Shown here: one piece after another, positions 1-64,000 of the stretch
Position numbering within the stretch: the stretch's first letter is position 1
Layout of the letters: each line of letters opens with the position of its first letter
Assembly: GCA_025454395.1 (NCBI GenBank)
Contig: JALOOM010000003.1
Span: forward strand, 62,001 to 126,000
Source of the DNA: Elainella sp. Prado103
GTDB taxonomy: Bacteria; Cyanobacteriota; Cyanobacteriia; Elainellales; Elainellaceae
Length of the DNA stretch: 64,000 bases
Direction of reading: 5' to 3'
Translations under genes and position numbers: made by a program
Notes under the pieces: model-generated
The model's input: the letters and a program-made list of their open reading frames with translations, nothing else
The model's database searches: none
What the model was told of the DNA's origin: nothing

Positions 1-1
1 C

Positions 2-1081
2 TTATGTCTGGAAACAGTGACTCGACAGTTTACCTCTCATCTGCCACCGGCCGTTTGCACCGTCAGCTTTGCCCTGCAACCCGGAGAGTTACTCAGTTTA
101 TTAGGGCCATCTGGGTGCGGCAAAACAACTTTACTGCGCTTGATTGCAGGCTTTGAACAACCCCAAACAGGAACGATCACCATTGGGCAGCAGATCGTGG
201 CTGGAGCCGGACGGTGGATCCCGCCAGAAAAACGGGGAGTCGGCATGGTATTTCAAGACTATGCACTGTTTCCCCACTTAACCGTGCAGCAGAATATTGC
301 CTTTGGTCTGCAAGAGAAGCCGAGTGGAGCGGTTCGGCAACGGGTTCAGGAAGTCATGACGTTGGTAGGGCTAGAGCAACTGGGTGATCGCTATCCCCAT
401 CAACTTTCAGGTGGGCAACAACAACGGGTCGCCCTGGCCCGCGCCCTCGCACCCCATCCGTTTCTGGTGTTGTTAGATGAACCTCTGAGCAATCTAGATG
501 TGCAGGTGCGGCTGCGCTTACGCCAAGAATTACGAGACATTCTCAAAGCGGCGGGCACCTCAGCAGTCTTGGTCACCCATGATCAAGAAGAAGCGCTTTC
601 CATTTCCGATCGAGTCGCGGTGATGCGGCAAGGTTGTCTTGAGCAAATGGGCACCCCCGAAACCCTCTATCGCGAACCGGCTTCCCGATTTGTGGCCGAA
701 TTTGTCACTCAGACCAATTTCCTCGCAGCTCAGCAGCAAGAGCACCAATGGCAGACTGTTCTGGGTTCTCTACCGCTCGATCGCGTTATAGCCAGTCCCG
801 GATTAACCCCATTGCCAACGTCAGCCGATCTAATGTTGCGCCAAGAAGACCTGCGCCTCATTCCCACGGAAACATCAGGACAGGCGGTTGTACGAGATCG
901 TCAGTTTCTCGGTCGCGAGTATCGCTACAGTGTAGAGCTTCCTTCGGGGCAACAATTCGTCGCTCGCACTCCTGTTGAATTGTATTTACCGATCGGAGCC
1001 AAAGTCAGTCTCGCGATTGCTAGCACCGCTACCTTACGAGCATTCGCCCCTGCACCAGACTTGCGTTCAGCGGAGCAATAG
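2..1081 (+). CDS. ABC transporter ATP-binding protein, Fe(III)/FbpC-FutC type, 5' partial
   Basis: This is the ATPase of a binding-protein-dependent importer, most like the ferric iron family (FbpC/FutC). Visible motifs, in order: Walker A GPSGCGKTT, ABC signature LSGGQQQRVALARAL, Walker B LVLLDEPLSNLD, and the H-loop VTHDQEEAL. A C-terminal regulatory extension of about 115 residues follows, as in the FbpC/PotA class. The reading frame is open to the left edge (LCLETVTRQF precedes an internal GTG at 17), so the true start lies outside the window. The permease and binding-protein partners are not visible. Iron as substrate is inferred from family resemblance; a spermidine, sulfate or molybdate relative cannot be excluded. 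It ends 25 bp before a convergent TonB-like gene. Confidence 0.88.
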   Translation, partial: LCLETVTRQFTSHLPPAVCTVSFALQPGELLSLLGPSGCGKTTLLRLIAGFEQPQTGTITIGQQIVAGAGRWIPPEKRGVGMVFQDYALFPHLTVQQNIAFGLQEKPSGAVRQRVQEVMTLVGLEQLGDRYPHQLSGGQQQRVALARALAPHPFLVLLDEPLSNLDVQVRLRLRQELRDILKAAGTSAVLVTHDQEEALSISDRVAVMRQGCLEQMGTPETLYREPASRFVAEFVTQTNFLAAQQQEHQWQTVLGSLPLDRVIASPGLTPLPTSADLMLRQEDLRLIPTETSGQAVVRDRQFLGREYRYSVELPSGQQFVARTPVELYLPIGAKVSLAIASTATLRAFAPAPDLRSAEQ

Positions 1082-1105
1082 CCTAGACAATCGACCACTC
1101 AGTGA

Positions 1106-2170
1106 TCAAGTCGGTAAATTCATCCAGAGCACTACCACCGTTCCACTCTGATCGATCGTAGGGATGATATTGAGATAACCCGTATAGGCACCCCTCGTCA
1201 CTTCATACAGTAAGCCTCCGCCATACCCCCCAGCCGCTGTTAAGCTAAACTGCTGAGCTTGAAGTTGACCACTCAGATTCGGCAGCAACTGTTCGGGGGT
1301 AGAGTTTGCCAAGAGACGGAGATTACCCACAATTTCTGGACGCGGGGCTGCATTCAGATAAAAGTCGGCAGCCGCAGCCAATTGGGACGGATCGGCCAGA
1401 CGAGTACCCACCTGTTGATTGAGCAAGGTTTCCAGCTCTGCTTTGAGGGTTTCACTCTCTTCCAGTTCCTGCAAGCTGATCGGCTGGGGCGTGACTAGGT
1501 AAATCGTTTCACCCACATTGATCGAGAACACATTTAAAAACCGGGTTTCGCCCGATCGGGTTAATTCGTAAATCTTTCGCCCAGTTTCTTCCAGATCATC
1601 CCGCAATTGAACCGTATAGCCTTGGGACTGGAACTGGCTTTCTAAATTTTGCCCCGCACTCCGAAACGGCGTACCATCCGTCAATTGGTGACAGACACCC
1701 ATCCCATAACAGCCAGTTTGCGCTCCTGCTAATACCGGCACATCACTGAACGGAATGGCGGGAGGAGGGACTGGATCAGGGCTAGGAGTTGGGCTCGGTG
1801 AAGCAGACCGGGGCGAGGGAGTCGGTTGGGGAGATCGCTGGGGAGGCGGTGGAGTGGCTGGCCGAGCAGCCAACGGCGGCGATGGAGCCACCCGAACCGG
1901 AGGAGTCGCGATCACACTCGGAGCTGGGCTGGGTTTGGGTGAGGGAGTCAGGCTGGCTGAGGGTTGGGGAGACGGGAGACGGGTCAGCGGTACTTGCGGA
2001 GATGGGGATAATACAGGCTCTGGTGCTGGCTCAGAACTGGATCGATCGGGCAGCGGCATCAGTAGTATTACAATATGCAACCCAATCGACAGAAATAATG
2101 CGGGTTGCATGACCCACAGGAGCGGAGCCGGACAATCCTTGAAAGCCTGTTTGAGGAACGGTTGAGTCAC
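1106..2170 (-). CDS. TonB-like proline-rich membrane protein with duplicated C-terminal domain
   Basis: The protein has an N-terminal membrane segment (about residues 18-40) containing the SxxxH pattern (SIGLH) that TonB/TolA-type proteins use to couple to ExbB/ExbD. A Pro/Ser-rich stretch of about 100 residues follows (about 45-150), then a folded-looking C-terminus. The C-terminus holds an internal duplication: residues about 176-228 and 299-354 both read L..Q.Q.Q....., then YE[LV]TR, then LN[VI], then a V-rich strand. The canonical TonB C-terminal sequence was not recognised. The GTG start lies at the edge of a tandem array and has no clear Shine-Dalgarno, so the start could be the ATG at codon 20. 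It is convergent with the iron-type ABC ATPase. Function is not established; an energy transducer or envelope-spanning linker is an inference. Confidence 0.6.
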   Translation of the reverse strand: MTQPFLKQAFKDCPAPLLWVMQPALFLSIGLHIVILLMPLPDRSSSEPAPEPVLSPSPQVPLTRLPSPQPSASLTPSPKPSPAPSVIATPPVRVAPSPPLAARPATPPPPQRSPQPTPSPRSASPSPTPSPDPVPPPAIPFSDVPVLAGAQTGCYGMGVCHQLTDGTPFRSAGQNLESQFQSQGYTVQLRDDLEETGRKIYELTRSGETRFLNVFSINVGETIYLVTPQPISLQELEESETLKAELETLLNQQVGTRLADPSQLAAAADFYLNAAPRPEIVGNLRLLANSTPEQLLPNLSGQLQAQQFSLTAAGGYGGGLLYEVTRGAYTGYLNIIPTIDQSGTVVVLWMNLPT

Positions 2171-2250
2171 AGTTACGTAGGGTCACAGTTACGTAGGGTC
2201 ACAGTTACGTAGGGTCATAGTTACGTAGGGTCATAGTTACGCAGGATCGC
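2171..2250. repeat. 16-bp tandem array, 5 copies
   Basis: Five head-to-tail copies of a 16-bp unit (AGTTACGTAGGGTCAC, with C/T variation at the end and a degenerate last copy) sit immediately upstream of the TonB-like gene start. They may form its 5' leader or overlap its promoter. Confidence 0.9.
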
Positions 2251-2918
2251 AAAGTGTGGAGCACTTTGGATAACCCAAGGATCAGGGAGCGCGGGATGGG
2301 AGATTGCATGATAGGAAATTGCAGTTCTGTTCGGGAGATGGGATCAGGATGGAGAGTCGATCGCAGTCACGTTAGAGCAGTCACGTTAAGATAGGCAGGT
2401 TAGATAAGCAGGTTAGATAGGTCAGATTGCAGCTTGCCCCTTGAACCAGGGAAAAACGAGCAGGCTAATTGCAAACGATTCTTAGTTGAGTCTAAGGCTT
2501 TCTGCGAATCAGCAGCCATTTGAGATAGGAAAAGTTTATTAATTTTGCCAGGATGGAATGCCTGACGGATCGCAGAGGGCCGTCAAACGGTAGGCTAGAA
2601 ATAGGGATAGAATGCAAAAAGTTTTGCAAGCAATGTCGATTGCAAGTAAATGAATTGCAGGTAACCGTGCTGATAGACAGGGGAATCTGTTGATCCTTCC
2701 CTTTACCAGCAGCGCCCTCGGCAGTATGAATCTGATGAACTGCGTGCCGTTCACCAATGCTCTCAATCAAATGTGCTAAATCAAAGCTAAAACGCGGAAT
2801 CTGAAGAGTTCATTCAGGATGTCCGATTTGCGCGAAGCGGCATCAGTACAAGGATATCAATGCTACGATTGCCTCAAGAGAAGAATAAGGACAACTAATT
2901 GGAAGGATAGAACGCTTC
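2251..2918. other. Intergenic region upstream of pnp
   Basis: About 670 bp with no convincing gene; the short minus-strand open frames lack family features and start signals. A short repeat (GCAGTCACGTTA, GATAAGCAGGTTA) lies at 2355-2425. A GGAAGGA Shine-Dalgarno-like stretch ends 11 bp before the pnp ATG. The pnp promoter must be here but no confident -35/-10 pair was identified. Confidence 0.5.
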
Positions 2919-5069
2919 ATGTTTCAAGAAGTAGACAAGTCAATATCCGTGGATGGTAGGGATATTCGACTCAAGGTGGGTTTATTAGCGCCTCAAGCAG
3001 GAGGTTCAGTTTTAATCCAGTCTGAAGATACAGCGGTTTTGGTCACTGCCACAAGGGCAGCGGCTCGGGAAGGGATCGATTTTGTGCCGTTGCTGGTGGA
3101 CTACGAAGAACGTCTCTATGCGGCCGGTCGCATTCCGGGTGGGTTTCTCCGGCGCGAAGGAAGACCCCCAGAACGGGCCACCCTGATTAGCCGTCTGATC
3201 GATCGCCCCTTGCGTCCATTATTTCCGAATTGGTTACGCGATGATGTGCAAATTGTTGCAACTACGCTTTCATTGGATGAGCGGGTGCCTCCCGATGTCT
3301 TAGCGGTCACTGGGGCCTCGATCGCCACCTTGTTAGCCGAAATTCCCTTCAACGGGCCAATGGCCGCGGTGCGGGTCGGGCTCGTGGGCGATGATTTCAT
3401 CATTAATCCGACCTACCAAGAAATCGAAGCTGGCGATCTGGATCTGGTCGTTGCAGGATCCCCCGATGGGGTGATCATGGTAGAAGCCGGAGCCAACCAG
3501 CTCCCCGAACAAGACATCATTGAGGCGATCGATTTTGGCTATGAAGTCGTTCGGGATTTGATTCAGGCCCAGCGCGACCTGATCGCCGAACTGGGAATTG
3601 AAATTGTGCAGCAGGAACCGCCAGAGGTTGATTCCACGCTAGAAAACTTTATTACCGATCGCGTCACTGCTCCAGTCAAACAAATTTTGACTCAGTTTGA
3701 GTTGAGTAAGCCGGAACGGGACGAAGCCTTAGATGCGATCAAAGACGAAGTGAACACGGCGATCGAAGCATTGCCAGAAGAAGATCCTGTGCGGGTCGCA
3801 GCAACCACGGAGCCGAAGTCCGTCGGTAATACCTACAAGAGCATTACTAAAAAGTTGATGCGCCGCCAAATCATCGAAGAAGGCGTGCGGGTAGACGGCC
3901 GGAAACTGGATGAAGTTCGACCCATTTCCTGCCGCACCGGCTTATTACCCAGTCGGGTGCATGGCAGTGCCCTCTTTCAGCGCGGTTTAACCCAGGTGAT
4001 GTCGGTGGTTACGCTTGGAACTCCAGGAGAAGCCCAGGAACTAGATGACCTGCATCCGGAAGAAGAAAAGCGCTACATGCATCACTACAATATGCCCCCC
4101 TACTCGGTTGGAGAAACCAAACCCATGCGATCTCCTGGACGGCGCGAGATCGGGCATGGGGCGTTGGCTGAGCGTGCATTAATGCCCGTGATTCCCACCA
4201 AAGCTCAATTTCCCTACGTCTTGCGAGTTGTCTCGGAAGTTCTATCTTCTAACGGTTCCACCTCGATGGGATCGGTTTGTGGCTCTACCTTGGCCCTGAT
4301 GGATGCCGGTGTGCCGATCACCAAACCCGTGAGTGGAGCAGCCATGGGATTGATCAAAGAAGGAGAAGAAGTTCGCATTCTCACAGATATTCAGGGGATT
4401 GAAGACTTCCTGGGCGATATGGATTTCAAAGTCGCTGGCACCGATCATGGCATCACGGCCCTCCAAATGGATATGAAAATCACCGGGCTCTCCATGCAGG
4501 TGATTGCCGATGCGATCAACCAGGCTCGTCCGGCCAGAGTGCATATTCTCGATCGGATGCTCTCTGCCCTGGATAAACCCCGTGAAGAACTATCCCCCTT
4601 TGCGCCTCGTTTGTTAACCATCAAGATCGATCCAGACTTGATCGGCATGATTATTGGCCCAGGTGGCAAAACCATCAAGGGCATCACCGAACAAACCGGA
4701 GCGAAGATCGATATCGAAGACGACGGTACCGTTACCATTTCTGCTGTCGATGGTCTCAAAGCCAAGCAAGCACGAGCAATCATCGAAGGCATGACCCGTA
4801 AGCTCAGTGCCGGGGATGTCTATGTGGGTCGGGTCACTCGCATTATTCCGATCGGTGCGTTTGTGGAATTCCTGCCTGGTAAAGAAGGCATGATCCACAT
4901 TTCGCAACTGGCCGACTACCGAGTCGGCAAAGTAGAAGATGAAGTGGCGATTGGCGATGAGGTGATCGTCAAAGTGCGGGAGATTGACAATCGCGGCCGG
5001 ATTAACCTGACTCGTTTAGGCATTCATCCTGATGAGGCGGCCGCAGCGAGAGAAGCGGCTTCGAAATAG
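2919..5069 (+). CDS. pnp: Polyribonucleotide nucleotidyltransferase (PNPase)
   Basis: PNPase is the phosphorolytic 3'-5' exoribonuclease, also the enzyme that adds heteropolymeric tails in cyanobacteria. The 716-residue length is normal. Two RNase PH domains flank a helical linker (first about 10-145, second about 325-540). A KH domain follows (about 560-615, with IGPGGKTIK) and an S1 domain (about 628-700, with [17 protein letters not shown]). The first core carries [14 protein letters not shown], typical of the family. The ATG has GGAAGGA upstream. A Rho-independent terminator lies 34 bp after the stop, so the gene is probably monocistronic. It has no operon partner here; rpsO, its usual neighbour in other bacteria, is absent. 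Confidence 0.98.
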
Positions 5070-5102
5070 TTATTTTTCTGAACCTCTCTGGGTTTGAGAT
5101 TG

Positions 5103-5133
5103 AAGGCAGGTTGCCAATGCACCTGTCTTTTTT
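5103..5133 (+). terminator. Rho-independent terminator of pnp
   Basis: GGCAGGT (5105-5111) pairs with ACCTGTC (5121-5127) with one G-U pair. Two flanking A-T pairs extend the stem, and a run of six T follows. The rest of the 324-bp gap to the next gene (to 5393) contains only short direct repeats such as two copies of CTCGTGTTGCT and two of TGAGCACGT. Confidence 0.75.
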
Positions 5134-5393
5134 CTGCGGCTCTCGTGTTGCTCTCGTGTTGCTTTTGCTGCTGATTCTTTTTGGCTCTGCTGAGCACGTT
5201 TGGCTGAGCACGTCCGATTCGCAACACAAAGTCGGGATCGGGCGTACTGATTACCTGACAATGCCAGGACTGGCCGTACAATAAAGTATTCCTTGCAGCG
5301 TAATGCATTTCCCAGAAGTTTTCGTTCATCACCGCAATGTGAGCAACTTCCTGGGAGTCTTCGCTTTATGCCACTTCATCCAGTTTTGACGGC

Positions 5394-8300
5394 ATGGCAA
5401 TTCTACATGGTAGCTGGATCGCTTCACCCACGGAAATTCTTGCATCCGGTGCGGTCGATCGCCTTGAAGACGGTTACTTTTTCATCTGGGGCGAAACTTG
5501 GCGCAGGATTGAGCCCATCGCTCGCACCGATCTGCCGGTTCATCCCTTTGCGATGACTGCCCCTGAGTTAACTCAATGGCTGCACTCCCTGCACCAATCT
5601 GGGCAATTGCATTGGCCAGTGGTCGGCTTTCCGGTTGTGGAGCCAGTTCCAGTTAGCACCAGTCCCAAAGGACGATCGCGCAAACGTCCATCTGAACCCA
5701 ATCACGATTCTCCCCTCTGGCAGTCAGTGGTTGGGCTACTGCCCAGCGATGCCATATCTGGATCGACCCCGGAACCTACAACCGGCTGGTTACCCCAACA
5801 TTCAGCGATGAAGACTCCAGCCCTGGAAGTCTTCTCTGTAGAGCAAGATCACCTTGATCCTAACCTCAATGCCGAGGGGCAACCCAGCCCACCAGCAGGG
5901 CAGCCTGCACCCGGAATGCAGCTTCAACCCTGGAGAATTAGCGGGGTACGTCTAACCCTTCTGGAAGCCATTGAGTTGCTCCATTCCTTGCCCCTATCTT
6001 CAGTGCAAGACGATCGATTTTCCTGGCTGGGAGATGACTTGCGATTCTGGTCTCATGTGGCTCGCTGGCGGCTTGATCTACTGGCACGCGGTAAGTTTTT
6101 GCCCAGCCTTGAAGCGATCGATCACCCCACCCATCCCGATCAGCCAGTTTACCCATCGCCTGCCAGCACCCCGTCCGAGTCCTCGACTGGTTCGGGTACC
6201 TCTAGCCATCCCCCATCCGGTTGGTATGCCCAATGGCGAGCCTTACTCGACAGTGCCACTGATCAAACCCGGTTAGATCGGTTTTGCCGCCAGATGCCTC
6301 AAGTCTGTTGCGCCTATGCCGACGCAACCCCTGATGCTGCACCCCAAGCGGCAACTCTTTCAACCCAGCGCGCCACCGCTCTGATCATTCATTTCCTCAA
6401 CCGATCGATCGATGCGCAGATTCGCCCGATCACCGACTCGTTGCCGCTTCCCACCGTGCCCCTCCCCAAAGAGATCGCCTTACGGGAGTGGCTCCAAGCT
6501 TTAGGGCAAACCCCAACACTGCAAGCCGATCCCCAGCGGATCGAGCGATTAGCCAGCACGTTAAGCCAATGGACTGCGCCTCTACAGCCATTTTTATCCC
6601 AATCTAACGTTGCCTTTCGTACCTGCTTCTATTTACACCCTCCCACGGTAGGTAGCCAGGATTGGATTTTGGAATACTTTCTCCAATCGGTGCATGACCC
6701 TGATTTTTTAGTCAGCGCCAAGGTGGTGTGGAATAATCCGGTGGATCGGCTCGACTACATGGGACGAACGATCGATGCCCCCCAAGAAACACTGTTAGCC
6801 GGACTCGGTTTGGCATCACGGCTGTATGTGTTGCTAGAACCCAGTTTGCAATCTGCCCAGCCCCAGTTCTGCCCGTTAACCCCCTTGCAGGTTTACGAGT
6901 TCATTCAGTCCATGGCCTGGCGGCTGCAAGATAGCGGCTTTGGGGTCGTGTTGCCGCCCAGTTTGTCGAATCAGGCGGGTTGGGCCAATCGTCTTGGCTT
7001 ACAGGTGCGGGCAGAAACTCCCAAACTGGGCAAAAACCAACGGTTAGGGTTACAGAGTTTGCTGAATTTCAAATGGGAGTTAACGATCGGTGGACAACGG
7101 CTGTCTAAAGCAGAGTTCGATCGCTTAGTCGCCCTGAATACACCGCTCGTAGAAATTAATGGAGAATGGGTTGAACTGCGCCCCCAAGATATTCGAGCCG
7201 CGCAATCTTTTTTTGAAAGCCGCAAAGACTTGTCGCTTTCATTGGAAGATGCCCTGCGGATCAGTACGGGCGATACGCAAATGATCGAAAAACTACCAGT
7301 GCTTGGGTTTGAGGCCTCTGGGCCCTTAGAAGAATTGATCAACACCCTCACCACGGGTAATCAGAGTGTCAGTGAGATTGCAGTGCCTCGCGGCTTTGCT
7401 GGCGAACTTCGCCCTTACCAACTGCGGGGGGCATCCTGGCTCGCCTTCTTAGAGCAATGGGGGCTAGGAGCTTGCCTGGCCGATGACATGGGGTTAGGTA
7501 AAACGGTTCAATTCATTGCCTTAATGCTGCACTTGCAGGAACAGCAAGCCCTCACCCATCCCACCCTGTTGGTTTGTCCGACCTCAGTGCTCGGCAACTG
7601 GGAACGGGAGGTCAAACGGTTTGGCTCCAGTCTCAAAACGATCGTGCATCACGGCGACAAACGCCCCCAAGGTAAATCCTTTGTAAAAGCAGTGCAGGAG
7701 CGGCATTTAGTGATCACCAGCTATTCTCTGCTACATCGCGATCTCAAAGCCCTTCAAAATGTCACTTGGCAGGGAGTTGTCCTGGATGAGGCCCAAAACA
7801 TCAAAAACGCGGAAGCCAAGCAGTCTCAAGCCGTACGCCAGCTTGATGCCCAATTTCGGATCGCCCTGACCGGCACCCCCGTTGAAAATCGACTCAGCGA
7901 ACTTTGGTCGATTATGGATTTTCTCAACCCTGGCTATCTGGGGCCAAAAAACTTTTTTCAGCGGCGCTTTGCCGTGCCGATCGAGCGTTATGGCGACACC
8001 GATTCTCTCAAAACCCTCCGATCGCTCGTGCAACCCTTCATCTTGCGGCGATTGAAAACCGACCGATCGATCATTCAAGACCTACCGGAAAAGCAGGAAA
8101 TGACTGTGTTCTGTGGCTTAACCGCCGAGCAAGCTAGCCTCTATCAAAAGTTAGTGGATCAGTCCCTCGTAGACATTGAGTCCGCAGAAGGCATCCAACG
8201 GCACGGCATGATCCTGGCTCTCCTGACTCGGCTCAAGCAGGTCTGCAATCACCCCCAGCTCTGTAAAGCAGATGTGGCTACCCGTTCCTCAACCGAGTCT

Positions 8301-8900
8301 GGGTCTCCATCTTCTTCTGCCTTAAACTCAGCGTTTTCTCAACAGTCGGGCAAGTTACAACGCCTAGAAGAAATGTTGGAAGAGGTGATCTCCGAAGGCG
8401 ATCGAGCCCTGATTTTCACGCAATTTGCGGAGTGGGGCAAACTACTCCAACCCTATTTAATTCATCGGCTGGGTCGAGAAGTGATTTTTCTGTATGGCAA
8501 CACCTCTAAAGCCCAACGGGAGGAAATGATCGATCGGTTTCAGAATGATCCGCAAGGGCCCCGCATTTTTATCCTCTCCCTGAAGGCAGGCGGGGTTGGA
8601 TTGAATTTAACCCGTGCTAACCATGTGTTTCACTTCGATCGATGGTGGAACCCGGCAGTGGAAAATCAGGCTACCGATCGGGTATTTCGGATCGGGCAAA
8701 CCCGCAATGTCCAGGTGCATAAATTTGTCTGTACTGGCACCCTGGAAGAAAAAATTCATGAGCTGATCGAAAGCAAAAAAGCCCTTTCCGAGCAGGTTGT
8801 GGGAACCGGCGAAAATTGGCTGACGGAATTGGATACCGATGCTTTACGTAATCTACTGTTGCTCGATCGGGCCGCCGTGATTGATGACCGACCAGACTAA
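5394..8900 (+). CDS. SNF2-family DNA-dependent ATPase/helicase
   Basis: A 1168-residue SNF2/Rad54-like translocase. The N-terminal ~640 residues form the bacterial SNF2-associated region. The RecA-like core then shows motif I DDMGLGKTVQ (about 694-703), motif II as DEAQ (about 798-801), LTGTPVENRLSELW, and the C-terminal lobe with ALIFTQFAEW and the VI-box QATDRVFRIGQ. Such proteins remodel protein-DNA complexes; the bacterial substrate is unknown. The ATG gives the usual cyanobacterial opening MAILHGSWI. Residues about 78-270 include a Pro/Ser/Thr-rich low-complexity linker. The stop codon lies at the edge of a degenerate 11/12-bp tandem array. It is separated from both neighbours by more than 300 bp. 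Confidence 0.93.
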   Translation: MAILHGSWIASPTEILASGAVDRLEDGYFFIWGETWRRIEPIARTDLPVHPFAMTAPELTQWLHSLHQSGQLHWPVVGFPVVEPVPVSTSPKGRSRKRPSEPNHDSPLWQSVVGLLPSDAISGSTPEPTTGWLPQHSAMKTPALEVFSVEQDHLDPNLNAEGQPSPPAGQPAPGMQLQPWRISGVRLTLLEAIELLHSLPLSSVQDDRFSWLGDDLRFWSHVARWRLDLLARGKFLPSLEAIDHPTHPDQPVYPSPASTPSESSTGSGTSSHPPSGWYAQWRALLDSATDQTRLDRFCRQMPQVCCAYADATPDAAPQAATLSTQRATALIIHFLNRSIDAQIRPITDSLPLPTVPLPKEIALREWLQALGQTPTLQADPQRIERLASTLSQWTAPLQPFLSQSNVAFRTCFYLHPPTVGSQDWILEYFLQSVHDPDFLVSAKVVWNNPVDRLDYMGRTIDAPQETLLAGLGLASRLYVLLEPSLQSAQPQFCPLTPLQVYEFIQSMAWRLQDSGFGVVLPPSLSNQAGWANRLGLQVRAETPKLGKNQRLGLQSLLNFKWELTIGGQRLSKAEFDRLVALNTPLVEINGEWVELRPQDIRAAQSFFESRKDLSLSLEDALRISTGDTQMIEKLPVLGFEASGPLEELINTLTTGNQSVSEIAVPRGFAGELRPYQLRGASWLAFLEQWGLGACLADDMGLGKTVQFIALMLHLQEQQALTHPTLLVCPTSVLGNWEREVKRFGSSLKTIVHHGDKRPQGKSFVKAVQERHLVITSYSLLHRDLKALQNVTWQGVVLDEAQNIKNAEAKQSQAVRQLDAQFRIALTGTPVENRLSELWSIMDFLNPGYLGPKNFFQRRFAVPIERYGDTDSLKTLRSLVQPFILRRLKTDRSIIQDLPEKQEMTVFCGLTAEQASLYQKLVDQSLVDIESAEGIQRHGMILALLTRLKQVCNHPQLCKADVATRSSTESGSPSSSALNSAFSQQSGKLQRLEEMLEEVISEGDRALIFTQFAEWGKLLQPYLIHRLGREVIFLYGNTSKAQREEMIDRFQNDPQGPRIFILSLKAGGVGLNLTRANHVFHFDRWWNPAVENQATDRVFRIGQTRNVQVHKFVCTGTLEEKIHELIESKKALSEQVVGTGENWLTELDTDALRNLLLLDRAAVIDDRPD

Positions 8901-8988
8901 ACCCAAACTAAAGCCCAGACTGAACCCAAACTAAAGCCCAAACTAAACCCAAACTAAAGTCCAGACTGAAGCCCAAACTGAAGCCTAG
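8893..8988. repeat. Degenerate 11/12-bp tandem array, about 8 units
   Basis: Units alternate between forms like AACTAAAGCCCA and AACTAAACCCA, with GACTGAA variants. The array starts at the last codons of the SNF2 gene and supplies its stop codon, so the last residues of the protein are repeat-derived. Confidence 0.85.
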
Positions 8989-9456
8989 GCTTTGATCTGA
9001 GCACGCCTCCGCCGAACTGCACCACATTAAACTACAAACACTGATGGCAGAGCAGGGCAAGATCAACGCTGGATCGCCAATTGTCCTCTCGTCATCACAG
9101 CCGGGGGCAGCTACACTCGCAATAAAACTCAATAGCCATTCGGACAAAAACCTGAAGCGCCCCCCATGAACCCGCTTGAATCTGGGCATACTAGACTGAA
9201 TTCCAAACTTCAAGAATTTTGCTCACTCCCTGAGCGATCGTCTGTCCCTTGCTTGGGGGAATTAGGTTTCTGACCAACGGGTTTTCTGACCAACGGGTTC
9301 AACTCAACCTGCCCGCCGCTCTGGGTTTATCCAGGTCGCCTAGAGCCATATCCATAACCGGCAACTCAAATTGTGCAACGATCGTTTTCTCATCCTGGTG
9401 GTTTGGCACGCTATATTCTTTGCACACCATTTTAAACACCATGTTTTTTAAACACC
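8989..9456. other. Intergenic region between the SNF2 and FIST genes
   Basis: No gene is supported. It holds two exact copies of TTCTGACCAACGGGTT (9267-9301) and two copies of TTTTAAACACCATG just before and across the FIST start (9430-9462), so the start codon itself lies in a duplicated stretch. A minus-strand frame over 8908-9213 is only a translation of the preceding array plus its flank. Confidence 0.5.
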
Positions 9457-10605
9457 ATGTTTAAAGTCGCGATTGGACACAGCGTTGATCCCGATACTGA
9501 AAGCGCAGTTCAAGAAGTGCTGGCTCAATGTCAGCAATCGCTTGAGGGCAACATTCCCCAAGCCGGTATTGTGTTTGCAGCGATCGATTTTGATCATCCG
9601 CTTCTGCTCCAGCAAATTACAACGGCATGGCCAGAGATTGAACTGATTGGTTGCACAACAGACGGTGAACTTTCATCGGTGCATGAATTTCAGCAAGATT
9701 CATTGGTGTTAATGCTGTTTAGCTCAGATTGTGTCACGTTGCGAGCCGGGGTTGGGCAAGCGGTCTCCCAAGATCCATTGACAGCAGCCCAACAAGCCGT
9801 CGAAATCGCTCGATCATCCTCTGATGCCATCCCTTGTCTCTGCATCGCCTTACCGGAAAGTCTCACGGTCAGCAGCCCTCGCGTCGTTGAGAGCCTACAA
9901 CAAGTATTAGGCTCAGACTTCCCCATCTATGGCGGCTTTGCAGGCGATCGAACCGAATTTCAACGTACTTATCAATTTTTTGGTACCGAGGTTTTCAGTG
10001 ATGCCTTGCCTATCCTCATGCTGTATGGCAATTTACGATTCAGCCATGGCGTATCCCATGGTTGGACTCCGATCGGAAGGAAGGGCACGTTAACTCAAGT
10101 CGTGGGAAATCGCATCTACGAAATCGATCATCAGCCTGCTCTCAATTTTTACGATTATTACATGCCGGGTTTACTGCCCTCCACGGAGTTCCCGCTGGCC
10201 ATTTTTGAAGATGACTTGGATCGCTTCTATTTGCGAGTTGCGATCGGGTATGACCGCCCTACCGGGGCTCTACAGGCGCTGGTAGACTGGCCACAAAGTG
10301 GAACTGTGCAGATTGCTCAAGCCAGTCAAGATGCAATTTTGCAAGGAGCCTGGGATTCGTTCCAGCAAGCATTGGCCAGCTACCCCGGTGAACAGCCCGA
10401 AGCAGCCCTCGTGTTTACTTGTTGTGTCCGCCGGAATTTACTGGGCACTCGGACTAAACAGGAATATCGTCTGATTCAGCAGCAAATGGCTGATCTGCCG
10501 ATCGCTGGCTTCTACACGTATGGAGAAATTGCGCCCCTTGCCGTTGGTAGTCCTGCTCGATCGCATCATGCTACCTTTGTCACCCTATTGCTAGGGACTC
10601 AGTGA
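9457..10605 (+). CDS. FIST domain sensory protein
   Basis: A 382-residue protein made of a FIST N-terminal domain (about 25-220; GIVFAAIDFDHP, ELIGCTTDGELSS, IYGGFAGDR) and a FIST C-terminal domain (about 225-370; ALVFTCCVRRNLLG, GFYTYGEIAPL). FIST modules are predicted small-ligand sensors, often joined to kinases or cyclases. Here there is no output domain. The next gene on the same strand, 529 bp away, is a histidine kinase with no input domain, so a FIST-kinase pair is plausible though co-transcription is unproven. The ATG used repeats an ATG 20 bp upstream within a duplicated TTTTAAACACCATG segment. A second, diverged FIST protein lies at 47008-48291. Confidence 0.9.
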   Translation: MFKVAIGHSVDPDTESAVQEVLAQCQQSLEGNIPQAGIVFAAIDFDHPLLLQQITTAWPEIELIGCTTDGELSSVHEFQQDSLVLMLFSSDCVTLRAGVGQAVSQDPLTAAQQAVEIARSSSDAIPCLCIALPESLTVSSPRVVESLQQVLGSDFPIYGGFAGDRTEFQRTYQFFGTEVFSDALPILMLYGNLRFSHGVSHGWTPIGRKGTLTQVVGNRIYEIDHQPALNFYDYYMPGLLPSTEFPLAIFEDDLDRFYLRVAIGYDRPTGALQALVDWPQSGTVQIAQASQDAILQGAWDSFQQALASYPGEQPEAALVFTCCVRRNLLGTRTKQEYRLIQQQMADLPIAGFYTYGEIAPLAVGSPARSHHATFVTLLLGTQ

Positions 10606-10859
10606 TATTGCTGGGTACTTTGATATTGCTAGATCCTGAGTCATATTACTAGGGACTCAGTCATCCAGGATCCTCTGAAGCTCGCTCTACCACACTAATC
10701 TGATTGGGCATACTCTAAATTCAATCCCCATTGCACTAAGGAGATTGCGCAGCAATCCAATACCCCGATCAGAGGGCGAGGGGCTCGATCGCTGGCAAGA
10801 AACCTGCATGGCAGAGAGTGACTGCTTGCATTCATGAAAATCTCCTAAGTACCCATGCA

Positions 10860-10926
10860 TTGATTAAACAGGTTCATTGATTAAACAGGTTCATTGATTA
10901 AACAGGTTCATTGACTAGACGGGCAG
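10860..10926. repeat. 17-bp tandem array, 3 copies plus a partial
   Basis: Three exact copies of TTGATTAAACAGGTTCA followed by a diverged fourth. Two copies of a short ACATATATCGAGTAC-like unit follow at about 10936-10968. The rest of 10606-10859 has short duplicated segments (TGATATTGCT, ACTCAGTCAT) and no gene. Confidence 0.88.
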
Positions 10927-11017
10927 TTGAGAGACACATATATCGAGTACATATATATCGAGTACACATTTAGTCATGGAGCACACATTCCTGATTCACG
11001 AAGTACTGATATAGAGA

Positions 11018-11132
11018 ACACACTGATATGGAGGGCACACTGACGTGAAACACACTGACGTGGAGAACACACTGACGTGGAGAACACACTGACGTGGAGA
11101 ACACACTGACGTGGAGAACACACTGAGGTAAA
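11018..11132. repeat. 17-bp tandem array in the leader of the histidine kinase
   Basis: Six to seven copies of ACACTGACGTGGAGAAC, perfect in the middle and degenerate at the 5' end. It ends 2 bp before the kinase ATG, so it forms the untranslated leader. The GGAGA inside each unit, and GGTAAAG in the last diverged one, are the only ribosome-binding-like sequences. Confidence 0.92.
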
Positions 11133-11134
11133 GA

Positions 11135-12250
11135 ATGGATTTATCTGGCAACGAACTGCAAGAGTTGGCAAAGGCCAATCGCATTCTCCAAAAGCAACTG
11201 GCTCGATCGGAAGCTGATCGGGTTCGGCTGGAAGAAAATTTGCAGCGTACTGAATCACTCCTGAAAAAAGTGATTGCTGACTTGCAGCACTCTAAGCAGG
11301 CCCTGGAAGTCCGCAGTCAAGAACTCGAAACCGCTCTGCACCAATTGCAAAAAACTCAAGCTCAGTTGGTGGAATCTGAGAAGATGTCAGCGCTTGGGGT
11401 TTTGGTCGCTGGCATCGCTCATGAAATTAATAACCCGATCAACTTTGTGCATGGTAATTTAGCCTATGCTCAGGAATATATCGACGATTTGCTAGGACTG
11501 ATTCACTGTTATCAGTATGCCTATCCTGAGCCGGTTCCCGTTGTTACCGCTTGGACTGAAAAGATTGAGCTGCCCTTTTTACAGGAAGATGTCCAGAAGC
11601 TCTTGAAATCGATGCGAATTGGCACAGAACGAATTTTAGGGATTGTGCAATCATTAAAAAACTTTTCTCGCCTTGATGAAGCCGAGTTTAAGACTGCCAA
11701 TTTACACGACGGGTTAGAAAGTACCTTAGTGATTTTACAAAATCGGCTGAAGCCCTATAGCCTATTTCCAGGCGTGGATGTGGTGCGCCATTACGGTCAG
11801 TTACCGGAGGTATCCTGCTATCCAGGCAAATTGAATCAGGTTTTTATGAATTTGTTACTCAACGCGATCGATGCCCTGGAAGAACGGTGGCAGCGCAAAC
11901 CCACCTATTGCTCCCTCGAGCATTGCTCATTTGATCCATTAAACCCAGAGGCTGTTGATGGTAATTGTCCTGAGTCTGGATGTCCCAAAATTGAGTTGAC
12001 AACGACAATCGAGGGCGAAGATGTGGTGATCCGGATCGCCGATAATGGCGGTGGCATTCCAGAAGCAATCCGATCTCGGCTCTTTGAACCATTTTTTACG
12101 ACTAAACCAGTAGGTAAAGGAACGGGACTGGGGCTGTCGATCTGTTACCAGATTGTCGTGGAACAGCACCAGGGACAACTTCGCTGTCATGCCATCCCTA
12201 ACGGCACCGAATTTGAAATCCGGATTCCTCACCGCTGCTCAGGGCATTAG
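11135..12250 (+). CDS. Soluble coiled-coil sensor histidine kinase
   Basis: A 371-residue kinase without membrane segments. Residues 1-80 are a continuous coiled coil ([17 protein letters not shown] and onward). It leads into an H-box [10 protein letters not shown], phosphoacceptor His about 96, of the HPK4-like type. The ATP-binding domain shows the N-box [12 protein letters not shown]1 DNGGGIPE and G2 [10 protein letters not shown]. An insert of about 45 residues with several Cys ([17 protein letters not shown]) lies between the N and G1 boxes. There is no sensory domain, so the signal should come from a partner, and the upstream FIST protein is the obvious candidate. No response regulator is adjacent. 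Its expression may depend on the 17-bp array that abuts the start codon. Confidence 0.9.
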
Positions 12251-12285
12251 GACGTTGACGATCATGCGCCGAAAACCTCAGCGAT

Positions 12286-12879
12286 CTACCTTTCAGGCAA
12301 ATTATTATCTGCCGCAGAAGTAGTGCCATTGGCATCCGGGTTATGACCTGGAGGATAAGGTGGACTGAGGGAGGGATCGCCGAGCAATGGATCATGCACG
12401 GGGGCATTCACCACACCGCTAGGAGCATTCGGAATACTCGATCCGGGGTAATTCGCTACACTGCCCCATTGAGACGGATCGGGCGGTTGAGTCGCCACCT
12501 CTAGCTCTTCGGTCGGCAGTTCATTCGAATCCATCGTCCAATCAAGCCCCTCTTCGGTCGCACTATCCAAAGGAATGGGTTTTGGCACACCACCCTCGCT
12601 CAAGTCCGTACTATCCTTCACCTTACGGATCGGCAAATTAGCAATTAAAGCGGTAGTACGCTGATCGCTTTCCAGCGAAAATTCGGTTTCTTCAGGGTCA
12701 ATCTCAACATAACGAGAAACTACTTCCAAAATTTCCTGCCGCATTTTATCGACAATGGCAGGGGACAAATCGGTGCGATCGTGAGCCAAAACAATTTGGA
12801 GTCGGCGTTTGGCTGAGGCACGACTGTTATCATCCTTTCTGTGGCGCGAGAAGAGGCGCTCAAGCAATTCGGTTAACAT
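12286..12879 (-). CDS. minE: Cell division topological specificity factor MinE with a long C-terminal tail
   Basis: MinE displaces MinD from the membrane and drives its redistribution, placing the division site. Residues 1-90 show the family: the membrane-binding and anti-MinD helix [27 protein letters not shown], then the dimerisation part with [13 protein letters not shown]. The ATG at codon 9 of the longer frame (12903) is chosen because MinE proteins begin [10 protein letters not shown]. The remaining ~100 residues are an acidic Pro/Asn/Ser-rich tail ending in NNLPER, which ordinary MinE (about 90-110 residues) lacks. It follows minD by 59 bp on the same strand and is presumably co-transcribed. 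Confidence 0.93.
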
Positions 12880-12938
12880 GGAGCAGCGGGGAAGAAAAGG
12901 CATGAACAGGGGTAGCTAAAATTACCCTGACAGAAGAA

Positions 12939-13748
12939 TTATGACTTGCGTCCTTGTAAAAAGCGACGAACTCGACTGAAAAAGTCTTCCTGAGGCGGAT
13001 TGAGATCTAAAAAGGGAACTTTCTCCCCCTCTAGCCGACGCACAATATTCTCAAAGGCAGTCGCCGCTTTAGATTGAGCATCAGCGCCTAATACAAGAGG
13101 TTCACCTCGATTGGTTGAAACCACAACCCGCTCGTCATCTGGAACAACTCCTAACAGCGGGATGGCCAGGATGTCCTGCACGTCTTTCACTGACATCATC
13201 ATATCCTGCTCGACCATTGAGGGTTTGAGCCGATTAATGATCAAATACATACGCTTGACATCATTGGCTTCTAGCAGTCCTACCACCCGATCGGCATCCC
13301 GCACGGCTGCTACTTCTGGTGTTGTCACCACAATTGCTTCTCGGGCAGGGGCGATCGCATTTTGAAATCCCATTTCAATCCCAGCCGGACAATCAATCAA
13401 GACGAAATGAAAAGCCTTCGTTAAAGCTCCAACTAGCTTTTTCATTTGATCAGGAGTCACCGCATCCTTGGTTCGATTCTGGGCGGCTGGCAATAGGGCC
13501 AGGTTGGGCTGCCGTTTATCCCGCACCAAAGCTTGATCCAGCCGACACTCCCCCGCTAACACTTCCACTGCCGTATAAACAATGCGGTTTTCTAAACCCA
13601 GGAGCAAATCTAAATTTCTCAGCCCAAAATCGGCATCAACAACAGCGACCTTATGTCCCCGTTGGGCCAATGCCATGCCTAGATTGGCGGTAGTTGTGGT
13701 TTTACCCACGCCACCTTTACCGGATGTAACCACAATAATGCGACTCAT
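12939..13748 (-). CDS. minD: Septum site-determining ATPase MinD
   Basis: MinD is the membrane-associated ParA/MinD ATPase that recruits MinC. The deviant Walker A KGGVGKTTTT is at residues 11-20, switch I/Walker A' VDADFGLRNLDLLLG at about 38-52, and Walker B FVLIDCPAGI at about 115-124. The C-terminal amphipathic membrane-targeting helix is VRRFLQGRKS. The 269-residue length is normal. It is the middle gene of a minus-strand minC-minD-minE cluster. Confidence 0.98.
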   Translation of the reverse strand: MSRIIVVTSGKGGVGKTTTTANLGMALAQRGHKVAVVDADFGLRNLDLLLGLENRIVYTAVEVLAGECRLDQALVRDKRQPNLALLPAAQNRTKDAVTPDQMKKLVGALTKAFHFVLIDCPAGIEMGFQNAIAPAREAIVVTTPEVAAVRDADRVVGLLEANDVKRMYLIINRLKPSMVEQDMMMSVKDVQDILAIPLLGVVPDDERVVVSTNRGEPLVLGADAQSKAATAFENIVRRLEGEKVPFLDLNPPQEDFFSRVRRFLQGRKS

Positions 13749-14098
13749 GCTGCTGCTAAAGAGAGATAGAAAGAGGTTGAACTATAAAGTACCAGAATCA
13801 CCCAGAACCAGACTCAATTTATGGTTTGCCCTCCCTGGTTTGATTCAACTTGGGGCTGCCCTCATACATCCAACTGAATTTAATTCCTAGCACGTCAACG
13901 ATGAATTTACTACTCTGAACGAAATTTAGACCAGGATTCTCAGGCGATCCTTCAGTGTACATCTTTCTAGTATCTGGCTGACTCTCATCTCTGCCTGACC
14001 TCTGCCTAACCTAACCTCTGCCTAACCTGACCTCTTAACCTCGGCTCTGGACTTCCTCTTCACCCTGACTCTGGCAGTCTTCTGACATTGTTCAGGCA
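13749..14098. other. minC-minD spacer
   Basis: 350 bp without a supported gene. It contains a degenerate CTCTGCCTRACCT-type repeat (about 13991-14042). The unusual gap between minC and minD may hold a separate minD promoter. Confidence 0.45.
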
Positions 14099-15019
14099 TC
14101 ATTCAGGCATCCAAAGCCGATCTTTCGAGAATTCGGCAGCGCTAATGATCCGAATGCCTTCAGCAGTGACATAGGCTACTTCTGGGTAGTACTGATGCGG
14201 TGGAGTTTCGGGAGGACGCGCCACAAAGTCTGCAATTCGAATTTGGGTCGGGTCAAGCCGGAGCGCCATAATGACGCAACGAGCATTCCCTGCCGCTCCA
14301 GCCTGAGCCACACCTCGCAAAGCACCCCAAATCACGACATCCCCATCTGCCACGATCGAACTTCCAGGATTCACATCTCCAAGTACAATTACACTACCAG
14401 GATGCCGAATTTCTACCCCAGAACGGACAGTGGTTTCAACGTAGAGGGGTTCAGCCAGGGCCGAGCCCACCGCTTCGGGCATGAGATGAGCGATCGGAAT
14501 TTGCTGTTCAACCGAAAACCCATTGGTAGCAGCAGCAACGGCAGTTTGGCGACGACTCGTATAAATGCGCCTGAGCGATAGCTTTGCCTCGGTGAGAGTA
14601 TCGGCAATGGCTTGTAACTGCCGTCCATCCAGTAGACGATCGTGCGCAATCAGATAAACCACCGTATTGGGCTGCCAGAATCGTTCACCGCTATTGAGCC
14701 GCTGTTTGAGCTGTTGCCAAAGATCTGACCAAGCAGTCGCAGGAGTCGTAATCTGCTTTTCTGGGGGCAGCAAGAGCAACAGCTTTCCTCCCTCGCTTCT
14801 GAAGCGAACCTGTGGCACAGCACCCATCTCAGGCGCTCTCGTGGTAGCTCCTCCAGTTGCTTCGACGGCACGCCCAAAGTCTGTTTCGGCGATCGAGTTT
14901 GACCCAGGCTCTTTTAACTCAGACTCGCTTGGCTCAGGCTCGCTTGGCTCAGACATTGGGGCAGGCACTGAGGCGGGGATCTCAGAGATTGAGGTGGGAA
15001 CAGGAAATTCAGAAGTCAT
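14099..15019 (-). CDS. minC: Septum site-determining protein MinC
   Basis: MinC inhibits FtsZ polymerisation where MinD concentrates it. The C-terminal right-handed beta-helix domain is clear (about 195-300; VRSGVEIRHPGSVIVLGDVN, GSSIVADGDVVIWGALRG). The N-terminal FtsZ-inhibitory domain is around 75-180. The first ~70 residues are a Pro/Ser/Glu-rich extension (SEPSEPEPSESELKEPG), partly from short nucleotide repeats. A later start (ATG at codon 22) would shorten but not remove it. It is first in the minus-strand min cluster. Confidence 0.93.
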   Translation of the reverse strand: MTSEFPVPTSISEIPASVPAPMSEPSEPEPSESELKEPGSNSIAETDFGRAVEATGGATTRAPEMGAVPQVRFRSEGGKLLLLLPPEKQITTPATAWSDLWQQLKQRLNSGERFWQPNTVVYLIAHDRLLDGRQLQAIADTLTEAKLSLRRIYTSRRQTAVAAATNGFSVEQQIPIAHLMPEAVGSALAEPLYVETTVRSGVEIRHPGSVIVLGDVNPGSSIVADGDVVIWGALRGVAQAGAAGNARCVIMALRLDPTQIRIADFVARPPETPPHQYYPEVAYVTAEGIRIISAAEFSKDRLWMPE

Positions 15020-15627
15020 GCAGGAGCAGCAGAAGGGAAGGAAGACAGATCACAGACTAGCAGGAATTATGCAAACCCCAGATTAACTTTCCATCTTAAT
15101 CACTTCGCTCCAGTTCAAACCAATCTGGAGACAAACTTGACCAAAACTTGCAATTAGCGGACGCTTCCATTCATCAGTCACAGCTCTAACTCACCAGTCA
15201 CAGCTCTAACTCACCACACAATAGGAGCGATCGAACCTAAATCACGGCCTAATGGGCTCACTACCTCGCTTCAGTTCCGATTCAGCCTAGGTTCAGCTTG
15301 CTCAATTCAGCTTGCTCAATTCAGCTTGCTCAATTCAGCTTGCTCAATTCAGCTCACCCAAGAACTGGAATGACTATCGCCTCAACCTTCCTCAACACTA
15401 GAAGTCGGAGGTGAATAAAGTCGGAGGTGAATAAAGTTGAAGGTGAATTGCAGCCCATATCTGAATCCTTGCCCCCAAGGCTGTGGAAGTATGCCCAGAT
15501 TCAGTCTCCAAGGTGGATCGTCTCAACTGAATCGTCCCAACCAGGCACCCCTACTCAAGTTAAGCGAGGATTAAAATTGCGATCGGTGGTTCCCAAACCT
15601 GCACTATCAGAAATTTTTTGATACTAT
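15020..15627. other. Repeat-rich intergenic region upstream of minC
   Basis: No gene is supported; a 64-codon plus frame at 15427 has no family features and a repeat-derived start. The region holds a 20-bp direct duplication (CAGTCACAGCTCTAACTCAC, about 15175-15215), the 14-bp array listed separately, and about three copies of GTCGGAGGTGAATAAA-like units at 15403-15446. Confidence 0.5.
15292..15357. repeat. 14-bp tandem array, 4 copies plus a partial
   Basis: Four exact head-to-tail copies of TTCAGCTTGCTCAA followed by a truncated fifth. Confidence 0.9.
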
Positions 15628-15664
15628 TGTGATCAAGATCACCTAAAAACATGATCAAGATCGC
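15628..15664 (+). promoter_or_regulatory. Tandem CRP-type operator
   Basis: TGTGATCAAGATCACC (15628-15643) fits the CRP/SyCRP1 consensus TGTGA-N6-TCACA with one terminal mismatch. A second, weaker copy (ATGATCAAGATCGC) begins 22 bp later, two helical turns away. A possible -10 element is CATACT or TACTTA near 15688-15694. The sites lie upstream of a terminator-ended candidate small RNA and about 370 bp upstream of the uracil-DNA glycosylase. Confidence 0.55.
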
Positions 15665-15694
15665 GCTTTTCAACTTACGATGAATGCATACTTA

Positions 15695-15776
15695 AGAAGA
15701 CTCAACTCTAGCCGAGTCATCAACAGGGAACACACGACTTGCCGACAGGGACCTCACGGAAGCTGTCGGTTTTTTG
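15695..15776 (+). ncRNA. Candidate small RNA, two hairpins, about 80 nt
   Basis: GACTC (15699-15703) pairs with GAGTC (15714-15718). An unpaired stretch of about 23 nt containing AGGGAACACACGA follows, then the terminator hairpin. The layout of a short stem-loop, a single-stranded window and a terminator is that of many cyanobacterial small RNAs such as Yfr1. The Yfr1 core ACUCCUCACAC is not present, though CCUCAC occurs in the terminator loop, so no family name is given. The 5' end is inferred from a -10-like element near 15690. Confidence 0.4.
15741..15776 (+). terminator. Rho-independent terminator of the candidate small RNA
   Basis: CCGACAG (15742-15748) pairs perfectly with CTGTCGG (15763-15769), with a 14-nt loop and TTTTTTG after it. 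No plus-strand protein gene lies upstream for several kilobases, which implies a non-coding transcript. Confidence 0.75.
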
Positions 15777-16013
15777 TTTGCAAAAATCATAAATCGCCTA
15801 CTGAGTGAAGGCATCCGAAACAACACCGAATCTTTGTATTTTTATTAATCGCTAAGTAGTAATACAGTGGATTAACTCAAATGCAGGCAACAAGTCTATC
15901 GGAATGGAGTTGGACGGAATCTGGCGGAATGTTCTAATATACTTGCCTGAATCCACGCCTGAATTCACCACCTTAACGAGTAAGAACTTCGTTCCCCCCT
16001 GCATAAGAAAGCC

Positions 16014-16718
16014 ATGATGAGCGATGAGCAGATTGATCTATTCAACTTCGCCACCGATCCCCAACCCGCTCCTAGCACCAATCCGGAGCTGATTCCGACC
16101 AGTGCTAAAGTACCTATCCCACCGGGTATTTATGATTCCATGGCGGCAATGGCGGCTCACTGCAATCAATGTCATCGCTGTGAGTTAGGTGCTACTCGTA
16201 CCCATGCCGTAGTCGGACGAGGCAATCCGCAGGCAGATTTGATGATTGTGGGTGAAGGTCCCGGTCAGAACGAGGACGAGACGGGACTTCCGTTTGTGGG
16301 CAAAGCAGGACAATTACTAGACAAAATCTTGGAGTCGGTCAGGCTGACAGAGGACGATATTTTCATTTGCAACATCGTCAAATGCCGTCCACCCGGTAAT
16401 CGCACACCGACGCAGGAAGAGATGGATGCTTGCCGTCCCTATCTCCTGGAGCAGATCCGGATGGTTGATCCGAGGATCATTTTGTTATCCGGAGCCTCAT
16501 CCGTGCGGGGATTAGTCGGCGATAAGCGCGGCATTACCAAAATTCGAGGGGAATGGCTGGAATGGAACGGCCGTCTCTGTATGCCCGTGTTTCACCCCGC
16601 CTATCTCTTACGGAATCCCTCTCGCGATAAGGGCAGCCCCAAGTGGTTGATGTGGCAAGACATTCAGGCAGTGCGATCCAAGCTAGACGAACTACGCGGT
16701 TCCGAACAACCTCAATAG
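16014..16718 (+). CDS. Uracil-DNA glycosylase, type 4 (Fe-S)
   Basis: A family 4 uracil-DNA glycosylase, which removes uracil from DNA at the first step of base excision repair. The core has GEGPGQNEDETGLPFVGKAGQLLD (active-site loop at GEGPG), the motif HPAYLLRNPS, and cysteines for a 4Fe-4S cluster in NQCHRCELG (first pair) and NIVKCRPPGNRTPTQEE with a following Cys. The 234-residue length is normal with a ~40-residue N-terminal lead. ATG-ATG start; the second codon is equally possible. It stands alone, preceded by a candidate small RNA. Confidence 0.94.
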   Translation: MMSDEQIDLFNFATDPQPAPSTNPELIPTSAKVPIPPGIYDSMAAMAAHCNQCHRCELGATRTHAVVGRGNPQADLMIVGEGPGQNEDETGLPFVGKAGQLLDKILESVRLTEDDIFICNIVKCRPPGNRTPTQEEMDACRPYLLEQIRMVDPRIILLSGASSVRGLVGDKRGITKIRGEWLEWNGRLCMPVFHPAYLLRNPSRDKGSPKWLMWQDIQAVRSKLDELRGSEQPQ

Positions 16719-17118
16719 TCCGATCGTAAATCCAGGTATTCGGTGGAACTATCGAGTCAGATCCGTAGTCAAATCTGGGGAAAGACGTAGCTAGTTCTTG
16801 CTCAGTATCCCGTAGATATACGTAGTCGCCCCGATCAGGGGTTGGGGAATTCTAAAATTCAGGCTGATAATTGAGTGACAATTTTTGTGGGATCAGGTGC
16901 TCTGACCAGAGTAATCATCAGGCTATCTCTATCGAAAAGATAGACTTGGCTGGGGTTTAGAGCAGATCTTGATAATCTTGCTATTCTCCCCCCTAAAGTT
17001 CCGATTTTGAGTGGTTAATTTGCAGCTTCCCCCAGGATGACAACAAATTATCTTGCAGTTGCTGGCGATCGTTTGCTTATCCTGCCAGGACAGTTTGACT
17101 GCTACTGCGTCTTGACTG
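16719..17118. other. Intergenic region between convergent genes
   Basis: 400 bp without a supported gene. It contains CCCCGATCAGGGG (about 16829-16841) and CGTAGATATACG (about 16810-16821), short dyads that may take part in termination, but no clear T-run follows them. Confidence 0.4.
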
Positions 17119-17838
17119 CTACTGCGCCACACTTTGAGCCTCACAGTCTCGTAACCATAGGCGGATCGCTTGAGCAATTACCCCTTGACTGCTATCCCGC
17201 GGCGGGGTCGGGGGTTCATCGGCACGCGCATTGCCAACACTCGAAAGCATTAAAACAAAACGCCAGCCATTGTCTGTGTGGGTGAGAAAGAGCCAGTGAT
17301 AATGCTGCAATTGATAGGCATTGTCTGCCAAATATTGCCGTTCTAGTGTGGTGAAAAAAACTTGCAGAACTTCTGGATTGTTCACCGTTCGATCGATTTC
17401 ATCCCGTTCGATCGCCGCTGCATCGTCACCCGTTGGTAAGGGCAATGGCTCATATTCCGGTCGGCCAGCAAGCAGAATATAACCTGGCACTTCTGCCGTG
17501 CGGTAATCAGTATAGGATCGTTGGCTGACCCGGTTGGCATAACTCGGTAGATCCATCAGTAATCGTGGCACTAAGCGCTCTAGCTCAGTGGGACAAGCGA
17601 CTGGCGGCCGAATCCACTGGGGAGAATCGATCGGGGGATCAGTAGGAGGATCAGGATCAGTGTCCATCGATCGATTAGCATGATTTTCAATCGATCGGGT
17701 CAACCAACGGGGGGTTGAGCTGGTCAGTAAAAACCCGCCCACTCCCTCTAGAGACAACAGGAACGGCAACGGGGATAACCAGAGTTGCAGCAGCAGCACT
17801 AGCGGCACTGGCAGCACCGACACCACGGGCAAACTCAT
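17119..17838 (-). CDS. Hypothetical protein translationally coupled to pyrF
   Basis: A 239-residue protein not assigned to a family. Residues 1-40 are strongly hydrophobic ([19 protein letters not shown]) and suggest a signal anchor. A Pro/Asp-rich linker ([15 protein letters not shown]) follows, then a conserved-looking domain with acidic and aromatic patches ([35 protein letters not shown]). Its ATG overlaps the pyrF stop in the 4-base ATGA arrangement, so the two are co-translated. No enzyme motif is visible. Confidence 0.75.
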
Positions 17839-18548
17839 GAGGTCAGTTCTGCCACAATTTGAGCGAATACAGCCGCAGGGTCAGGCGCAGTCGTAATTGG
17901 CCGACCAATCACCAGATAATCGGCCCCTGCTTGACGAGCAGCAGTAGGAGTCATCGATCGCTGTTGATCGCCCGTTGCAGTTCCACTTGGACGTACACCT
18001 GGACAGACCAACAAAAATCGATCGCCACAAGTTTGCCGCAGTTGGGTCGCTTCTTGCGGAGAACACACTACGCCCGATAACCCGCTTTGTTGGGCTAGTT
18101 TGGCCAGATGGCAAGCATAGTCTGGTAGAGGAGTTGCGACTTGCAGTTCGGTAGTCAAGGCAGTGGGGCTGAGGCTGGTCAGAATCGTCACCGCAATCAA
18201 TCGAGGCGGTGTGATTCCCATTGCTTCTGCCTCCGCTTGGGCAGCCGCCTGAGCCGCTTGCAGGGCAGCTTGGCCCGCTGCCGCATGAACCGTCAACAGA
18301 TCCACTCCATAGCGAGTTGCCGATCGACAAGCCCCCGCCATTGTATTGGGGATATCGTGAAATTTCAGATCGAGAAAAATTCGCTTTTGTCGCGCTTTCA
18401 GAAGCTCTAAAATCCGGCCACCGGTCGCCACAAACAGCTCCAAGCCCACTTTCCAAAACTGCACTTCCGGCAGGCGATCGAGCAGGGTGATCGCAGTGGT
18501 TTCATCCGGGAGATCTAGCGGCACAATGATCCGTTCAGCAGGTGTCAT
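17835..18548 (-). CDS. pyrF: Orotidine 5'-phosphate decarboxylase
   Basis: Decarboxylates OMP to UMP, the last step of de novo pyrimidine synthesis. The catalytic signature [10 protein letters not shown] (about 60-69) is intact, as are the N-terminal VPLDLPD and the phosphate-binding end VCPGVRPSG and [11 protein letters not shown]. The 237-residue length is normal. It overlaps the downstream hypothetical gene by 4 bp. Confidence 0.97.
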
Positions 18549-18589
18549 CAGTTAAACCATAGAACTTACAAACCGATCGGTCAGCACGG

Positions 18590-18616
18590 GTCAGCACGGG
18601 TCAGCACGGGTCAGCC
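18590..18616. repeat. 10-bp tandem array upstream of pyrF
   Basis: GTCAGCACGG is repeated three times plus a partial copy, 42-68 bp upstream of the pyrF start. A looser set of CTCAATTCGCAC- and CTCGATCAGCAC-like units follows at 18764-18824. Confidence 0.8.
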
Positions 18617-18917
18617 CTGAATGAGCAGCACTCACTCAATTCGTACCAACCTGATTGACTGACAAAACTCAAACTACCCACTGCTACGCAGAAGCAAGCT
18701 ACACCCCAACCCCTCTCCCAGAGCGGGCGAGGGGCTTTCGAACCAGGCAGTCAATCAGCATACCAACTCAATTCGCACTCACTCAATTTGCACCAACTCG
18801 ATCAGCACGGACTCGATCAGCCCTTTTCATAAAATCCAAATAAACCCTTTAAATACACCCTATCACGATGTAATTTCCATAAAGCCTGAAGCTTCTCCCT
18901 TGTTTATACGGAGATCG

Positions 18918-19117
18918 TCAGCCTATGCTGTACTCAATCTAACTCCCATCTATGCCAAATATTACTGAGTAAGGCTTGAATTGAGGCAACGATCGCTTTC
19001 CATAACGCATCAGATTAGGTGGATACCCGATCACGAAAATCTGGTGGTTCTTGGGCGATCGAAGCATTCCGTCAACCCTAGCAAAGCTTTATCGGTTTAG
19101 GATCATAGGTCAGAACA
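18918..19117 (+). ncRNA. Candidate structured RNA with a rod-like fold, about 200 nt plus terminator
   Basis: Nested complementary segments can be read by eye: ATCTATG (18948-18954) with CATAGGT (19104-19110), AAGGCTT (18971) with AAGCTTT (19084), TTGA (18981) with TCAA (19072), CGATCGC plus TT (18990-18998) with GCGATCG preceded by GG (19053-19061), and CATCAGATT (19008-19016) with AATCTGGTG (19038-19046). This gives a long interrupted hairpin with an internal bubble, directly followed by a strong plus-strand terminator. No plus-strand gene precedes it for 2.2 kb. The shape and size recall 6S RNA, but identity was not established. The 5' end is a guess; CCTATG near 18922 is an alternative partner for CATAGG. 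Confidence 0.45.
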
Positions 19118-19147
19118 GAGGGCACTCCACTCGGATGCCCTTTTTTC
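19118..19147 (+). terminator. Strong plus-strand Rho-independent terminator
   Basis: AGGGCA (19119-19124) pairs with TGCCCT (19136-19141). TCC/GGA continues the stem past a single bulged C, the loop has four bases, and the T-run is six or more. Read on the minus strand there is no T-run, so it does not serve tyrS. Confidence 0.8.
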
Positions 19148-19214
19148 TTGTGATGGCATTTTATGGCATTATTTCCGATCGGGTGCTTTTCGCTCTGATG
19201 CTTTTCGCTGTTGC

Positions 19215-20486
19215 TTAATCAATTAGGCGGCGGAATTTGCGTTTTCCTACCTGGATCACCTTCCCGGACAGGTCAGCCGCACTGGCAAAGGTCTGATCCA
19301 CCCCATCAACACGCTGCCCTTCTAGCTTCACTGCGCCACCCTGAATTTGCCGACGGGCCTCCGAACTGCTATCGCACAAACCGCAGGCACTCAGAACGTA
19401 AAACAGCTTAGCTGGAAATTCGATCGCGCTCAGGGAGAATTCAGGCACCGATTTCGCCTGATCCGAAGCGCCGCCTAGAATGGTTTCCGCATCTTGTTGC
19501 GCTTGGAGAGCCGCCTCACGACCATGATATTGACTCACCACCTCCAGAGCTAACAGCTTTTGGGCTTCGCGCGCATCCGTGGGTAACTGATCCAGCGGCA
19601 GGTTGGTCAGTAGCTCAAAGTACTGTTTGACCGCGACATCCGGCACTTTTTGCAGCTTGGAATACATAGCGAGCGCGTCTTCCGTGAGCCCAACATAGTT
19701 GCCTAAGGACTTCGACATTTTTTGCACCCCATCTAATCCAGGCAAAATGGGCATTAACAACCCAAATTGCGGCCGCTGACCAAAATGACGCTGCAAATCT
19801 CGCCCCACCGCCAGGTTAAATTTTTGATCGGTGCCACCCAGCTCCACATCGGCTGCCAACGCCACTGAGTCATAGCCTTGCATGAGGGGATACAAAAACT
19901 CATGCAGGTAGATCGGCGTTTCTTTTTTGTAGCGCTCAGCAAATCCCTCTTTGGCTAACATTTGCCCAACCGTCATGGTACTGAGCAAAGACAAAATTTG
20001 AGCCAGGTCAAGCTGGGATAACCATTCGGAATTGTAACGAATTTCTAAGCGTCCGGGGGTGTCAAAGTCCAGAATAGGGCGCAATTGTTCGATGTAAGTC
20101 TCGGCATTCCGCTTCACATCCGCTTCTGTTAACTGTTTGCGCACCTCCGACTTACCCGTGGGATCGCCGATCCGAGCCGTAAAATCACCAATGAGCAGAA
20201 TGGCAGTGTGACCTGCGTCCTGAAAAGCTCGGAGCTTTCGGTAAACAATACTATGACCCAAATGAATTTCTGAACCCGTCGGATCAATCCCAAATTTAAT
20301 TCGCAGGGGACGATCGGTCTGCTGCAAACGAGCCACCAGATTTTCACTCGGATCTTGGGATTCCACTTGGTTAGGGAAAATGTCGATGGTGCCCCGTTCT
20401 AACCAGTCCACCGAGGAGAGCACGCTACCAGTTTTAGAAAGACCAGTTTTAGAAAGACCAGTTTTGGGAAGAGAGGTTTCAGACAT
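19215..20486 (-). CDS. tyrS: Tyrosyl-tRNA synthetase
   Basis: Class I aminoacyl-tRNA synthetase charging tRNA-Tyr. The HIGH-type motif is HLGH (75-78). KMSKS is intact at about residue 256 in KMSKSLGNY, and a C-terminal S4 RNA-binding domain is present (about 355-420). The 423-residue length is typical. The first ~20 residues ([15 protein letters not shown]) are a repeat-derived extension encoded by three 15-bp units near 20426-20470. Another short tandem repeat (GCCAGAACTGA units) lies upstream at 20529-20565. Confidence 0.97.
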
Positions 20487-20695
20487 ACATTTCAGACATC
20501 ATCATTGCAGACCAGGGGTGGGTAAGCCAGAATTGAGCCAGAACTGAGCCAGAACTGAGCCAGCCAGAAATTGGGTTAAACCAGAATTGGCAAAATTCCA
20601 AATAGATCCGCTAAACTCTCTGACATCGAACCTAATTTGATATCAAACCCGATCGATTCCGGCAAATCGTGCCTCATTCTGGACAACCAGACTAC

Positions 20696-20701
20696 TATAA
20701 T
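20696..20701 (+). promoter_or_regulatory. Likely -10 element of the PBP gene
   Basis: A perfect TATAAT lies 28 bp before the GTG start. No good -35 is seen at 16-18 bp upstream. Transcription would start around 20708, leaving a short leader. Confidence 0.45.
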
Positions 20702-20729
20702 TGCAAAACTTTAGGGAATTATCACGGCT

Positions 20730-22691
20730 GTGTCTTCTAATACTGCCCGCTCCAATTCATTAAACCCGAATTCGGCAAACCCGAAAAAGCCGCCTGTGAA
20801 GAAACCCAAAGCGAAGGCTGAGCATTCACCCTGGCAATATGTTCAGTCAGTCGCTCAAGTTTCGGCTGGTACCATTCTCGGCATCACGATGCTGGCTAGT
20901 TCTGTCGTTGCAGGTGGATTAGTTGGACTGGCCCTCAGTTTTCGTAACCTTCCGGATGTTCGGGTGCTGCGAAACTATATCCCTTCAGAAACCAGCTATG
21001 TCTACGATGTGAATGGCACCTTGCTCGATAGCATTCATGATGAAGCCAATCGAGAAGTGGTGCCGCTCAATACGATCTCGCCAGATCTGAAACGAGCCGT
21101 TTTGGCGATCGAAGATAGCTACTTTTTCTCTCATCATGGCATTAACCCTTCTGGGATCGCCCGGGCTCTGTTAGCCAACCTGGAAGAAGGACAGACAGTG
21201 GAAGGAGGATCCACAGTCACCATGCAGTTGGTGAAAAACCTATTTCTCACCCCCGAACGGAGTTTGAGCCGCAAGGTCGCTGAGGCTGTGTTGTCGCTGC
21301 GACTGGAGCAGGTTTTTACCAAAGATCAGATCCTGGAAATGTATCTGAACCAGGTGTATTGGGGGCATAACACCTATGGGGTAGAAACAGCAGCGCGGAG
21401 CTACTTTAATAAGCGCTCCTCCGAGCTAAACCTGGCAGAAGCTTCTATGATGGCAGGCTTGATTCAAGCCCCAGAAGTTTACAGCCCGTTTGTCAACTAT
21501 CAAAAAGCGAAAGAGCGTCAGGCGATCGTGCTCGATCGAATGCGGCGCATTGGTTGGATTAACCAAGCTGAGCTTGATCAAGCCAAAGCCACCCCGATCC
21601 AACTAGGCGAAATCACCTCGTTCCGGGCCAGTCAAGCGCCCTACATTACGGATGCGGTGGTACAAGAGTTAACCAGCCGGTTTGGCCGAGAGGCCGTGTT
21701 GCAGGGCGGTATGCGGGTACAGACGACGATCGATCTGGAGCTACAACGCAAAGCCGAAGAAACCGTACGAGAAGGTTTGGGATCGATCCAGGCGCAAGGG
21801 ATCTATGCCGATCAGATGGCATTGGTCGCAGTGGATCCTCGGACTCATTTCGTGAAGGCGATGGTGGGCGGGGTAGACTACAACAAGAGCCAGTACAACC
21901 GGGCCACACAAGCCCTACGGCAACCGGGATCGGCCTTTAAGCCTTTCGTTTATTACGCAGCTTTTGCCAGCGGCAATTATGCACCTGATTCCACCGTGAT
22001 GGATACCCCCGTCAGCTACCCCGATGGCGATGGCTACTATACACCCCAAAACTACGACGGCGGCTTTTATGGAGCCATGTCGGTGCGGCAAGCCCTAGCC
22101 CAATCGCGCAACATTCCAGCCATTCGGCTGGGGCAAGAAGTGGGGATTAATCGAGTCGTGGAAGTGTGTCGGACGTTAGGGATCAAAAGCCCCATGGAGC
22201 CAGTCACTTCTTTGCCCTTGGGCTCGGTTGATCTGACACCGCTGGAAATGGCTGGAGCCTATGCCACCTTCGCGAACGGGGGCTGGCACTCTGAAACCAC
22301 CACAATCGTGCAGGTCACCGACAGTAAGGGGAATGTCTTACTGGATAACTCACCGCGTCCCCAATTGGTACTTGATCCTTGGGCAGTCGCCGCGCTCAAT
22401 TCCACGATGCAGGATGTAATCAGCCGCGGAACGGGCACGGCAGCCCGGATCGATCGCCCTGCGGCGGGTAAGACCGGCACCACTTCCTCCGAACGGGATA
22501 TCTGGTTTGTGGGCTATGTGCCCCAGCTCTCTGTATCCGTTTGGGTCGGCAACGATGACTATAGCCCGATCGGCAAAGGCGCAACGGGAGGAGGCTTTGT
22601 CGCACCCGTCTGGCGTAGTTTTATGTACAAAGCCATGAGCGGCGTACCCGTTGAGAACTTTAAACCCATGTCCAATTTTGTTCGCCCTTGA
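20730..22691 (+). CDS. Class A penicillin-binding protein (transglycosylase-transpeptidase)
   Basis: A bifunctional PBP1A-like enzyme that polymerises and cross-links peptidoglycan at the outer face of the plasma membrane. After a basic Lys/Pro-rich N-terminus there is one membrane segment (about 43-75). The GT51 domain carries EDSYFFSHHGI (catalytic Glu about 128), GGSTVTMQLVKN and LEMYLNQVYWG. The transpeptidase domain has SAFK (Ser about 401), SRN and KTGTT (about 580). GTG is used as the start; the N-terminal low-complexity NPNSANPKKP is partly repeat-coded. The length of 653 is normal for the class. Confidence 0.95.
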   Translation: MSSNTARSNSLNPNSANPKKPPVKKPKAKAEHSPWQYVQSVAQVSAGTILGITMLASSVVAGGLVGLALSFRNLPDVRVLRNYIPSETSYVYDVNGTLLDSIHDEANREVVPLNTISPDLKRAVLAIEDSYFFSHHGINPSGIARALLANLEEGQTVEGGSTVTMQLVKNLFLTPERSLSRKVAEAVLSLRLEQVFTKDQILEMYLNQVYWGHNTYGVETAARSYFNKRSSELNLAEASMMAGLIQAPEVYSPFVNYQKAKERQAIVLDRMRRIGWINQAELDQAKATPIQLGEITSFRASQAPYITDAVVQELTSRFGREAVLQGGMRVQTTIDLELQRKAEETVREGLGSIQAQGIYADQMALVAVDPRTHFVKAMVGGVDYNKSQYNRATQALRQPGSAFKPFVYYAAFASGNYAPDSTVMDTPVSYPDGDGYYTPQNYDGGFYGAMSVRQALAQSRNIPAIRLGQEVGINRVVEVCRTLGIKSPMEPVTSLPLGSVDLTPLEMAGAYATFANGGWHSETTTIVQVTDSKGNVLLDNSPRPQLVLDPWAVAALNSTMQDVISRGTGTAARIDRPAAGKTGTTSSERDIWFVGYVPQLSVSVWVGNDDYSPIGKGATGGGFVAPVWRSFMYKAMSGVPVENFKPMSNFVRP

Positions 22692-22754
22692 TTTTGCCCT
22701 TGATACAGTCCTCTGACCAGGGCAGAACCGTCTTCCAGGGTTGCTGAGCTGAGA

Positions 22755-22822
22755 GGATTGCCGTGGGAACTATAGGAGCCGTGGGAGCTGTGGGAGCTAT
22801 AGGAACCATGGGAGCTATGGAG
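22755..22822. repeat. Degenerate GTGGGAGCTATAGGA-type repeat
   Basis: Five to six imperfect copies of a 9-12-bp unit (GTGGGAGCT, ATAGGAACC, ATGGGAGCT) fill the gap between the PBP gene and the convergent DUF1825 gene. Confidence 0.7.
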
Positions 22823-23143
22823 CTACTGTTGTTCTACTTCAGAACGCATACGCTCCAAGGTGACATGCATTTGATCAAACATTTGTTGAGGAGTCACACC
22901 CAATTGGCCAAGCTGAGTCTTAAGCTGCTCAACTGTCATCTTGGCCATAAAATCCTCAGATAGCTCGAAGCGTTTCATGAAGACTTGATAGCGATCCATC
23001 ATGGCTTCCATTTGTTCAATGAAAATCTTTTTCCCTTCCCGATCGAACTTGCCATAATCAGCACCAAGACGGGTGAGAGACTGGTAGTCTTCAAAGAGCT
23101 GCTTCGCTTCCTGTTGAACGATCTCAGAATCAAAAAATCCCAT
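22823..23143 (-). CDS. DUF1825 family protein
   Basis: A 106-residue, highly charged, all-helical protein of the cyanobacterial DUF1825 family (opening MGFFDSEIVQQEAKQL, then LFEDYQSLTRLGADYGKFDR). No enzymatic motif and no signal peptide are present. It is widespread in cyanobacteria and its function is unknown. It is convergent with the PBP gene and has no close partner. Confidence 0.92.
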   Translation of the reverse strand: MGFFDSEIVQQEAKQLFEDYQSLTRLGADYGKFDREGKKIFIEQMEAMMDRYQVFMKRFELSEDFMAKMTVEQLKTQLGQLGVTPQQMFDQMHVTLERMRSEVEQQ

Positions 23144-23677
23144 TGTTATCCGCGTTCTGAAATGGTTGCTTGAAATGGCTGACGTAGTCGCCCATCTCTG
23201 TATTTGATCTTAATGCGATCTTAGTATCAGTTCGAGTCGGGGTTGGAGATCGGATTTCTCTACCCCTGCCCCCCATACGATTCCGGAAGCATTCTCAATT
23301 GTAATCATGGGTAGATCAGAGCTTTTATTTCAATCCAGCTTTCCCAGAATGGTTAAATACCAGGATGGTTAAACAATTGGCAATCTTCCGAGCGATCGGC
23401 ACATGAGGGATTAAAATTAGGATTCAACGAATATTTGTATTAGTGCCGTGTCACTAGATCTGAGTCATCAGAATCATTGAGCTTGCAACAAATTTAAATC
23501 AGCTTATTGGAAGCCTTATCCCTGCCCAGGGATCGGTGATTCAAATCCCATTGCCTCCCTTGTGTTCCCCGATAGTCTCGTCTATTTTCATGATTTATTG
23601 ATGGTTATGATAGATCTTCCATTCGGAAGACCAGGCTTTGGGGTTGCTTGTTCGGAAGATTTTTAGAGTAAATTTTC
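23144..23677. other. Intergenic region with a hairpin in the leader of the AAA-GGDEF gene
   Basis: 534 bp without a gene between divergent units. TCTTCC (23615-23620) and GGAAGA (23625-23630) form a small hairpin. TTCGGAAGA recurs at 23651-23659, so the 5' leader can fold in two alternative ways. Confidence 0.4.
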
Positions 23678-25366
23678 ATGCAACCAGTGCTTCAACCCAG
23701 TTCTCTAGAATTTCCCAGTGGTCCTATCCCACTCCATTCCCACTTCTACATTGAGCGTCCACCGATCGAACAACTTGCCTATGCGGAGGTCGATAAACCT
23801 GGGAGCTTGATTCGCATTCGGGCCCCTCAGATGATGGGAAAAAGTTCGCTCCTGAACCGAGTGCTAGACTATGCAGAAGCAGCCGATTACTTCACGGTTC
23901 AGCTAGACTTTCAGGATGCTGGGGTAGGAAGCAGTGAGTCTCTCAATCAGCTTCTGCGCTGGTTCTCAGCCACCATCAGTTTAGAACTCGGTCTGAAACC
24001 CCGCCTAGATGAGTATTGGGATGAAGAAGTCGGCAGCAAAGTGAGCTGTAGCCTCTATTGGCAGCGGTATTTGCTAGCTCAGATCGATCGCCCCATTGTT
24101 TTAGCGCTTAATAATATTGATTGGCTGTTTAACTATCCTCAAATTGCCAAAGAGTTTTTAGCCCTCCTGCGATCCTGGTATGAAAAGGCCAGGCAAGGAT
24201 CCGCTTGGCGACATCTGCGCTTTGTCGTCGTCTACTCCACCGATGCCTATGTGCCACTCGACATTAACCAATCCCCATTTAATGTCGGACTGCCCTTGAA
24301 GTTGCCCCCTTTCAACCTAGAGCAGATCAAACAACTCGCACAGCGCTATATGATTGCTTGGGCGGAAACAGAGGTGGGGCACCTGCGGTTGGCGGCTCTG
24401 CAAGAGCTAACCGGCGGTCACCCCTATCTCGTGCATCTGGCACTGTACCACCTTTGTCGGGCAGAAACCTCCCTAGAGCGGTTATTGGAGGATGCTACAA
24501 CCGAATCCGGCATCTATGGGGATCATTTACGGCGATTACTAGCCACCATCCAGTCCGATCCCAATTTGGAAGATGCTTTCAAGCAGATCATTTCTTCTGA
24601 TGCCCCCATGAAGCTGGAACCCACCTCTGCCTATCGCTTAGATGGGTTAGGCTTAGTGCGGCTTGAGGGCGATCGGGTCGTGGCAAGTTGCGACTTATAC
24701 CGTATCTACTTCAAAGAGAAGCTGTTTTCCTATCGGGAAGTGTTGCTTAAACTAGAACACTTTCATCGATCGCGCTTGCGGTTTGACCTATTTGCACCGC
24801 CGATGCGGGCTACCCTGGCAGAACCGAGCGAAGAAGCCAGCACCAATCCTCAGATCGATCAATTGACCCAGGTGGCCACCCGTCAGCAATTTGATGCCAC
24901 CTTACAGATGGAGTGGAAACGATCGCTGCGAGAGCATACACCGATCGCCCTCACTTTGATTGATCTCGACTATTTCAAGGTTTACAACGAAACCTACGGG
25001 CAAGCCGATGGCGATCTTTGCCTGCAAAAAGTGGCTAAGGTGTTGCAAGAAGTGATTCAGCGTCCAGCCGATCTGGTCGCCCGCTACGGTGGGGAAGAAT
25101 TTGTCGTGCTCTTGCCCCAAACCGATCTGTCGGGTGCTACCTTCGTGGCTGAAACCATTCGCATCCAGGTCGCCGCCCTTGAGATCGCTTGTGAATACTC
25201 CATGTTGGATGGATTACCCAGTTCGGTATTAACCGTGAGTGCTGGAGTTGTTTCCACGATTCCCGACTCCTACCGTTCGATCAGCAGCCTGTTAGAGACG
25301 CTCGATCGAGCCTTGTACCAATCCAAACGGCAAGGTCGAAACCGAGTCACGGCCATTGAGGTTTAG
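23678..25366 (+). CDS. AAA-like (STAND-type) ATPase fused to a GGDEF diguanylate cyclase
   Basis: A 562-residue fusion. Residues 20-320 are an AAA-like domain of the kind common in cyanobacteria (AAA_35), with Walker A QMMGKSSLL (GKSS 54-57). Where the Walker B acidic pair is expected, the sequence is ALNNIDWLF (about 141-149), so two acidic positions are Asn. Residues about 395-562 are a GGDEF domain with an intact GGEEF active site (471-475) and an inhibitory RxxD site (RPAD, 462-465), so c-di-GMP synthesis with product inhibition is expected. No membrane segment is seen. The next gene starts 34 bp downstream with a second AAA_35 domain, so the two are an operon. Confidence 0.88.
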   Translation: MQPVLQPSSLEFPSGPIPLHSHFYIERPPIEQLAYAEVDKPGSLIRIRAPQMMGKSSLLNRVLDYAEAADYFTVQLDFQDAGVGSSESLNQLLRWFSATISLELGLKPRLDEYWDEEVGSKVSCSLYWQRYLLAQIDRPIVLALNNIDWLFNYPQIAKEFLALLRSWYEKARQGSAWRHLRFVVVYSTDAYVPLDINQSPFNVGLPLKLPPFNLEQIKQLAQRYMIAWAETEVGHLRLAALQELTGGHPYLVHLALYHLCRAETSLERLLEDATTESGIYGDHLRRLLATIQSDPNLEDAFKQIISSDAPMKLEPTSAYRLDGLGLVRLEGDRVVASCDLYRIYFKEKLFSYREVLLKLEHFHRSRLRFDLFAPPMRATLAEPSEEASTNPQIDQLTQVATRQQFDATLQMEWKRSLREHTPIALTLIDLDYFKVYNETYGQADGDLCLQKVAKVLQEVIQRPADLVARYGGEEFVVLLPQTDLSGATFVAETIRIQVAALEIACEYSMLDGLPSSVLTVSAGVVSTIPDSYRSISSLLETLDRALYQSKRQGRNRVTAIEV

Positions 25367-25400
25367 CGAATCTCCCATGGATTAAGCACGGTGAATAGCC

Positions 25401-28400
25401 ATGGTGCAGTTTGATTACCAGGTGGGGGGCAGCCTCCAGTCGAATCATCCAACCTATGTCGAGCGAGCAGCCGATACCGAACTCTATCAGTTTTTGCTCC
25501 AGGGTGAGCTGTGCTATGCCTTTAATGCTCGCCAAATGGGCAAGTCATCCCTGATGATGCGAGCGAAGCATCGGTTAGAGATGGCGGGCTATCGCTGTGC
25601 CGTCTTGGATATGACCTGCTTAGGCAGCGAAGTTACTTCGATCGAGCAATTTTACAAAGGGTTGGCTTACGAACTCTGGATGGGGTTTGATCTGCTCGAT
25701 CAACTCTCCCTCAAAGCCTGGTGGCAGACTCACCAAGATTTACCCGTCCTGCAACGGCTGAGACTCTTTTTGCAAGAATTGCTGCACTGCTTCCCCACCG
25801 ATCGCTTGCTGATTCTGATCGATGAAATTGACAGTGTCTTGAGCCTGCCGGAACCGATCGATGATTTTTTTGCCTTGATTCGTTACTGCTACGATCAACG
25901 ATCGCACCATCCCAGCTTCCAGCGCATCACCTTCGCCTTATTTGGGGTCACTACCCCCTCAGATTTAGTACAAGACAAACGCAAAACCCCCTTTAATGTC
26001 GGGCGAGCTATCAACCTGCAAGGGTTTCAACTCCACGAAGTAGAACCATTAACCCAAATCCTGGTGGGTAAAGTTCCGGCTCCGCAAGCGATCATGCAGG
26101 AGATCTTAGTCTGGAGCAACGGGCAGCCCTTTCTGACCCAGAAACTTTGTCGGCTGGTGTTACAGGCTGTGGCATCCAGTGCCAATCCAGTGGTGATTCC
26201 ACGCGGCACGGAAGCATTCTGGATGGAAAATCTCGTTCAGTCTCAGCTCTTGCAGCATTGGGAAACCCAGGACGAGCCCGAACATCTGCGCACGATCCGC
26301 GATCGGTTATTGAAATCTCGTTACAACACCAGCCGACTGCTGAGCCTTTACCAGCAAATCTGGCATTCAGAAGCGGCCCTAGACATCACGATCGCCCCTT
26401 TTCCCGTCTCCCGCCCCAGCAGCGATCCCCTGACACCACCCCATCAGCCCAATCTTGCCCCGACCCTGCATCCCAGTCCTATTCTTGCTGATAATAGCCC
26501 CGAACAACTGGAACTGTTGCTATCAGGGATCGTGATCCGTCAGCAAGGCTTTCTGCGGATTAAAAACCGGATCTACCGGCAAGTTTTTGACCAGAACTGG
26601 GTGCAAACCCATCTTGACATGCTCCGGCCTTATTCGGAATCCATTGCAGCCTGGAAAATAGCAGACCAGTCTGATCGATCGCGATTATTGCGAGGACAGG
26701 CACTACAAGATGCCCAACAATGGGCCCAAGGGAAAAGTTTAAGCGCGATCGACTATCAGTTTTTGAGTGCAAGCCAACAGCAAGAGCAACAGGAAATCCA
26801 GCAAGCCCTCGAAGCCGCCCGTTTGAAAGAAGTCGAAGCCCGTCTGGTGGTGGAGCGACGCAGTTCACACCGACAACGACTCTGGCTGGGGTTGATTAGT
26901 GCCAAGCTCATTCTGGTCAGTGGTTTGGCACTCATGACCTTTCAGCTCTATCGCCAGACTGCTATCAGCGAAGTAAAAGCAATTACTGAAGCCTCTGAAA
27001 CTTACTACACCTCAAACCAAAGGCTAGATGCTTTGGTCACCGCTCTGCAAGCCGCCCAGAAACTCAAGGCGATCGGGCAGCGGGGCAATGCCAGCATTCG
27101 GGAACCAGTCAATCGCGTTCTGCGCCAAGCCGTTTACAATGCCCGCGAGATCAACCGATTTTCGGATCCTGGTAGTCCGGTGCATGCGATCGCCATCAGC
27201 CCCAACCGACGACTGATTGTGTCAGGTGGCGAAGATCGGATTGTGCGATTCTGGCAGCCAGACGGCAAATTGCTGACCCAGTTATACGGTCATAGCGCCC
27301 ATATTCAAACGATCGCCATTAGCCCCGATAGCCACTTGATCGCCACAGCAGGAGACGATCGCACAATTATTCTCTGGCAAGCAGATGGTAAAAGAGTTGC
27401 CCGTTTGATTGGGCATGGGGGAAGCATCACTGCCATTATGTTTAGCCCCACCGGCGATCGGATCGCTTCAGTCAGCCAGGATCGAACCCTCAAACTCTGG
27501 AACCTGAAGGGAAAATTGCTGACAACGCTTCCAGCCCATCCAGAGGCGATCAGAGATGTAGCATTTAGTGCCGATGGGCGATTACTGGTGACTGTGAGTG
27601 ATGACCGCACCATCAAAGTTTGGGAACATGCGAAAAAACAGCTACTCACCACCTTAAATGGTCATCAAGCTCCAATCCGGGCAGTCGCCCTCAGCCCCAA
27701 CAATCGCACGCTCCTCTCCGGAGATGCCGCCGGGGTTCTGAAACTGTGGACGCTAGAAGGAACACTGATTCGCACTTGGTCTGGACATCCCGATGCGATT
27801 GAGGATCTGAAATTTAGTCCCTTGGGTCAACTTATGGCCTCCGCAGGCAGCGATGCCACGATCAAACTCTGGAACCGGGATGGGATTTTGTTAGCCAGCT
27901 TAGAAGGCCATCACAAACCCGTCCAGAGTGTGGCTTTTAGCCCAGATGGTCGATCGTTAATCTCAGGCAGTACAGACGAGTCGATCCGGATCTGGCAGGT
28001 ACAAAATCAATTCGTCAAGCCGCTAGTCGGGCATGAGGCAGCAGTCACAGCCGTAGCCTTCAACCCGGTGGATCAAACGCTGATGACTGGCAGTGCCGAT
28101 CAAACCTTACGGCTCTGGAATCGACGCGGAGCGATGCTGCGAGTTTGGCGGGGCCATCCAGACCGGATCTCTAGGATTGCGATCAGCCCCGATGGTCAAA
28201 CCATTGCCTCGGCTGCCGCTCAAACCATCCGCCTCTGGAACCCGATCGGGCAGCTCAAAGGCACCCTCACCGGGCATCAAGGCAAAGTTCAGGCCTTGGC
28301 GTTTAGCCCCAACGGGCAACGATTAGCCTCAACGGGCAACGATACTCTGATCAATCTTTGGGATCGCCAAGGTCATCTGATCAAAAGTTGGGTTGGTCAT

Positions 28401-29108
28401 GTAGGATCCAGCACGGATATTGCCTTCAGTTTAAACACCCCCTTAATGGCTTCAGTCAGTGTAGATGGGGCGATCAAACTCTGGGTCAATACTTCCACCG
28501 CGCTCAGTCAGCGATCTGGCAATCGGTGGCGCAATGAGGGCGAACTGGTCACCAGCTTTGGAGACTACAACACTGAAATTTTGGCAATTGAGTTTAGCCC
28601 CCGTCTCAATCCCGATCGATCGACCTCCTCACTGCAAGCCATTAACTCAGCCCTAGCAACCCCTGATTTTCTACCGGAACAGTTGGTGACCGCTTGGGGC
28701 AAAAATGTCAACATTTGGAATTTGGATGGCACACTAGCCTTAACGCTGCGCGGACATCAGGGCAAAGTTACAGATGTTGCCGTCAGCCCATCAGGAGATT
28801 TAATCGCCTCCGCCAGCGAAGACCGCACCATCAAACTATGGAATCGGCTGGGACAGGTGCTCACCACCCTTGATAGCCATACTGATACGATTCGGGCTGT
28901 GACCTTTAGCCCCGATAGCCGCATGTTAGCTTCAGTCAGTGACGATCGAACCGGTTTGGTCTGGGATCTCCAGCGTGTCCTGGAAACCAGCGCGCTGGAA
29001 TTTGTAGGCTGTGAATGGCTCCAGGATTATCTGCAGACGACGCAAGAACTCGCAGCCGAGGAACGGCAATTCTGCCAGCCTTCCCTATCTCCTAAAACTC
29101 TCAAATAG
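25401..29108 (+). CDS. AAA-like (STAND-type) ATPase with membrane segment and 14 WD40 repeats
   Basis: A 1235-residue protein. Residues about 7-330 are an AAA-like domain with Walker A RQMGKSSLM (GKSS 47-50) and a proper Walker B LILIDEIDSVL (about 136-146). A linker is followed by a coiled coil (EQQEIQQALEAARLKEVEAR) and one membrane helix (about 493-517). Then come 14 WD40 units (about 590-1192), most with GH...FSPDG...S.S.D..IKLW, enough for two seven-bladed propellers; unit 12 carries an insertion. This is STAND/NLR-like architecture, where the propeller usually senses and the ATPase is the switch. No effector domain is fused, and the adjacent GGDEF fusion could supply the output. Confidence 0.9.
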   Translation: MVQFDYQVGGSLQSNHPTYVERAADTELYQFLLQGELCYAFNARQMGKSSLMMRAKHRLEMAGYRCAVLDMTCLGSEVTSIEQFYKGLAYELWMGFDLLDQLSLKAWWQTHQDLPVLQRLRLFLQELLHCFPTDRLLILIDEIDSVLSLPEPIDDFFALIRYCYDQRSHHPSFQRITFALFGVTTPSDLVQDKRKTPFNVGRAINLQGFQLHEVEPLTQILVGKVPAPQAIMQEILVWSNGQPFLTQKLCRLVLQAVASSANPVVIPRGTEAFWMENLVQSQLLQHWETQDEPEHLRTIRDRLLKSRYNTSRLLSLYQQIWHSEAALDITIAPFPVSRPSSDPLTPPHQPNLAPTLHPSPILADNSPEQLELLLSGIVIRQQGFLRIKNRIYRQVFDQNWVQTHLDMLRPYSESIAAWKIADQSDRSRLLRGQALQDAQQWAQGKSLSAIDYQFLSASQQQEQQEIQQALEAARLKEVEARLVVERRSSHRQRLWLGLISAKLILVSGLALMTFQLYRQTAISEVKAITEASETYYTSNQRLDALVTALQAAQKLKAIGQRGNASIREPVNRVLRQAVYNAREINRFSDPGSPVHAIAISPNRRLIVSGGEDRIVRFWQPDGKLLTQLYGHSAHIQTIAISPDSHLIATAGDDRTIILWQADGKRVARLIGHGGSITAIMFSPTGDRIASVSQDRTLKLWNLKGKLLTTLPAHPEAIRDVAFSADGRLLVTVSDDRTIKVWEHAKKQLLTTLNGHQAPIRAVALSPNNRTLLSGDAAGVLKLWTLEGTLIRTWSGHPDAIEDLKFSPLGQLMASAGSDATIKLWNRDGILLASLEGHHKPVQSVAFSPDGRSLISGSTDESIRIWQVQNQFVKPLVGHEAAVTAVAFNPVDQTLMTGSADQTLRLWNRRGAMLRVWRGHPDRISRIAISPDGQTIASAAAQTIRLWNPIGQLKGTLTGHQGKVQALAFSPNGQRLASTGNDTLINLWDRQGHLIKSWVGHVGSSTDIAFSLNTPLMASVSVDGAIKLWVNTSTALSQRSGNRWRNEGELVTSFGDYNTEILAIEFSPRLNPDRSTSSLQAINSALATPDFLPEQLVTAWGKNVNIWNLDGTLALTLRGHQGKVTDVAVSPSGDLIASASEDRTIKLWNRLGQVLTTLDSHTDTIRAVTFSPDSRMLASVSDDRTGLVWDLQRVLETSALEFVGCEWLQDYLQTTQELAAEERQFCQPSLSPKTLK

Positions 29109-29530
29109 ACTCCCTGGCTAGCTTGTCCCATCTCCCCAAACCATTGATGCAAAATCTGTGCGATTATTCTTGCTTGCCCCTGACCGAACCGAGGATCGTC
29201 GGTTCCTTAGCTTGACGGAAAACCCCACCCTGTCCATTATGGGTAGCAAGATACAATGAAAGCAGTCCATCTGCCGTATGACTAGCTGTATGACTAGCAG
29301 TAGGTGTGCCGTTCAGGTCTGTGAATTGCCGTCTCCGATCAGCCCATTTCAATTAAGTCTGAATTAAGTCAGTCTGAATTAAGTCTGAGCATCGGTTTTG
29401 ATTCCTGCCTGGGAATGGCACACCAAGGTTTACAGTAGTTTCAGTTTCTAACTCAATGAGTTGCCCACTCAATGGGTTGTCTATACCGCATTGATATTAT
29501 TGAGCATCACGAGCGAGGAGTCCGCAGCGA
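29109..29530. other. Intergenic region upstream of dnaK
   Basis: 422 bp without a supported gene. It contains two near-copies of CTGTATGACTAGC (about 29272-29298) and a TTAAGTCTGAA repeat (29353-29385). A GAGCGAGGAG ribosome-binding-like stretch ends 11 bp before the dnaK ATG. No CIRCE element (TTAGCACTC-N9-GAGTGCTAA) was seen. Confidence 0.45.
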
Positions 29531-32479
29531 ATGGGAAAGGTAGTTGGCATTGACTTAGGCACGACAAACTCGGTAATTGCTGTCATGGAAGGCGGCAAAC
29601 CTGTTGTCATTGCTAACGCTGAGGGGATGCGGACGACTCCCTCTGTAGTAGCATTCACCAAAGACGGTGATCGCTTAGTGGGGCAAATGGCTCGTCGCCA
29701 AACGGTGCTGAATCCTCAAAATACCTTTTATGGGGTCAAACGGCTGATCGGCCGCAAATACCTAGAACTCAGTGCCGAACTCAAACGCATTCCCTACACA
29801 ATCCGCCGCGACGAAGCCAACGGTGGTGTCAAGATCAAGTGCCCTCGTCTGCAAAAAGATTTTGCTCCCGAAGAACTCTCAGCCATGGTGCTACGTAAGC
29901 TGGTGGAAGAAGCCAGCCGTTATTTAGGGGAGCCGATCACCCAAGCTGTGATTACCGTGCCTGCCTATTTCAACGATACCCAGCGGCAGGCTACTCGAGA
30001 TGCTGGGCGCATTGCCGGTTTAGAAGTGCTGCGGATTCTCAATGAACCCACAGCCGCTTCTCTCGCCTATGGGTTGGATCGCCGCAATAACGAAACCATC
30101 CTGGTATTTGACCTAGGGGGCGGCACGTTTGATGTCTCCATTCTCGATATTGGGGATGGTGTGTTTGAAGTTAAAGCCACCAGTGGGGATACCCAACTCG
30201 GCGGGGCTGATTTTGATCAGCGCATTGTAGATTGGCTGGCCGATCAATTCCAGGAAAAGGAAGGGATCGATCTACGGCGCGATCGGCAATCCTTACAACG
30301 GCTGATGGAAGCTGCGGAAAAAGCCAAAATCGAACTCTCCGGAGTCACAGCCACCGACATCAATTTGCCGTTTATTGCTGCCAGTGCGGAAGGGCCCTTA
30401 CACCTGGAAACCCGATTGACCCGCACCCAGTTCGAAGATCTCTGCCAGGATCTGGTGAATCGACTCCGCCAGCCTGTTCGCCAAGCCCTCAATGACGCGG
30501 GCATGAACCCCAACCGGATCGATGAAGTGGTGATGGTGGGAGGGGCTAGCCGGATGCCTATGGTGCGAGAGTTGGTGCGTAGTTTGATCGATCGCGAGTT
30601 AAACGAAAATGTTAACCCTGACGAAGTGGTAGCCGTCGGGGCGGCAATCCAGGGTGGCATTCTGAATCAGGAAGTACAGGATATCTTGCTGCTGGATGTT
30701 ACGCCCCTGTCGCTGGGTTTAGAAACCATTGGCGGCTTAATGAAAAAGTTGATTCCGCGCAACACTACCATTCCCGTACGGCGATCGGATGTTTTTTCTA
30801 CCTCGGAAAATAACCAGACGATGGTAGAAATTCATGTGGTACAAGGTGAGCGAGAAATGGCGGCTGACAACAAGTCATTGGGGCGCTTCAAGCTGATGGG
30901 GATTCCCCCGGCTCCCCGTGGCATTCCCCAAATTTCCGTCGCCCTGGATATTGATGCCAACGGCATTTTACAAGTCACGGCAGTCGATCGCACCACTGGA
31001 CGCGAGCAGGGGATAACCATCCAGGGGGCTTCCAACCTCAGTGAAGGTGAAATCGATCGCATGATAGAAGAGGCAGAACGCTTTGCCGACGAAGATCGCC
31101 AAAAGCGGGATCGGATCGAAAAACGCACCCAGGCCGAAGCCCTCACCTTTGAAGCCGAACGCCAACTGCGCGAGGTCGCCCTTGATTTTGGGATGCAGTT
31201 TGCCAGTGCTTATCGCCGCCGGATTGAAAACCTGATCCAGGAACTGCGCGATTATCTGAAGCGCAACGACGATCGCGGCATCGACATTACCCAGGCTGAT
31301 CTGCGCGATGCTCTCTATGAGCTGCAACGGGAAGTTTACCAAATCACTCGCGAAGACGAAGAAGAGAAAGACTTTTTTGGCTCCATTCGCCGCACCTTAT
31401 CCAATCTAGGGGAAGAGTTCTTCGGCGATGATGATGACTTTTACGACGATCGCCGTGACTATGGCCGTAGCTATGGCATGGATTACGGACGCGATAATTA
31501 TGGTCGTGACAACTACGGTCGTGATCCCTACAGTCGTCGTGATTCTTACGGTCAAGACAACTACGGGCGCGATAATTACGGTCGTGATAATTACAGTCGC
31601 GATAATTACGATCAAGATAATAGTCGCGATGTCTACGATCGAGATAACCGCAATCCCTCCAGTCGAGACAATTACAGCCCAAATCCACCTGATCGAGGAT
31701 CCTACAACCGCGATCCTTACAATCAGGAATCCGCTAGTCGCACTCCCGATCGCCCACCTGAGCGAGATTACCGACGCGATGATCCCCCTCGCAATCCATC
31801 CCCTACTGATTGGGATCGCGATCGAGACTATGATCGAGACTATGAACGGACGGAGCGCCGTACTCCTAGCAGTCGAAATCGCTCAAGCGACGATTGGGTA
31901 GAGTATGGTCGTCCAGACTCGAACCGTCCAGACTCGAACCGTCCAGAACCCGGACGAGAAGCGGGCCGGGCAGCCGCTCGTAATCGCTACGGCGGCGATA
32001 CAGATGATGACTATAACAGGGATGCCGATTGGTCAGGCTCCTCCCGCACCGATCGAACTGGCAGACGAGACTGGCTTGAGCGATCGACTGATCCTACAGC
32101 AACTGAAGGGCGGGATAATAGACCCGCCGATCGGCGGGCAGGAGAGCAATCTCCCAGTCCAAGAACAGGTCTAGGTCGCAATCCATCAGACAACGAACCG
32201 GGTTCCTATCGGGAAGACTACCGCGATCAAGTCTCTCCCCGTCGTCGTGCGGAGGCTCCCAGCGGCGAAACGGAGACCTATATCCGTCGCCGTCGCACTG
32301 TCCCCAATGGGGAAGAACCTGGAGCCCGTGAGCGCGATCCCTATCGGCAACCGGATCGGAACAATCCATCCGATCGCGATCCGGGCGATAACCGTCGGGT
32401 TCCTGCTGATCGCACTCCGCCTAATCGCTATACGCCACCGCTGGATGACGAATGGGGAGATGAAGATGAGTGGCTCTAG
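29531..32479 (+). CDS. dnaK: Hsp70 chaperone DnaK (DnaK3 type) with a very long Arg/Asp/Tyr-rich tail
   Basis: The first ~620 residues are a complete Hsp70: [44 protein letters not shown], the ATPase end [13 protein letters not shown], the linker [12 protein letters not shown], the substrate domain and the helical lid. From about 645 to 982 there is a disordered tail with NYGRD repeats (about 650-700) and then Arg/Asp/Pro-rich sequence, ending [11 protein letters not shown] rather than a typical EEVD-like end. Cyanobacterial DnaK3 proteins are known for long C-termini, membrane association and a following dnaJ, both matched here, but 982 residues is longer than the ~770 I recall for DnaK3. 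Heat-shock operators were not seen. Confidence 0.93.
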
Positions 32480-32611
32480 GAAATTGCACCTAGGTGGGCT
32501 TCTGTGTCGATCCTTCATAACAACCTTGGGGTTGCAAGTCAGGTGCCTCATCGCAGAGTTTAGATGACTGTCTCCATTCCGGTCGGCTGCTGCAAGTTTT
32601 AATCGCTCACT

Positions 32612-32671
32612 CTTGTTCCAATCTGTCCTGTTCGAATCTATCCTGTTCCAATCTATCCTGTTCCAATCTGT
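32612..32671. repeat. 15-bp tandem array in the leader of dnaJ, 4 copies
   Basis: Four copies of CCTGTTCCAATCTRT, with minor substitutions, end 12 bp before the dnaJ ATG. The 204-bp dnaK-dnaJ spacer contains no other feature. Confidence 0.9.
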
Positions 32672-32683
32672 GTAAACCGCTCC

Positions 32684-33640
32684 ATGCAAAACTTTCGGAA
32701 CTATTACGCCATCCTGGGAGTTTCAAGAGAGGCTACGATCGACGAAATCAAAAAGGCTTTTCGCAAGCTGGCCCGCCAATACCATCCTGATATGAATCCA
32801 GGCGATCAAGGCGCAGAAGAAAAGTTTAAAGCGATCGGAGAAGCCTATGAAGTCTTGTCAGATGAAGGCAAGCGGGCACAGTATGACCAGTACAGCCGCT
32901 ACTGGAAACAAAATGGCTTTCAAGGTTCTACCCCTTGGGCCAAAGCATGGGGTAATCGCTCGGACAAGCGTGATTCCGAGATGGATTTTGGGCAATTTGG
33001 TGACTTCAATTCCTTTGTCGATGAGCTGTTAAATCGTCGCACTTCACCAACGAGCCCAGCCGATCGAGAAAACGAAGACCCATACCGGCCAGGCACCACC
33101 AAAAAAACCTACACCGTGCCCCGTAGTAGTCCTCGTAACGCCGAAGCCAACCTGACGGTTCCTTTAGAGCGAGCTTATACGGGTGGACGAGAACGGATTC
33201 GCTTAGAAGATGGCCGATCGCTAGAGGTGAATATGCCGCCGGGGATGCTCACGGGTCAGAAAATTCGGTTGCGCGGTCAAGGAGTTGCAGGAGGGGATTT
33301 GTTCCTCAATATTGAGGTGCCAGTTCATCCATTTTTTCAAATTGACGGAGCTGACATCTATTGTCGCTTGCCAATTACACCACCCGAAGCCGTGTTAGGT
33401 GGGCCGATCGAAGTACCCACACTTGATGGCTTGGTCAAAATGATGATTCCACCGGGGGTGCGATCGGGTCAAAAGCTACGGCTAGGCGGCAAAGGTTACC
33501 CCATTGAAGGAGAACGGGGCGATCAGATCGTCGAAATTTTGATTGTCACCCCCCGCGATCTGAGCGAACAAGAACGGGATCTCTACGAAAAGCTCCGGCA
33601 GGTTGAGACATTTCATCCCCGATCAAATTTGCCCGTATAA
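32684..33640 (+). CDS. dnaJ: DnaJ-type co-chaperone (type II, no zinc finger)
   Basis: An Hsp40 that stimulates the ATPase of Hsp70. The J domain (residues 5-70) contains the HPD motif at 34-36. A flexible segment follows, then the C-terminal substrate-binding and dimerisation domain (about 155-310; [46 protein letters not shown]). The Cys-rich zinc-binding region is missing, as in CbpA-like proteins. It lies directly downstream of the DnaK3-type gene, the arrangement expected for the cyanobacterial DnaK3-DnaJ pair. Confidence 0.95.
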
Positions 33641-33777
33641 CCAGGCTAACTTTTTAGCCACTATCCCTATTCATCGATCGGCGGATCAGCGAGCGGAAGT
33701 TGCCCCACGCTGGGTTAATCCTCGCTACAATTGCCTCGGCAATATTTTCCATACAGAGAAAAGATAAGTAGGGTGGG

Positions 33778-34401
33778 ATGGTACAGCGGGGAGCCAATCA
33801 GGTCAGCAAGTGCGATATCCGATCAGGGCAACCGCTGCTCTGGTCGCGTAGACGGCTATTACAAAGCGGGCTATTATCAGGGGGATTGCTCCTGGCAACT
33901 TGCGATCGACAGCGGCAAACCTCTTCGCCTAACTTGTCCACCTTTCAACTGACCAGTCCGGCTTTTGCCGCCGAAGCCCTGATCCCCCCAGAATTCACCT
34001 GTGACGGCTCCGATCATTCTCCGCCTTTGCAGTGGAGTGACCCACCGGCGCAAACCCAAGGTTTATCTTTAATTCTGGAAGATCCAGATGCTCCCAATCC
34101 ACCCTTCATTCACTGGGTTTTGTATGACTTACCGCCCGATTTGACAGCGCTATCGGCAGCCATTCCGGCTCAGCCATTTCTGTCGATCGGTGGGGTGCAA
34201 GGCAAGAATGATTTTGGTCAATATGGATATCGAGGCCCCTGTCCACCCACCCAAACCCATCGTTATGTCTTCCGGCTTTACGCCACAAAACAGTTGCTAG
34301 ATTTGCCACCTGGAGTCAGTATTGCAGAAGTACGCCAGAGCTTAGAACCGCAAACGATCGCCACAGCCGTTTTGATGGGACGCTATCGTCGTGCCGGATA
34401 A
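33778..34401 (+). CDS. PEBP/YbhB-YbcL family lipoprotein
   Basis: A 207-residue phosphatidylethanolamine-binding-protein-like protein (YbhB/YbcL, Raf-kinase-inhibitor-like). The core shows IPPEFTCDGSDHSPPLQW, LILEDPDAP, HWVLYDLP, GKNDFGQYGYRGPCPP and HRYVFRLYA. The N-terminus has twin arginines (RRRLL, 24-28), a hydrophobic run and a lipobox LATC with Cys 42. It is therefore likely a Tat- or Sec-exported lipoprotein. The start is uncertain because ~20 residues precede the twin-Arg. Confidence 0.9.
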   Translation: MVQRGANQVSKCDIRSGQPLLWSRRRLLQSGLLSGGLLLATCDRQRQTSSPNLSTFQLTSPAFAAEALIPPEFTCDGSDHSPPLQWSDPPAQTQGLSLILEDPDAPNPPFIHWVLYDLPPDLTALSAAIPAQPFLSIGGVQGKNDFGQYGYRGPCPPTQTHRYVFRLYATKQLLDLPPGVSIAEVRQSLEPQTIATAVLMGRYRRAG

Positions 34402-34418
34402 ATGCCAGCAGCAGATAC

Positions 34419-34460
34419 AGGGCAAGCGTAAAACCAGGGCAAGCGTAAAACCAGGGCAGG
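34419..34460. repeat. 17-bp direct repeat, 2.5 copies
   Basis: CAGGGCAAGCGTAAAAC is present twice in full and once in part, between the PEBP and histidine kinase genes. Confidence 0.8.
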
Positions 34461-34542
34461 GGCAACCCTAGGACAGATCACCAATACAGAAGCCGCAGAG
34501 CGATGCGGGAGCAGGGCAAGATCAGCGGATCTAAACGCAGGT

Positions 34543-35682
34543 ATGGATAAAACCAAAGTGGGGCTTCGATCGCGATTATTTTTCTCCCATGTCATCGTCA
34601 TGGTTGTCGGATTACTGACCCTATTGACGATCGGCAAAATTTCGTCGCCTCGCTTTTTTGCCTTCTACTTGAAACAAATCGAAGTGGGTGGCTTGGGCGT
34701 GCGGCAGGTGCGCACCCAGTTGATCCGCAGCTTTGATGATGCTTGGAGCAAAGGAGCCTTTTGGTCGGTGGTGGTGGGGGCTTCCACGGCAGGTGCCCTC
34801 AGCTATTTAATTTCCAAACGGATTGTGCAACCCCTGATCCAAATGGAAGAAATCACCAAAAAATTTGCCGCTGGCCATCTAGAAGAACGCCTACCCCCCA
34901 ATGAAATTCCGGAGGTCGATCAGCTCGCCGATAGCTTTAACCGCATGGCAGCCACCCTTGAAGGGATCGAGCAACGCCGCCGGGAGTTAGTCAGTGATCT
35001 CACCCATGAATTACGCACCCCCCTCACGGTTCTCAAAGGCTATCTCGAAGGATTAGCCGATGGCACGATCGAACCTTCCAGCGATATTTACGAGCGTCTA
35101 TCTCGCGAAACGACTCGAATGCAGCGATTAGTGAACGATCTACAAGAACTCTCCAAAATGGAAGCAGGTTATTTACCAATCGATGCTCGTCCGATCGACC
35201 TACACCCGTTGTTAAGTTCGATCGTGCGTCGCTTTGCCGATCAACTACTCACCGAAAATAGTCCCCAGATGCAACTGGACTTTTCCCCAGAATTGCCCCG
35301 TGTCATGGCTGATCCAGAACGGGTTGAACAAATTTTAGTAAATCTGATTAGCAACGCCCTCCGTTATACCGCCCAAGGTTCTGTGACGGTCAAAGCCTAT
35401 ACCGAAGCCGATAAGGTCTGGATTGCCGTGATCGATACAGGCACAGGGATTGCGGAGGATGACTTACCCCATGTATTTGAACGCTTTTGGCGAGTCGATC
35501 GATCGCGCGATCGTCACTCTGGTGGCACTGGGATCGGTCTGGCGATCTGCCGTCGGTTAGCCGAACTGCTGGGAGGTACGATCGAGGTCGAAAGTCAGTT
35601 GGGTCAGGGCAGCCAGTTTCGGTTCTCATTGCCTGTAGTGCGAGAGAAAACCACCCTGCGGTTGGATGGCAAGCGGGGGTAG
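34543..35682 (+). CDS. Membrane sensor histidine kinase
   Basis: A 379-residue kinase. Two membrane segments (about 15-35 and 72-92) flank a short extracytoplasmic loop of ~35 residues. A HAMP domain follows (about 90-145; RIVQPLIQMEEI), then HisKA with H-box LTHELRTPLTVLKGYLEG (His about 155). The ATPase domain shows NLISNALRYT, DTGTGIAEDDLPHVFERFWR and GGTGIGLAIC. The very short loop means stimulus sensing probably occurs in or near the membrane. No response regulator is adjacent. The closest visible regulator gene is at 41 kb, on the other strand. Confidence 0.95.
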   Translation: MDKTKVGLRSRLFFSHVIVMVVGLLTLLTIGKISSPRFFAFYLKQIEVGGLGVRQVRTQLIRSFDDAWSKGAFWSVVVGASTAGALSYLISKRIVQPLIQMEEITKKFAAGHLEERLPPNEIPEVDQLADSFNRMAATLEGIEQRRRELVSDLTHELRTPLTVLKGYLEGLADGTIEPSSDIYERLSRETTRMQRLVNDLQELSKMEAGYLPIDARPIDLHPLLSSIVRRFADQLLTENSPQMQLDFSPELPRVMADPERVEQILVNLISNALRYTAQGSVTVKAYTEADKVWIAVIDTGTGIAEDDLPHVFERFWRVDRSRDRHSGGTGIGLAICRRLAELLGGTIEVESQLGQGSQFRFSLPVVREKTTLRLDGKRG

Positions 35683-35730
35683 GTTCGTTCAAGTCTTAAC
35701 CCACCATCCTTAACCCAATTAGAGCATCCA

Positions 35731-36342
35731 TCAGCTCAATTGGGGTACTGCCATTCCTTTTTGAACTGCTGGTCGCTGCTGCATGGTTTCCACCCAGCGC
35801 TGCAAATGGGGATGCCGATCGAGAGTCAGCTCTTGAAATTCATAGATTGTCACCCAAGGGTAAATCGCAATATCCGCGATCGAGTAATCCCCACAGACAA
35901 ACGGTCGATCCTGCAACTGCCGATCGAGCACACTATACAGTCGCAGCGTTTCCTTTTCATAGCGATCGATCGCATAGGGAATCTGCTCAGGTGCAAACTT
36001 CCGGAAGTGATTCAGTTGGCCAAACATGGGGCCGACGCTAGCCATCTGAAAGAACAACCATTCTAAAACCTGATAGTGCTGCGACGGTTCAGGTGGAAAC
36101 AGCTTTCCTACTTTTTCCGCTAGATAGATTAAAATTGCCCCCGATTCAAATACTGTCAACCCTGTGTCATGATCGACGATCGCCGGAATCTTACTATTCG
36201 GATTAATCGCCACAAACTCGGGTGCAAACTGATCACCTTTGCGAATATCAATCACATGCACTTGGTAGGGGAGTTTGATCTCCTCCAGCATAATTGAAAC
36301 TTTGCGGCCGTTGGGGGTGGCAAAGGTATAGAGATCGATCAT
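35731..36342 (-). CDS. Glutathione S-transferase family protein (Nu/YfcG-like)
   Basis: A 203-residue GST. The N-terminal thioredoxin fold has FATPNGRKVSIMLEE and the glutathione-binding cis-Pro segment INPNSKIPAIVDHD, then FESGAILIYLAEK. The C-terminal helical domain contains PYAIDRYEKETLRLYSVLDRQL and GDYSIADIAIYPW. The early TPNGRK places it near the Ure2p/YfcG (Nu) group, which often has disulfide reductase activity. It is a stand-alone gene convergent with the histidine kinase. Confidence 0.92.
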   Translation of the reverse strand: MIDLYTFATPNGRKVSIMLEEIKLPYQVHVIDIRKGDQFAPEFVAINPNSKIPAIVDHDTGLTVFESGAILIYLAEKVGKLFPPEPSQHYQVLEWLFFQMASVGPMFGQLNHFRKFAPEQIPYAIDRYEKETLRLYSVLDRQLQDRPFVCGDYSIADIAIYPWVTIYEFQELTLDRHPHLQRWVETMQQRPAVQKGMAVPQLS

Positions 36343-36359
36343 CGTTTATCATCTACCAA

Positions 36360-36404
36360 TTTTCATCAGCACAGTTTTCATCAGCACAGTTTTCATCAGC
36401 ACAG
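36360..36404. repeat. 15-bp tandem array, 3 copies
   Basis: Three exact copies of TTTTCATCAGCACAG (circularly permuted), between the GST start and the end of the FAD gene. Confidence 0.88.
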
Positions 36405-36437
36405 TCGCTTGAAACCGATCGCCAGCTCGATCTCACT

Positions 36438-37982
36438 TTAAACGGACTTCCTGAGGTTTTGCTGAGAATGGTTGATTGTTCCTGGGCAGGAGGGGTTTTC
36501 CCGACCCAATGATTGCCACAACGCCTGAGCCAGAGTCACTGCTTGCTGGCGCAATTCCGGTACCGCCGTAGTTTCCCACAACGAACCTTTTTGAGCCGCT
36601 CCCAGGGTAAATAGCCAGCTTGAGGCTCGTTGATCCGCCTGAATTAACGCACCATTGGCTGCAACTTTTAGGCCGAGACCGAGGGGATCGGGTTGCACTA
36701 AGCCTGCTTGCAGCAATTGTTTGATCAATGGCTGCCGCAATTTACGGTAATTACACTCAGAGCCAGTGCAATTAACGATCGTCCCCACTTGCAAAGATTG
36801 CAAGCCACCTTGACGCAGTCGCACCCAGACCTCTACTCCATCAGTCTGCTTCTGATAATACTGAATCCGTCCTGCTCGAATCTGCAATTGACCGCTCTCT
36901 TGCAACTGTTCGAGGGTTCGGTTAATTTTGGGAGCCATACGATGGCGGTGAATTTCCCAATAGGGACGAACATGGCGTAAAAATCGACGGCGTTCTGCCA
37001 GAGGTAACGTTTGCCAAATCGTTGCTGTGTGAGGGCGCAATAAATCAATCACCGATCGCCAGTTATATCCTTCCTGTTCTGCCTGCCAGATGGTCTGACG
37101 GATCCATGCCATTAATCGCCGTACAGATCGCAATTGCTCTAGTTCAACAATTGCCAGAGGATCGAGCTTGTAGGGCTCCAGGGCAGGATTCGAGCCCTCG
37201 CTCTGAGGGAGATTTGGAGTCCTAGAAGGCTGAGGACGATAGGGTAACTGGTGCCCATAAGGCAACAAGCCTCGGCGCGAAATGACCTGAATCGGCTGAC
37301 TGAATCCTTGCTGGTATAGCCCGATCGCCCAGTCTACCATGCTTAGTCCAGATCCAATTAACAGAACGGGTTGGGTCGGATCCACTTGCTGCAAAGCCCC
37401 TGGAGCCCAAGGATTACCGATATAGCGGTGGCTATCATGAAAGGGCAAGACTGGCCCGAATGGATCGGCCGGTGGGAAATTACCCAACGCTAACACCACT
37501 CGATCCACTGAAACCAGTCGATCGGGACTCAGTTGAATCACAATATCTTCAGCCAGCCGTTGGATGGCTTTCGCTTCCGCTCGAATATGCTCAAAAGTGA
37601 CCTGCGGATGGGACTGGTGAATCGCCTCTTGCAGGATCGCCTGTAGGTATTGTCCATACAGTTTACGGGGTACAAAACTCTGTGCCGTAATCGGTTCAGA
37701 GAAGGTAAAAGCTGCATAGGGCAAACTGTGCAGCCAATCCAGAAAATGGGACTGCAAATATCGATCCGGAAACGCGCTCATTTTACCGGCTGGCACATTT
37801 AAAAGATGAGCATCCAATGGCGTACCATAGGCAACTCCACGCCCAAGGGCAAATTGACGGTCGATCAATTTAATGTGAACCCGAGTGGTAGCCTGCCTGA
37901 GCAGATGCACAGCGACCATCGTGCCGCAAAAACCACCACCGATAATACCGATCGTTGGTGCTTGCAAAGATGAGGTTGACAT
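36438..37982 (-). CDS. FAD/NAD(P)-binding protein
   Basis: A 514-residue flavoprotein of the FAD-NAD(P)-binding (NAD_binding_9) type. The N-terminal dinucleotide fold is IGIIGGGFCGTMVAVHLL. Other marks are GRGVAYGTPLDAHLLNVPAGKMSAFPDR, VVLALGNFPP, and a second nucleotide-binding motif LLIGSGLSMVDWAIGL. The substrate is unknown. The start ATG is clear. It is alone on its strand between repeat-bearing spacers. Confidence 0.88.
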   Translation of the reverse strand: MSTSSLQAPTIGIIGGGFCGTMVAVHLLRQATTRVHIKLIDRQFALGRGVAYGTPLDAHLLNVPAGKMSAFPDRYLQSHFLDWLHSLPYAAFTFSEPITAQSFVPRKLYGQYLQAILQEAIHQSHPQVTFEHIRAEAKAIQRLAEDIVIQLSPDRLVSVDRVVLALGNFPPADPFGPVLPFHDSHRYIGNPWAPGALQQVDPTQPVLLIGSGLSMVDWAIGLYQQGFSQPIQVISRRGLLPYGHQLPYRPQPSRTPNLPQSEGSNPALEPYKLDPLAIVELEQLRSVRRLMAWIRQTIWQAEQEGYNWRSVIDLLRPHTATIWQTLPLAERRRFLRHVRPYWEIHRHRMAPKINRTLEQLQESGQLQIRAGRIQYYQKQTDGVEVWVRLRQGGLQSLQVGTIVNCTGSECNYRKLRQPLIKQLLQAGLVQPDPLGLGLKVAANGALIQADQRASSWLFTLGAAQKGSLWETTAVPELRQQAVTLAQALWQSLGRENPSCPGTINHSQQNLRKSV

Positions 37983-38321
37983 AGGGCATGTTTCTAGGGG
38001 AAGGCTTCCAGAGAGAGGTCATGCTGGTGCGCATGAAAAACAAGAAACTCAATGAACCGAGCTAGAGAATCACAGAGAAAAAGCAATCACAGAGAAAAAG
38101 CAATCACAGAGAGAAAAGGGTGGAGAAAGGTCAGAGGTTCAATTTGCTTCTGATTTGAATTCATTTTGCATTGAAATTGCATTGAAATGCAAGCCCACTT
38201 GACTCTAAAAGTGCTTTTTGTTGAATCTTTGCTTGATAATAGAGAGAGCTAATTACGTTAAAGCTTGAATTGCTAAGGTTTTTGAGCAATATAAAGTTCT
38301 GGTGAAGTTTAGATAAGCGTT
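37983..38321. other. Divergent intergenic region with a 17-bp array
   Basis: 339 bp between divergent genes. AATCACAGAGAAAAAGC is repeated three times at 38068-38118. The rest is A/T-rich, with a TTGCATTGAAAT duplication at 38166-38189. No gene is seen. Confidence 0.5.
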
Positions 38322-39146
38322 ATGGGAAAGCCGAAATCGTTACCAAAACATCAGCCTTCCGCGCTCAGCCAACCTAGTGAACCCGATCTGATCGCCCAGT
38401 TGGTGCAATCGCACTATTTGTTTCGCCAGTTGGATCCAGCCTGGTTAAACGACTCCTTCAAAACGCAAGACATTGCGGCAGAAAAGCTCTACTCTAACCG
38501 CCCGGTCTACACTGCCTATCGATCCAGCGAGCCTCTGAAAGTGCTGTATTTGGTTTTGGCGGGCGGCCCGGTGATCGCTCGGAGTTCGCCGCTCGATCGC
38601 GTCATTGCCATCACCTATCCGGGGGCTGCGTTTGGGATGCGCAACTTACCGCTGGGCTACGGCTTAGTCGGTCATGCCTTTCCGACCCTGATCGAGTCTT
38701 ATAAAACGACTGATGTCGTTAAGCTACCGATCGAATTGGTACAGACTTTGTACGAGCACCATGAAACCTTTCGATCGCGCTATGACTTGCTCTTTGAGCT
38801 GCGGGAGAAATTTCAATATCACTTGCTCAATTGCAGTACCTACCCACCGCAGGCAGTGGCTTCCCTCTTGCGAGCCCTGCTTTATCAAGAACGCGGCTTA
38901 GGGAATCAACCCAACCCCAATGGCATCTACAGCTTCGATCTGCCAGTCGATTTAATCGCTCGCGCCTGTCAGTTGAATCAACGTACCGTCGAGCAGGTGT
39001 TGAAAGGAATGCAGCAAGCAGGCTTAATTGCCCTCCACAAACCTGAAGATTTGTCCGAAGACATGATTCATGTTTTAGATCCAGAGGGGTTGAAGGAAGC
39101 CTATAGTGCTACTCGCGATAAGGTGTCTTGGTGGCCGCTGAAGTAG
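38322..39146 (+). CDS. Crp/Fnr-like transcription regulator, diverged
   Basis: A 274-residue protein with the outline of a Crp-family regulator. A beta-rich N-terminal half ends in GMRNLPLGYGLVGHAFPTLIESYKTTDVVKLPIELVQTLYEHH, like a cyclic-nucleotide-type domain with a long C-helix. The winged-helix end has DLIARACQLNQRTVEQVLKGMQQAGLIAL. Canonical cAMP-contacting residues (RGE..A.R) were not found, so it probably binds another ligand or none. The family call is tentative. The upstream region has no clear self-operator. Confidence 0.55.
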   Translation: MGKPKSLPKHQPSALSQPSEPDLIAQLVQSHYLFRQLDPAWLNDSFKTQDIAAEKLYSNRPVYTAYRSSEPLKVLYLVLAGGPVIARSSPLDRVIAITYPGAAFGMRNLPLGYGLVGHAFPTLIESYKTTDVVKLPIELVQTLYEHHETFRSRYDLLFELREKFQYHLLNCSTYPPQAVASLLRALLYQERGLGNQPNPNGIYSFDLPVDLIARACQLNQRTVEQVLKGMQQAGLIALHKPEDLSEDMIHVLDPEGLKEAYSATRDKVSWWPLK

Positions 39147-39162
39147 GGGCGGGCAGTCCAAT

Positions 39163-39252
39163 GATCGAACTCCTGATCGAACTCCTTGATCGAACTCCTA
39201 AGCGAACTCCTTGATCGAACTCCTGATCGAACTCCTTGATCGAACTCCTAAT
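39163..39252. repeat. 12-14-bp tandem array, about 7 copies
   Basis: GATCGAACTCCTT-like units, some 12 bp and some 14 bp long, fill most of the gap between the convergent Crp-like and DUF192 genes. Confidence 0.88.
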
Positions 39253-39290
39253 CGGGTTCCAAGAGATGCCTCAGCAGAGAAGGTTGAGGT

Positions 39291-39884
39291 TTAAGATTCT
39301 TCGGGAGCCTTAAACTGAATTTTGATCCGATCGCCTGCTTCGATCCCCAATTCGCTCGCTCGGCCAGCTCGTAACTCCAACACCTGATTCACTTCCATGC
39401 CAGGCCCATACGTCGGGCAAGGATCACTCGCACAGGGAGGCACGTTAGGAATCACTGCCTTCACCTGATCATCCAACAAGAACACCATATCGAGCGGCTG
39501 GGGAGTATTTTTCATCCAAAAGCGGACAGGGCGAGGTGGATTAAAGGGAAACAACATGCCGCGATCGTCCGGTAAAGGGGGGCGATACATCAAACCCATC
39601 GACTGCTCGATAGGGGTACGAGCCACCTCCAGGTGAATGATCGTCCCAGCGATTTCGGCCTGGGCAGAAATGGGCAACACTTGGGCGAGATCCTCCTGTA
39701 CCGTTGGCGGGGTTGCGGGGGGAGTAGTTGATGGGGGATGGGTTGCGGGGGCTTGAGCCACTTGGGTAACACTGTTATCAGACAGATTTGCAGCCGGTAG
39801 GTTGCTACAGCCCAAGAGCAAAATTCCTAACCCCAGCGAGAGCAAATCGATCCTGAGCGAGTGCCAGAAAGCGCAGTGAACCAT
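39291..39884 (-). CDS. DUF192 family lipoprotein
   Basis: A 197-residue protein. The C-terminal ~110 residues are DUF192 (EVARTPIEQSMGLMYR, GMLFPFNPPRPVRFWMKNT, LDMVFLLDD, VLELRAGRASELGIEAGD). The N-terminus has a hydrophobic run ending in LLLGCSNL, a likely lipobox with Cys, followed by a Pro/Thr-rich linker. DUF192 proteins are exported and of unknown function. It starts 21 bp after the upstream periplasmic binding protein gene on the same strand, so it is the last gene of a regulator, binding protein and DUF192 operon. Confidence 0.9.
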   Translation of the reverse strand: MVHCAFWHSLRIDLLSLGLGILLLGCSNLPAANLSDNSVTQVAQAPATHPPSTTPPATPPTVQEDLAQVLPISAQAEIAGTIIHLEVARTPIEQSMGLMYRPPLPDDRGMLFPFNPPRPVRFWMKNTPQPLDMVFLLDDQVKAVIPNVPPCASDPCPTYGPGMEVNQVLELRAGRASELGIEAGDRIKIQFKAPEES

Positions 39885-39905
39885 AACAAGAAGCGATCGA
39901 TTGAA

Positions 39906-41009
39906 TCAATCAAAGATGGGAAAGGTATACAGATTAGCCGCTTGATCACGAGTTCGATCAACAGCTTGGGACTGAGTTGGAGTTGAGTTCAGGGAGGGAT
40001 CAAACGGGGTAGAATTGGCAAAAGCGGGCCAATTGGGAGGCTGAGACGGCACATAAGCCGTCAGTTGTTGTTGAAAGAAGTTGAGCAACGGTTGGCGATC
40101 GATCGGCACAACTCCTTGTTCGCCAAACCAGCGATCCAGAGTGGCTGTCGCCTGAGGAGCGCCCGTGACCGCTTCTTGCATAAATCGCATCAGAGCCGCA
40201 TTGACCGTTTTTCGAAATTCCGGTTGACCTTCAGGCAAGATACAGGCGTATTTTTCCTGATCATAGGATTGCTGAGCTGGAAAAATTTGATAGTTCAGGC
40301 GCTCCGATTCGGGTAACGCCTGCCGCATCGCTTGCAGCAAAATGCCGTCGCTGGCTAAACCATCAATTTGCCCCCGCTGCAACGCCGCCAGTCCATTTCC
40401 ACGGTTCTCAAATTGGCTAAATTGCGCGATCGGGAACAGTTTTGCCATCACTGACTGATTGGTGGTTCCTGCTACGACCCCAATGTGAAACTCCGCACCA
40501 AGTTGGCTCCGCGTATTAATGAGCAATTGGGTACCCGTGACAAAATAGCCGACAGAAAAATTGACATCTAATTCTCGTCTGCGGCTATAGCTGGTGGCTC
40601 CACAGACTAAATCAACCGAGCCAGCCATCACCATATTCATACGGTTTGTACTATCCACCGGCACCAACTTGAGCTCGACTGGACGCTGAAGGTGCTGCTG
40701 CATTTGTGATCGCACCCGCTCCAGCAGATCGATCGAGTAGCCTTGCCAGCGGTCATCCGCATCGCGATAGGCAAATGGCATGGCATCCGTACGGGTACCG
40801 GCAACCAGTTCGCCAGTGCGTTTGACCCGTTCTAAAACTTCTTCAACTGGGATAGATTCTGGAGTTGATCCTGGAGGTGCTGCTGGGATGGATTCCACCC
40901 CAATTGCTGATGTACTCGGCAATCGGTTCGGTTCGGCGGCATGAGCAGCAACCCACCCACTCCCTAGCCACCCGATCGCCATTAGTAGACTAGGCTTCAC
41001 GTAAGACAT
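39906..41009 (-). CDS. Periplasmic amino-acid-type binding protein (SBP family 3)
   Basis: An extracytoplasmic solute-binding protein. The signal sequence is SLLMAIGWLGSGWVAAHA. The SBP_bac_3 body has GELVAGTRTDAMPFAYRD, WQGYSIDLLERV, VDLVCGATSYSRRRELDVNFSVGYF and GVVAGTTNQSV. The last ~45 residues are a Ser/Thr/Gln-rich tail. The ATG at 41009 (codon 3 of a longer TTG frame) is preferred. It overlaps the end of the upstream response regulator gene by 20 bp, so expression is coupled. No permease or ATPase gene is adjacent, so it may act as a sensor partner or serve a distant transporter. Confidence 0.88.
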   Translation of the reverse strand: MSYVKPSLLMAIGWLGSGWVAAHAAEPNRLPSTSAIGVESIPAAPPGSTPESIPVEEVLERVKRTGELVAGTRTDAMPFAYRDADDRWQGYSIDLLERVRSQMQQHLQRPVELKLVPVDSTNRMNMVMAGSVDLVCGATSYSRRRELDVNFSVGYFVTGTQLLINTRSQLGAEFHIGVVAGTTNQSVMAKLFPIAQFSQFENRGNGLAALQRGQIDGLASDGILLQAMRQALPESERLNYQIFPAQQSYDQEKYACILPEGQPEFRKTVNAALMRFMQEAVTGAPQATATLDRWFGEQGVVPIDRQPLLNFFQQQLTAYVPSQPPNWPAFANSTPFDPSLNSTPTQSQAVDRTRDQAANLYTFPIFD

Positions 41010-41685
41010 ACCCAACTCCTCGCACGGTTTGAATCAGCCGCTTCTCTCCCTCATCTTCGATCTTGAGGCGCAAATAGCGAATGTAGACTTCAATCACGTT
41101 CGACTCACCCATGAAATCATACCCCCAAACATTTTCGAGGATCTGCTCACGGGTTAATACTTCGCGAGGATGCTCCATCAAATATTTCAATAGCTCAAAC
41201 TCTTTCATCGTGAGATCGATCGGGCGATCGTTCCGAATGGCCCGGCGGCTAGCCAGATCCAACACCAGATCGCCAAACCGTAGTTGTTCGCTGTTGCCAT
41301 TTTCGGTGTGGAGGTACAGCCGCACCAGTTTGAGAAAGTCTTCGCTGCGGTAGGGTTTGAGAAAATAGTCGTCAGCCCCTGCTTCCATACAGGCCACTCG
41401 ATCTTCTAGCGAGTCTTTCGCCATCAAGAGTAACACTGGCATTCTGGCCCCATGGGATCGCAAATTACTGCACAGAGACAATCCTGATTCCCCGGCTAAC
41501 ATGCGATCGATCACGACCAAGGCGGGTTGTAAATCTTCCACCTGTTTGAGACCTTCGATCGCATCATAAACAACCGTAGGTTCATACCCCGACTCACGGA
41601 GATCGGTACTGACATGCTGGGCCAGTTGTTCATCAGTTTCAATCACCAAGACTCGCGGGTGAACATCCAGAGTGTCTGTATTCAT
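40990..41685 (-). CDS. OmpR-family response regulator, NblR-like
   Basis: A 231-residue regulator from the ATG at 41685, preferred over the longer frame at 41739 because GAGG lies 6 bp before it. The receiver has the phosphoacceptor Asp at 60 (VVIDRMLAGESG) and KPYR with the conserved Lys. The winged-helix domain shows DLTMKEFELLKYLMEHPREVLTREQILENVWGYDF and VRGVGYVLR. The receiver resembles the cyanobacterial NblR group (nutrient and high-light stress, phycobilisome degradation), but the assignment is from memory of that family and not certain. The next gene overlaps its stop. Its leader carries a 16-bp tandem array. Confidence 0.9.
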   Translation of the reverse strand: MNTDTLDVHPRVLVIETDEQLAQHVSTDLRESGYEPTVVYDAIEGLKQVEDLQPALVVIDRMLAGESGLSLCSNLRSHGARMPVLLLMAKDSLEDRVACMEAGADDYFLKPYRSEDFLKLVRLYLHTENGNSEQLRFGDLVLDLASRRAIRNDRPIDLTMKEFELLKYLMEHPREVLTREQILENVWGYDFMGESNVIEVYIRYLRLKIEDEGEKRLIQTVRGVGYVLREA

Positions 41686-41728
41686 AAGCGCCTCATGCTG
41701 CTGATTCAATTCACTCGATGGAACTCGA

Positions 41729-41808
41729 CGATCTTTCAATTCAGCGATCTTTCAATTCAGCGGTCTATCCATTCAGCGATCTATCCACTCAGCGATCTAT
41801 CCACTCAG
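41729..41808. repeat. 16-bp tandem array, 5 copies, upstream of the response regulator
   Basis: Five units of CGATCTATCCACTCAG (two with TTTCAATTCAG endings) lie 44-123 bp upstream of the regulator ATG, in its leader or promoter. A degenerate sixth copy follows. Confidence 0.9.
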
Positions 41809-41902
41809 CGGTATCGATTCAGCTTAATCGATCGAACCTGTTCTAGCAGAGATACAGCAAATCTTCCTCAAAATTTCTTAAAGTTTCACCCCACTTGTGG
41901 TT

Positions 41903-42820
41903 TCAGGGTAGCTCCACTGAGGTGGGTTTGGCCACATGAGGTAACCCCCAGCCTAACTTCTCCCGCAGCACATGGAAAAACTCATTGGGACGCAGGCGAA
42001 TAAACCGGGCTCGATAGGAGGATCGCACAATACGCACCCGGTCTTCCGGTAGCACCGCACAGCCCGCATTCCCATCCACAACCATCACCAGTGGATTGAG
42101 ATTGGCCGGAAAAATGGTCACTGGTTCACTATCCGCAAACACGAGGGCTCGGGATGCGAGCGAGTGAGGACAAATTGGCACGAGCTGCAAAACCGGCACA
42201 TTGGGTGTGATGACCGGCCCACCCGCAGAAAGTGAATAGGCAGTCGAACCCGTAGGAGTAGACAAAATAATGCCATCAGCCGCAATGTCTACCGGAGCAT
42301 GAGAACCCATCTCGATTTCAAAGTGGCACATGCTGGTGAGCGGTTCCCGGTGCAGCACCATTTCATTCAGGCAAAGGGCTTGCCAAATCAGCTTGTCCTC
42401 CCGCCAGACCTGAACCGCCAGCATCGCCCGTTCCTCAACGGAATATTCCTGGTTCAGGAGCGCATCCAGGGCTTGGGGCAATTGATTCAAATAGGCCTCG
42501 GTCAGAAAACCCATATGCCCCGTATTGATGGTGAGCAAAGGAACTCCCGATGGTGCCACTTGACGAAAAGCAGCCAGAACGGTGCCATCTCCGCCCAGCA
42601 CGATCGCAAATGCCATATCGGCATCAAATCCAGAAGGCACAAGTTGCTCGATCGGGGTATAGCAGGCAGGTTTACCAGGCTGGGAATATCCTAGGATTCC
42701 GCCCTCTCCCGTGGCCAGGCACACCTCCCAACCGTATGCCTTTAGCTTGTGCTCGATTTCTTTTGCAACTCGACAAGCAACCGGCTTAATGTCGTTGTAG
42801 ATAATGCCAGCTTTGGGCAC
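41903..42820 (-). CDS. nadK: NAD kinase
   Basis: Phosphorylates NAD to NADP. The GGDGT motif is at about 76-80 ([15 protein letters not shown]). [12 protein letters not shown], the NE-motif [14 protein letters not shown] and [21 protein letters not shown] are all present. The GTG at 42820 is preferred because it gives the usual opening (M)PKAGIIYND; the frame also extends 6 bp upstream to a TTG. Length of about 305 residues is normal for the cyanobacterial enzyme. Confidence 0.96.
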
Positions 42821-43100
42821 ACGCAAAGTCCGCAGGTAAAAACATCAAATCACGCAAAGTTCCCCAGGGGGTGCGCTCTTATCTAGATTAGGGGATGGGC
42901 GCGATGTTTGAACAGCATTCTGTTGAGTAGAATCAGTTTTTCTTAGCTTTAGCATGAGAAAATCACGAGGCAAATTCTGGCAAAGCATTTGTCGTTATCT
43001 TCATATTTTGTTACAAACAGAGGGAGGCAGTGTGGCGATCGAGGGTTTGCTCCACGGTTCAGTCTCAAGCCCAGCATGATGTTGTGATTTCTAAACGACT

Positions 43101-43886
43101 ATGTTTATCGGGTCTAAGAGCAATCCCAGTACAGACTTCGGTGAGCGAATGCTCAATGCGGTGGCAACTCAGTCACTGCGCCATTTGTTTACCCAAAGCG
43201 AGCAAGTGGAGGTCACCGTTCGCTGTTTTCCTTCCAGCAAACTTTTACAGGGCAGTATTGATAGCTTCAAGATGAGCGGCCGGCATTTGGTGATTCGTCG
43301 CCAGTTTGAAGTCGAAGAAATGTCGTTTGAAACGGATGCCGTTGCGATCGATTTTGGCTCGGTGGTGAGTGGCAAACTGCGCCTGAAGCAACCCACTCAA
43401 GCTGTGGCTCAAATTGTTTTGGTCGAAGATGCGATTAATCGGGCCTTCAATGCCGATCTCGTGCGCCAGCGGTTACAGCATCTTGATTTACCTCCCCTCA
43501 CCAATCTCTCTGGTGGGGAACCCGTTTCCTTCCGCGATGTTCAAATTAACCTGTTACCGGACAATCAGGTACGCATTACCGCCAAAACAGACTTACCGAA
43601 CCGCACCGATGTCCCCATTCAGCTCACGGCAACTTTAGCGATCGAAAAACGGCGACGTATCTTGTTTCAAAATCCCCAATTTGAATCTGAGGCAGTGGCC
43701 GAAGATCTGCGCGGCATTGCCGAAATTCTTACTACTGGCTTTGCGCAAGTGCTCAATGAGATGGTCGATCTCGATCGGTTTGATCTTGATGGAGTGACTT
43801 TGCGGTTAAATCGGCTCGAAACCCACGGCAAGCAACTGCTCTTCAGCGGCTATGCCCAGATTGATCGGTTTCCTGGTGTCGGGTAA
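43101..43886 (+). CDS. DUF2993 domain protein
   Basis: A 261-residue protein of the DUF2993 (LmeA-like) family common in cyanobacteria: early ERMLNAVATQSLRHLFTQSEQVEVTV, then FPSSKLLQGSIDSFKMSGRHLVIRRQFEVEEMSFETD. It is beta-rich without a signal peptide. Related proteins are thought to bind lipids, but the role here is unknown. A short 19-bp direct duplication (GCTGACCGCAAAAGGTAGT) lies between it and exbB. Confidence 0.85.
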   Translation: MFIGSKSNPSTDFGERMLNAVATQSLRHLFTQSEQVEVTVRCFPSSKLLQGSIDSFKMSGRHLVIRRQFEVEEMSFETDAVAIDFGSVVSGKLRLKQPTQAVAQIVLVEDAINRAFNADLVRQRLQHLDLPPLTNLSGGEPVSFRDVQINLLPDNQVRITAKTDLPNRTDVPIQLTATLAIEKRRRILFQNPQFESEAVAEDLRGIAEILTTGFAQVLNEMVDLDRFDLDGVTLRLNRLETHGKQLLFSGYAQIDRFPGVG

Positions 43887-44022
43887 ATCTTTTCAGACTG
43901 AATTACCCTGAACAAGATCCACTCAAAAAGCCCGATCCCATGATCCCCAGATGCCGTATGCTGGAGCTAATGCTGACCGCAAAAGGTAGTGCTGACCGCA
44001 AAAGATAAACGAGAGGACATCC

Positions 44023-44670
44023 ATGCCAATTGGGAATTTGTTTACCCTGGGCGGGGTGGTAATGTGGCCCTTGCTAGGGCTATCTATCCTGGCAATGGCG
44101 CTAATTTTAGAGCGGATTGTGTTCTGGGTGCAGGTGGTACGGCGACAGGAAAGGGTCGTGCGGGAGGTGCTGCTGCTCTATCGTCGGAGCCCAGAGGCAG
44201 CCTTACACAAACTCGAAAAAAACATTCATTTGCCGATCGCCCGCATTTTCCTGGCGGCCCTAGAGCTGGAACAGCCGACCGCAGAAGAGTTTCGCCTGGC
44301 CCTAGAAAGTGCGGCTCAAGCTGAGCTTCCCCTACTCAAACGATTCAATACCGTCTTTGAAACCGTAATCAGTGTTTCACCGCTGTTGGGTTTACTAGGG
44401 ACAATCTTGGGATTAATTAATTCCTTTGCGTCCCTCCGCATTGGCGATCTTGGTGGAACCGCTACCACCAACGTCAGCGCCGGGATCAGTGAAGCCTTGG
44501 TTTCGACTGCTTCTGGCTTAATTGTCGCCATTTTCACCCTGCTATTCGCTAACGTGTTTCGCGGGCTTTATTTGCGCCAAATGGCTCTCATTCAGGAGTA
44601 TGGCGGGCAACTGGAGTTGATCTATCGTCGTCACCACGAGCGAGGAGTATCCTATGCGTCTCCCCAATGA
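44023..44670 (+). CDS. exbB: MotA/TolQ/ExbB proton channel family protein
   Basis: The 215-residue ExbB-type subunit of a proton-driven motor complex. There are three membrane segments (about 10-32, 110-132 and 155-180), with the signature VSPLLGLLGTILGLINSF and GISEALVSTASGLIVAIFTLL. GAGAGGA lies 6 bp before the ATG. It overlaps exbD by 17 bp and forms a two-gene operon. No tonB is adjacent; the TonB-like protein at 1.1-2.2 kb is the only candidate partner in the window. Confidence 0.93.
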   Translation: MPIGNLFTLGGVVMWPLLGLSILAMALILERIVFWVQVVRRQERVVREVLLLYRRSPEAALHKLEKNIHLPIARIFLAALELEQPTAEEFRLALESAAQAELPLLKRFNTVFETVISVSPLLGLLGTILGLINSFASLRIGDLGGTATTNVSAGISEALVSTASGLIVAIFTLLFANVFRGLYLRQMALIQEYGGQLELIYRRHHERGVSYASPQ

Positions 44671-45055
44671 GCCGGAGCCGCCGTTTCAAATCAACATCGT
44701 GCCCATGATCGATGTGATCTTCGCGATCCTCACTTTCTTCATCATGTCTACGTTGTTTCTGACCCGATCGGAAGGTTTGCCCGTCAACCTACCGGCAGCC
44801 AAATCATCCGAAGCGCAGACATCCGAACAGTTAGTCGTCACGATCGATGCAGCCGGAAATTTGGCGTTGAATCGTCAGTCGTTACCCCTAGACAAGATAG
44901 TTCGCGAAGTGCAAGCACGGGCTTTGGCAGGACAACAACCCGTCGTTGTAATTAACGCCGATCAAGCCGTCGAACATGGCAAGGTCGTTCAGGTGATGGA
45001 TCAACTGCGATCGATTCAGGGAGTACGCCTAGCGATCGCCACCCAACGGCCCTAG
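44654..45055 (+). CDS. exbD: ExbD/TolR family protein
   Basis: The 133-residue ExbD partner of ExbB. One membrane helix carries the essential Asp (NIVPMIDVIFAILTFFIM, Asp about 20). The periplasmic domain is LVVTIDAAGNLALNRQSL and onward to QGVRLAIATQ. Its start overlaps exbB by 17 bp, and its end overlaps the convergent tsaE tail by 27 bp. Confidence 0.93.
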   Translation: MRLPNEPEPPFQINIVPMIDVIFAILTFFIMSTLFLTRSEGLPVNLPAAKSSEAQTSEQLVVTIDAAGNLALNRQSLPLDKIVREVQARALAGQQPVVVINADQAVEHGKVVQVMDQLRSIQGVRLAIATQRP

Positions 45056-45652
45056 CGCAGCAGATGGGGTGGCAGCAGGCGCAGGGAGCGGAGTCAGCGC
45101 AACTGGAGCACTGGGTGTTGTAGGATGAGATGCTGGATGAGGTGCCGAATGAGGTGCCAGATGAGCTTCTGGACTGGTCTGAGCGTAAGCAGCCATTAAT
45201 TGCTGGAGGCTCTGTTGATGTGCTGCTCCCACTGCAACAAAGTCTACTTGTCTACCAGAATTTTGCGCCGAGAAACAGAGCTGTAAATACTCTGATGGCA
45301 AGTTAGGACAGCGTTCCGCCCATTCGATCGCCACAATGCCAAGCGGATACTCTTCGCCATCCCAGTAGATTTCTAAATAGAGTTCGGAGATTTCCTCCGG
45401 TTGAAGGCGATACAAATCGAAGTGGTAAAGCGGGATCGTTGCTTCTGGGTATTCACTGACCAGAGAAAAAGTTGGACTAACGATCGGCTCCGTAATTCCT
45501 AACCCTTGCCCCAGACTCTGTACCAGAGTAGTTTTTCCGCTGCCCAGATCGCCGTTTAAGAGCAGAATGCTGCCAGGTGACAGAGTTTGAGCCAGCATCC
45601 TCCCTAGCCATCGGGTCGCCAATTCGTCAGGTAAATCAAGTCTCCATTGCAT
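45029..45652 (-). CDS. tsaE: tRNA threonylcarbamoyladenosine synthesis ATPase TsaE, extended tail
   Basis: TsaE works with TsaB and TsaD in forming t6A37 in tRNA. The P-loop is GDLGSGKTTLVQSLG (about 35-49). It also has SPTFSLVSEY, the conserved HFDLYRL and the IVAIEWAER strand. The family normally ends near residue 155. Here ~50 more residues of Ala/Pro/His-rich sequence follow (HLAPHSAPHPASHP), partly encoded by a GATGAGGTGCC repeat (45129-45166), and they run 27 bp into the end of exbD. The tail looks like a late readthrough or expansion product. Confidence 0.93.
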   Translation of the reverse strand: MQWRLDLPDELATRWLGRMLAQTLSPGSILLLNGDLGSGKTTLVQSLGQGLGITEPIVSPTFSLVSEYPEATIPLYHFDLYRLQPEEISELYLEIYWDGEEYPLGIVAIEWAERCPNLPSEYLQLCFSAQNSGRQVDFVAVGAAHQQSLQQLMAAYAQTSPEAHLAPHSAPHPASHPTTPSAPVALTPLPAPAATPSAALGPLGGDR

Positions 45653-45827
45653 GGGTAGGGTTTCAACAACGCTGATCCCATTATCCCAGGCATTTGGTGA
45701 TCAGGCTGACTCTATCCCGAAGTCACCAGGATCATAAGCAGTTAAAACCGAAGCTTAATCTGAAACTTGAACTGAAGTTTGAACTGAACTTACATCTTGC
45801 CAACTTCGCCTGCTCAAGGAACCCTGG

Positions 45828-45887
45828 ATTAAATTCAGACACATTAAACTCAGACACATTAAACTCAGACACATTAAACTTAGAAGC
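45828..45887. repeat. 15-bp tandem array, 4 copies
   Basis: Four units of ATTAAACTCAGACAC, the first and last diverged. Open frames through it on either strand (45694-46008, 45732-45998) are array translations and not genes. A related CTTGAACTGAAGTTTGAACT repeat lies at 45757-45790. The 393-bp gap 45653-46045 holds no gene. Confidence 0.88.
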
Positions 45888-45971
45888 ACTGAAGGCAGGC
45901 TTACAGCGATCGGGAAACTCCCCTACACTTGCAAAACCTGCCTCAACATATCTAGAAAGGTGTGACATAAG

Positions 45972-45986
45972 CCTCGCTAAGCGAGG
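45972..45986 (-). other. Perfect short hairpin downstream of cp12
   Basis: CCTCGC-TAA-GCGAGG. On the minus strand it follows cp12 after a tandem array, but no real T-run follows it, so a terminator role is weak. It may protect the cp12 mRNA 3' end. Confidence 0.35.
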
Positions 45987-45996
45987 AATGGAATTC

Positions 45997-46040
45997 ACTA
46001 ATTCGTGACTAATTCGTGACTGATTCGTGACTGATTCGTG
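45997..46040. repeat. 11-bp tandem array just after the cp12 stop, 4 copies
   Basis: ACTRATTCGTG is repeated four times, with a fifth degenerate copy reaching the cp12 stop codon. Confidence 0.88.
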
Positions 46041-46045
46041 ACCGA

Positions 46046-46294
46046 TTAGTTATCGTAAACACGGCATTCGTCAGCATCTGGATTGGCATCGCAGTATTGC
46101 TGAAAAGCATTTTTAGGATGCTCTTTCTCACGCTGGTGCGAGGCTTCTGCTTGAAGCTCTTCGACAACATCCCAAGCGGCGGCACACTCAGGTGAAGTTG
46201 CACCATTGATTTCACAGGCTGTCCGAGCTTCTTGACGCTCTTTTTCGATTTGTTCGTTTAACTCGGCTTGAACGTTGCTCTGAGTATTGCTCAT
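46046..46294 (-). CDS. cp12: CP12, redox regulator of the Calvin cycle
   Basis: CP12 is a small disordered protein that binds GAPDH and phosphoribulokinase in the dark under oxidising conditions and switches both off. All four Cys are present: pair one C27/C37 (TACEINGATSPECAAAW) and pair two C68/C77 (YCDANPDADECRVYDN). The central AWDVVEELQAEASHQ helix is conserved. The 82-residue length is standard. The gene stands alone on the minus strand, with a tandem array touching its 3' end. Confidence 0.97.
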   Translation of the reverse strand: MSNTQSNVQAELNEQIEKERQEARTACEINGATSPECAAAWDVVEELQAEASHQREKEHPKNAFQQYCDANPDADECRVYDN

Positions 46295-47007
46295 GGATTT
46301 GTGTTATGGGTTTTGGAAGTGTAGTTAGGTGGTTATGACTCTAAGGTAGCTTAACTTGCCCTAAAACCAAATCACCCAGATGGATGCTCTTAAGGGACTT
46401 TTCCAAAGAATGCTTCCTTCTAAGATGCCCACGAAAAAGAACCGATTCGAGAATTGGAGCAGCTTTCTTAAGATTTGCTGGATCAATCCCTGCAGGCAGG
46501 ATGGAATTTAGCTAATTGATCCTACCCTGGATTAAAGGGGAAAACTTGTGCCCGTTGATACGCAAGATTAACCTCCAACATTGCTACACAAGCACCAGGG
46601 AATCTATCAACCAATACTGAGTTGGGTGAAGAGCCCACCTTTTTGTAAAGAGCCCACCTTTTCGTCAATTGATCTTTTCGATGGATTCGATCTTCTTCGA
46701 TGGATTCGATGGATCATCGATAATCCATCATGGATCGATCATTGGATTGATTAGTATCTATTGCGATTTGTACCAAAATCTTGCATCACCTTAAAAATGA
46801 CAGGAAAGATTCATAATAATTTCTAAAGTAGCCGTTGCTACGGCTCATCGACTGTTGGCTTTTGTTGGCTTTAGGGCAGTTTGGTGACTGGAGCAATTTA
46901 GTGGCTGGAGCAATTTAGTGGCTGGAGCAATTAGAACAAGAGCACCAGTCAGAGATAGAGCATTTGGCTCATTCGCTCTTAACCCCCAACCCGATGGAGA
47001 GAAGAAC
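46295..47007. other. Intergenic region between divergent cp12 and FIST genes
   Basis: 713 bp. It has a 43-codon basic open frame at 46380-46511 with no recognisable features and probably no function. It also holds a duplicated AGAGCCCACCTTTT (46631-46663), a cluster of overlapping GGATTCGAT/ATCGAT palindromes (46676-46745), and a 17-bp array AGTGGCTGGAGCAATTT, about three copies (46882-46933). Confidence 0.45.
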
Positions 47008-48291
47008 ATGGCAGCAATGACACAATCGATGCAGTGGATCAGTGCCCTTTCAACTCGCCCTTCCTTAGAGGCAGCCGTCAATGATGTCATCGAGCAAACC
47101 CAACGGCAACTTCATGCTGCGCCCGATCTCGCTTTTGTGTTTATTTCTTCCGCCTTCGCCAGCGAATATTCTCGGTTGATGCCATTGCTCCAGGCTGCGA
47201 TCGATGTCCCGGTCTGGATCGGCTGTAGCGGGGGTGGGGTAGTGGGTGTTGATGCCAATGGCCAAATTCAGGAAATTGAAGGGCAAGCGGCATTAAGCCT
47301 GACCCTGGCAAGTTTGCCGGACGTGGCGGTTCATGCATTTCACCTTGGCACTGATGAGTTGCCCGATCTGGATAGTCCACCCGATGCCTGGATCCAGCTA
47401 ATCGGGGTTGCTGCAGAGGCTCAACCCGACTTTGTGTTGCTGGCCGCTCCAACTTCACCAGGCGTGACTGAATTGCTGCAAGGGCTAGACTTTGCCTATC
47501 CAGGTTCCGTGAAAGTAGGCGGACTCGCAAGCGTTAATTCGCTGTCCGGAGCCAGTGGGCTCTTTTGCAACGATCGCTACTACCCAGATGGCATCGTTGG
47601 GGTCGCCCTCAGCGGCAATATTGTCATGGAGACGATCGTCGCCCAGGGGTGTCGGCCGATCGGGCAGCCTTATCGGGTCGCCGCCGCTGAGCGAAATATT
47701 TTAACTGAGTTGGAGGAAAATACTGAGGCCGATGAAACCTGTGGCTTAGCTCGCACCCCTCTGGAAGTGCTACAAGGGTTGTTTCAGGAGTTAGATGAAT
47801 CCGATCGAGAGTTGGCCCAACACTCATTGTTTGTGGGCGTGGCCCAAAGTAGCTTCAAACAACAGCTAGAACAGGGCGACTTTCTGATTCGCAACCTGAT
47901 CGGAGTTGATCCCAAAACAGGGGCCATTGCAGTCGGGGATCGCATTCGACCTGGTCAAAGAATTCAGTTTCATCTGCGCGATTCGGCTGCCTCAGCAGAA
48001 GATCTGCGCACATTGCTCGCTCGCTATCAGATGCAGTCCAGATCGATCGTCATTGACCCGTCAGAGACTGATCGTGCCAGTCCCGTTGGGGCATTGATGT
48101 TTTCCTGCATGGGGCGCGGCGAAGGACTCTACGAACAACCTAACTTTGATTCTCAACTTTTCAGCCAATATTTAAATCAGGTGCCATTGAGTGGGTTCTT
48201 CTGCAATGGGGAGATTGGCCCAGTGGGAAACACCACCTTCCTGCATGGCTACACTTCAGTGTTTGGCATCTGTCGAGCTGCCGTGAGCTGA
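47008..48291 (+). CDS. FIST domain protein (FIST_N plus FIST_C)
   Basis: A 427-residue two-domain FIST protein: the N-terminal domain has DLAFVFISSAFASEY, VPVWIGCSGGGVVG and VKVGGLASVNSLSGA; the C-terminal domain has LEVLQGLFQELDE, DFLIRNLIGVDPKTGAIAVGD, GALMFSCMGRGEGLY and GFFCNGEIGPVG. FIST modules are predicted sensors of small molecules. GGAGAG lies 5 bp before the ATG at 47008, which favours this start over a longer GTG frame at 46918. It overlaps the convergent methyltransferase gene by 43 bp. It is clearly diverged from the FIST protein at 9.5 kb, which lacks these exact motifs. Confidence 0.92.
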   Translation: MAAMTQSMQWISALSTRPSLEAAVNDVIEQTQRQLHAAPDLAFVFISSAFASEYSRLMPLLQAAIDVPVWIGCSGGGVVGVDANGQIQEIEGQAALSLTLASLPDVAVHAFHLGTDELPDLDSPPDAWIQLIGVAAEAQPDFVLLAAPTSPGVTELLQGLDFAYPGSVKVGGLASVNSLSGASGLFCNDRYYPDGIVGVALSGNIVMETIVAQGCRPIGQPYRVAAAERNILTELEENTEADETCGLARTPLEVLQGLFQELDESDRELAQHSLFVGVAQSSFKQQLEQGDFLIRNLIGVDPKTGAIAVGDRIRPGQRIQFHLRDSAASAEDLRTLLARYQMQSRSIVIDPSETDRASPVGALMFSCMGRGEGLYEQPNFDSQLFSQYLNQVPLSGFFCNGEIGPVGNTTFLHGYTSVFGICRAAVS

Positions 48292-49082
48292 CGACGCGCT
48301 TCATAGAGTAATAGGGCGGCAGCGATCCCCACATTGAGAGATTCCACCTCAGCGACTTGGGGGATCCGAACTGCCAAGTCGGCGATCCCAGCCAGCCGTT
48401 GGGATAAACCTGCTCCTTCATTGCCCAGCAACACAATCGTAGGGCGGGTAAAGTCAACCTGCCAGTAGGTGCGATCGGCTGTGGGTAAAGTCGAAATAAT
48501 TTGCACCCCAGTAGACTGCTGAGCTTGCAGATCGGTCGCCAAATCAAGACTTACCTGCATCGGTAAACGAAACCACTGTCCGGCAGAGGCACGTAGCACC
48601 TTGGGATGATCTAAATCCACACTATCGGCACTGAGCCAAAGTCGATCGACCCCAGCCGCCGCCGCAGTACGAATGATCGTGCCAAGATTCCCTGGATCCT
48701 GCAAGGTTTCCAGCCCTACACCCAATTGAATCGGTTGAGCTGAAATTCCTGGCGTAGCGATCCTTTGGTCAGGAATTTGCCCTCGTCGCTGCGCTGTAGC
48801 GATCACTCCATCTGGATGCACCGTTGTGGCGATCGCCTCCAATACTGCGGCACTGACCAGTTCAGTCCGCACAGCTTGCCGACTCGCTTGATCCCACAAT
48901 TGGGGATAACGACTTTGCCAGTCTTCTGTGCAACACACAATCTCCAGAGGATAGGAGACTGCACAAGCCGCTTCCAGCAAATGAGTTCCTTCGATCAAAA
49001 AAAATCCTTGCTCCGCCCGCGCTTTGGCTTGCTGGAGTTTGCGAAGTTGCTTCACAAGCGGATTTTGCAGACTGGTCAGCAT
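48249..49082 (-). CDS. TrmH/SpoU family RNA 2'-O-methyltransferase
   Basis: A 277-residue SPOUT methyltransferase. The N-terminal substrate-binding domain (NPLVKQLRKLQQAKARAEQGFFLIEGTHLLEA) is followed by the knotted domain with motif 1 GNLGTIIRTAAAAGV, motif 2 VLLGNEGAGLS and motif 3 ESLNVGIAAALLLYEA. It most likely modifies rRNA (RlmB/TsnR group), but the target base cannot be told from sequence. The last 43 bp overlap the end of the convergent FIST gene. Confidence 0.94.
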   Translation of the reverse strand: MLTSLQNPLVKQLRKLQQAKARAEQGFFLIEGTHLLEAACAVSYPLEIVCCTEDWQSRYPQLWDQASRQAVRTELVSAAVLEAIATTVHPDGVIATAQRRGQIPDQRIATPGISAQPIQLGVGLETLQDPGNLGTIIRTAAAAGVDRLWLSADSVDLDHPKVLRASAGQWFRLPMQVSLDLATDLQAQQSTGVQIISTLPTADRTYWQVDFTRPTIVLLGNEGAGLSQRLAGIADLAVRIPQVAEVESLNVGIAAALLLYEARRQLTAARQMPNTEV

Positions 49083-49541
49083 GGGCTTTTGGCAATGAAC
49101 TTAATGAACTTTCAAAGAGACGACAGCAATTTCTTAAATGATGAGGTAATTTTTGCATGGCTTTAAAAATGGCTTTGAATGGCAATGGCCATGACAATGT
49201 TTTTTTGATGCAATGATGAGCTACATCTGTCTAAAAGATCACCTCATCCCCACCGCCGATCAAAATGATTGAAATTTTGTTACATATTGAGTCGAATTGA
49301 TAAGTAATTTTAACGGAATGCTGACGGTTTCCAGGCAACAACTGGCTCAGAGCAAACACCGCAGAATTGCCAAGTATCCCAAGTAAGGATCACGATCGGT
49401 TTCAAGGCAGCTCGTGCCCGAAGAAACCAAAGCTTGAAGCGAGAAAATAGCAAACAGCCTAAAGGAGTAAGAGTTACCAACTTCTGAACTCTTTCGTAGC
49501 TTGGCAAAGCAGATTAAGACTTAAAAACCAACCTGGCTAGA
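49083..49541. other. Intergenic region downstream of tRNA-Leu
   Basis: 459 bp. A TTG-started minus frame of 65 codons (49310-49507) lies 35 bp beyond the tRNA 3' end. It has no family resemblance or Shine-Dalgarno and is not called. No clear terminator for the tRNA was seen. Confidence 0.4.
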
Positions 49542-49626
49542 TGCGGAACCCGGGACTTGAACCCGGAAGTCTTTAACAGACACTAGAACCTGAATCTAGC
49601 GCGTCTACCAATTCCGCCAGTTCCGC
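49542..49626 (-). tRNA. tRNA-Leu (CAG)
   Basis: An 85-nt tRNA with a long variable arm. The acceptor stem GCGGAAC/GTTCCGC is perfect, the discriminator is A, and the D-arm contains AATTGGTAGACGC. The anticodon stem CTAGA/TCTAG encloses loop TTCAGGT with anticodon CAG. The T-arm is CCGGG/TTCAAGT/CCCGG. The CCA end is not encoded. Confidence 0.96.
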
Positions 49627-49896
49627 TTATCGCACTCGAAAACCGCTTTGTGTTTCCGGACTGCGATTTACCATCTTGCATGAAAATCTTGAATTCGTCA
49701 AGCTGCGGCGGTTGGAAAAAAAATCAGTCTCGATCGAGATTTTCAGAGCAAAACGACCAGAAGGCGCTAAACTCCACTGAGGAGACTTCTAGACATTCTG
49801 GAAGTTTCCGGTAGAATCAGTACCAAATTTGCAGCTTTAATCAGCTTGCAGTGGTTCCACGCTGATCAAGAGGTCTCAGGGCTTTTTCTTGCGAAT

Positions 49897-51327
49897 ATGC
49901 AGCGGGTCTCGTGGATCGGTAAATCTCAAATTGTTCCGGAGGACACAGCCATTACTTCGCATCTCAGCATTCCAAGTTCTTTTACCCCTCCCGAAGAAGA
50001 CAAGACCGTCCTTCGCATTTGGGGCAAGCAACCCTTACAGGGACAAGTTAAAGTCAGCGGTGCCAAGAACTCTGCGTTGGTGATTATGGCTGGGACTTTG
50101 CTTTGTGCAGGGGATTGCCGAATTCGCAATGTGCCTTCGCTGGTGGATGTCTCCCGCATGAGTGAGATTTTATCGGCGTTAGGGGTCAAGATCGAGCGAC
50201 AAGGCGACACCCTGGATGTTGATGCAACCCATATCGGGCAGTCAAAGGCACCCTATGAACTGGTCAGCCAACTCCGGGCTAGCTTTTTTGTGATTGGCCC
50301 ACTGTTAGCTCGGTTAGGAGTTGCCAGGGTGCCCTTACCGGGTGGTTGTGCGATCGGAGCACGACCCGTCGATCTGCATGTGCGCGGCTTGCAGGCCATG
50401 GGTGCGGATGTCCAGATCGAACATGGCACTGTTCACGCCTACATTAAAGGCGGCAAGCAACGGTTGCAAGGAGCCCGAATTTATTTGGATTGCCCCAGTG
50501 TGGGAGCCACCGAAACGCTGATGATGGCAGCCACCTTAGCGGAAGGTGAAACGATTCTAGAGAATGCGGCTCAAGAGCCGGAAGTGGTCGATTTGGCTAA
50601 CTTCTGCCGAGCCATGGGAGCCCGAATTCGCGGTGCAGGCACCAACACGATCGTCATCTCTGGGGTGCCACGGTTGCATTCCATAGACTACAGCATTATT
50701 CCCGATCGCATTGAAGCAGGCACTTTTTTGGTGGCTGGGGCAATTACTCGATCAGAAATTAGTCTGGCTCCGGTCATTCCAGAACACCTTGCTCCAGTGA
50801 TTGCCAAGTTACGCAGCATTGGTTGTGAGATCTACACCGATGCTCCCAATCGTCTGCGGATTGTGCCAGGGCCACACCAAATGGCAACAGACATCAAAAC
50901 GCTGCCATTTCCTGGCTTCCCCACCGACATGCAAGCGCCTTTTATGGCGCTCCTAACCCTGAGTGAAGGCAATAGCGTCATCACTGAAACCGTCTTTGAA
51001 AATCGCCTGCGACATGTGGCCGAACTGAACCGCATGGGCGCTGACATTACGGTAAAGGGGAATCTAGCCATCATTCGAGGCGTGCCGATGCTCTCTGGGG
51101 CACCTGTCGTCGCCACCGATCTCCGGGCTTCAGCATCTCTGGTACTCGCTGGTTTGGCTGCTGAAGGAGTCACCACCATTCAGTGTTTGCAGCACCTCGA
51201 TCGGGGTTATGAAAACCTGGAGGGTAAGCTACGCGGGCTAGGAGCCAAATTAGAGCGGGATGCTGGTGATGCTAATCTCTCAGGGGCTGTTCCCTCTTCG
51301 GTTGTTCCCTCTTCGGCCACAGTGTAG
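49897..51327 (+). CDS. murA: UDP-N-acetylglucosamine 1-carboxyvinyltransferase
   Basis: MurA carries out the first committed step of peptidoglycan synthesis, transferring enolpyruvate from PEP to UDP-GlcNAc. The core begins [23 protein letters not shown]. The PEP-reactive Cys (fosfomycin target) is present in [16 protein letters not shown] (about residue 150). Later family blocks include TEVFENRF-like [20 protein letters not shown] and [18 protein letters not shown] 49897 is preferred to a TTG at 49846; either leaves an N-terminal extension of ~43-60 residues before the core. The C-terminus ends in a short Val/Pro/Ser repeat (VPSSVVPSS). Confidence 0.95.
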
Positions 51328-51512
51328 TTGAAGTCGCGTCACCAAAGCAGGTTGGTCAAAGCAGCTTGACTCAAGGCAGTGTCTGCGAGTGAGGGTCAAA
51401 GGAGTCTCCTCGCATACTCAACATACTCGTACTCCATTGAGTCTAGCTTCGTCATTATTCACCCGAGCGCAATGGCTGATTCGGTTGATCCCTTCATTAG
51501 AATGGTTGACCC

Positions 51513-51547
51513 AAGAGATCTGGTACCTACCGGATCTCTTTAATTTT
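51513..51547 (+). terminator. Rho-independent terminator candidate after murA
   Basis: AAGAGATC (51513-51520) pairs with GATCTCTT (51533-51540), followed by TAATTTT. It lies 186 bp beyond the murA stop. Confidence 0.6.
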
Positions 51548-51584
51548 GGCGATCGAAGTTAGGGAATCAAAATTTGTCGATATT

Positions 51585-51660
51585 GGCACCGTTCAAAATT
51601 GGCACCGTTCAAAATTGGCACCGTTCAAAATTGGCACTGTTCAAAATTGGCACCGTTCAG
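51585..51660. repeat. 16-bp tandem array, nearly 5 copies
   Basis: GGCACCGTTCAAAATT is repeated head to tail, with one C/T change in copy four and a truncated fifth copy. It lies in the 440-bp gap between murA and the DUF760 gene, 108-183 bp before the latter. The rest of the gap holds the murA terminator and no gene. Confidence 0.93.
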
Positions 51661-51767
51661 ATCGGGAAGTTCGCTCAGTCGGGTTCGGTTCCGCCCACCT
51701 CCCAGAGAAGCTGAGAATTGTTACAGTAGGGGCATCAAGCAACATTGTCTGAGTGAGGTTCTACTCT

Positions 51768-52109
51768 GTGAACAACACACCAAATCGAGTTTCAGAATTT
51801 TTGGGCAGTGAGTCAAACAATTTGCTGTGGCAGTATGTGCAGTCTATGAGTCCTGAAACGGTGGCTCAGCTTTCTAAACCGAATTCTGGTGAAGTGCTGC
51901 AAGTGATGGAACGCAACATTATTGGCTTGCTGGGTGGGCTGCCGTCTGAACATTTTGATGTGACGATTTCAACGAACCGAGAAAACTTGGGCCGTCTTTT
52001 GGCTTCTGCAATGATGAGCGGTTATTTTCTGCGCAATGCCGAGCAACGGTTACAGTTTGAACGATCGATCCAAGATGTAGATTCGATCGTAAACGGCAGC
52101 CCTGAATAG
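51768..52109 (+). CDS. DUF760 family protein
   Basis: A 113-residue protein of the DUF760 family, found in cyanobacteria and plastids (NLLWQYVQSMSPETVAQLSKP, then VLQVMERNIIGLLGGLPSEHFDVTI and NLGRLLASAMMSGYFLRNAEQR). It is all-helical and soluble, and its function is unknown. The GTG at 51768 gives the family-like opening (M)NNTPNRV; another in-frame GTG lies 15 bp upstream. A long hairpin follows the gene. Confidence 0.88.
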   Translation: MNNTPNRVSEFLGSESNNLLWQYVQSMSPETVAQLSKPNSGEVLQVMERNIIGLLGGLPSEHFDVTISTNRENLGRLLASAMMSGYFLRNAEQRLQFERSIQDVDSIVNGSPE

Positions 52110-52227
52110 TTAGCATTTTCGATGTAGGACAATTCGATGTAGAACAATCGGTTTTGAGCCGCTAGTTTGGAACAGATGGGATCGGCAAGTTATCCCTACG
52201 GCTGACTATTACCCTAACTTCATTAGC

Positions 52228-52271
52228 TCAGAAAGTCGGTAGATTTGCGGGGTGATCTGCCGACTTTCTGA
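52228..52271 (+). other. Long perfect-stem hairpin between DUF760 and mutY
   Basis: The stem of about 17 bp runs 52228-52244 against 52255-52271, with one G-U pair and a 10-base loop (TTGCGGGGTG). There is no T-run on either side, so it is not a standard terminator. It lies 119 bp after the DUF760 stop and 70 bp before the mutY start. Confidence 0.8.
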
Positions 52272-52340
52272 TAGATTCAAGCTGCTTATAGGGTAGTAAT
52301 CTGATCAGGTGAGGCTCACTGTTCTTCGCATCCATCAAGC

Positions 52341-53468
52341 ATGACAAAAGCGGAATCATCGCAGCCGCAAGCTGATATTACACCTCTGGTTCCGGTTTGG
52401 GATTCAGATCACCTCACCGCCTTCCAGCAAACCCTTCTAGACTGGTATGCCCAGCATGGACGAAAACTACCCTGGCGGGAAACCCGCGATCCCTATGCTA
52501 TCTGGGTTTCAGAAATTATGCTGCAACAAACCCAGGTCAAAACAGTCTTACCCTACTACAAACGATGGCTACTTCGTTTTCCTACAGTTGAGGCTTTAGC
52601 CGCAGCCGATCTACAGGAGGTCTTGAAGGGATGGCAAGGACTAGGCTACTATGCTCGTGCGCGTAATCTCCATCGGGCAGCTCAGCAGGTGGTGCAGCAG
52701 CATGGTGGCTTGTTTCCCCAGGATCTGTCGATCGTACTAACCCTGGCTGGGATCGGGCGAACTACCGCCGGAGGCATTCTCAGTGCTGCCTTCAATTTGC
52801 CTGTGCCAATTCTGGATGGTAATGTCAAGCGCGTTCTGGCTCGGTTGATCGCGCTGCCTTTACCACCCAATCGGGCACTTTCGCTGCTGTGGCAAGTTTC
52901 AGAGCAACTGTTACCTATCGATCGAGCGCGTGACTTCAATCAAGCCTTGATGGATCTGGGCGCGACGATCTGTACCCCCAAACAACCTGCCTGCTTACTC
53001 TGCCCCTGGAATCATTCCTGTCGTGCCTATCAAACCCATATGCAAAACGAATTGCCTGTCCCAGAAGCGCGGGCACCGATCCCCCATAAACAGATTGGAG
53101 TCGCTGTGATTTGGAACGATCGCCAGCAAATTTTGATCGATCGACGGCGACCAGAAGGCTTACTCGGCGGGCTCTGGGAGTTTCCTGGTGGCAAAATTGA
53201 GCCGGGTGAAACTGTGGCAGCTTGTATCCGTCGCGAAATTCAAGAAGAGTTAGGCATTGAAGTCGAAGTGGGCGACCACTTGATTACGATCGATCACGCC
53301 TATACCCATTTTCACGTCACCCTGAATGTTCACCACTGTCGTCATATTACCGGAGAACCTCAACCGATCGAATGTGATGAAGTGCGTTGGGTCACCGTTG
53401 ATCAGCTCGATCAGTTTCCCTTCCCAAAAGCCAATGTCACTATTATTGAGGCTTTGAAAAAATATTGA
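52341..53468 (+). CDS. mutY: A/G-specific adenine glycosylase MutY
   Basis: Removes adenine opposite 8-oxoguanine. The N-terminal glycosylase has the catalytic Glu region VSEIMLQQTQVKTVLPYY, the helix-hairpin-helix LAGIGRTTAGGIL, the catalytic Asp in LDGNVKRVLARL, and the 4Fe-4S site C-x6-C-x2-C-x5-C (CTPKQPACLLCPWNHSC). The C-terminal NUDIX-like domain (about 248-370), with GGLWEFPGGKIEPGE and REIQEELGIE, recognises 8-oxoG. The stop codon lies in copy two of a 19-bp tandem array, so the last residues (IEALKKY) are array-encoded. Confidence 0.96.
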   Translation: MTKAESSQPQADITPLVPVWDSDHLTAFQQTLLDWYAQHGRKLPWRETRDPYAIWVSEIMLQQTQVKTVLPYYKRWLLRFPTVEALAAADLQEVLKGWQGLGYYARARNLHRAAQQVVQQHGGLFPQDLSIVLTLAGIGRTTAGGILSAAFNLPVPILDGNVKRVLARLIALPLPPNRALSLLWQVSEQLLPIDRARDFNQALMDLGATICTPKQPACLLCPWNHSCRAYQTHMQNELPVPEARAPIPHKQIGVAVIWNDRQQILIDRRRPEGLLGGLWEFPGGKIEPGETVAACIRREIQEELGIEVEVGDHLITIDHAYTHFHVTLNVHHCRHITGEPQPIECDEVRWVTVDQLDQFPFPKANVTIIEALKKY

Positions 53469-53539
53469 GGCTTTGAAAAAATATTGAGGCTTTGAAAAAA
53501 TATTGAGGCTTTGAAAAAATATTGAGGCTTTGAAAAAAC
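53445..53539. repeat. 19-bp tandem array across the mutY stop, 5 copies
   Basis: Five copies of ATTGAGGCTTTGAAAAAAT in register, the last diverged at its end. The first copy is coding and the second supplies the TGA. On the other strand the same array reads as a meaningless repetitive frame. Confidence 0.95.
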
Positions 53540-53579
53540 GCGGAGCATAGAATCTAGGAACCTGTTTCTCCCGTTTCTC

Positions 53580-54230
53580 CTATTCCTCCACCAGCTCAAC
53601 TTGAAAGACTTCCGCAAAGCTAGCGGCGATCTGTTGCCGCACAGTTGCGAGCTGGATATCAGGAATAAACTGCGCCAAACTACCGACTGGGCGATCGGCA
53701 ATACCGCAAGGAACAATTTGCTGAAATCCACTCAAATCGGGGCAGACATTGAGGGCAAAGCCATGCATGGTGATCCAGCGGCTGACCTTGATGCCGATCG
53801 CAGCGACCTTATAACCTTCTACCCAGACTCCAGTTAAGCCAGGAATGCGATCAGCAGACAAACCATACTGGGCAATCACTTGAATGATGACCGCTTCGAG
53901 TTGGCGGAGATACCAATGCAGATCAGGTTGATGTCGCCGCAGGTTGAGGATCGGATAGCCCACAATTTGACCAGGACAATGATAGGTGACTTCGCCGCCG
54001 CGCTCAATTCGAACGATCGAATGGGGAGACTGGGCAGGGTCAAATTTCAAAAATTCTAGGCTGGATCCTTGCCCTAAAGTATAGACTGGCGGATGCTCCA
54101 GCAGAATCAAAGCATCCTCTCGCGTCGGATCGGCACGCCGTTCTGCCACTAACTCTTGCTGCCACTCCCAAGCCTGAGCATAGGGCATTAAATCGCACTG
54201 ATAAAACAAACAGGGGTTGGTCGATCCCAT
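53580..54230 (-). CDS. lipB: Octanoyl-ACP:protein octanoyltransferase LipB
   Basis: Transfers the octanoyl group to lipoyl domains in the first step of lipoate synthesis. Motifs are [36 protein letters not shown], and the catalytic Lys/Cys pair in [22 protein letters not shown] and FQQIVPCGI. The ATG at 54230 is preferred to a TTG at 54275 because it leaves the usual short lead before [12 protein letters not shown]. It is divergent from lrtA with a spacer of about 190 bp. Confidence 0.95.
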
Positions 54231-54423
54231 ATACTCACGATCTTCAAATTTACCGATCGAAACCGATTCAAGCAAGGGTAGATCAACGGAAATTTACCTC
54301 CTGCTCCAGCAGTTCGAATCAAGAAATATCAACGGATGCAAAAGATTTTAAACGAGTCTGTTGTCCAGAATACAAGGTGCTAGGGTGGATATATGACCCA
54401 AATATTTAGGGAGGAAGCTCTTT

Positions 54424-55068
54424 ATGAAGCTTGTTATCCAGGGCAAAAATATTGAGATTACCGACGCGATTCGTGAGTATGTGCATCAGAAAATTGAGAA
54501 GGCAGTCAACCACTTTCAAAACCTAACGACTGAAGTCGATGTACATCTATCCGTCGCACGGAATCCCCGGATAAATCCCAAACAAACCGCTGAAGTCACC
54601 ATCTATGTGAATGGAGCCGTTGTCCGCGCTGAAGAAAGCAGCGAAAACCTCTATGCCAGCATCGATTTAGTGGCCAATAAAATTGCCCGTCAACTGCGGA
54701 AATACAAAGAAAAACGGCATGAGCAAAGCCACACTCCCGTTAAAGCAACTGAGGTGCTAGCTCAACAGCCCGTTGCGCCCACTTTGATTAATGGCGATCG
54801 AGAACCGGCTTTGCCGACCGAAGTGGTACGGATGAAGTACTTTGCTATGCCACCTATGACGGTTGAAGAAGCCCAAGAGCAGCTCGAACTCGTCGATCAT
54901 GACTTTTACATGTTCCGGAACATTGAAACCGGCGAGATCAACGTGATCTATGAACGCAACCATGGTGGTTATGGTGTGATTCAACCCCGCAACGGCAATG
55001 GTCATACCAACGGTAAGTTTGCCCAAATTTCTCATGAAGGGCGATCAGTTGGCACATCGACGCGATAA
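54424..55068 (+). CDS. lrtA: Long ribosome hibernation promoting factor (LrtA)
   Basis: Binds 30S subunits and drives formation of inactive 100S ribosomes. The N-terminal domain (1-100) is [28 protein letters not shown] and onward. A linker leads to the C-terminal dimerisation domain (about 140-190; [32 protein letters not shown]). The 214-residue length marks the long form. GGGAGGAAG lies 9 bp before the ATG. In cyanobacteria this is the light-repressed transcript gene, with a regulatory leader; the ~150-bp upstream spacer has room for one. A strong terminator lies downstream. Confidence 0.95.
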
Positions 55069-55201
55069 AACGATCCCTCGCTGATATGCCATGAACAGGG
55101 TTGCGTTCGGTTCAGGGATATCCAACACGGTGCCAACTGTCTAACGCTGGAGTTAGGTTCAACAAAACCCAACGTAAGCATAGGTTTCACTCCATAGCCT
55201 G

Positions 55202-55248
55202 CCTAGCCCATCGGTCAGTTTCTGGCTCGATTCAGGGCTAGGTTTTTT
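55202..55248 (+). terminator. Rho-independent terminator after lrtA
   Basis: CCTAGCCC (55202-55209) and GGGCTAGG (55235-55242) pair perfectly and are followed by TTTTTTG. The 25-nt loop can form a further small stem. It lies 134 bp beyond the lrtA stop. Confidence 0.82.
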
Positions 55249-55339
55249 GTATCGTGATTTTTTGATATCGTCGCCGGTATTCAACAAAGAATGTCAAAAT
55301 TTTTAACAGGGATTGTTTCGTTATTTTGCTGGCAGCTCA

Positions 55340-56008
55340 ATGTACACCTACGCCTTCTTGTTGAATGAGACTCCACTGGAGTTGCCCGAAGGAATTTGGG
55401 GATCGCTGGAGCTGGTGGGAGTCGATCGATTAGCCGCGCTGATTGAGCCAGAATTGCAGCTTGAATCTGTGCAGCAGAGCGATCGACAACTCATGCAAGC
55501 CCTGCTATCGCACGATCGGGTCATTCAAGAAGTCTTTCAACAAACCACCGTATTACCCTTACGATTTGGCACCTGCTTTGTGTCGCGGGCTAGGCTGCTG
55601 GAACATTTGCAAACTCATCAATTGGAATATTTAGAAAAATTAGATTACCTGCAAGGCAAAGCTGAGTATGTCTTGAAGTTTTCGCCCTTGCCCTATGTTG
55701 AACCTACACTGGAGTCTGGATTGGCCGGAAAAGCTTACTTTTTAGCCAAAAAGCAGCTCTACCAGAAGCAAGCCGCTTGGCAGCAGCAACAGCAAGCCGA
55801 ACTCCAAAGCCTCCATAGCTTAGTCGAAGAGCACTATCCCGAAGCAATTCGCGGTGGATCGGCAGAAGATGGGATTGAACGAGTTTATTTATTGCTAACA
55901 GGAAAGACTGCGATCCAACTTCAGGCTCATTTACAAGTATGGCAACCGCAATTTTCCACCTGGGAATTGTCCCTCAGCAATACCTTACCGCCATATCACT
56001 TTGTCTAG
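55340..56008 (+). CDS. Gas vesicle protein GvpF/GvpL family
   Basis: A 222-residue GvpF/L-type accessory protein of gas vesicle assembly: opening MYTYAFLLNETPLELPEG, then the conserved VLPLRFGTCFVS segment, a central helical region with YQKQAAWQQQQQAELQ, and the end LTGKTAIQLQAHLQVWQ. The ATG at 55340 is preferred to a TTG at 55313. No gvpA, gvpC, gvpN or other gas vesicle gene is in the window, so this copy is solitary. Many cyanobacteria keep gvp genes in a cluster elsewhere. Confidence 0.85.
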   Translation: MYTYAFLLNETPLELPEGIWGSLELVGVDRLAALIEPELQLESVQQSDRQLMQALLSHDRVIQEVFQQTTVLPLRFGTCFVSRARLLEHLQTHQLEYLEKLDYLQGKAEYVLKFSPLPYVEPTLESGLAGKAYFLAKKQLYQKQAAWQQQQQAELQSLHSLVEEHYPEAIRGGSAEDGIERVYLLLTGKTAIQLQAHLQVWQPQFSTWELSLSNTLPPYHFV

Positions 56009-56060
56009 TTGTAGTCTAGTTGCATTGCGGATCCGCGCCATCACGACATCACATCCTGAA

Positions 56061-56930
56061 TTATTGCTGCGTGAGCGATTCCCGATTGAGTTGAGCGATC
56101 GTGTCACGGATTTGCGGTAGGGCGAAAAATCGTTTGGCTTCGTCGAGCAGTCGATCGCCCCAAAGATTTTCAGCCAGGAAATCAATTTCGGCATAGCGAC
56201 TATCCAGGCGCAGGGCTGCCTCTCCCATTGCCAGACCTTCCATTTCTTGACCTTGAGCATAGAGGGCGATCGCTAAAGCCAGTTTGGGCTCAGGCTGTTT
56301 GTCATCAATGGCAATCGCCGCTTCCCATTGCTCAATCGCATCGTCGATCTTGCCTTGCTCGTAGCGAATTAAGCCAATGTTATTGATGGCTGGCCAAAAT
56401 TTTTCGTCAATGTCTATCGCCTGACGATACTGAGCGATCGCTTCATTCAGTTGATTCAGTTTGTAATAGGTATTCCCCAGATCAAACAGTGCGCCCGGCG
56501 TATCTGGATTCAACCGCAGCCCGGCTTTCAGATATTGCACAGCGGCATTATAGTCTCCTTCCCGAAAGTAGGCAGACCCTAAAGCAAACAGAACCGGCGC
56601 ATTTTCAGCATCAAGCGATCGAGCCTTCAGCAAGGCTTGAATTGCCGGACGAGACTGCTCCGTTTGCAGATACAAACTGCCCAACAGAGCCCACACTTGG
56701 GCGTTATCCGGCACCAATTGGGAAGCAAGCTGGGCCCGCACTAAAGCCAGTTGATATTGCTGAAATTGAGCGAGTTGTGCTGCTTCTTGAGCCAAGAAAA
56801 GTCCTTGCTGCTCTAATTGTTCACTATCCAACTGAAGCACATGGGGAATTAATGCCTGACTGTGAGCAGATTCAACACTACAGAGGCTAAGCGCGAAGGT
56901 CAGAGAGAGCAGGGCAAGACGTTTCAGCAC
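56061..56930 (-). CDS. TPR repeat protein with signal peptide
   Basis: A 289-residue protein. A signal sequence (LALLSLTFALSLCSVESAHS) is followed by about six tetratricopeptide repeats (residues ~45-250), e.g. APVLFALGSAYFREGDYNAAVQYLKAGLRLNP and TPGALFDLGNTYYKLNQLNEAIAQYRQAIDID. It is probably a periplasmic or membrane-associated scaffold for protein interactions. The end NRESLTQQ is unremarkable. The partner is unknown. Confidence 0.92.
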   Translation of the reverse strand: MLKRLALLSLTFALSLCSVESAHSQALIPHVLQLDSEQLEQQGLFLAQEAAQLAQFQQYQLALVRAQLASQLVPDNAQVWALLGSLYLQTEQSRPAIQALLKARSLDAENAPVLFALGSAYFREGDYNAAVQYLKAGLRLNPDTPGALFDLGNTYYKLNQLNEAIAQYRQAIDIDEKFWPAINNIGLIRYEQGKIDDAIEQWEAAIAIDDKQPEPKLALAIALYAQGQEMEGLAMGEAALRLDSRYAEIDFLAENLWGDRLLDEAKRFFALPQIRDTIAQLNRESLTQQ

Positions 56931-57087
56931 AGTTCGATCGGTTGAGGTGTAAACAGGTTCTCAGTTAGCTTAGTCGATCTGCTGACTATGCTGGCAATAT
57001 GATCGCAAAAATATCGCAAAAATATTGAATCATGGCGCAACCCCATCAGCAGAATTTTCGATCGCGTGGTAGCCATCAAACGAGAAT

Positions 57088-57894
57088 TTACACTAACTGC
57101 GGCTGAAGCTGATGACGCAACAAAGATTCCGACAAAGCCAGATCAAAGCAAGCCTTAGCATTAGGGCGGATCAGACTGGGATCGGATTGCAAAACTCGCC
57201 CCGGTGCCCTTGGTTCACCCAAACTATCCAGAACCAGAGTAGCATCGGCAAAGCAATCCTGCTGGGTATAGTTATTCACAGTGATCACCGTTGCCAAACC
57301 TGCTTTCCGAGCTGCTTGTAGACCGATCGGTGAATCCTCGATCACCAAACAATGTTCAGGAGCCAGCCGCATTTGGGCTAACACATACTGGTAAATATCC
57401 GGAGCAGGTTTCTTAGCAGGTACCACATCTCCCGCTGCAATCACCTCAAACCAATCCAAACTTTCCGGAAAAGTGGTTTCAAGCAAAGTCGTAACGTTTT
57501 CAGGCGAGCTAGTTGTAGCGATCGCTAACCGAATGCCAGTTGCATGAGCCTCGGTTAATAATCGCTTGACTCCCGGTCGGAGAGCAATTTTACCCGCTTG
57601 TAGCAGTTGACTGTAGCAGTAGGTTTTCTGCCGATGCAAACTAGCGATCCAATCAGCCGGAGACAAACCTGGGGGCAGGGCAGGCAGAAAATCGGGTCGA
57701 TACTGCTGCCAAAACCAGCGAATCCGCTCTTTGCCTCCACCAATTTCCAGGAGTTCACGATAGGTTTCAATCGACCAGTGCCAGTCTAACCCGGCTGCTG
57801 CAAATGCTTGATTGAAGGCAACTCGGTGACCATCCCGTTCTGTTTCCGCCAAGGTGCCATCGACATCGAAAATCAGGGCTTGCAGTTGAAGCAT
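57088..57894 (-). CDS. HAD-superfamily hydrolase, CbbY-like
   Basis: A 268-residue HAD phosphatase of the CbbY/phosphoglycolate phosphatase-like group. Motif I is DVDGTLAETERDGHRVAFN (Asp 9 and Asp 11), motif II is IATTSSPENV, motif III Lys is in PAKKPAPDIYQYV, and motif IV is VIEDSPIGLQAARKAGL. The helical cap spans about 20-95. CbbY of other organisms degrades xylulose-1,5-bisphosphate, an inhibitor of RuBisCO; that role is possible but not shown here. Confidence 0.93.
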   Translation of the reverse strand: MLQLQALIFDVDGTLAETERDGHRVAFNQAFAAAGLDWHWSIETYRELLEIGGGKERIRWFWQQYRPDFLPALPPGLSPADWIASLHRQKTYCYSQLLQAGKIALRPGVKRLLTEAHATGIRLAIATTSSPENVTTLLETTFPESLDWFEVIAAGDVVPAKKPAPDIYQYVLAQMRLAPEHCLVIEDSPIGLQAARKAGLATVITVNNYTQQDCFADATLVLDSLGEPRAPGRVLQSDPSLIRPNAKACFDLALSESLLRHQLQPQLV

Positions 57895-57914
57895 AGGATA
57901 GATTGTGGTACAAT
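57886..57914 (+). promoter_or_regulatory. Candidate sigma70-type promoter, plus strand
   Basis: TTGAAG and TACAAT are spaced by 17 bp, predicting a start near 57921. The -35 overlaps the start of the minus-strand HAD gene. No plus-strand gene follows, apart from a 27-codon open frame at 58010-58093 (MPPELSGGICPS...) of doubtful meaning. A hairpin ATCACTG/CAGTGAT (58115-58138) lies further along. The rest of 57895-58285 holds nothing else recognised. Confidence 0.3.
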
Positions 57915-58143
57915 AGTACTGGTTAACAACTCCTCAACTCCTCCAGGATATCCTGATTTACTCTTTGACTAGGTATTTATTCCTCCTATAGGTAGGTTAA
58001 GCCCAATTAATGCCACCTGAACTGAGCGGGGGTATTTGTCCGAGCGCAAAGCCGAAAAGACGCTGGAAGAATGCCAGCAGACCAGTTTGGTAGCCCCATT
58101 GTCCCGATTGAGTAATCACTGTGACCAATCGCAGTGATAAATA

Positions 58144-58167
58144 AAACAAAACCCGCCTAAGCGGGTT
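58144..58167 (-). terminator. Rho-independent terminator of the QP-repeat gene
   Basis: On the minus strand AACCCGC (58167-58161) and GCGGGTT (58156-58150) form a 7-bp stem with loop TTAG, followed by TTGTTTTATTT. It lies about 120 bp after the stop of the 58286-59131 gene. Confidence 0.7.
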
Positions 58168-58285
58168 CCCATCGTCGTATCGTTGTATTCCGTAGCCGTC
58201 GCTATTTTTTGTAGCTACCTTGAGCTACCTTTTCGATCGACTAATCCTCAATTTTTGGGGTCTCAAGCTTCTTGAACCACAATCT

Positions 58286-59131
58286 TTATTGGGGATAGTA
58301 AGCAATTGCTTGGTAATGGTTAATCTGCCGATAATCGATCTCGCCCTCATCGTCTCCAGCGGAACAACCGCAATCACCAGCACTACTCACCGTATTCTCT
58401 GAGTAACCATAGTTCGAGTAATCCGAGTAACCATAGGGCTGTGCAGTTTCACAGGAAGGCTGAAAACACACAGGGAAGTAGACTGGGTGGAGAACGATCG
58501 GTCGAGCCACCACTTGAACAACAGGCTGAACAATTGGCTGAACGATCGGCTGAACGATCGGCTGCGGCAATGGTTGAGGCAAGGGTTGCGGCAATGGCTG
58601 AGGCTGCGCCACTGGAGTACAACAACTATTGTCAGAGATCGGTTGCGGCAGCGGTTGCGGTTGTGCTACTGGCTGAGACGCAGCAGTACAGCAGCCATTG
58701 TCATAAATTGGCTGAGCAATTGGCTGAGCAATTGGCTGAACGATCGGCTGGGCAATCGGTTGCAGAATTGGCTGAACGATCGGCTGAACGATCGGCTGAA
58801 CGATCGGTTGCAGAATTGGTTGAACGATCGGCTGCGGCAGCGGTTGTGGCTGCGCGACTGGAGTACAACAACCATTGCCATAAATCGGCTGCGGTAGCGG
58901 TAGCGGTTGTGCCACCGGCTGAGAGTCAGGTGTGCAGCAGCTCACCCCATCAGCCCAAGCAGGAGCAGACAAAGCAGCGATCGTCAGGGCAACTCCCGTT
59001 GTACCCACAACTGAGAGCAGGGCGGTCAATGCAGTAGAGATAGATGGGCAAGCAACTGTTGCTTCAATATTCCCGTCTCGCAGCATTTCATCATAAATTT
59101 GACCAAGTTCTAGATAGGCGAGTGTTTCCAT
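58286..59131 (-). CDS. Exported QPI-repeat protein with CC motifs (leader family member 1)
   Basis: A 281-residue low-complexity protein. The start METLAYLELGQIYDEM is chosen over an upstream frame because GGAGGAA lies 6 bp before it and because it matches the two paralogues downstream in this window. Residues 1-35 are acidic, then a hydrophobic segment ends in SAPAWADG, a probable export signal. The body has four CCT[PA] motifs with QPVAQPQPLPQPI blocks, separated by QPI[VLA] tetrapeptide runs. The end has DCGCSAGDDEG near residue 255, matched in paralogue 2, but unlike both paralogues there is no peptidoglycan-binding domain. Function is unknown; a structural envelope role is inferred. Confidence 0.75.
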   Translation of the reverse strand: METLAYLELGQIYDEMLRDGNIEATVACPSISTALTALLSVVGTTGVALTIAALSAPAWADGVSCCTPDSQPVAQPLPLPQPIYGNGCCTPVAQPQPLPQPIVQPILQPIVQPIVQPIVQPILQPIAQPIVQPIAQPIAQPIYDNGCCTAASQPVAQPQPLPQPISDNSCCTPVAQPQPLPQPLPQPLPQPIVQPIVQPIVQPVVQVVARPIVLHPVYFPVCFQPSCETAQPYGYSDYSNYGYSENTVSSAGDCGCSAGDDEGEIDYRQINHYQAIAYYPQ

Positions 59132-59409
59132 ACCGCTTCCTCCAGGGAAATGAGAGGGTGAATGAGAGTGATTAAAATCATGAGAGTAAAGGCAGGGTAA
59201 AGATGATCCCAATCCAGGAAATTCTCAATAGCTGGGGATCGCTGCCACCCCTTCTGGTTACTGGTTAGATGATCTATTTATCTATTTAGATGACCTATGG
59301 CGTTATGAACCCCGTTAGGAATCTTGTTGGCAATCCAACCTGTTGAGCCTCCTGTTGAGCCTCCTGATCTAACTTGGTTCTGATCTGGCTATAGATGACC
59401 CAGTTTCAA

Positions 59410-59434
59410 TTTTCCCATCGATACAAAAAAATAG
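59410..59434 (-). promoter_or_regulatory. Element shared upstream of two leader-family genes, copy 1
   Basis: On the coding (minus) strand this reads ATTTTTTTGTATCGATG with AAAA after it. It matches 60529-60553 in 20 of 25 positions. It lies about 280-300 bp upstream of family member 1. Function unknown. The 685-bp gap 59132-59816 also contains a 7-bp hairpin AGACCTG/CAGGTCT (59771-59797) and otherwise no recognised feature. Confidence 0.5.
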
Positions 59435-59816
59435 GCAGAAATTATTCTATCGACAGGGTGAAATTTGATGAAATGGGATCGTTAAGACAGGAGCCAGACG
59501 AGAGAGATAGCCTATATATAGAGATAAACGCGACTATTTACGCAAGCATACCCTAGATGTAGAAGAAACGGAGAGGGCAGTATTTTCCACTTCACTGTTG
59601 CCTCCCGATCGGTTCATTGGATCTATCTCCAACGAATCACAAATTGAGGATACTGCTATAACTAAGGAGCGCTGCGTTTCAGTTTAGGAACTCGATTGAG
59701 GACTGCCATCCTCAAGACCAGGCATCGACTGGCAATTCCCAAGCTAAATCCGCAACGCTTAACGAACCGAAGACCTGCTAATTACGCTTTCAGGTCTGCA
59801 AAATGCCTGGGATCAA

Positions 59817-60431
59817 TTAGGCTCCTGCGCCTGCGATTCCCAGGCTATCTAATGTTTGCCCACCTGCAATGCCATCGACTAACAGACCATTAGCCGCCTG
59901 ATATTGTGCGACAGCCTCAGCGGTTTGATGTCCAAACAATCCATCGACCGGGCCAGGATTAAAGCCAGCATCAATCAAGGCTTGCTGTAGCAGAGCAACA
60001 TACTCACCAGCAGATCCCAATCGCAAGATATTGCTATCGAACCCAACTGGATGGAAGGCAATTTCCTGATAGCTGTCTTCATAGCCTTCATCACCTGAGC
60101 AATCACAGTCCTCTTCAGGGTAGTAGCTCGTGTCATCGTAACTGGGGTAGTGCGACTGGGGATAGTAGCAGGGCTGGTAGCAACCGACTGGATAGAAAAC
60201 CGGGCGGTAGACAACAGGGCGGTAGACAACGGGGCGATAGAGCACTGGACGGCAACAGCCATAGTGGTAAGCCAAAGCCGGGGTTTCTGCCAAGGCACCC
60301 AGCATCAAAGCTGCACCCGTGACGCTCGCAGCCGTTGCTGCGGTTTTAGGTGATAACCGAATCGGGCTCAGTACCTTAGACTCGTCCGCTTCATAATTTT
60401 GGCTTAACTCTAGGTAAGCAACTGTTTCCAT
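59817..60431 (-). CDS. Exported Tyr/Pro/Cys-rich protein with peptidoglycan-binding domain (leader family member 2)
   Basis: A 204-residue protein. METVAYLELSQNYEADESK is the shared leader, followed by a hydrophobic stretch (AATAASVTGAALMLGALA) and ETPALAYHYG. The middle (about 60-115) has the repeat YRPVVYRPVVYRPVFYP, several Tyr, and DCDCSGDEGYEDSYQEI. The C-terminus (about 138-200) is a peptidoglycan-binding-like domain, with LRLGSAGEYVALLQQALIDAGF and GPVDGLFGHQTAEAVAQYQAANGL. AGGAGAAGGA lies 6 bp before the ATG. It is probably exported and held to the cell wall. Catalytic residues are absent. Confidence 0.85.
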   Translation of the reverse strand: METVAYLELSQNYEADESKVLSPIRLSPKTAATAASVTGAALMLGALAETPALAYHYGCCRPVLYRPVVYRPVVYRPVFYPVGCYQPCYYPQSHYPSYDDTSYYPEEDCDCSGDEGYEDSYQEIAFHPVGFDSNILRLGSAGEYVALLQQALIDAGFNPGPVDGLFGHQTAEAVAQYQAANGLLVDGIAGGQTLDSLGIAGAGA

Positions 60432-60528
60432 ACAATCCTTCTCCTAAGTTTTGAGAGGTTGATTTTCATCGATCGAAATAACCGAAAGAGAGCCAATTAT
60501 TGCCTCGCAAATCTGACTCTATCTCCCA

Positions 60529-60553
60529 TTTTGTCATCGACACAAAAAAATGA
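60529..60553 (-). promoter_or_regulatory. Element shared upstream of two leader-family genes, copy 2
   Basis: On the minus strand ATTTTTTTGTGTCGATG, with AAAA after it, about 100-120 bp upstream of family member 2. The T-run is preceded by a small AGGGG-TTGAA-CCTCT hairpin, so part of it could end transcription from family member 3. The 667-bp gap 60432-61098 holds no gene. Confidence 0.5.
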
Positions 60554-61098
60554 ATAGAGGTTCAACCCCTACAGTCAAGCCAGTTTTAATTATATTTTTT
60601 ATTTGAATATCGATTTAATTCACGACTGTTCTACATATAGGAACAATCTACCAATTTAGAGCACTTAAAACGCTAAATATAGAATGCTTCTATAGGAGAG
60701 AAATTTATCTAACCGAACAAATAGAGAGCAACCTGGGAAATATTACGCAATAAATGGCTAACTCAGAACTGCTCTTCCCACTTTATTTCTGATCAAGCAT
60801 CATTGAGCAAATCTGCGCTAAGCAATATACTTCTTCAGCCCACTGACTGGGGCAGGGCGATCGAAGTTTATCCCAATAGATGATCGATCGTAATGTTCAC
60901 AATCACTACAGCAATTGCTACAAACAGGTGAGCAAAATAAACAGGCAAAAACTGTGGAAGCATGCCTACCTCCACAGTTAATTGAATTGAATGAATTGCA
61001 GTGAATCGATCGAATCAATCGATCAATTAACCCCTTTAGACTTGACAGATTAAAAACAATCTGGTCAAATACCGGCTTGGATGACTCAAAAACTACCC

Positions 61099-62034
61099 CT
61101 AGTAGAGTCCCAAAGCATGGGCGGTTGCTGGTCCTACAATGCCATCCGGGATCAGCCCGCACGATGCTTGGAAAGCGAGAACGGCTGCTTCGGTTTGGGG
61201 ACCGAAAACACCATCAACATGAACTGGGAAGCCCGCATAATTGAGGGCAACCTGGATGTCATAAACACTGTAGCCCTGAGAAACGCCGCAGTAATCATCG
61301 CAGCCACCACCGTAACCACCGTGGCCATAACCATAGGCAACTGGGTGTCCGCCGCCACAGCCGTAGTCATGACAGCCATAGTCATAGCCGACATCGTAAC
61401 CGCCACAGCCGTAGTCATAGCAACCGTGGTCGTAGCCCACATCATAGCCGCCACAGCCATAGTCATAGCAACCATAGTCGTAGCTGATTTCATGACCGCC
61501 ATAGCCGCCGCAACCATAGTCATAGCAACCATAGTCATAGCTGATTTCATGACCGCAGCCATAGTCATAGCAGCCATGGTCGTAACCCACATCGTAGCCG
61601 CCGCAGCCATAGTCATAGCAGCCATAGTCATAGCTCACTTTGTGACCACCACCGTAGCCGCCGCAGCCATAGTCATAGCAGCCATAGTCATAGCTCACTT
61701 TGTGACCACCACCGTAGCCGCCACAACCGTAGTCATAGCAGCCATAGTCATAGCCCACATCGTAGCCACCACAACCGGAATCGTAGCAGCCATAGTCGTA
61801 GCCCACATCATAGCCGCCACAACCGTAGTCGTAGTCGTAGCAGTCGTCACCATAACCACCGTGATAAGCCTGAGCCGGAGCACTGGTTGCAATACTCACT
61901 GCAAAAGCTGCACCTGCTGCACCTAGTAACGTACCAGTTAGCTTGCCCGAAAACTTCAATCCATCCAGCGTTAGCTCCTTAGACTCAGAGCTTTCTTGTT
62001 CTTGAGAAAGCTGGAGATAAGCAAGCGTTTCCAT
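61099..62034 (-). CDS. Exported Gly/Tyr/Cys repeat protein with peptidoglycan-binding domain (leader family member 3)
   Basis: A 311-residue protein. The ATG at 62034 is chosen because GAGGAGAA lies 8 bp before it and because METLAYLQLSQEQESSESK matches the family leader; the upstream frame is unlikely. A hydrophobic segment (LTGTLLGAAGAAFAVSIA) ends TSAPAQAYHGG. Residues about 60-245 consist of ~10 repeats of YDYGCYDYGCGGY joined by three kinds of linker: DVG, GGGHKVS and GHEIS. After GGGCDDYCG comes a peptidoglycan-binding-like domain (about 250-311; YSVYDIQVALNYAGFPVHVDGVFGPQTEAAVLAFQ). It is likely a wall-anchored, cross-linkable surface protein; the role is inferred. Confidence 0.88.
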   Translation of the reverse strand: METLAYLQLSQEQESSESKELTLDGLKFSGKLTGTLLGAAGAAFAVSIATSAPAQAYHGGYGDDCYDYDYGCGGYDVGYDYGCYDSGCGGYDVGYDYGCYDYGCGGYGGGHKVSYDYGCYDYGCGGYGGGHKVSYDYGCYDYGCGGYDVGYDHGCYDYGCGHEISYDYGCYDYGCGGYGGHEISYDYGCYDYGCGGYDVGYDHGCYDYGCGGYDVGYDYGCHDYGCGGGHPVAYGYGHGGYGGGCDDYCGVSQGYSVYDIQVALNYAGFPVHVDGVFGPQTEAAVLAFQASCGLIPDGIVGPATAHALGLY

Positions 62035-63338
62035 AGGTTTCTTCTCCTCAATAAGTTGGGTAACGTTTCTATTTGGAAGCAGCCAATTCAAAAACAGAAC
62101 GATCCTTGCTTCCCTGTTTCACCGACTTTCCTAACAGGTTCACTCAAATGATATTTACCCGACAGACCAATTCTGTTAGCTAAAGATCGTAACCGTGAAA
62201 CATTTTCTATAGAAGGTTCAGAGACCAATCAAATGATTTTTCTCTGATCCCTTTAAATTTAGCATGATTAAATCTGAAGTAGTCAAGCAATTCTATATTT
62301 ATGGTCTATTTCTTAACTAATTCTTGAAATCACACCATTAGTAGAACCCAGAAAAGGCGATCCATCACCCTTTCATAATATTTGAAAGCTCTATTTATCA
62401 GAAAAACTCTCTGTTCAAGAAGAGCGAAATTGATCGGATCAAATCAACCGAAATAACCCTCAGAAGAGCGCTTTCAGTCCTTAACAATAGGCTTTTTCAG
62501 CAAATCATTACGCCATTTTGGGAGAAATACGATATCCTGACCATTATTTCAATGACCACCTCCCAGCAAAATTGAAAGATCAAAACTCCAAGCCAGAAAA
62601 TGCATTTTCTTCTAGTGAAATTTCAGCAAAAATAGGACGACTCTATTTCACCCAAGAGTCATCTAAATCAACTGAACAAACCCTTCAAATTGGCTCGAAG
62701 CCTCGTTAGAATCAAGCCCTAAAGTTGCGATAAAAATGCTCAATAATGGCAGTTAAATGCTCACAAACGAGGTACCTACAGGTCGATCGTTCACAACCTA
62801 CGTGATACTAATCAGACATGAAGATGTCCTGAACACAAGCAACTAACCAACCATCACTTCACGCGATCGCCACCTATCTGAAGTGATTCCGCTCGAACCA
62901 TCGCCAAACCAATCGCTAAACCAATCGCCAAACTGTCGCCAAGCCATCGCCAAACTATCTAGGCGAAGCCATCGGGCAATCATGCGCTTTCCAACACGCT
63001 ATGTTAATCGGCAATCTGCTGGCTTATCTCAGCCTTGCTATTCACAACTACCTTGATAAGAGTCATCCACACAATCTGACGAATGAACCTAACGCGATCG
63101 ATATACCTAAGCTTTGGAAGAGTGCTCTCAACGAGCCTCAACATTGAATCAACTTCTCTTAAAGTTGCCTTAAAGATTCTGTCTCAGGCAGAGAATATGA
63201 ATCAATGCATTTATTCTACGAATACCATAATTTAATTTCGCGTGCAATATTTTGAGACGGATCAATCATTCGGTAGTGTATCTGCAAAGCCGCATCTACC
63301 GGCAGTCTAGCCCTATATTAAACACAAATTTGACTCTA
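62035..63338. other. Long non-coding region between leader family member 3 and hisG
   Basis: Together with the part to 63696 this is ~1.66 kb without a convincing gene, the longest empty stretch in the window. It is A/T-rich with frequent in-frame stops. A cluster of ATCGCCAAACY-like units lies at about 62899-62961. The short TTG-started frame at 62518-62709 has no features. The promoters of family member 3 and hisG must be here. Confidence 0.45.
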
Positions 63339-63492
63339 CATATAGCGGCAGAATTTCTACTTACTGAGTACGAAACGCATGATATAGCGTTACCTTTTCA
63401 ATTAAAGTTAGCTTCTTACTAATCAACCTCTTATTTGAACAATACGCTATATCTAGGAAAAAATCTTTTTCTAAACAAAAAAACGCTATATG
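63339..63492. promoter_or_regulatory. Nested inverted repeats of a 9-bp motif upstream of hisG
   Basis: The outer pair is CATATAGCG (63339-63347) and CGCTATATG (63484-63492). The inner pair is GATATAGCG (63381-63389) and CGCTATATC (63445-63453). The two pairs share a dyad centre at about 63416. A further degenerate copy GATATAGCC lies near 63570. This suggests an operator array. An open frame across it (63435-63740) overlaps hisG in another frame and is not called. Confidence 0.55.
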
Positions 63493-63696
63493 TGGGGTTA
63501 CGATCGGATTGTTGGATGATGGCAGCTCAAATTCATGCCGTTCTGCCCCTTTTCAATAGGAGAGCACTAGATATAGCCATGCTAAATAATGGAGGGGGCA
63601 GCAAGGTTGGGACTTGGGGAAACACCGAATGGGTAATCGCTAACGGTATGATTGCTGATGCGCAACCATGTGGAACCGTCCTTACTACGTTGAACT

Positions 63697-64000
63697 ATGC
63701 TTACCGTTGCATTGCCCAAAGGCGGGCTTTTGTCCGATAGTATTCGTCTCCTACAATCGATCGGGTTAGACTTTAGCGCTTTTTTAGATGCCTCTAATCG
63801 TCAACTCGAAATCTGGGATACCCACCAGACTGCCAAAGCCCTCTTAGTCCGTAATAATGACGTGCCAGTTTATGTTGAGTATGGACAAGCTCAGCTCGGC
63901 ATTGTCGGCTATGACATTCTGCGGGAGAAACAACCCCGAGTCGCCCAACTGCTCGATTTACACTACGGTCAATGCCGGCTTTCGGTCGCAGTCAAAGCCA
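63697..64000 (+). CDS. hisG: ATP phosphoribosyltransferase HisG (short form), 3' partial
   Basis: The first enzyme of histidine synthesis, condensing ATP with PRPP. The visible part opens [19 protein letters not shown] and continues with [38 protein letters not shown], the conserved PRPP/ATP-binding region. The short form lacks the regulatory C-terminus and normally works with HisZ. The gene runs off the right edge of the window without a stop, so only ~101 codons are seen. Confidence 0.93.

Follow-up and report, generated by a model that had tools for sequence, protein, structure and literature searches.

A candidate small RNA gene with conserved ends and a variable middle in the tyrS–pyrF spacer of Elainella sp. 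Prado103

The tyrS–pyrF spacer and a putative promoter

The window analyzed in this study is a 64,000-nt stretch of the genome of Elainella sp. Prado103, which was grouped with Elainella saxicola. Its tyrS–pyrF spacer (18549-19214) holds a plus-strand unit of approximately 210 nt, which is predicted to start near 18936 and ends in a T-run at 19141-19146 (Table 1); the predicted transcript covers 18936-19147, with the start placed from the promoter. An earlier note on this DNA, made from the sequence alone, had pointed to a plus-strand hairpin terminator here that no plus-strand gene precedes for more than 2 kb. Both observations were borne out: the terminator stem is formed by GGGCA (19120-19124) and TGCCC (19136-19140) and is followed directly by the T-run, and the nearest credible plus-strand gene upstream lies 2.4 kb away, a uracil-DNA-glycosylase-like ORF with its end at 16718. 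The spacer also contains a short tandem repeat of about 3-4 copies of GGTCAGCACG on the pyrF side (18580-18615), with no counterpart in the spacers inspected in relatives, and a CCCAACCCCTCTCCCAGAGCGGGCGAGGGGC-type hairpin (18706-18739) whose Rfam match (TCV_Pr) is at chance level and which is probably a small dispersed repeat.

Table 1. Features of the RNA unit and its flanking genes in the window
Feature	Position	Strand	Remarks
pyrF	17835..18548	-	Divergent; sole constant neighbour, flanks the RNA in 5/5 genomes
Upstream box TAAAGC, candidate activator site	18880..18885	+	Fixed distance before the -35 hexamer; putative function
-35 hexamer TTGTTT	18900..18905	+	CCTTGTTT (CCTTGGTT in one) conserved in five genomes
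-10 hexamer TATGCT	18924..18929	+	Aligned CTA...T columns in 5/5
Predicted transcript 5' end AATCTAACTCC, candidate seed with anti-Shine-Dalgarno-like ACUCC	18936..18946	+	Near-identical in five genomes; start predicted from the promoter
Variable middle forming the rod	18947..19087	+	141 nt in the window, 52-224 nt in relatives; folds differ
Conserved 3' block TTTATCGGTTTAGGATCATAGGTCAGAAC	19088..19116	+	BLAST, alignment A3, model R1
Intrinsic terminator, hairpin and T6 run	19118..19147	+	Hairpin folds in all relatives
tyrS	19215..20486	-	Convergent neighbour; not constant (pilM-like gene in G002)

A putative sigma-70-type promoter of the pattern CCTTGTTTnTACGG...TAnnnT, with a 17-18 nt spacer, precedes the unit in all five genomes that carry it. 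The -10 hexamer reads TACGAT, TAGGAT, TAGTAT, or TATAAT in the relatives, and a scan for strict consensus promoters, which left this hexamer unscored, reported no consensus promoter. The interval between the upstream box and the -35 hexamer is ungapped in 5/5 genomes (alignment A4), unlike the distance from the box to the start of pyrF, which ranges between about 45 and 330 nt. Visual inspection of the sequence upstream of the promoter gave no consistent match to RpaB-type HLR1 boxes. Given the positions of the two hexamers (18900-18905 and 18924-18929), transcription probably begins near 18936 and not at 18918, the start quoted earlier, which has the promoter just before and inside it. The near-identical AATCTAACTCC falls exactly where transcription should start, and its conservation could partly reflect promoter function.

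Conservation and distribution of the unit

BLAST searches against 60 relatives revealed two matching stretches within the same genus, 18868-18946 and 19083-19149, with no match between them. Chance expectations were 4e-17 over the 3' block and terminator in G001 and 1e-9 in G002. The set of RNA-carrying genomes comprises five members of two genera: the window genome (G000), Elainella saxicola E1 (G001), Pegethrix bostrychoides GSE-TBD4-15B (G002), cyanobacterium RM1_2_2 (G003), and Synechococcales cyanobacterium C42_A2020_086 (G017; names inferred). Each has the same four blocks in the same order, namely, the upstream box, the promoter, the 5' end, and the 3' block joined to the terminator. 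Two models, R1 built from the 3' half and R2 from the promoter half, were searched separately in 291 and 390 cyanobacteria, respectively, and returned significant matches in exactly these five genomes (R1 E-values of 2e-11 to 4.5e-17), with the rest at chance level.

Candidates for a wider distribution were rejected individually. A weak R1 match in G020 is an unrelated terminator, the R2 matches elsewhere among the 390 cyanobacteria do not exceed chance, and outside the genus, sequences one mismatch away from GGATCATAGGTCAGAA occur in unrelated contexts and lack a terminator. Two non-cyanobacterial matches (L078 and L080) from a pattern search with one genome per species are within chance expectation by our own estimate. 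A search of a plasmid collection gave no match, no trace of the unit was found upstream of pyrF in 25 other loci of the family, and neither pyrF nor the RNA was found in G004, a fifth sampled member of the genus with a 77% complete genome. In many other family members tyrS lies close to pyrF and the unit is absent, so the gene is probably either an innovation of this lineage or one that only this lineage has retained. It may therefore be a case of a young small RNA (sRNA) gene.

The unit is always located upstream of, and divergent from, pyrF, at a distance of about 45 to 330 nt across the five genomes. On the other side lies tyrS in the window, G001, and G017 (in the last case judged from a translated tail); in G002 this place is taken by a pilM-like gene, and G003 has yet another neighbour there. 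Because the RNA stays with pyrF while the downstream gene differs, it is not the leader or tail of a neighbour. In G003, tyrS (G003:C94:4359-5565, L011-L013) is split into three fragments by frame changes and stops, which may reflect an assembly error.

The rod, the conserved ends, and possible modes of action

The earlier note had described a structured RNA of some 200 nt that carries its own terminator and folds into a single rod with an internal bubble. The 230-base segment on which that description was based has a predicted folding energy of -68.0 kcal/mol (z = -2.81 against dinucleotide shuffles, 0/200 as good), and the fold from the predicted start gives -63.6 kcal/mol (z = -2.75, 1/200 shuffles as good). 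At minimum energy the sequence forms a long rod interrupted by internal loops, and the description was thus accurate for the window sequence taken alone. The rod does not carry over to the relatives, however, since the middle that forms it varies among them. Identity of the middle between genomes is 0.40-0.46 versus 0.44 for shuffled sequence. The exception is G001, at 0.57 across 37 aligned bases. The z-scores of the folds lie between -0.63 and -2.75 in the five genomes, and the G001 version, of 124 nt, folds hardly better than shuffles (z = -0.96). The predicted transcript accordingly differs in length, from about 124 nt in G001 through 161 nt in G003 and 198 nt in G002 to about 300 nt in G017.

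Judged from these comparisons and predicted folds, the rod is not the functional part of the RNA, and the conserved parts are the two ends. The promoter, the 5' end, the 3' block, and the terminator are retained in all five genomes regardless of the downstream gene, which supports an RNA gene with its own terminator. Fixed ends around a drifting middle indicate which parts matter, and they serve as a warning that a striking computed rod can be unimportant. Short ATG-started frames in the segment might suggest a small protein gene or an mRNA leader; this reading is very improbable given a middle of 52-224 nt with identity at random level, and a close co-directional downstream gene occurs only in G002, past the terminator.

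The 3' block, TTCATCGGTTTAGGATCATAGGTCAGAAC, is joined to the intrinsic terminator in all five genomes and is the best conserved part of the unit, with 29 nt nearly unchanged in three genomes (alignment A3) and an invariant core, ATCATAGGTCAGA, at 19102-19114, into which one T is inserted in G017. In G002, one pair of the terminator stem shows a two-sided change from G-C to A-U that keeps the stem. Comparison of orthologous spacers, which the earlier note had proposed, upheld the conservation of the blocks but not a conserved fold. Covariation over the five sequences (2 pairs; 99/500 shuffles as high) could not be separated from shuffles. A long-range pairing of AUCUAACUCC with GGUUUAGGAU, read by eye, breaks in G002 and G003 and is unsupported.

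The conserved blocks might act only at the DNA level, as a promoter region plus a terminator shielding pyrF and its neighbours from transcription, with the transcript a by-product. The constant divergent orientation from pyrF agrees with such a role, as does the upstream box and promoter being as conserved as the transcript ends. We nevertheless consider it improbable: the 29-nt block before the terminator is conserved far beyond what a terminator needs, the distance to pyrF is not fixed, and, since the next gene changes, insulation would have no fixed neighbour to act on at that end. Two conserved end blocks flanking near-random sequence are what one would expect if the unit is transcribed and its ends are functional; a DNA site would not be expected to show this pattern.

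Most of the predictions place the 5' AAUCUAACUCC in an accessible state. It is predicted to be mostly unpaired in the window, G001, and G003 (3/5 genomes; 0.92, 0.84, and 0.74). About half of it is predicted to be paired in G002, and most of it in G017 (0.29 unpaired). A search of the five genomes for GGAG-type sites (GGAGTNAGAT followed by ATG) found no conserved target for this 5' block. The single partial candidate is a copy of nblA in the window genome that carries GGAGTCAGAT directly before its ATG (predicted duplex of -15.1 kcal/mol); this nblA-like gene (L103, G000:C102:15469) is partly complementary to the RNA 5' end. In this one G000 copy 9/10 pairs form, but the nblA genes of the relatives do not preserve the pairing, and nblA was rejected as a target. 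For the 3' core, perfect complements occur in unrelated places in each genome, with no site shared by the five.

With no conserved target found for either block, protein binding by the 3' block is a serious alternative, if on balance an unlikely one. A real, terminated sRNA would then act through a GAUC-AUA-GGUC mini-hairpin and not by pairing with mRNA. The exceptional conservation of the block and the lack of a shared complementary site are consistent with this, and GAUC and GGUC can pair around a 3-4 nt loop in 4/5 genomes and partly in the fifth. On the other hand, the mini-hairpin is short, contains an invariant U-G pair, and displays no covariation, and protein binding would leave the conserved, accessible 5' ACUCC unexplained.

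Taken together, we favour, with somewhat better than even confidence, a stand-alone sRNA gene, about 210 nt long and equipped with its own promoter and terminator, that most likely encodes a trans-acting base-pairing regulator. Its promoter would drive transcription divergent from pyrF, and its intrinsic terminator would end the RNA. The near-invariant 5' end, mostly unpaired by prediction, would serve as the seed (UAACUCC), complementary to GGAG-type ribosome-binding sites. The 3' block beside the terminator may offer RNA or protein a further point of contact, and the rapidly changing middle may be a spacer. Conservation of the promoter, RNA ends, and terminator around a drifting middle fits a trans-acting sRNA, and by sequence and conservation the locus is an independent intergenic unit with its own promoter and terminator and no conserved ORF, as in trans-encoded sRNAs. 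A survey in Nostoc with similar logic (start site, terminator, and conservation), which began from measured start sites, had 14/14 tested predictions confirmed by Northern blot (PMC4734099).

A more specific proposal, to which we give slightly less than even chances, is that the unit represents a new lineage-restricted sRNA family that arose in the tyrS–pyrF spacer and whose regulatory role is confined to Elainella-type cyanobacteria. Its members would have two fixed, functional ends, a 5' anti-Shine-Dalgarno-like seed and a 29-nt 3' block contiguous with the terminator, on either side of a freely replaceable middle of 50-220 nt. In the literature searched, no paper was found on the locus or on sRNAs of Elainella or Pegethrix. 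The sRNA gene is ordinary-looking and apparently undescribed; genome comparison supports it well as a gene, and its mechanism is proposed by analogy. It adds an sRNA gene that lacks an Rfam match to a cyanobacterial group for which the same literature yielded no small-RNA study.

Comparison with known cyanobacterial small RNAs

The earlier note had suggested that the RNA resembles 6S RNA (RF00013, ssaA). The window sequence taken alone is indeed like 6S in its length of about 200 nt and its rod-like best fold, and Prochlorococcus has two types of 6S RNA according to work cited in PMC6202907. On this reading the unit would be a 6S or second 6S-type RNA, rod-shaped with a central bubble and bound to RNA polymerase. 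The covariance-model search proposed with that suggestion does not support it. An Rfam scan of the window detected one tRNA only; the 6S model had no match at its gathering score in the window and none to E 10 in 18500-19500, whereas a full-length 6S RNA of the genome lies on another contig (G000:C26:110943-111130) and scores 89.9 bits versus a gathering score of 46.4. The conserved 6S rod consists of a closing stem, a central bubble, and a terminal stem-loop, and here a rod-like fold is seen in the window sequence alone; neither rod nor length (124 to about 300 nt) is conserved in relatives that keep the gene. Unlike in 6S, where the ends form the closing stem, the ends of the unit do not pair with each other. 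The 6S reading is thus largely refuted and, of all those considered, retains the smallest probability. The gene that the earlier note recognized is very probably real, and the identity assigned to it was wrong.

Yfr1 is likewise a short cyanobacterial sRNA with an intrinsic terminator at its end and a strongly conserved, unpaired ACUCC segment that could cover ribosome-binding sites (PMC2190773). It is 54-69 nt long and has an invariant ACUCCUCACAC unpaired between two stem-loops (PMC2190773), whereas in the tyrS–pyrF RNA ACUCC stands at the 5' end, UCACAC does not follow, and the length is 124-300 nt. Identity with Yfr1 was rejected, as ACUCCUCACAC is absent from the locus and Yfr1-like copies (GTTTCCGTTCACTCCTCACACCACACTCCGCCTGG...) occur elsewhere in 5/5 genomes. 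These Yfr1-like genes carry a ACTCCTCACAC motif (L123 at G000:C33:8444, L116, L119, L120, and L122).

A parallel in organization is offered by PsrR1/SyR1 and other trans-encoded cyanobacterial sRNAs (PMC6202907; PMC6091082), which are free-standing intergenic genes with their own promoters and terminators and for which, as here, targeting of ribosome-binding sites is plausible. PsrR1 is 131 nt long and conserved in distant cyanobacteria (PMC6202907; PMC6091082), whereas the blocks of the tyrS–pyrF RNA occur in only 5/390 cyanobacteria, a narrow distribution that argues against any widely conserved cyanobacterial sRNA. The two are set apart here by distribution and description rather than by sequence.
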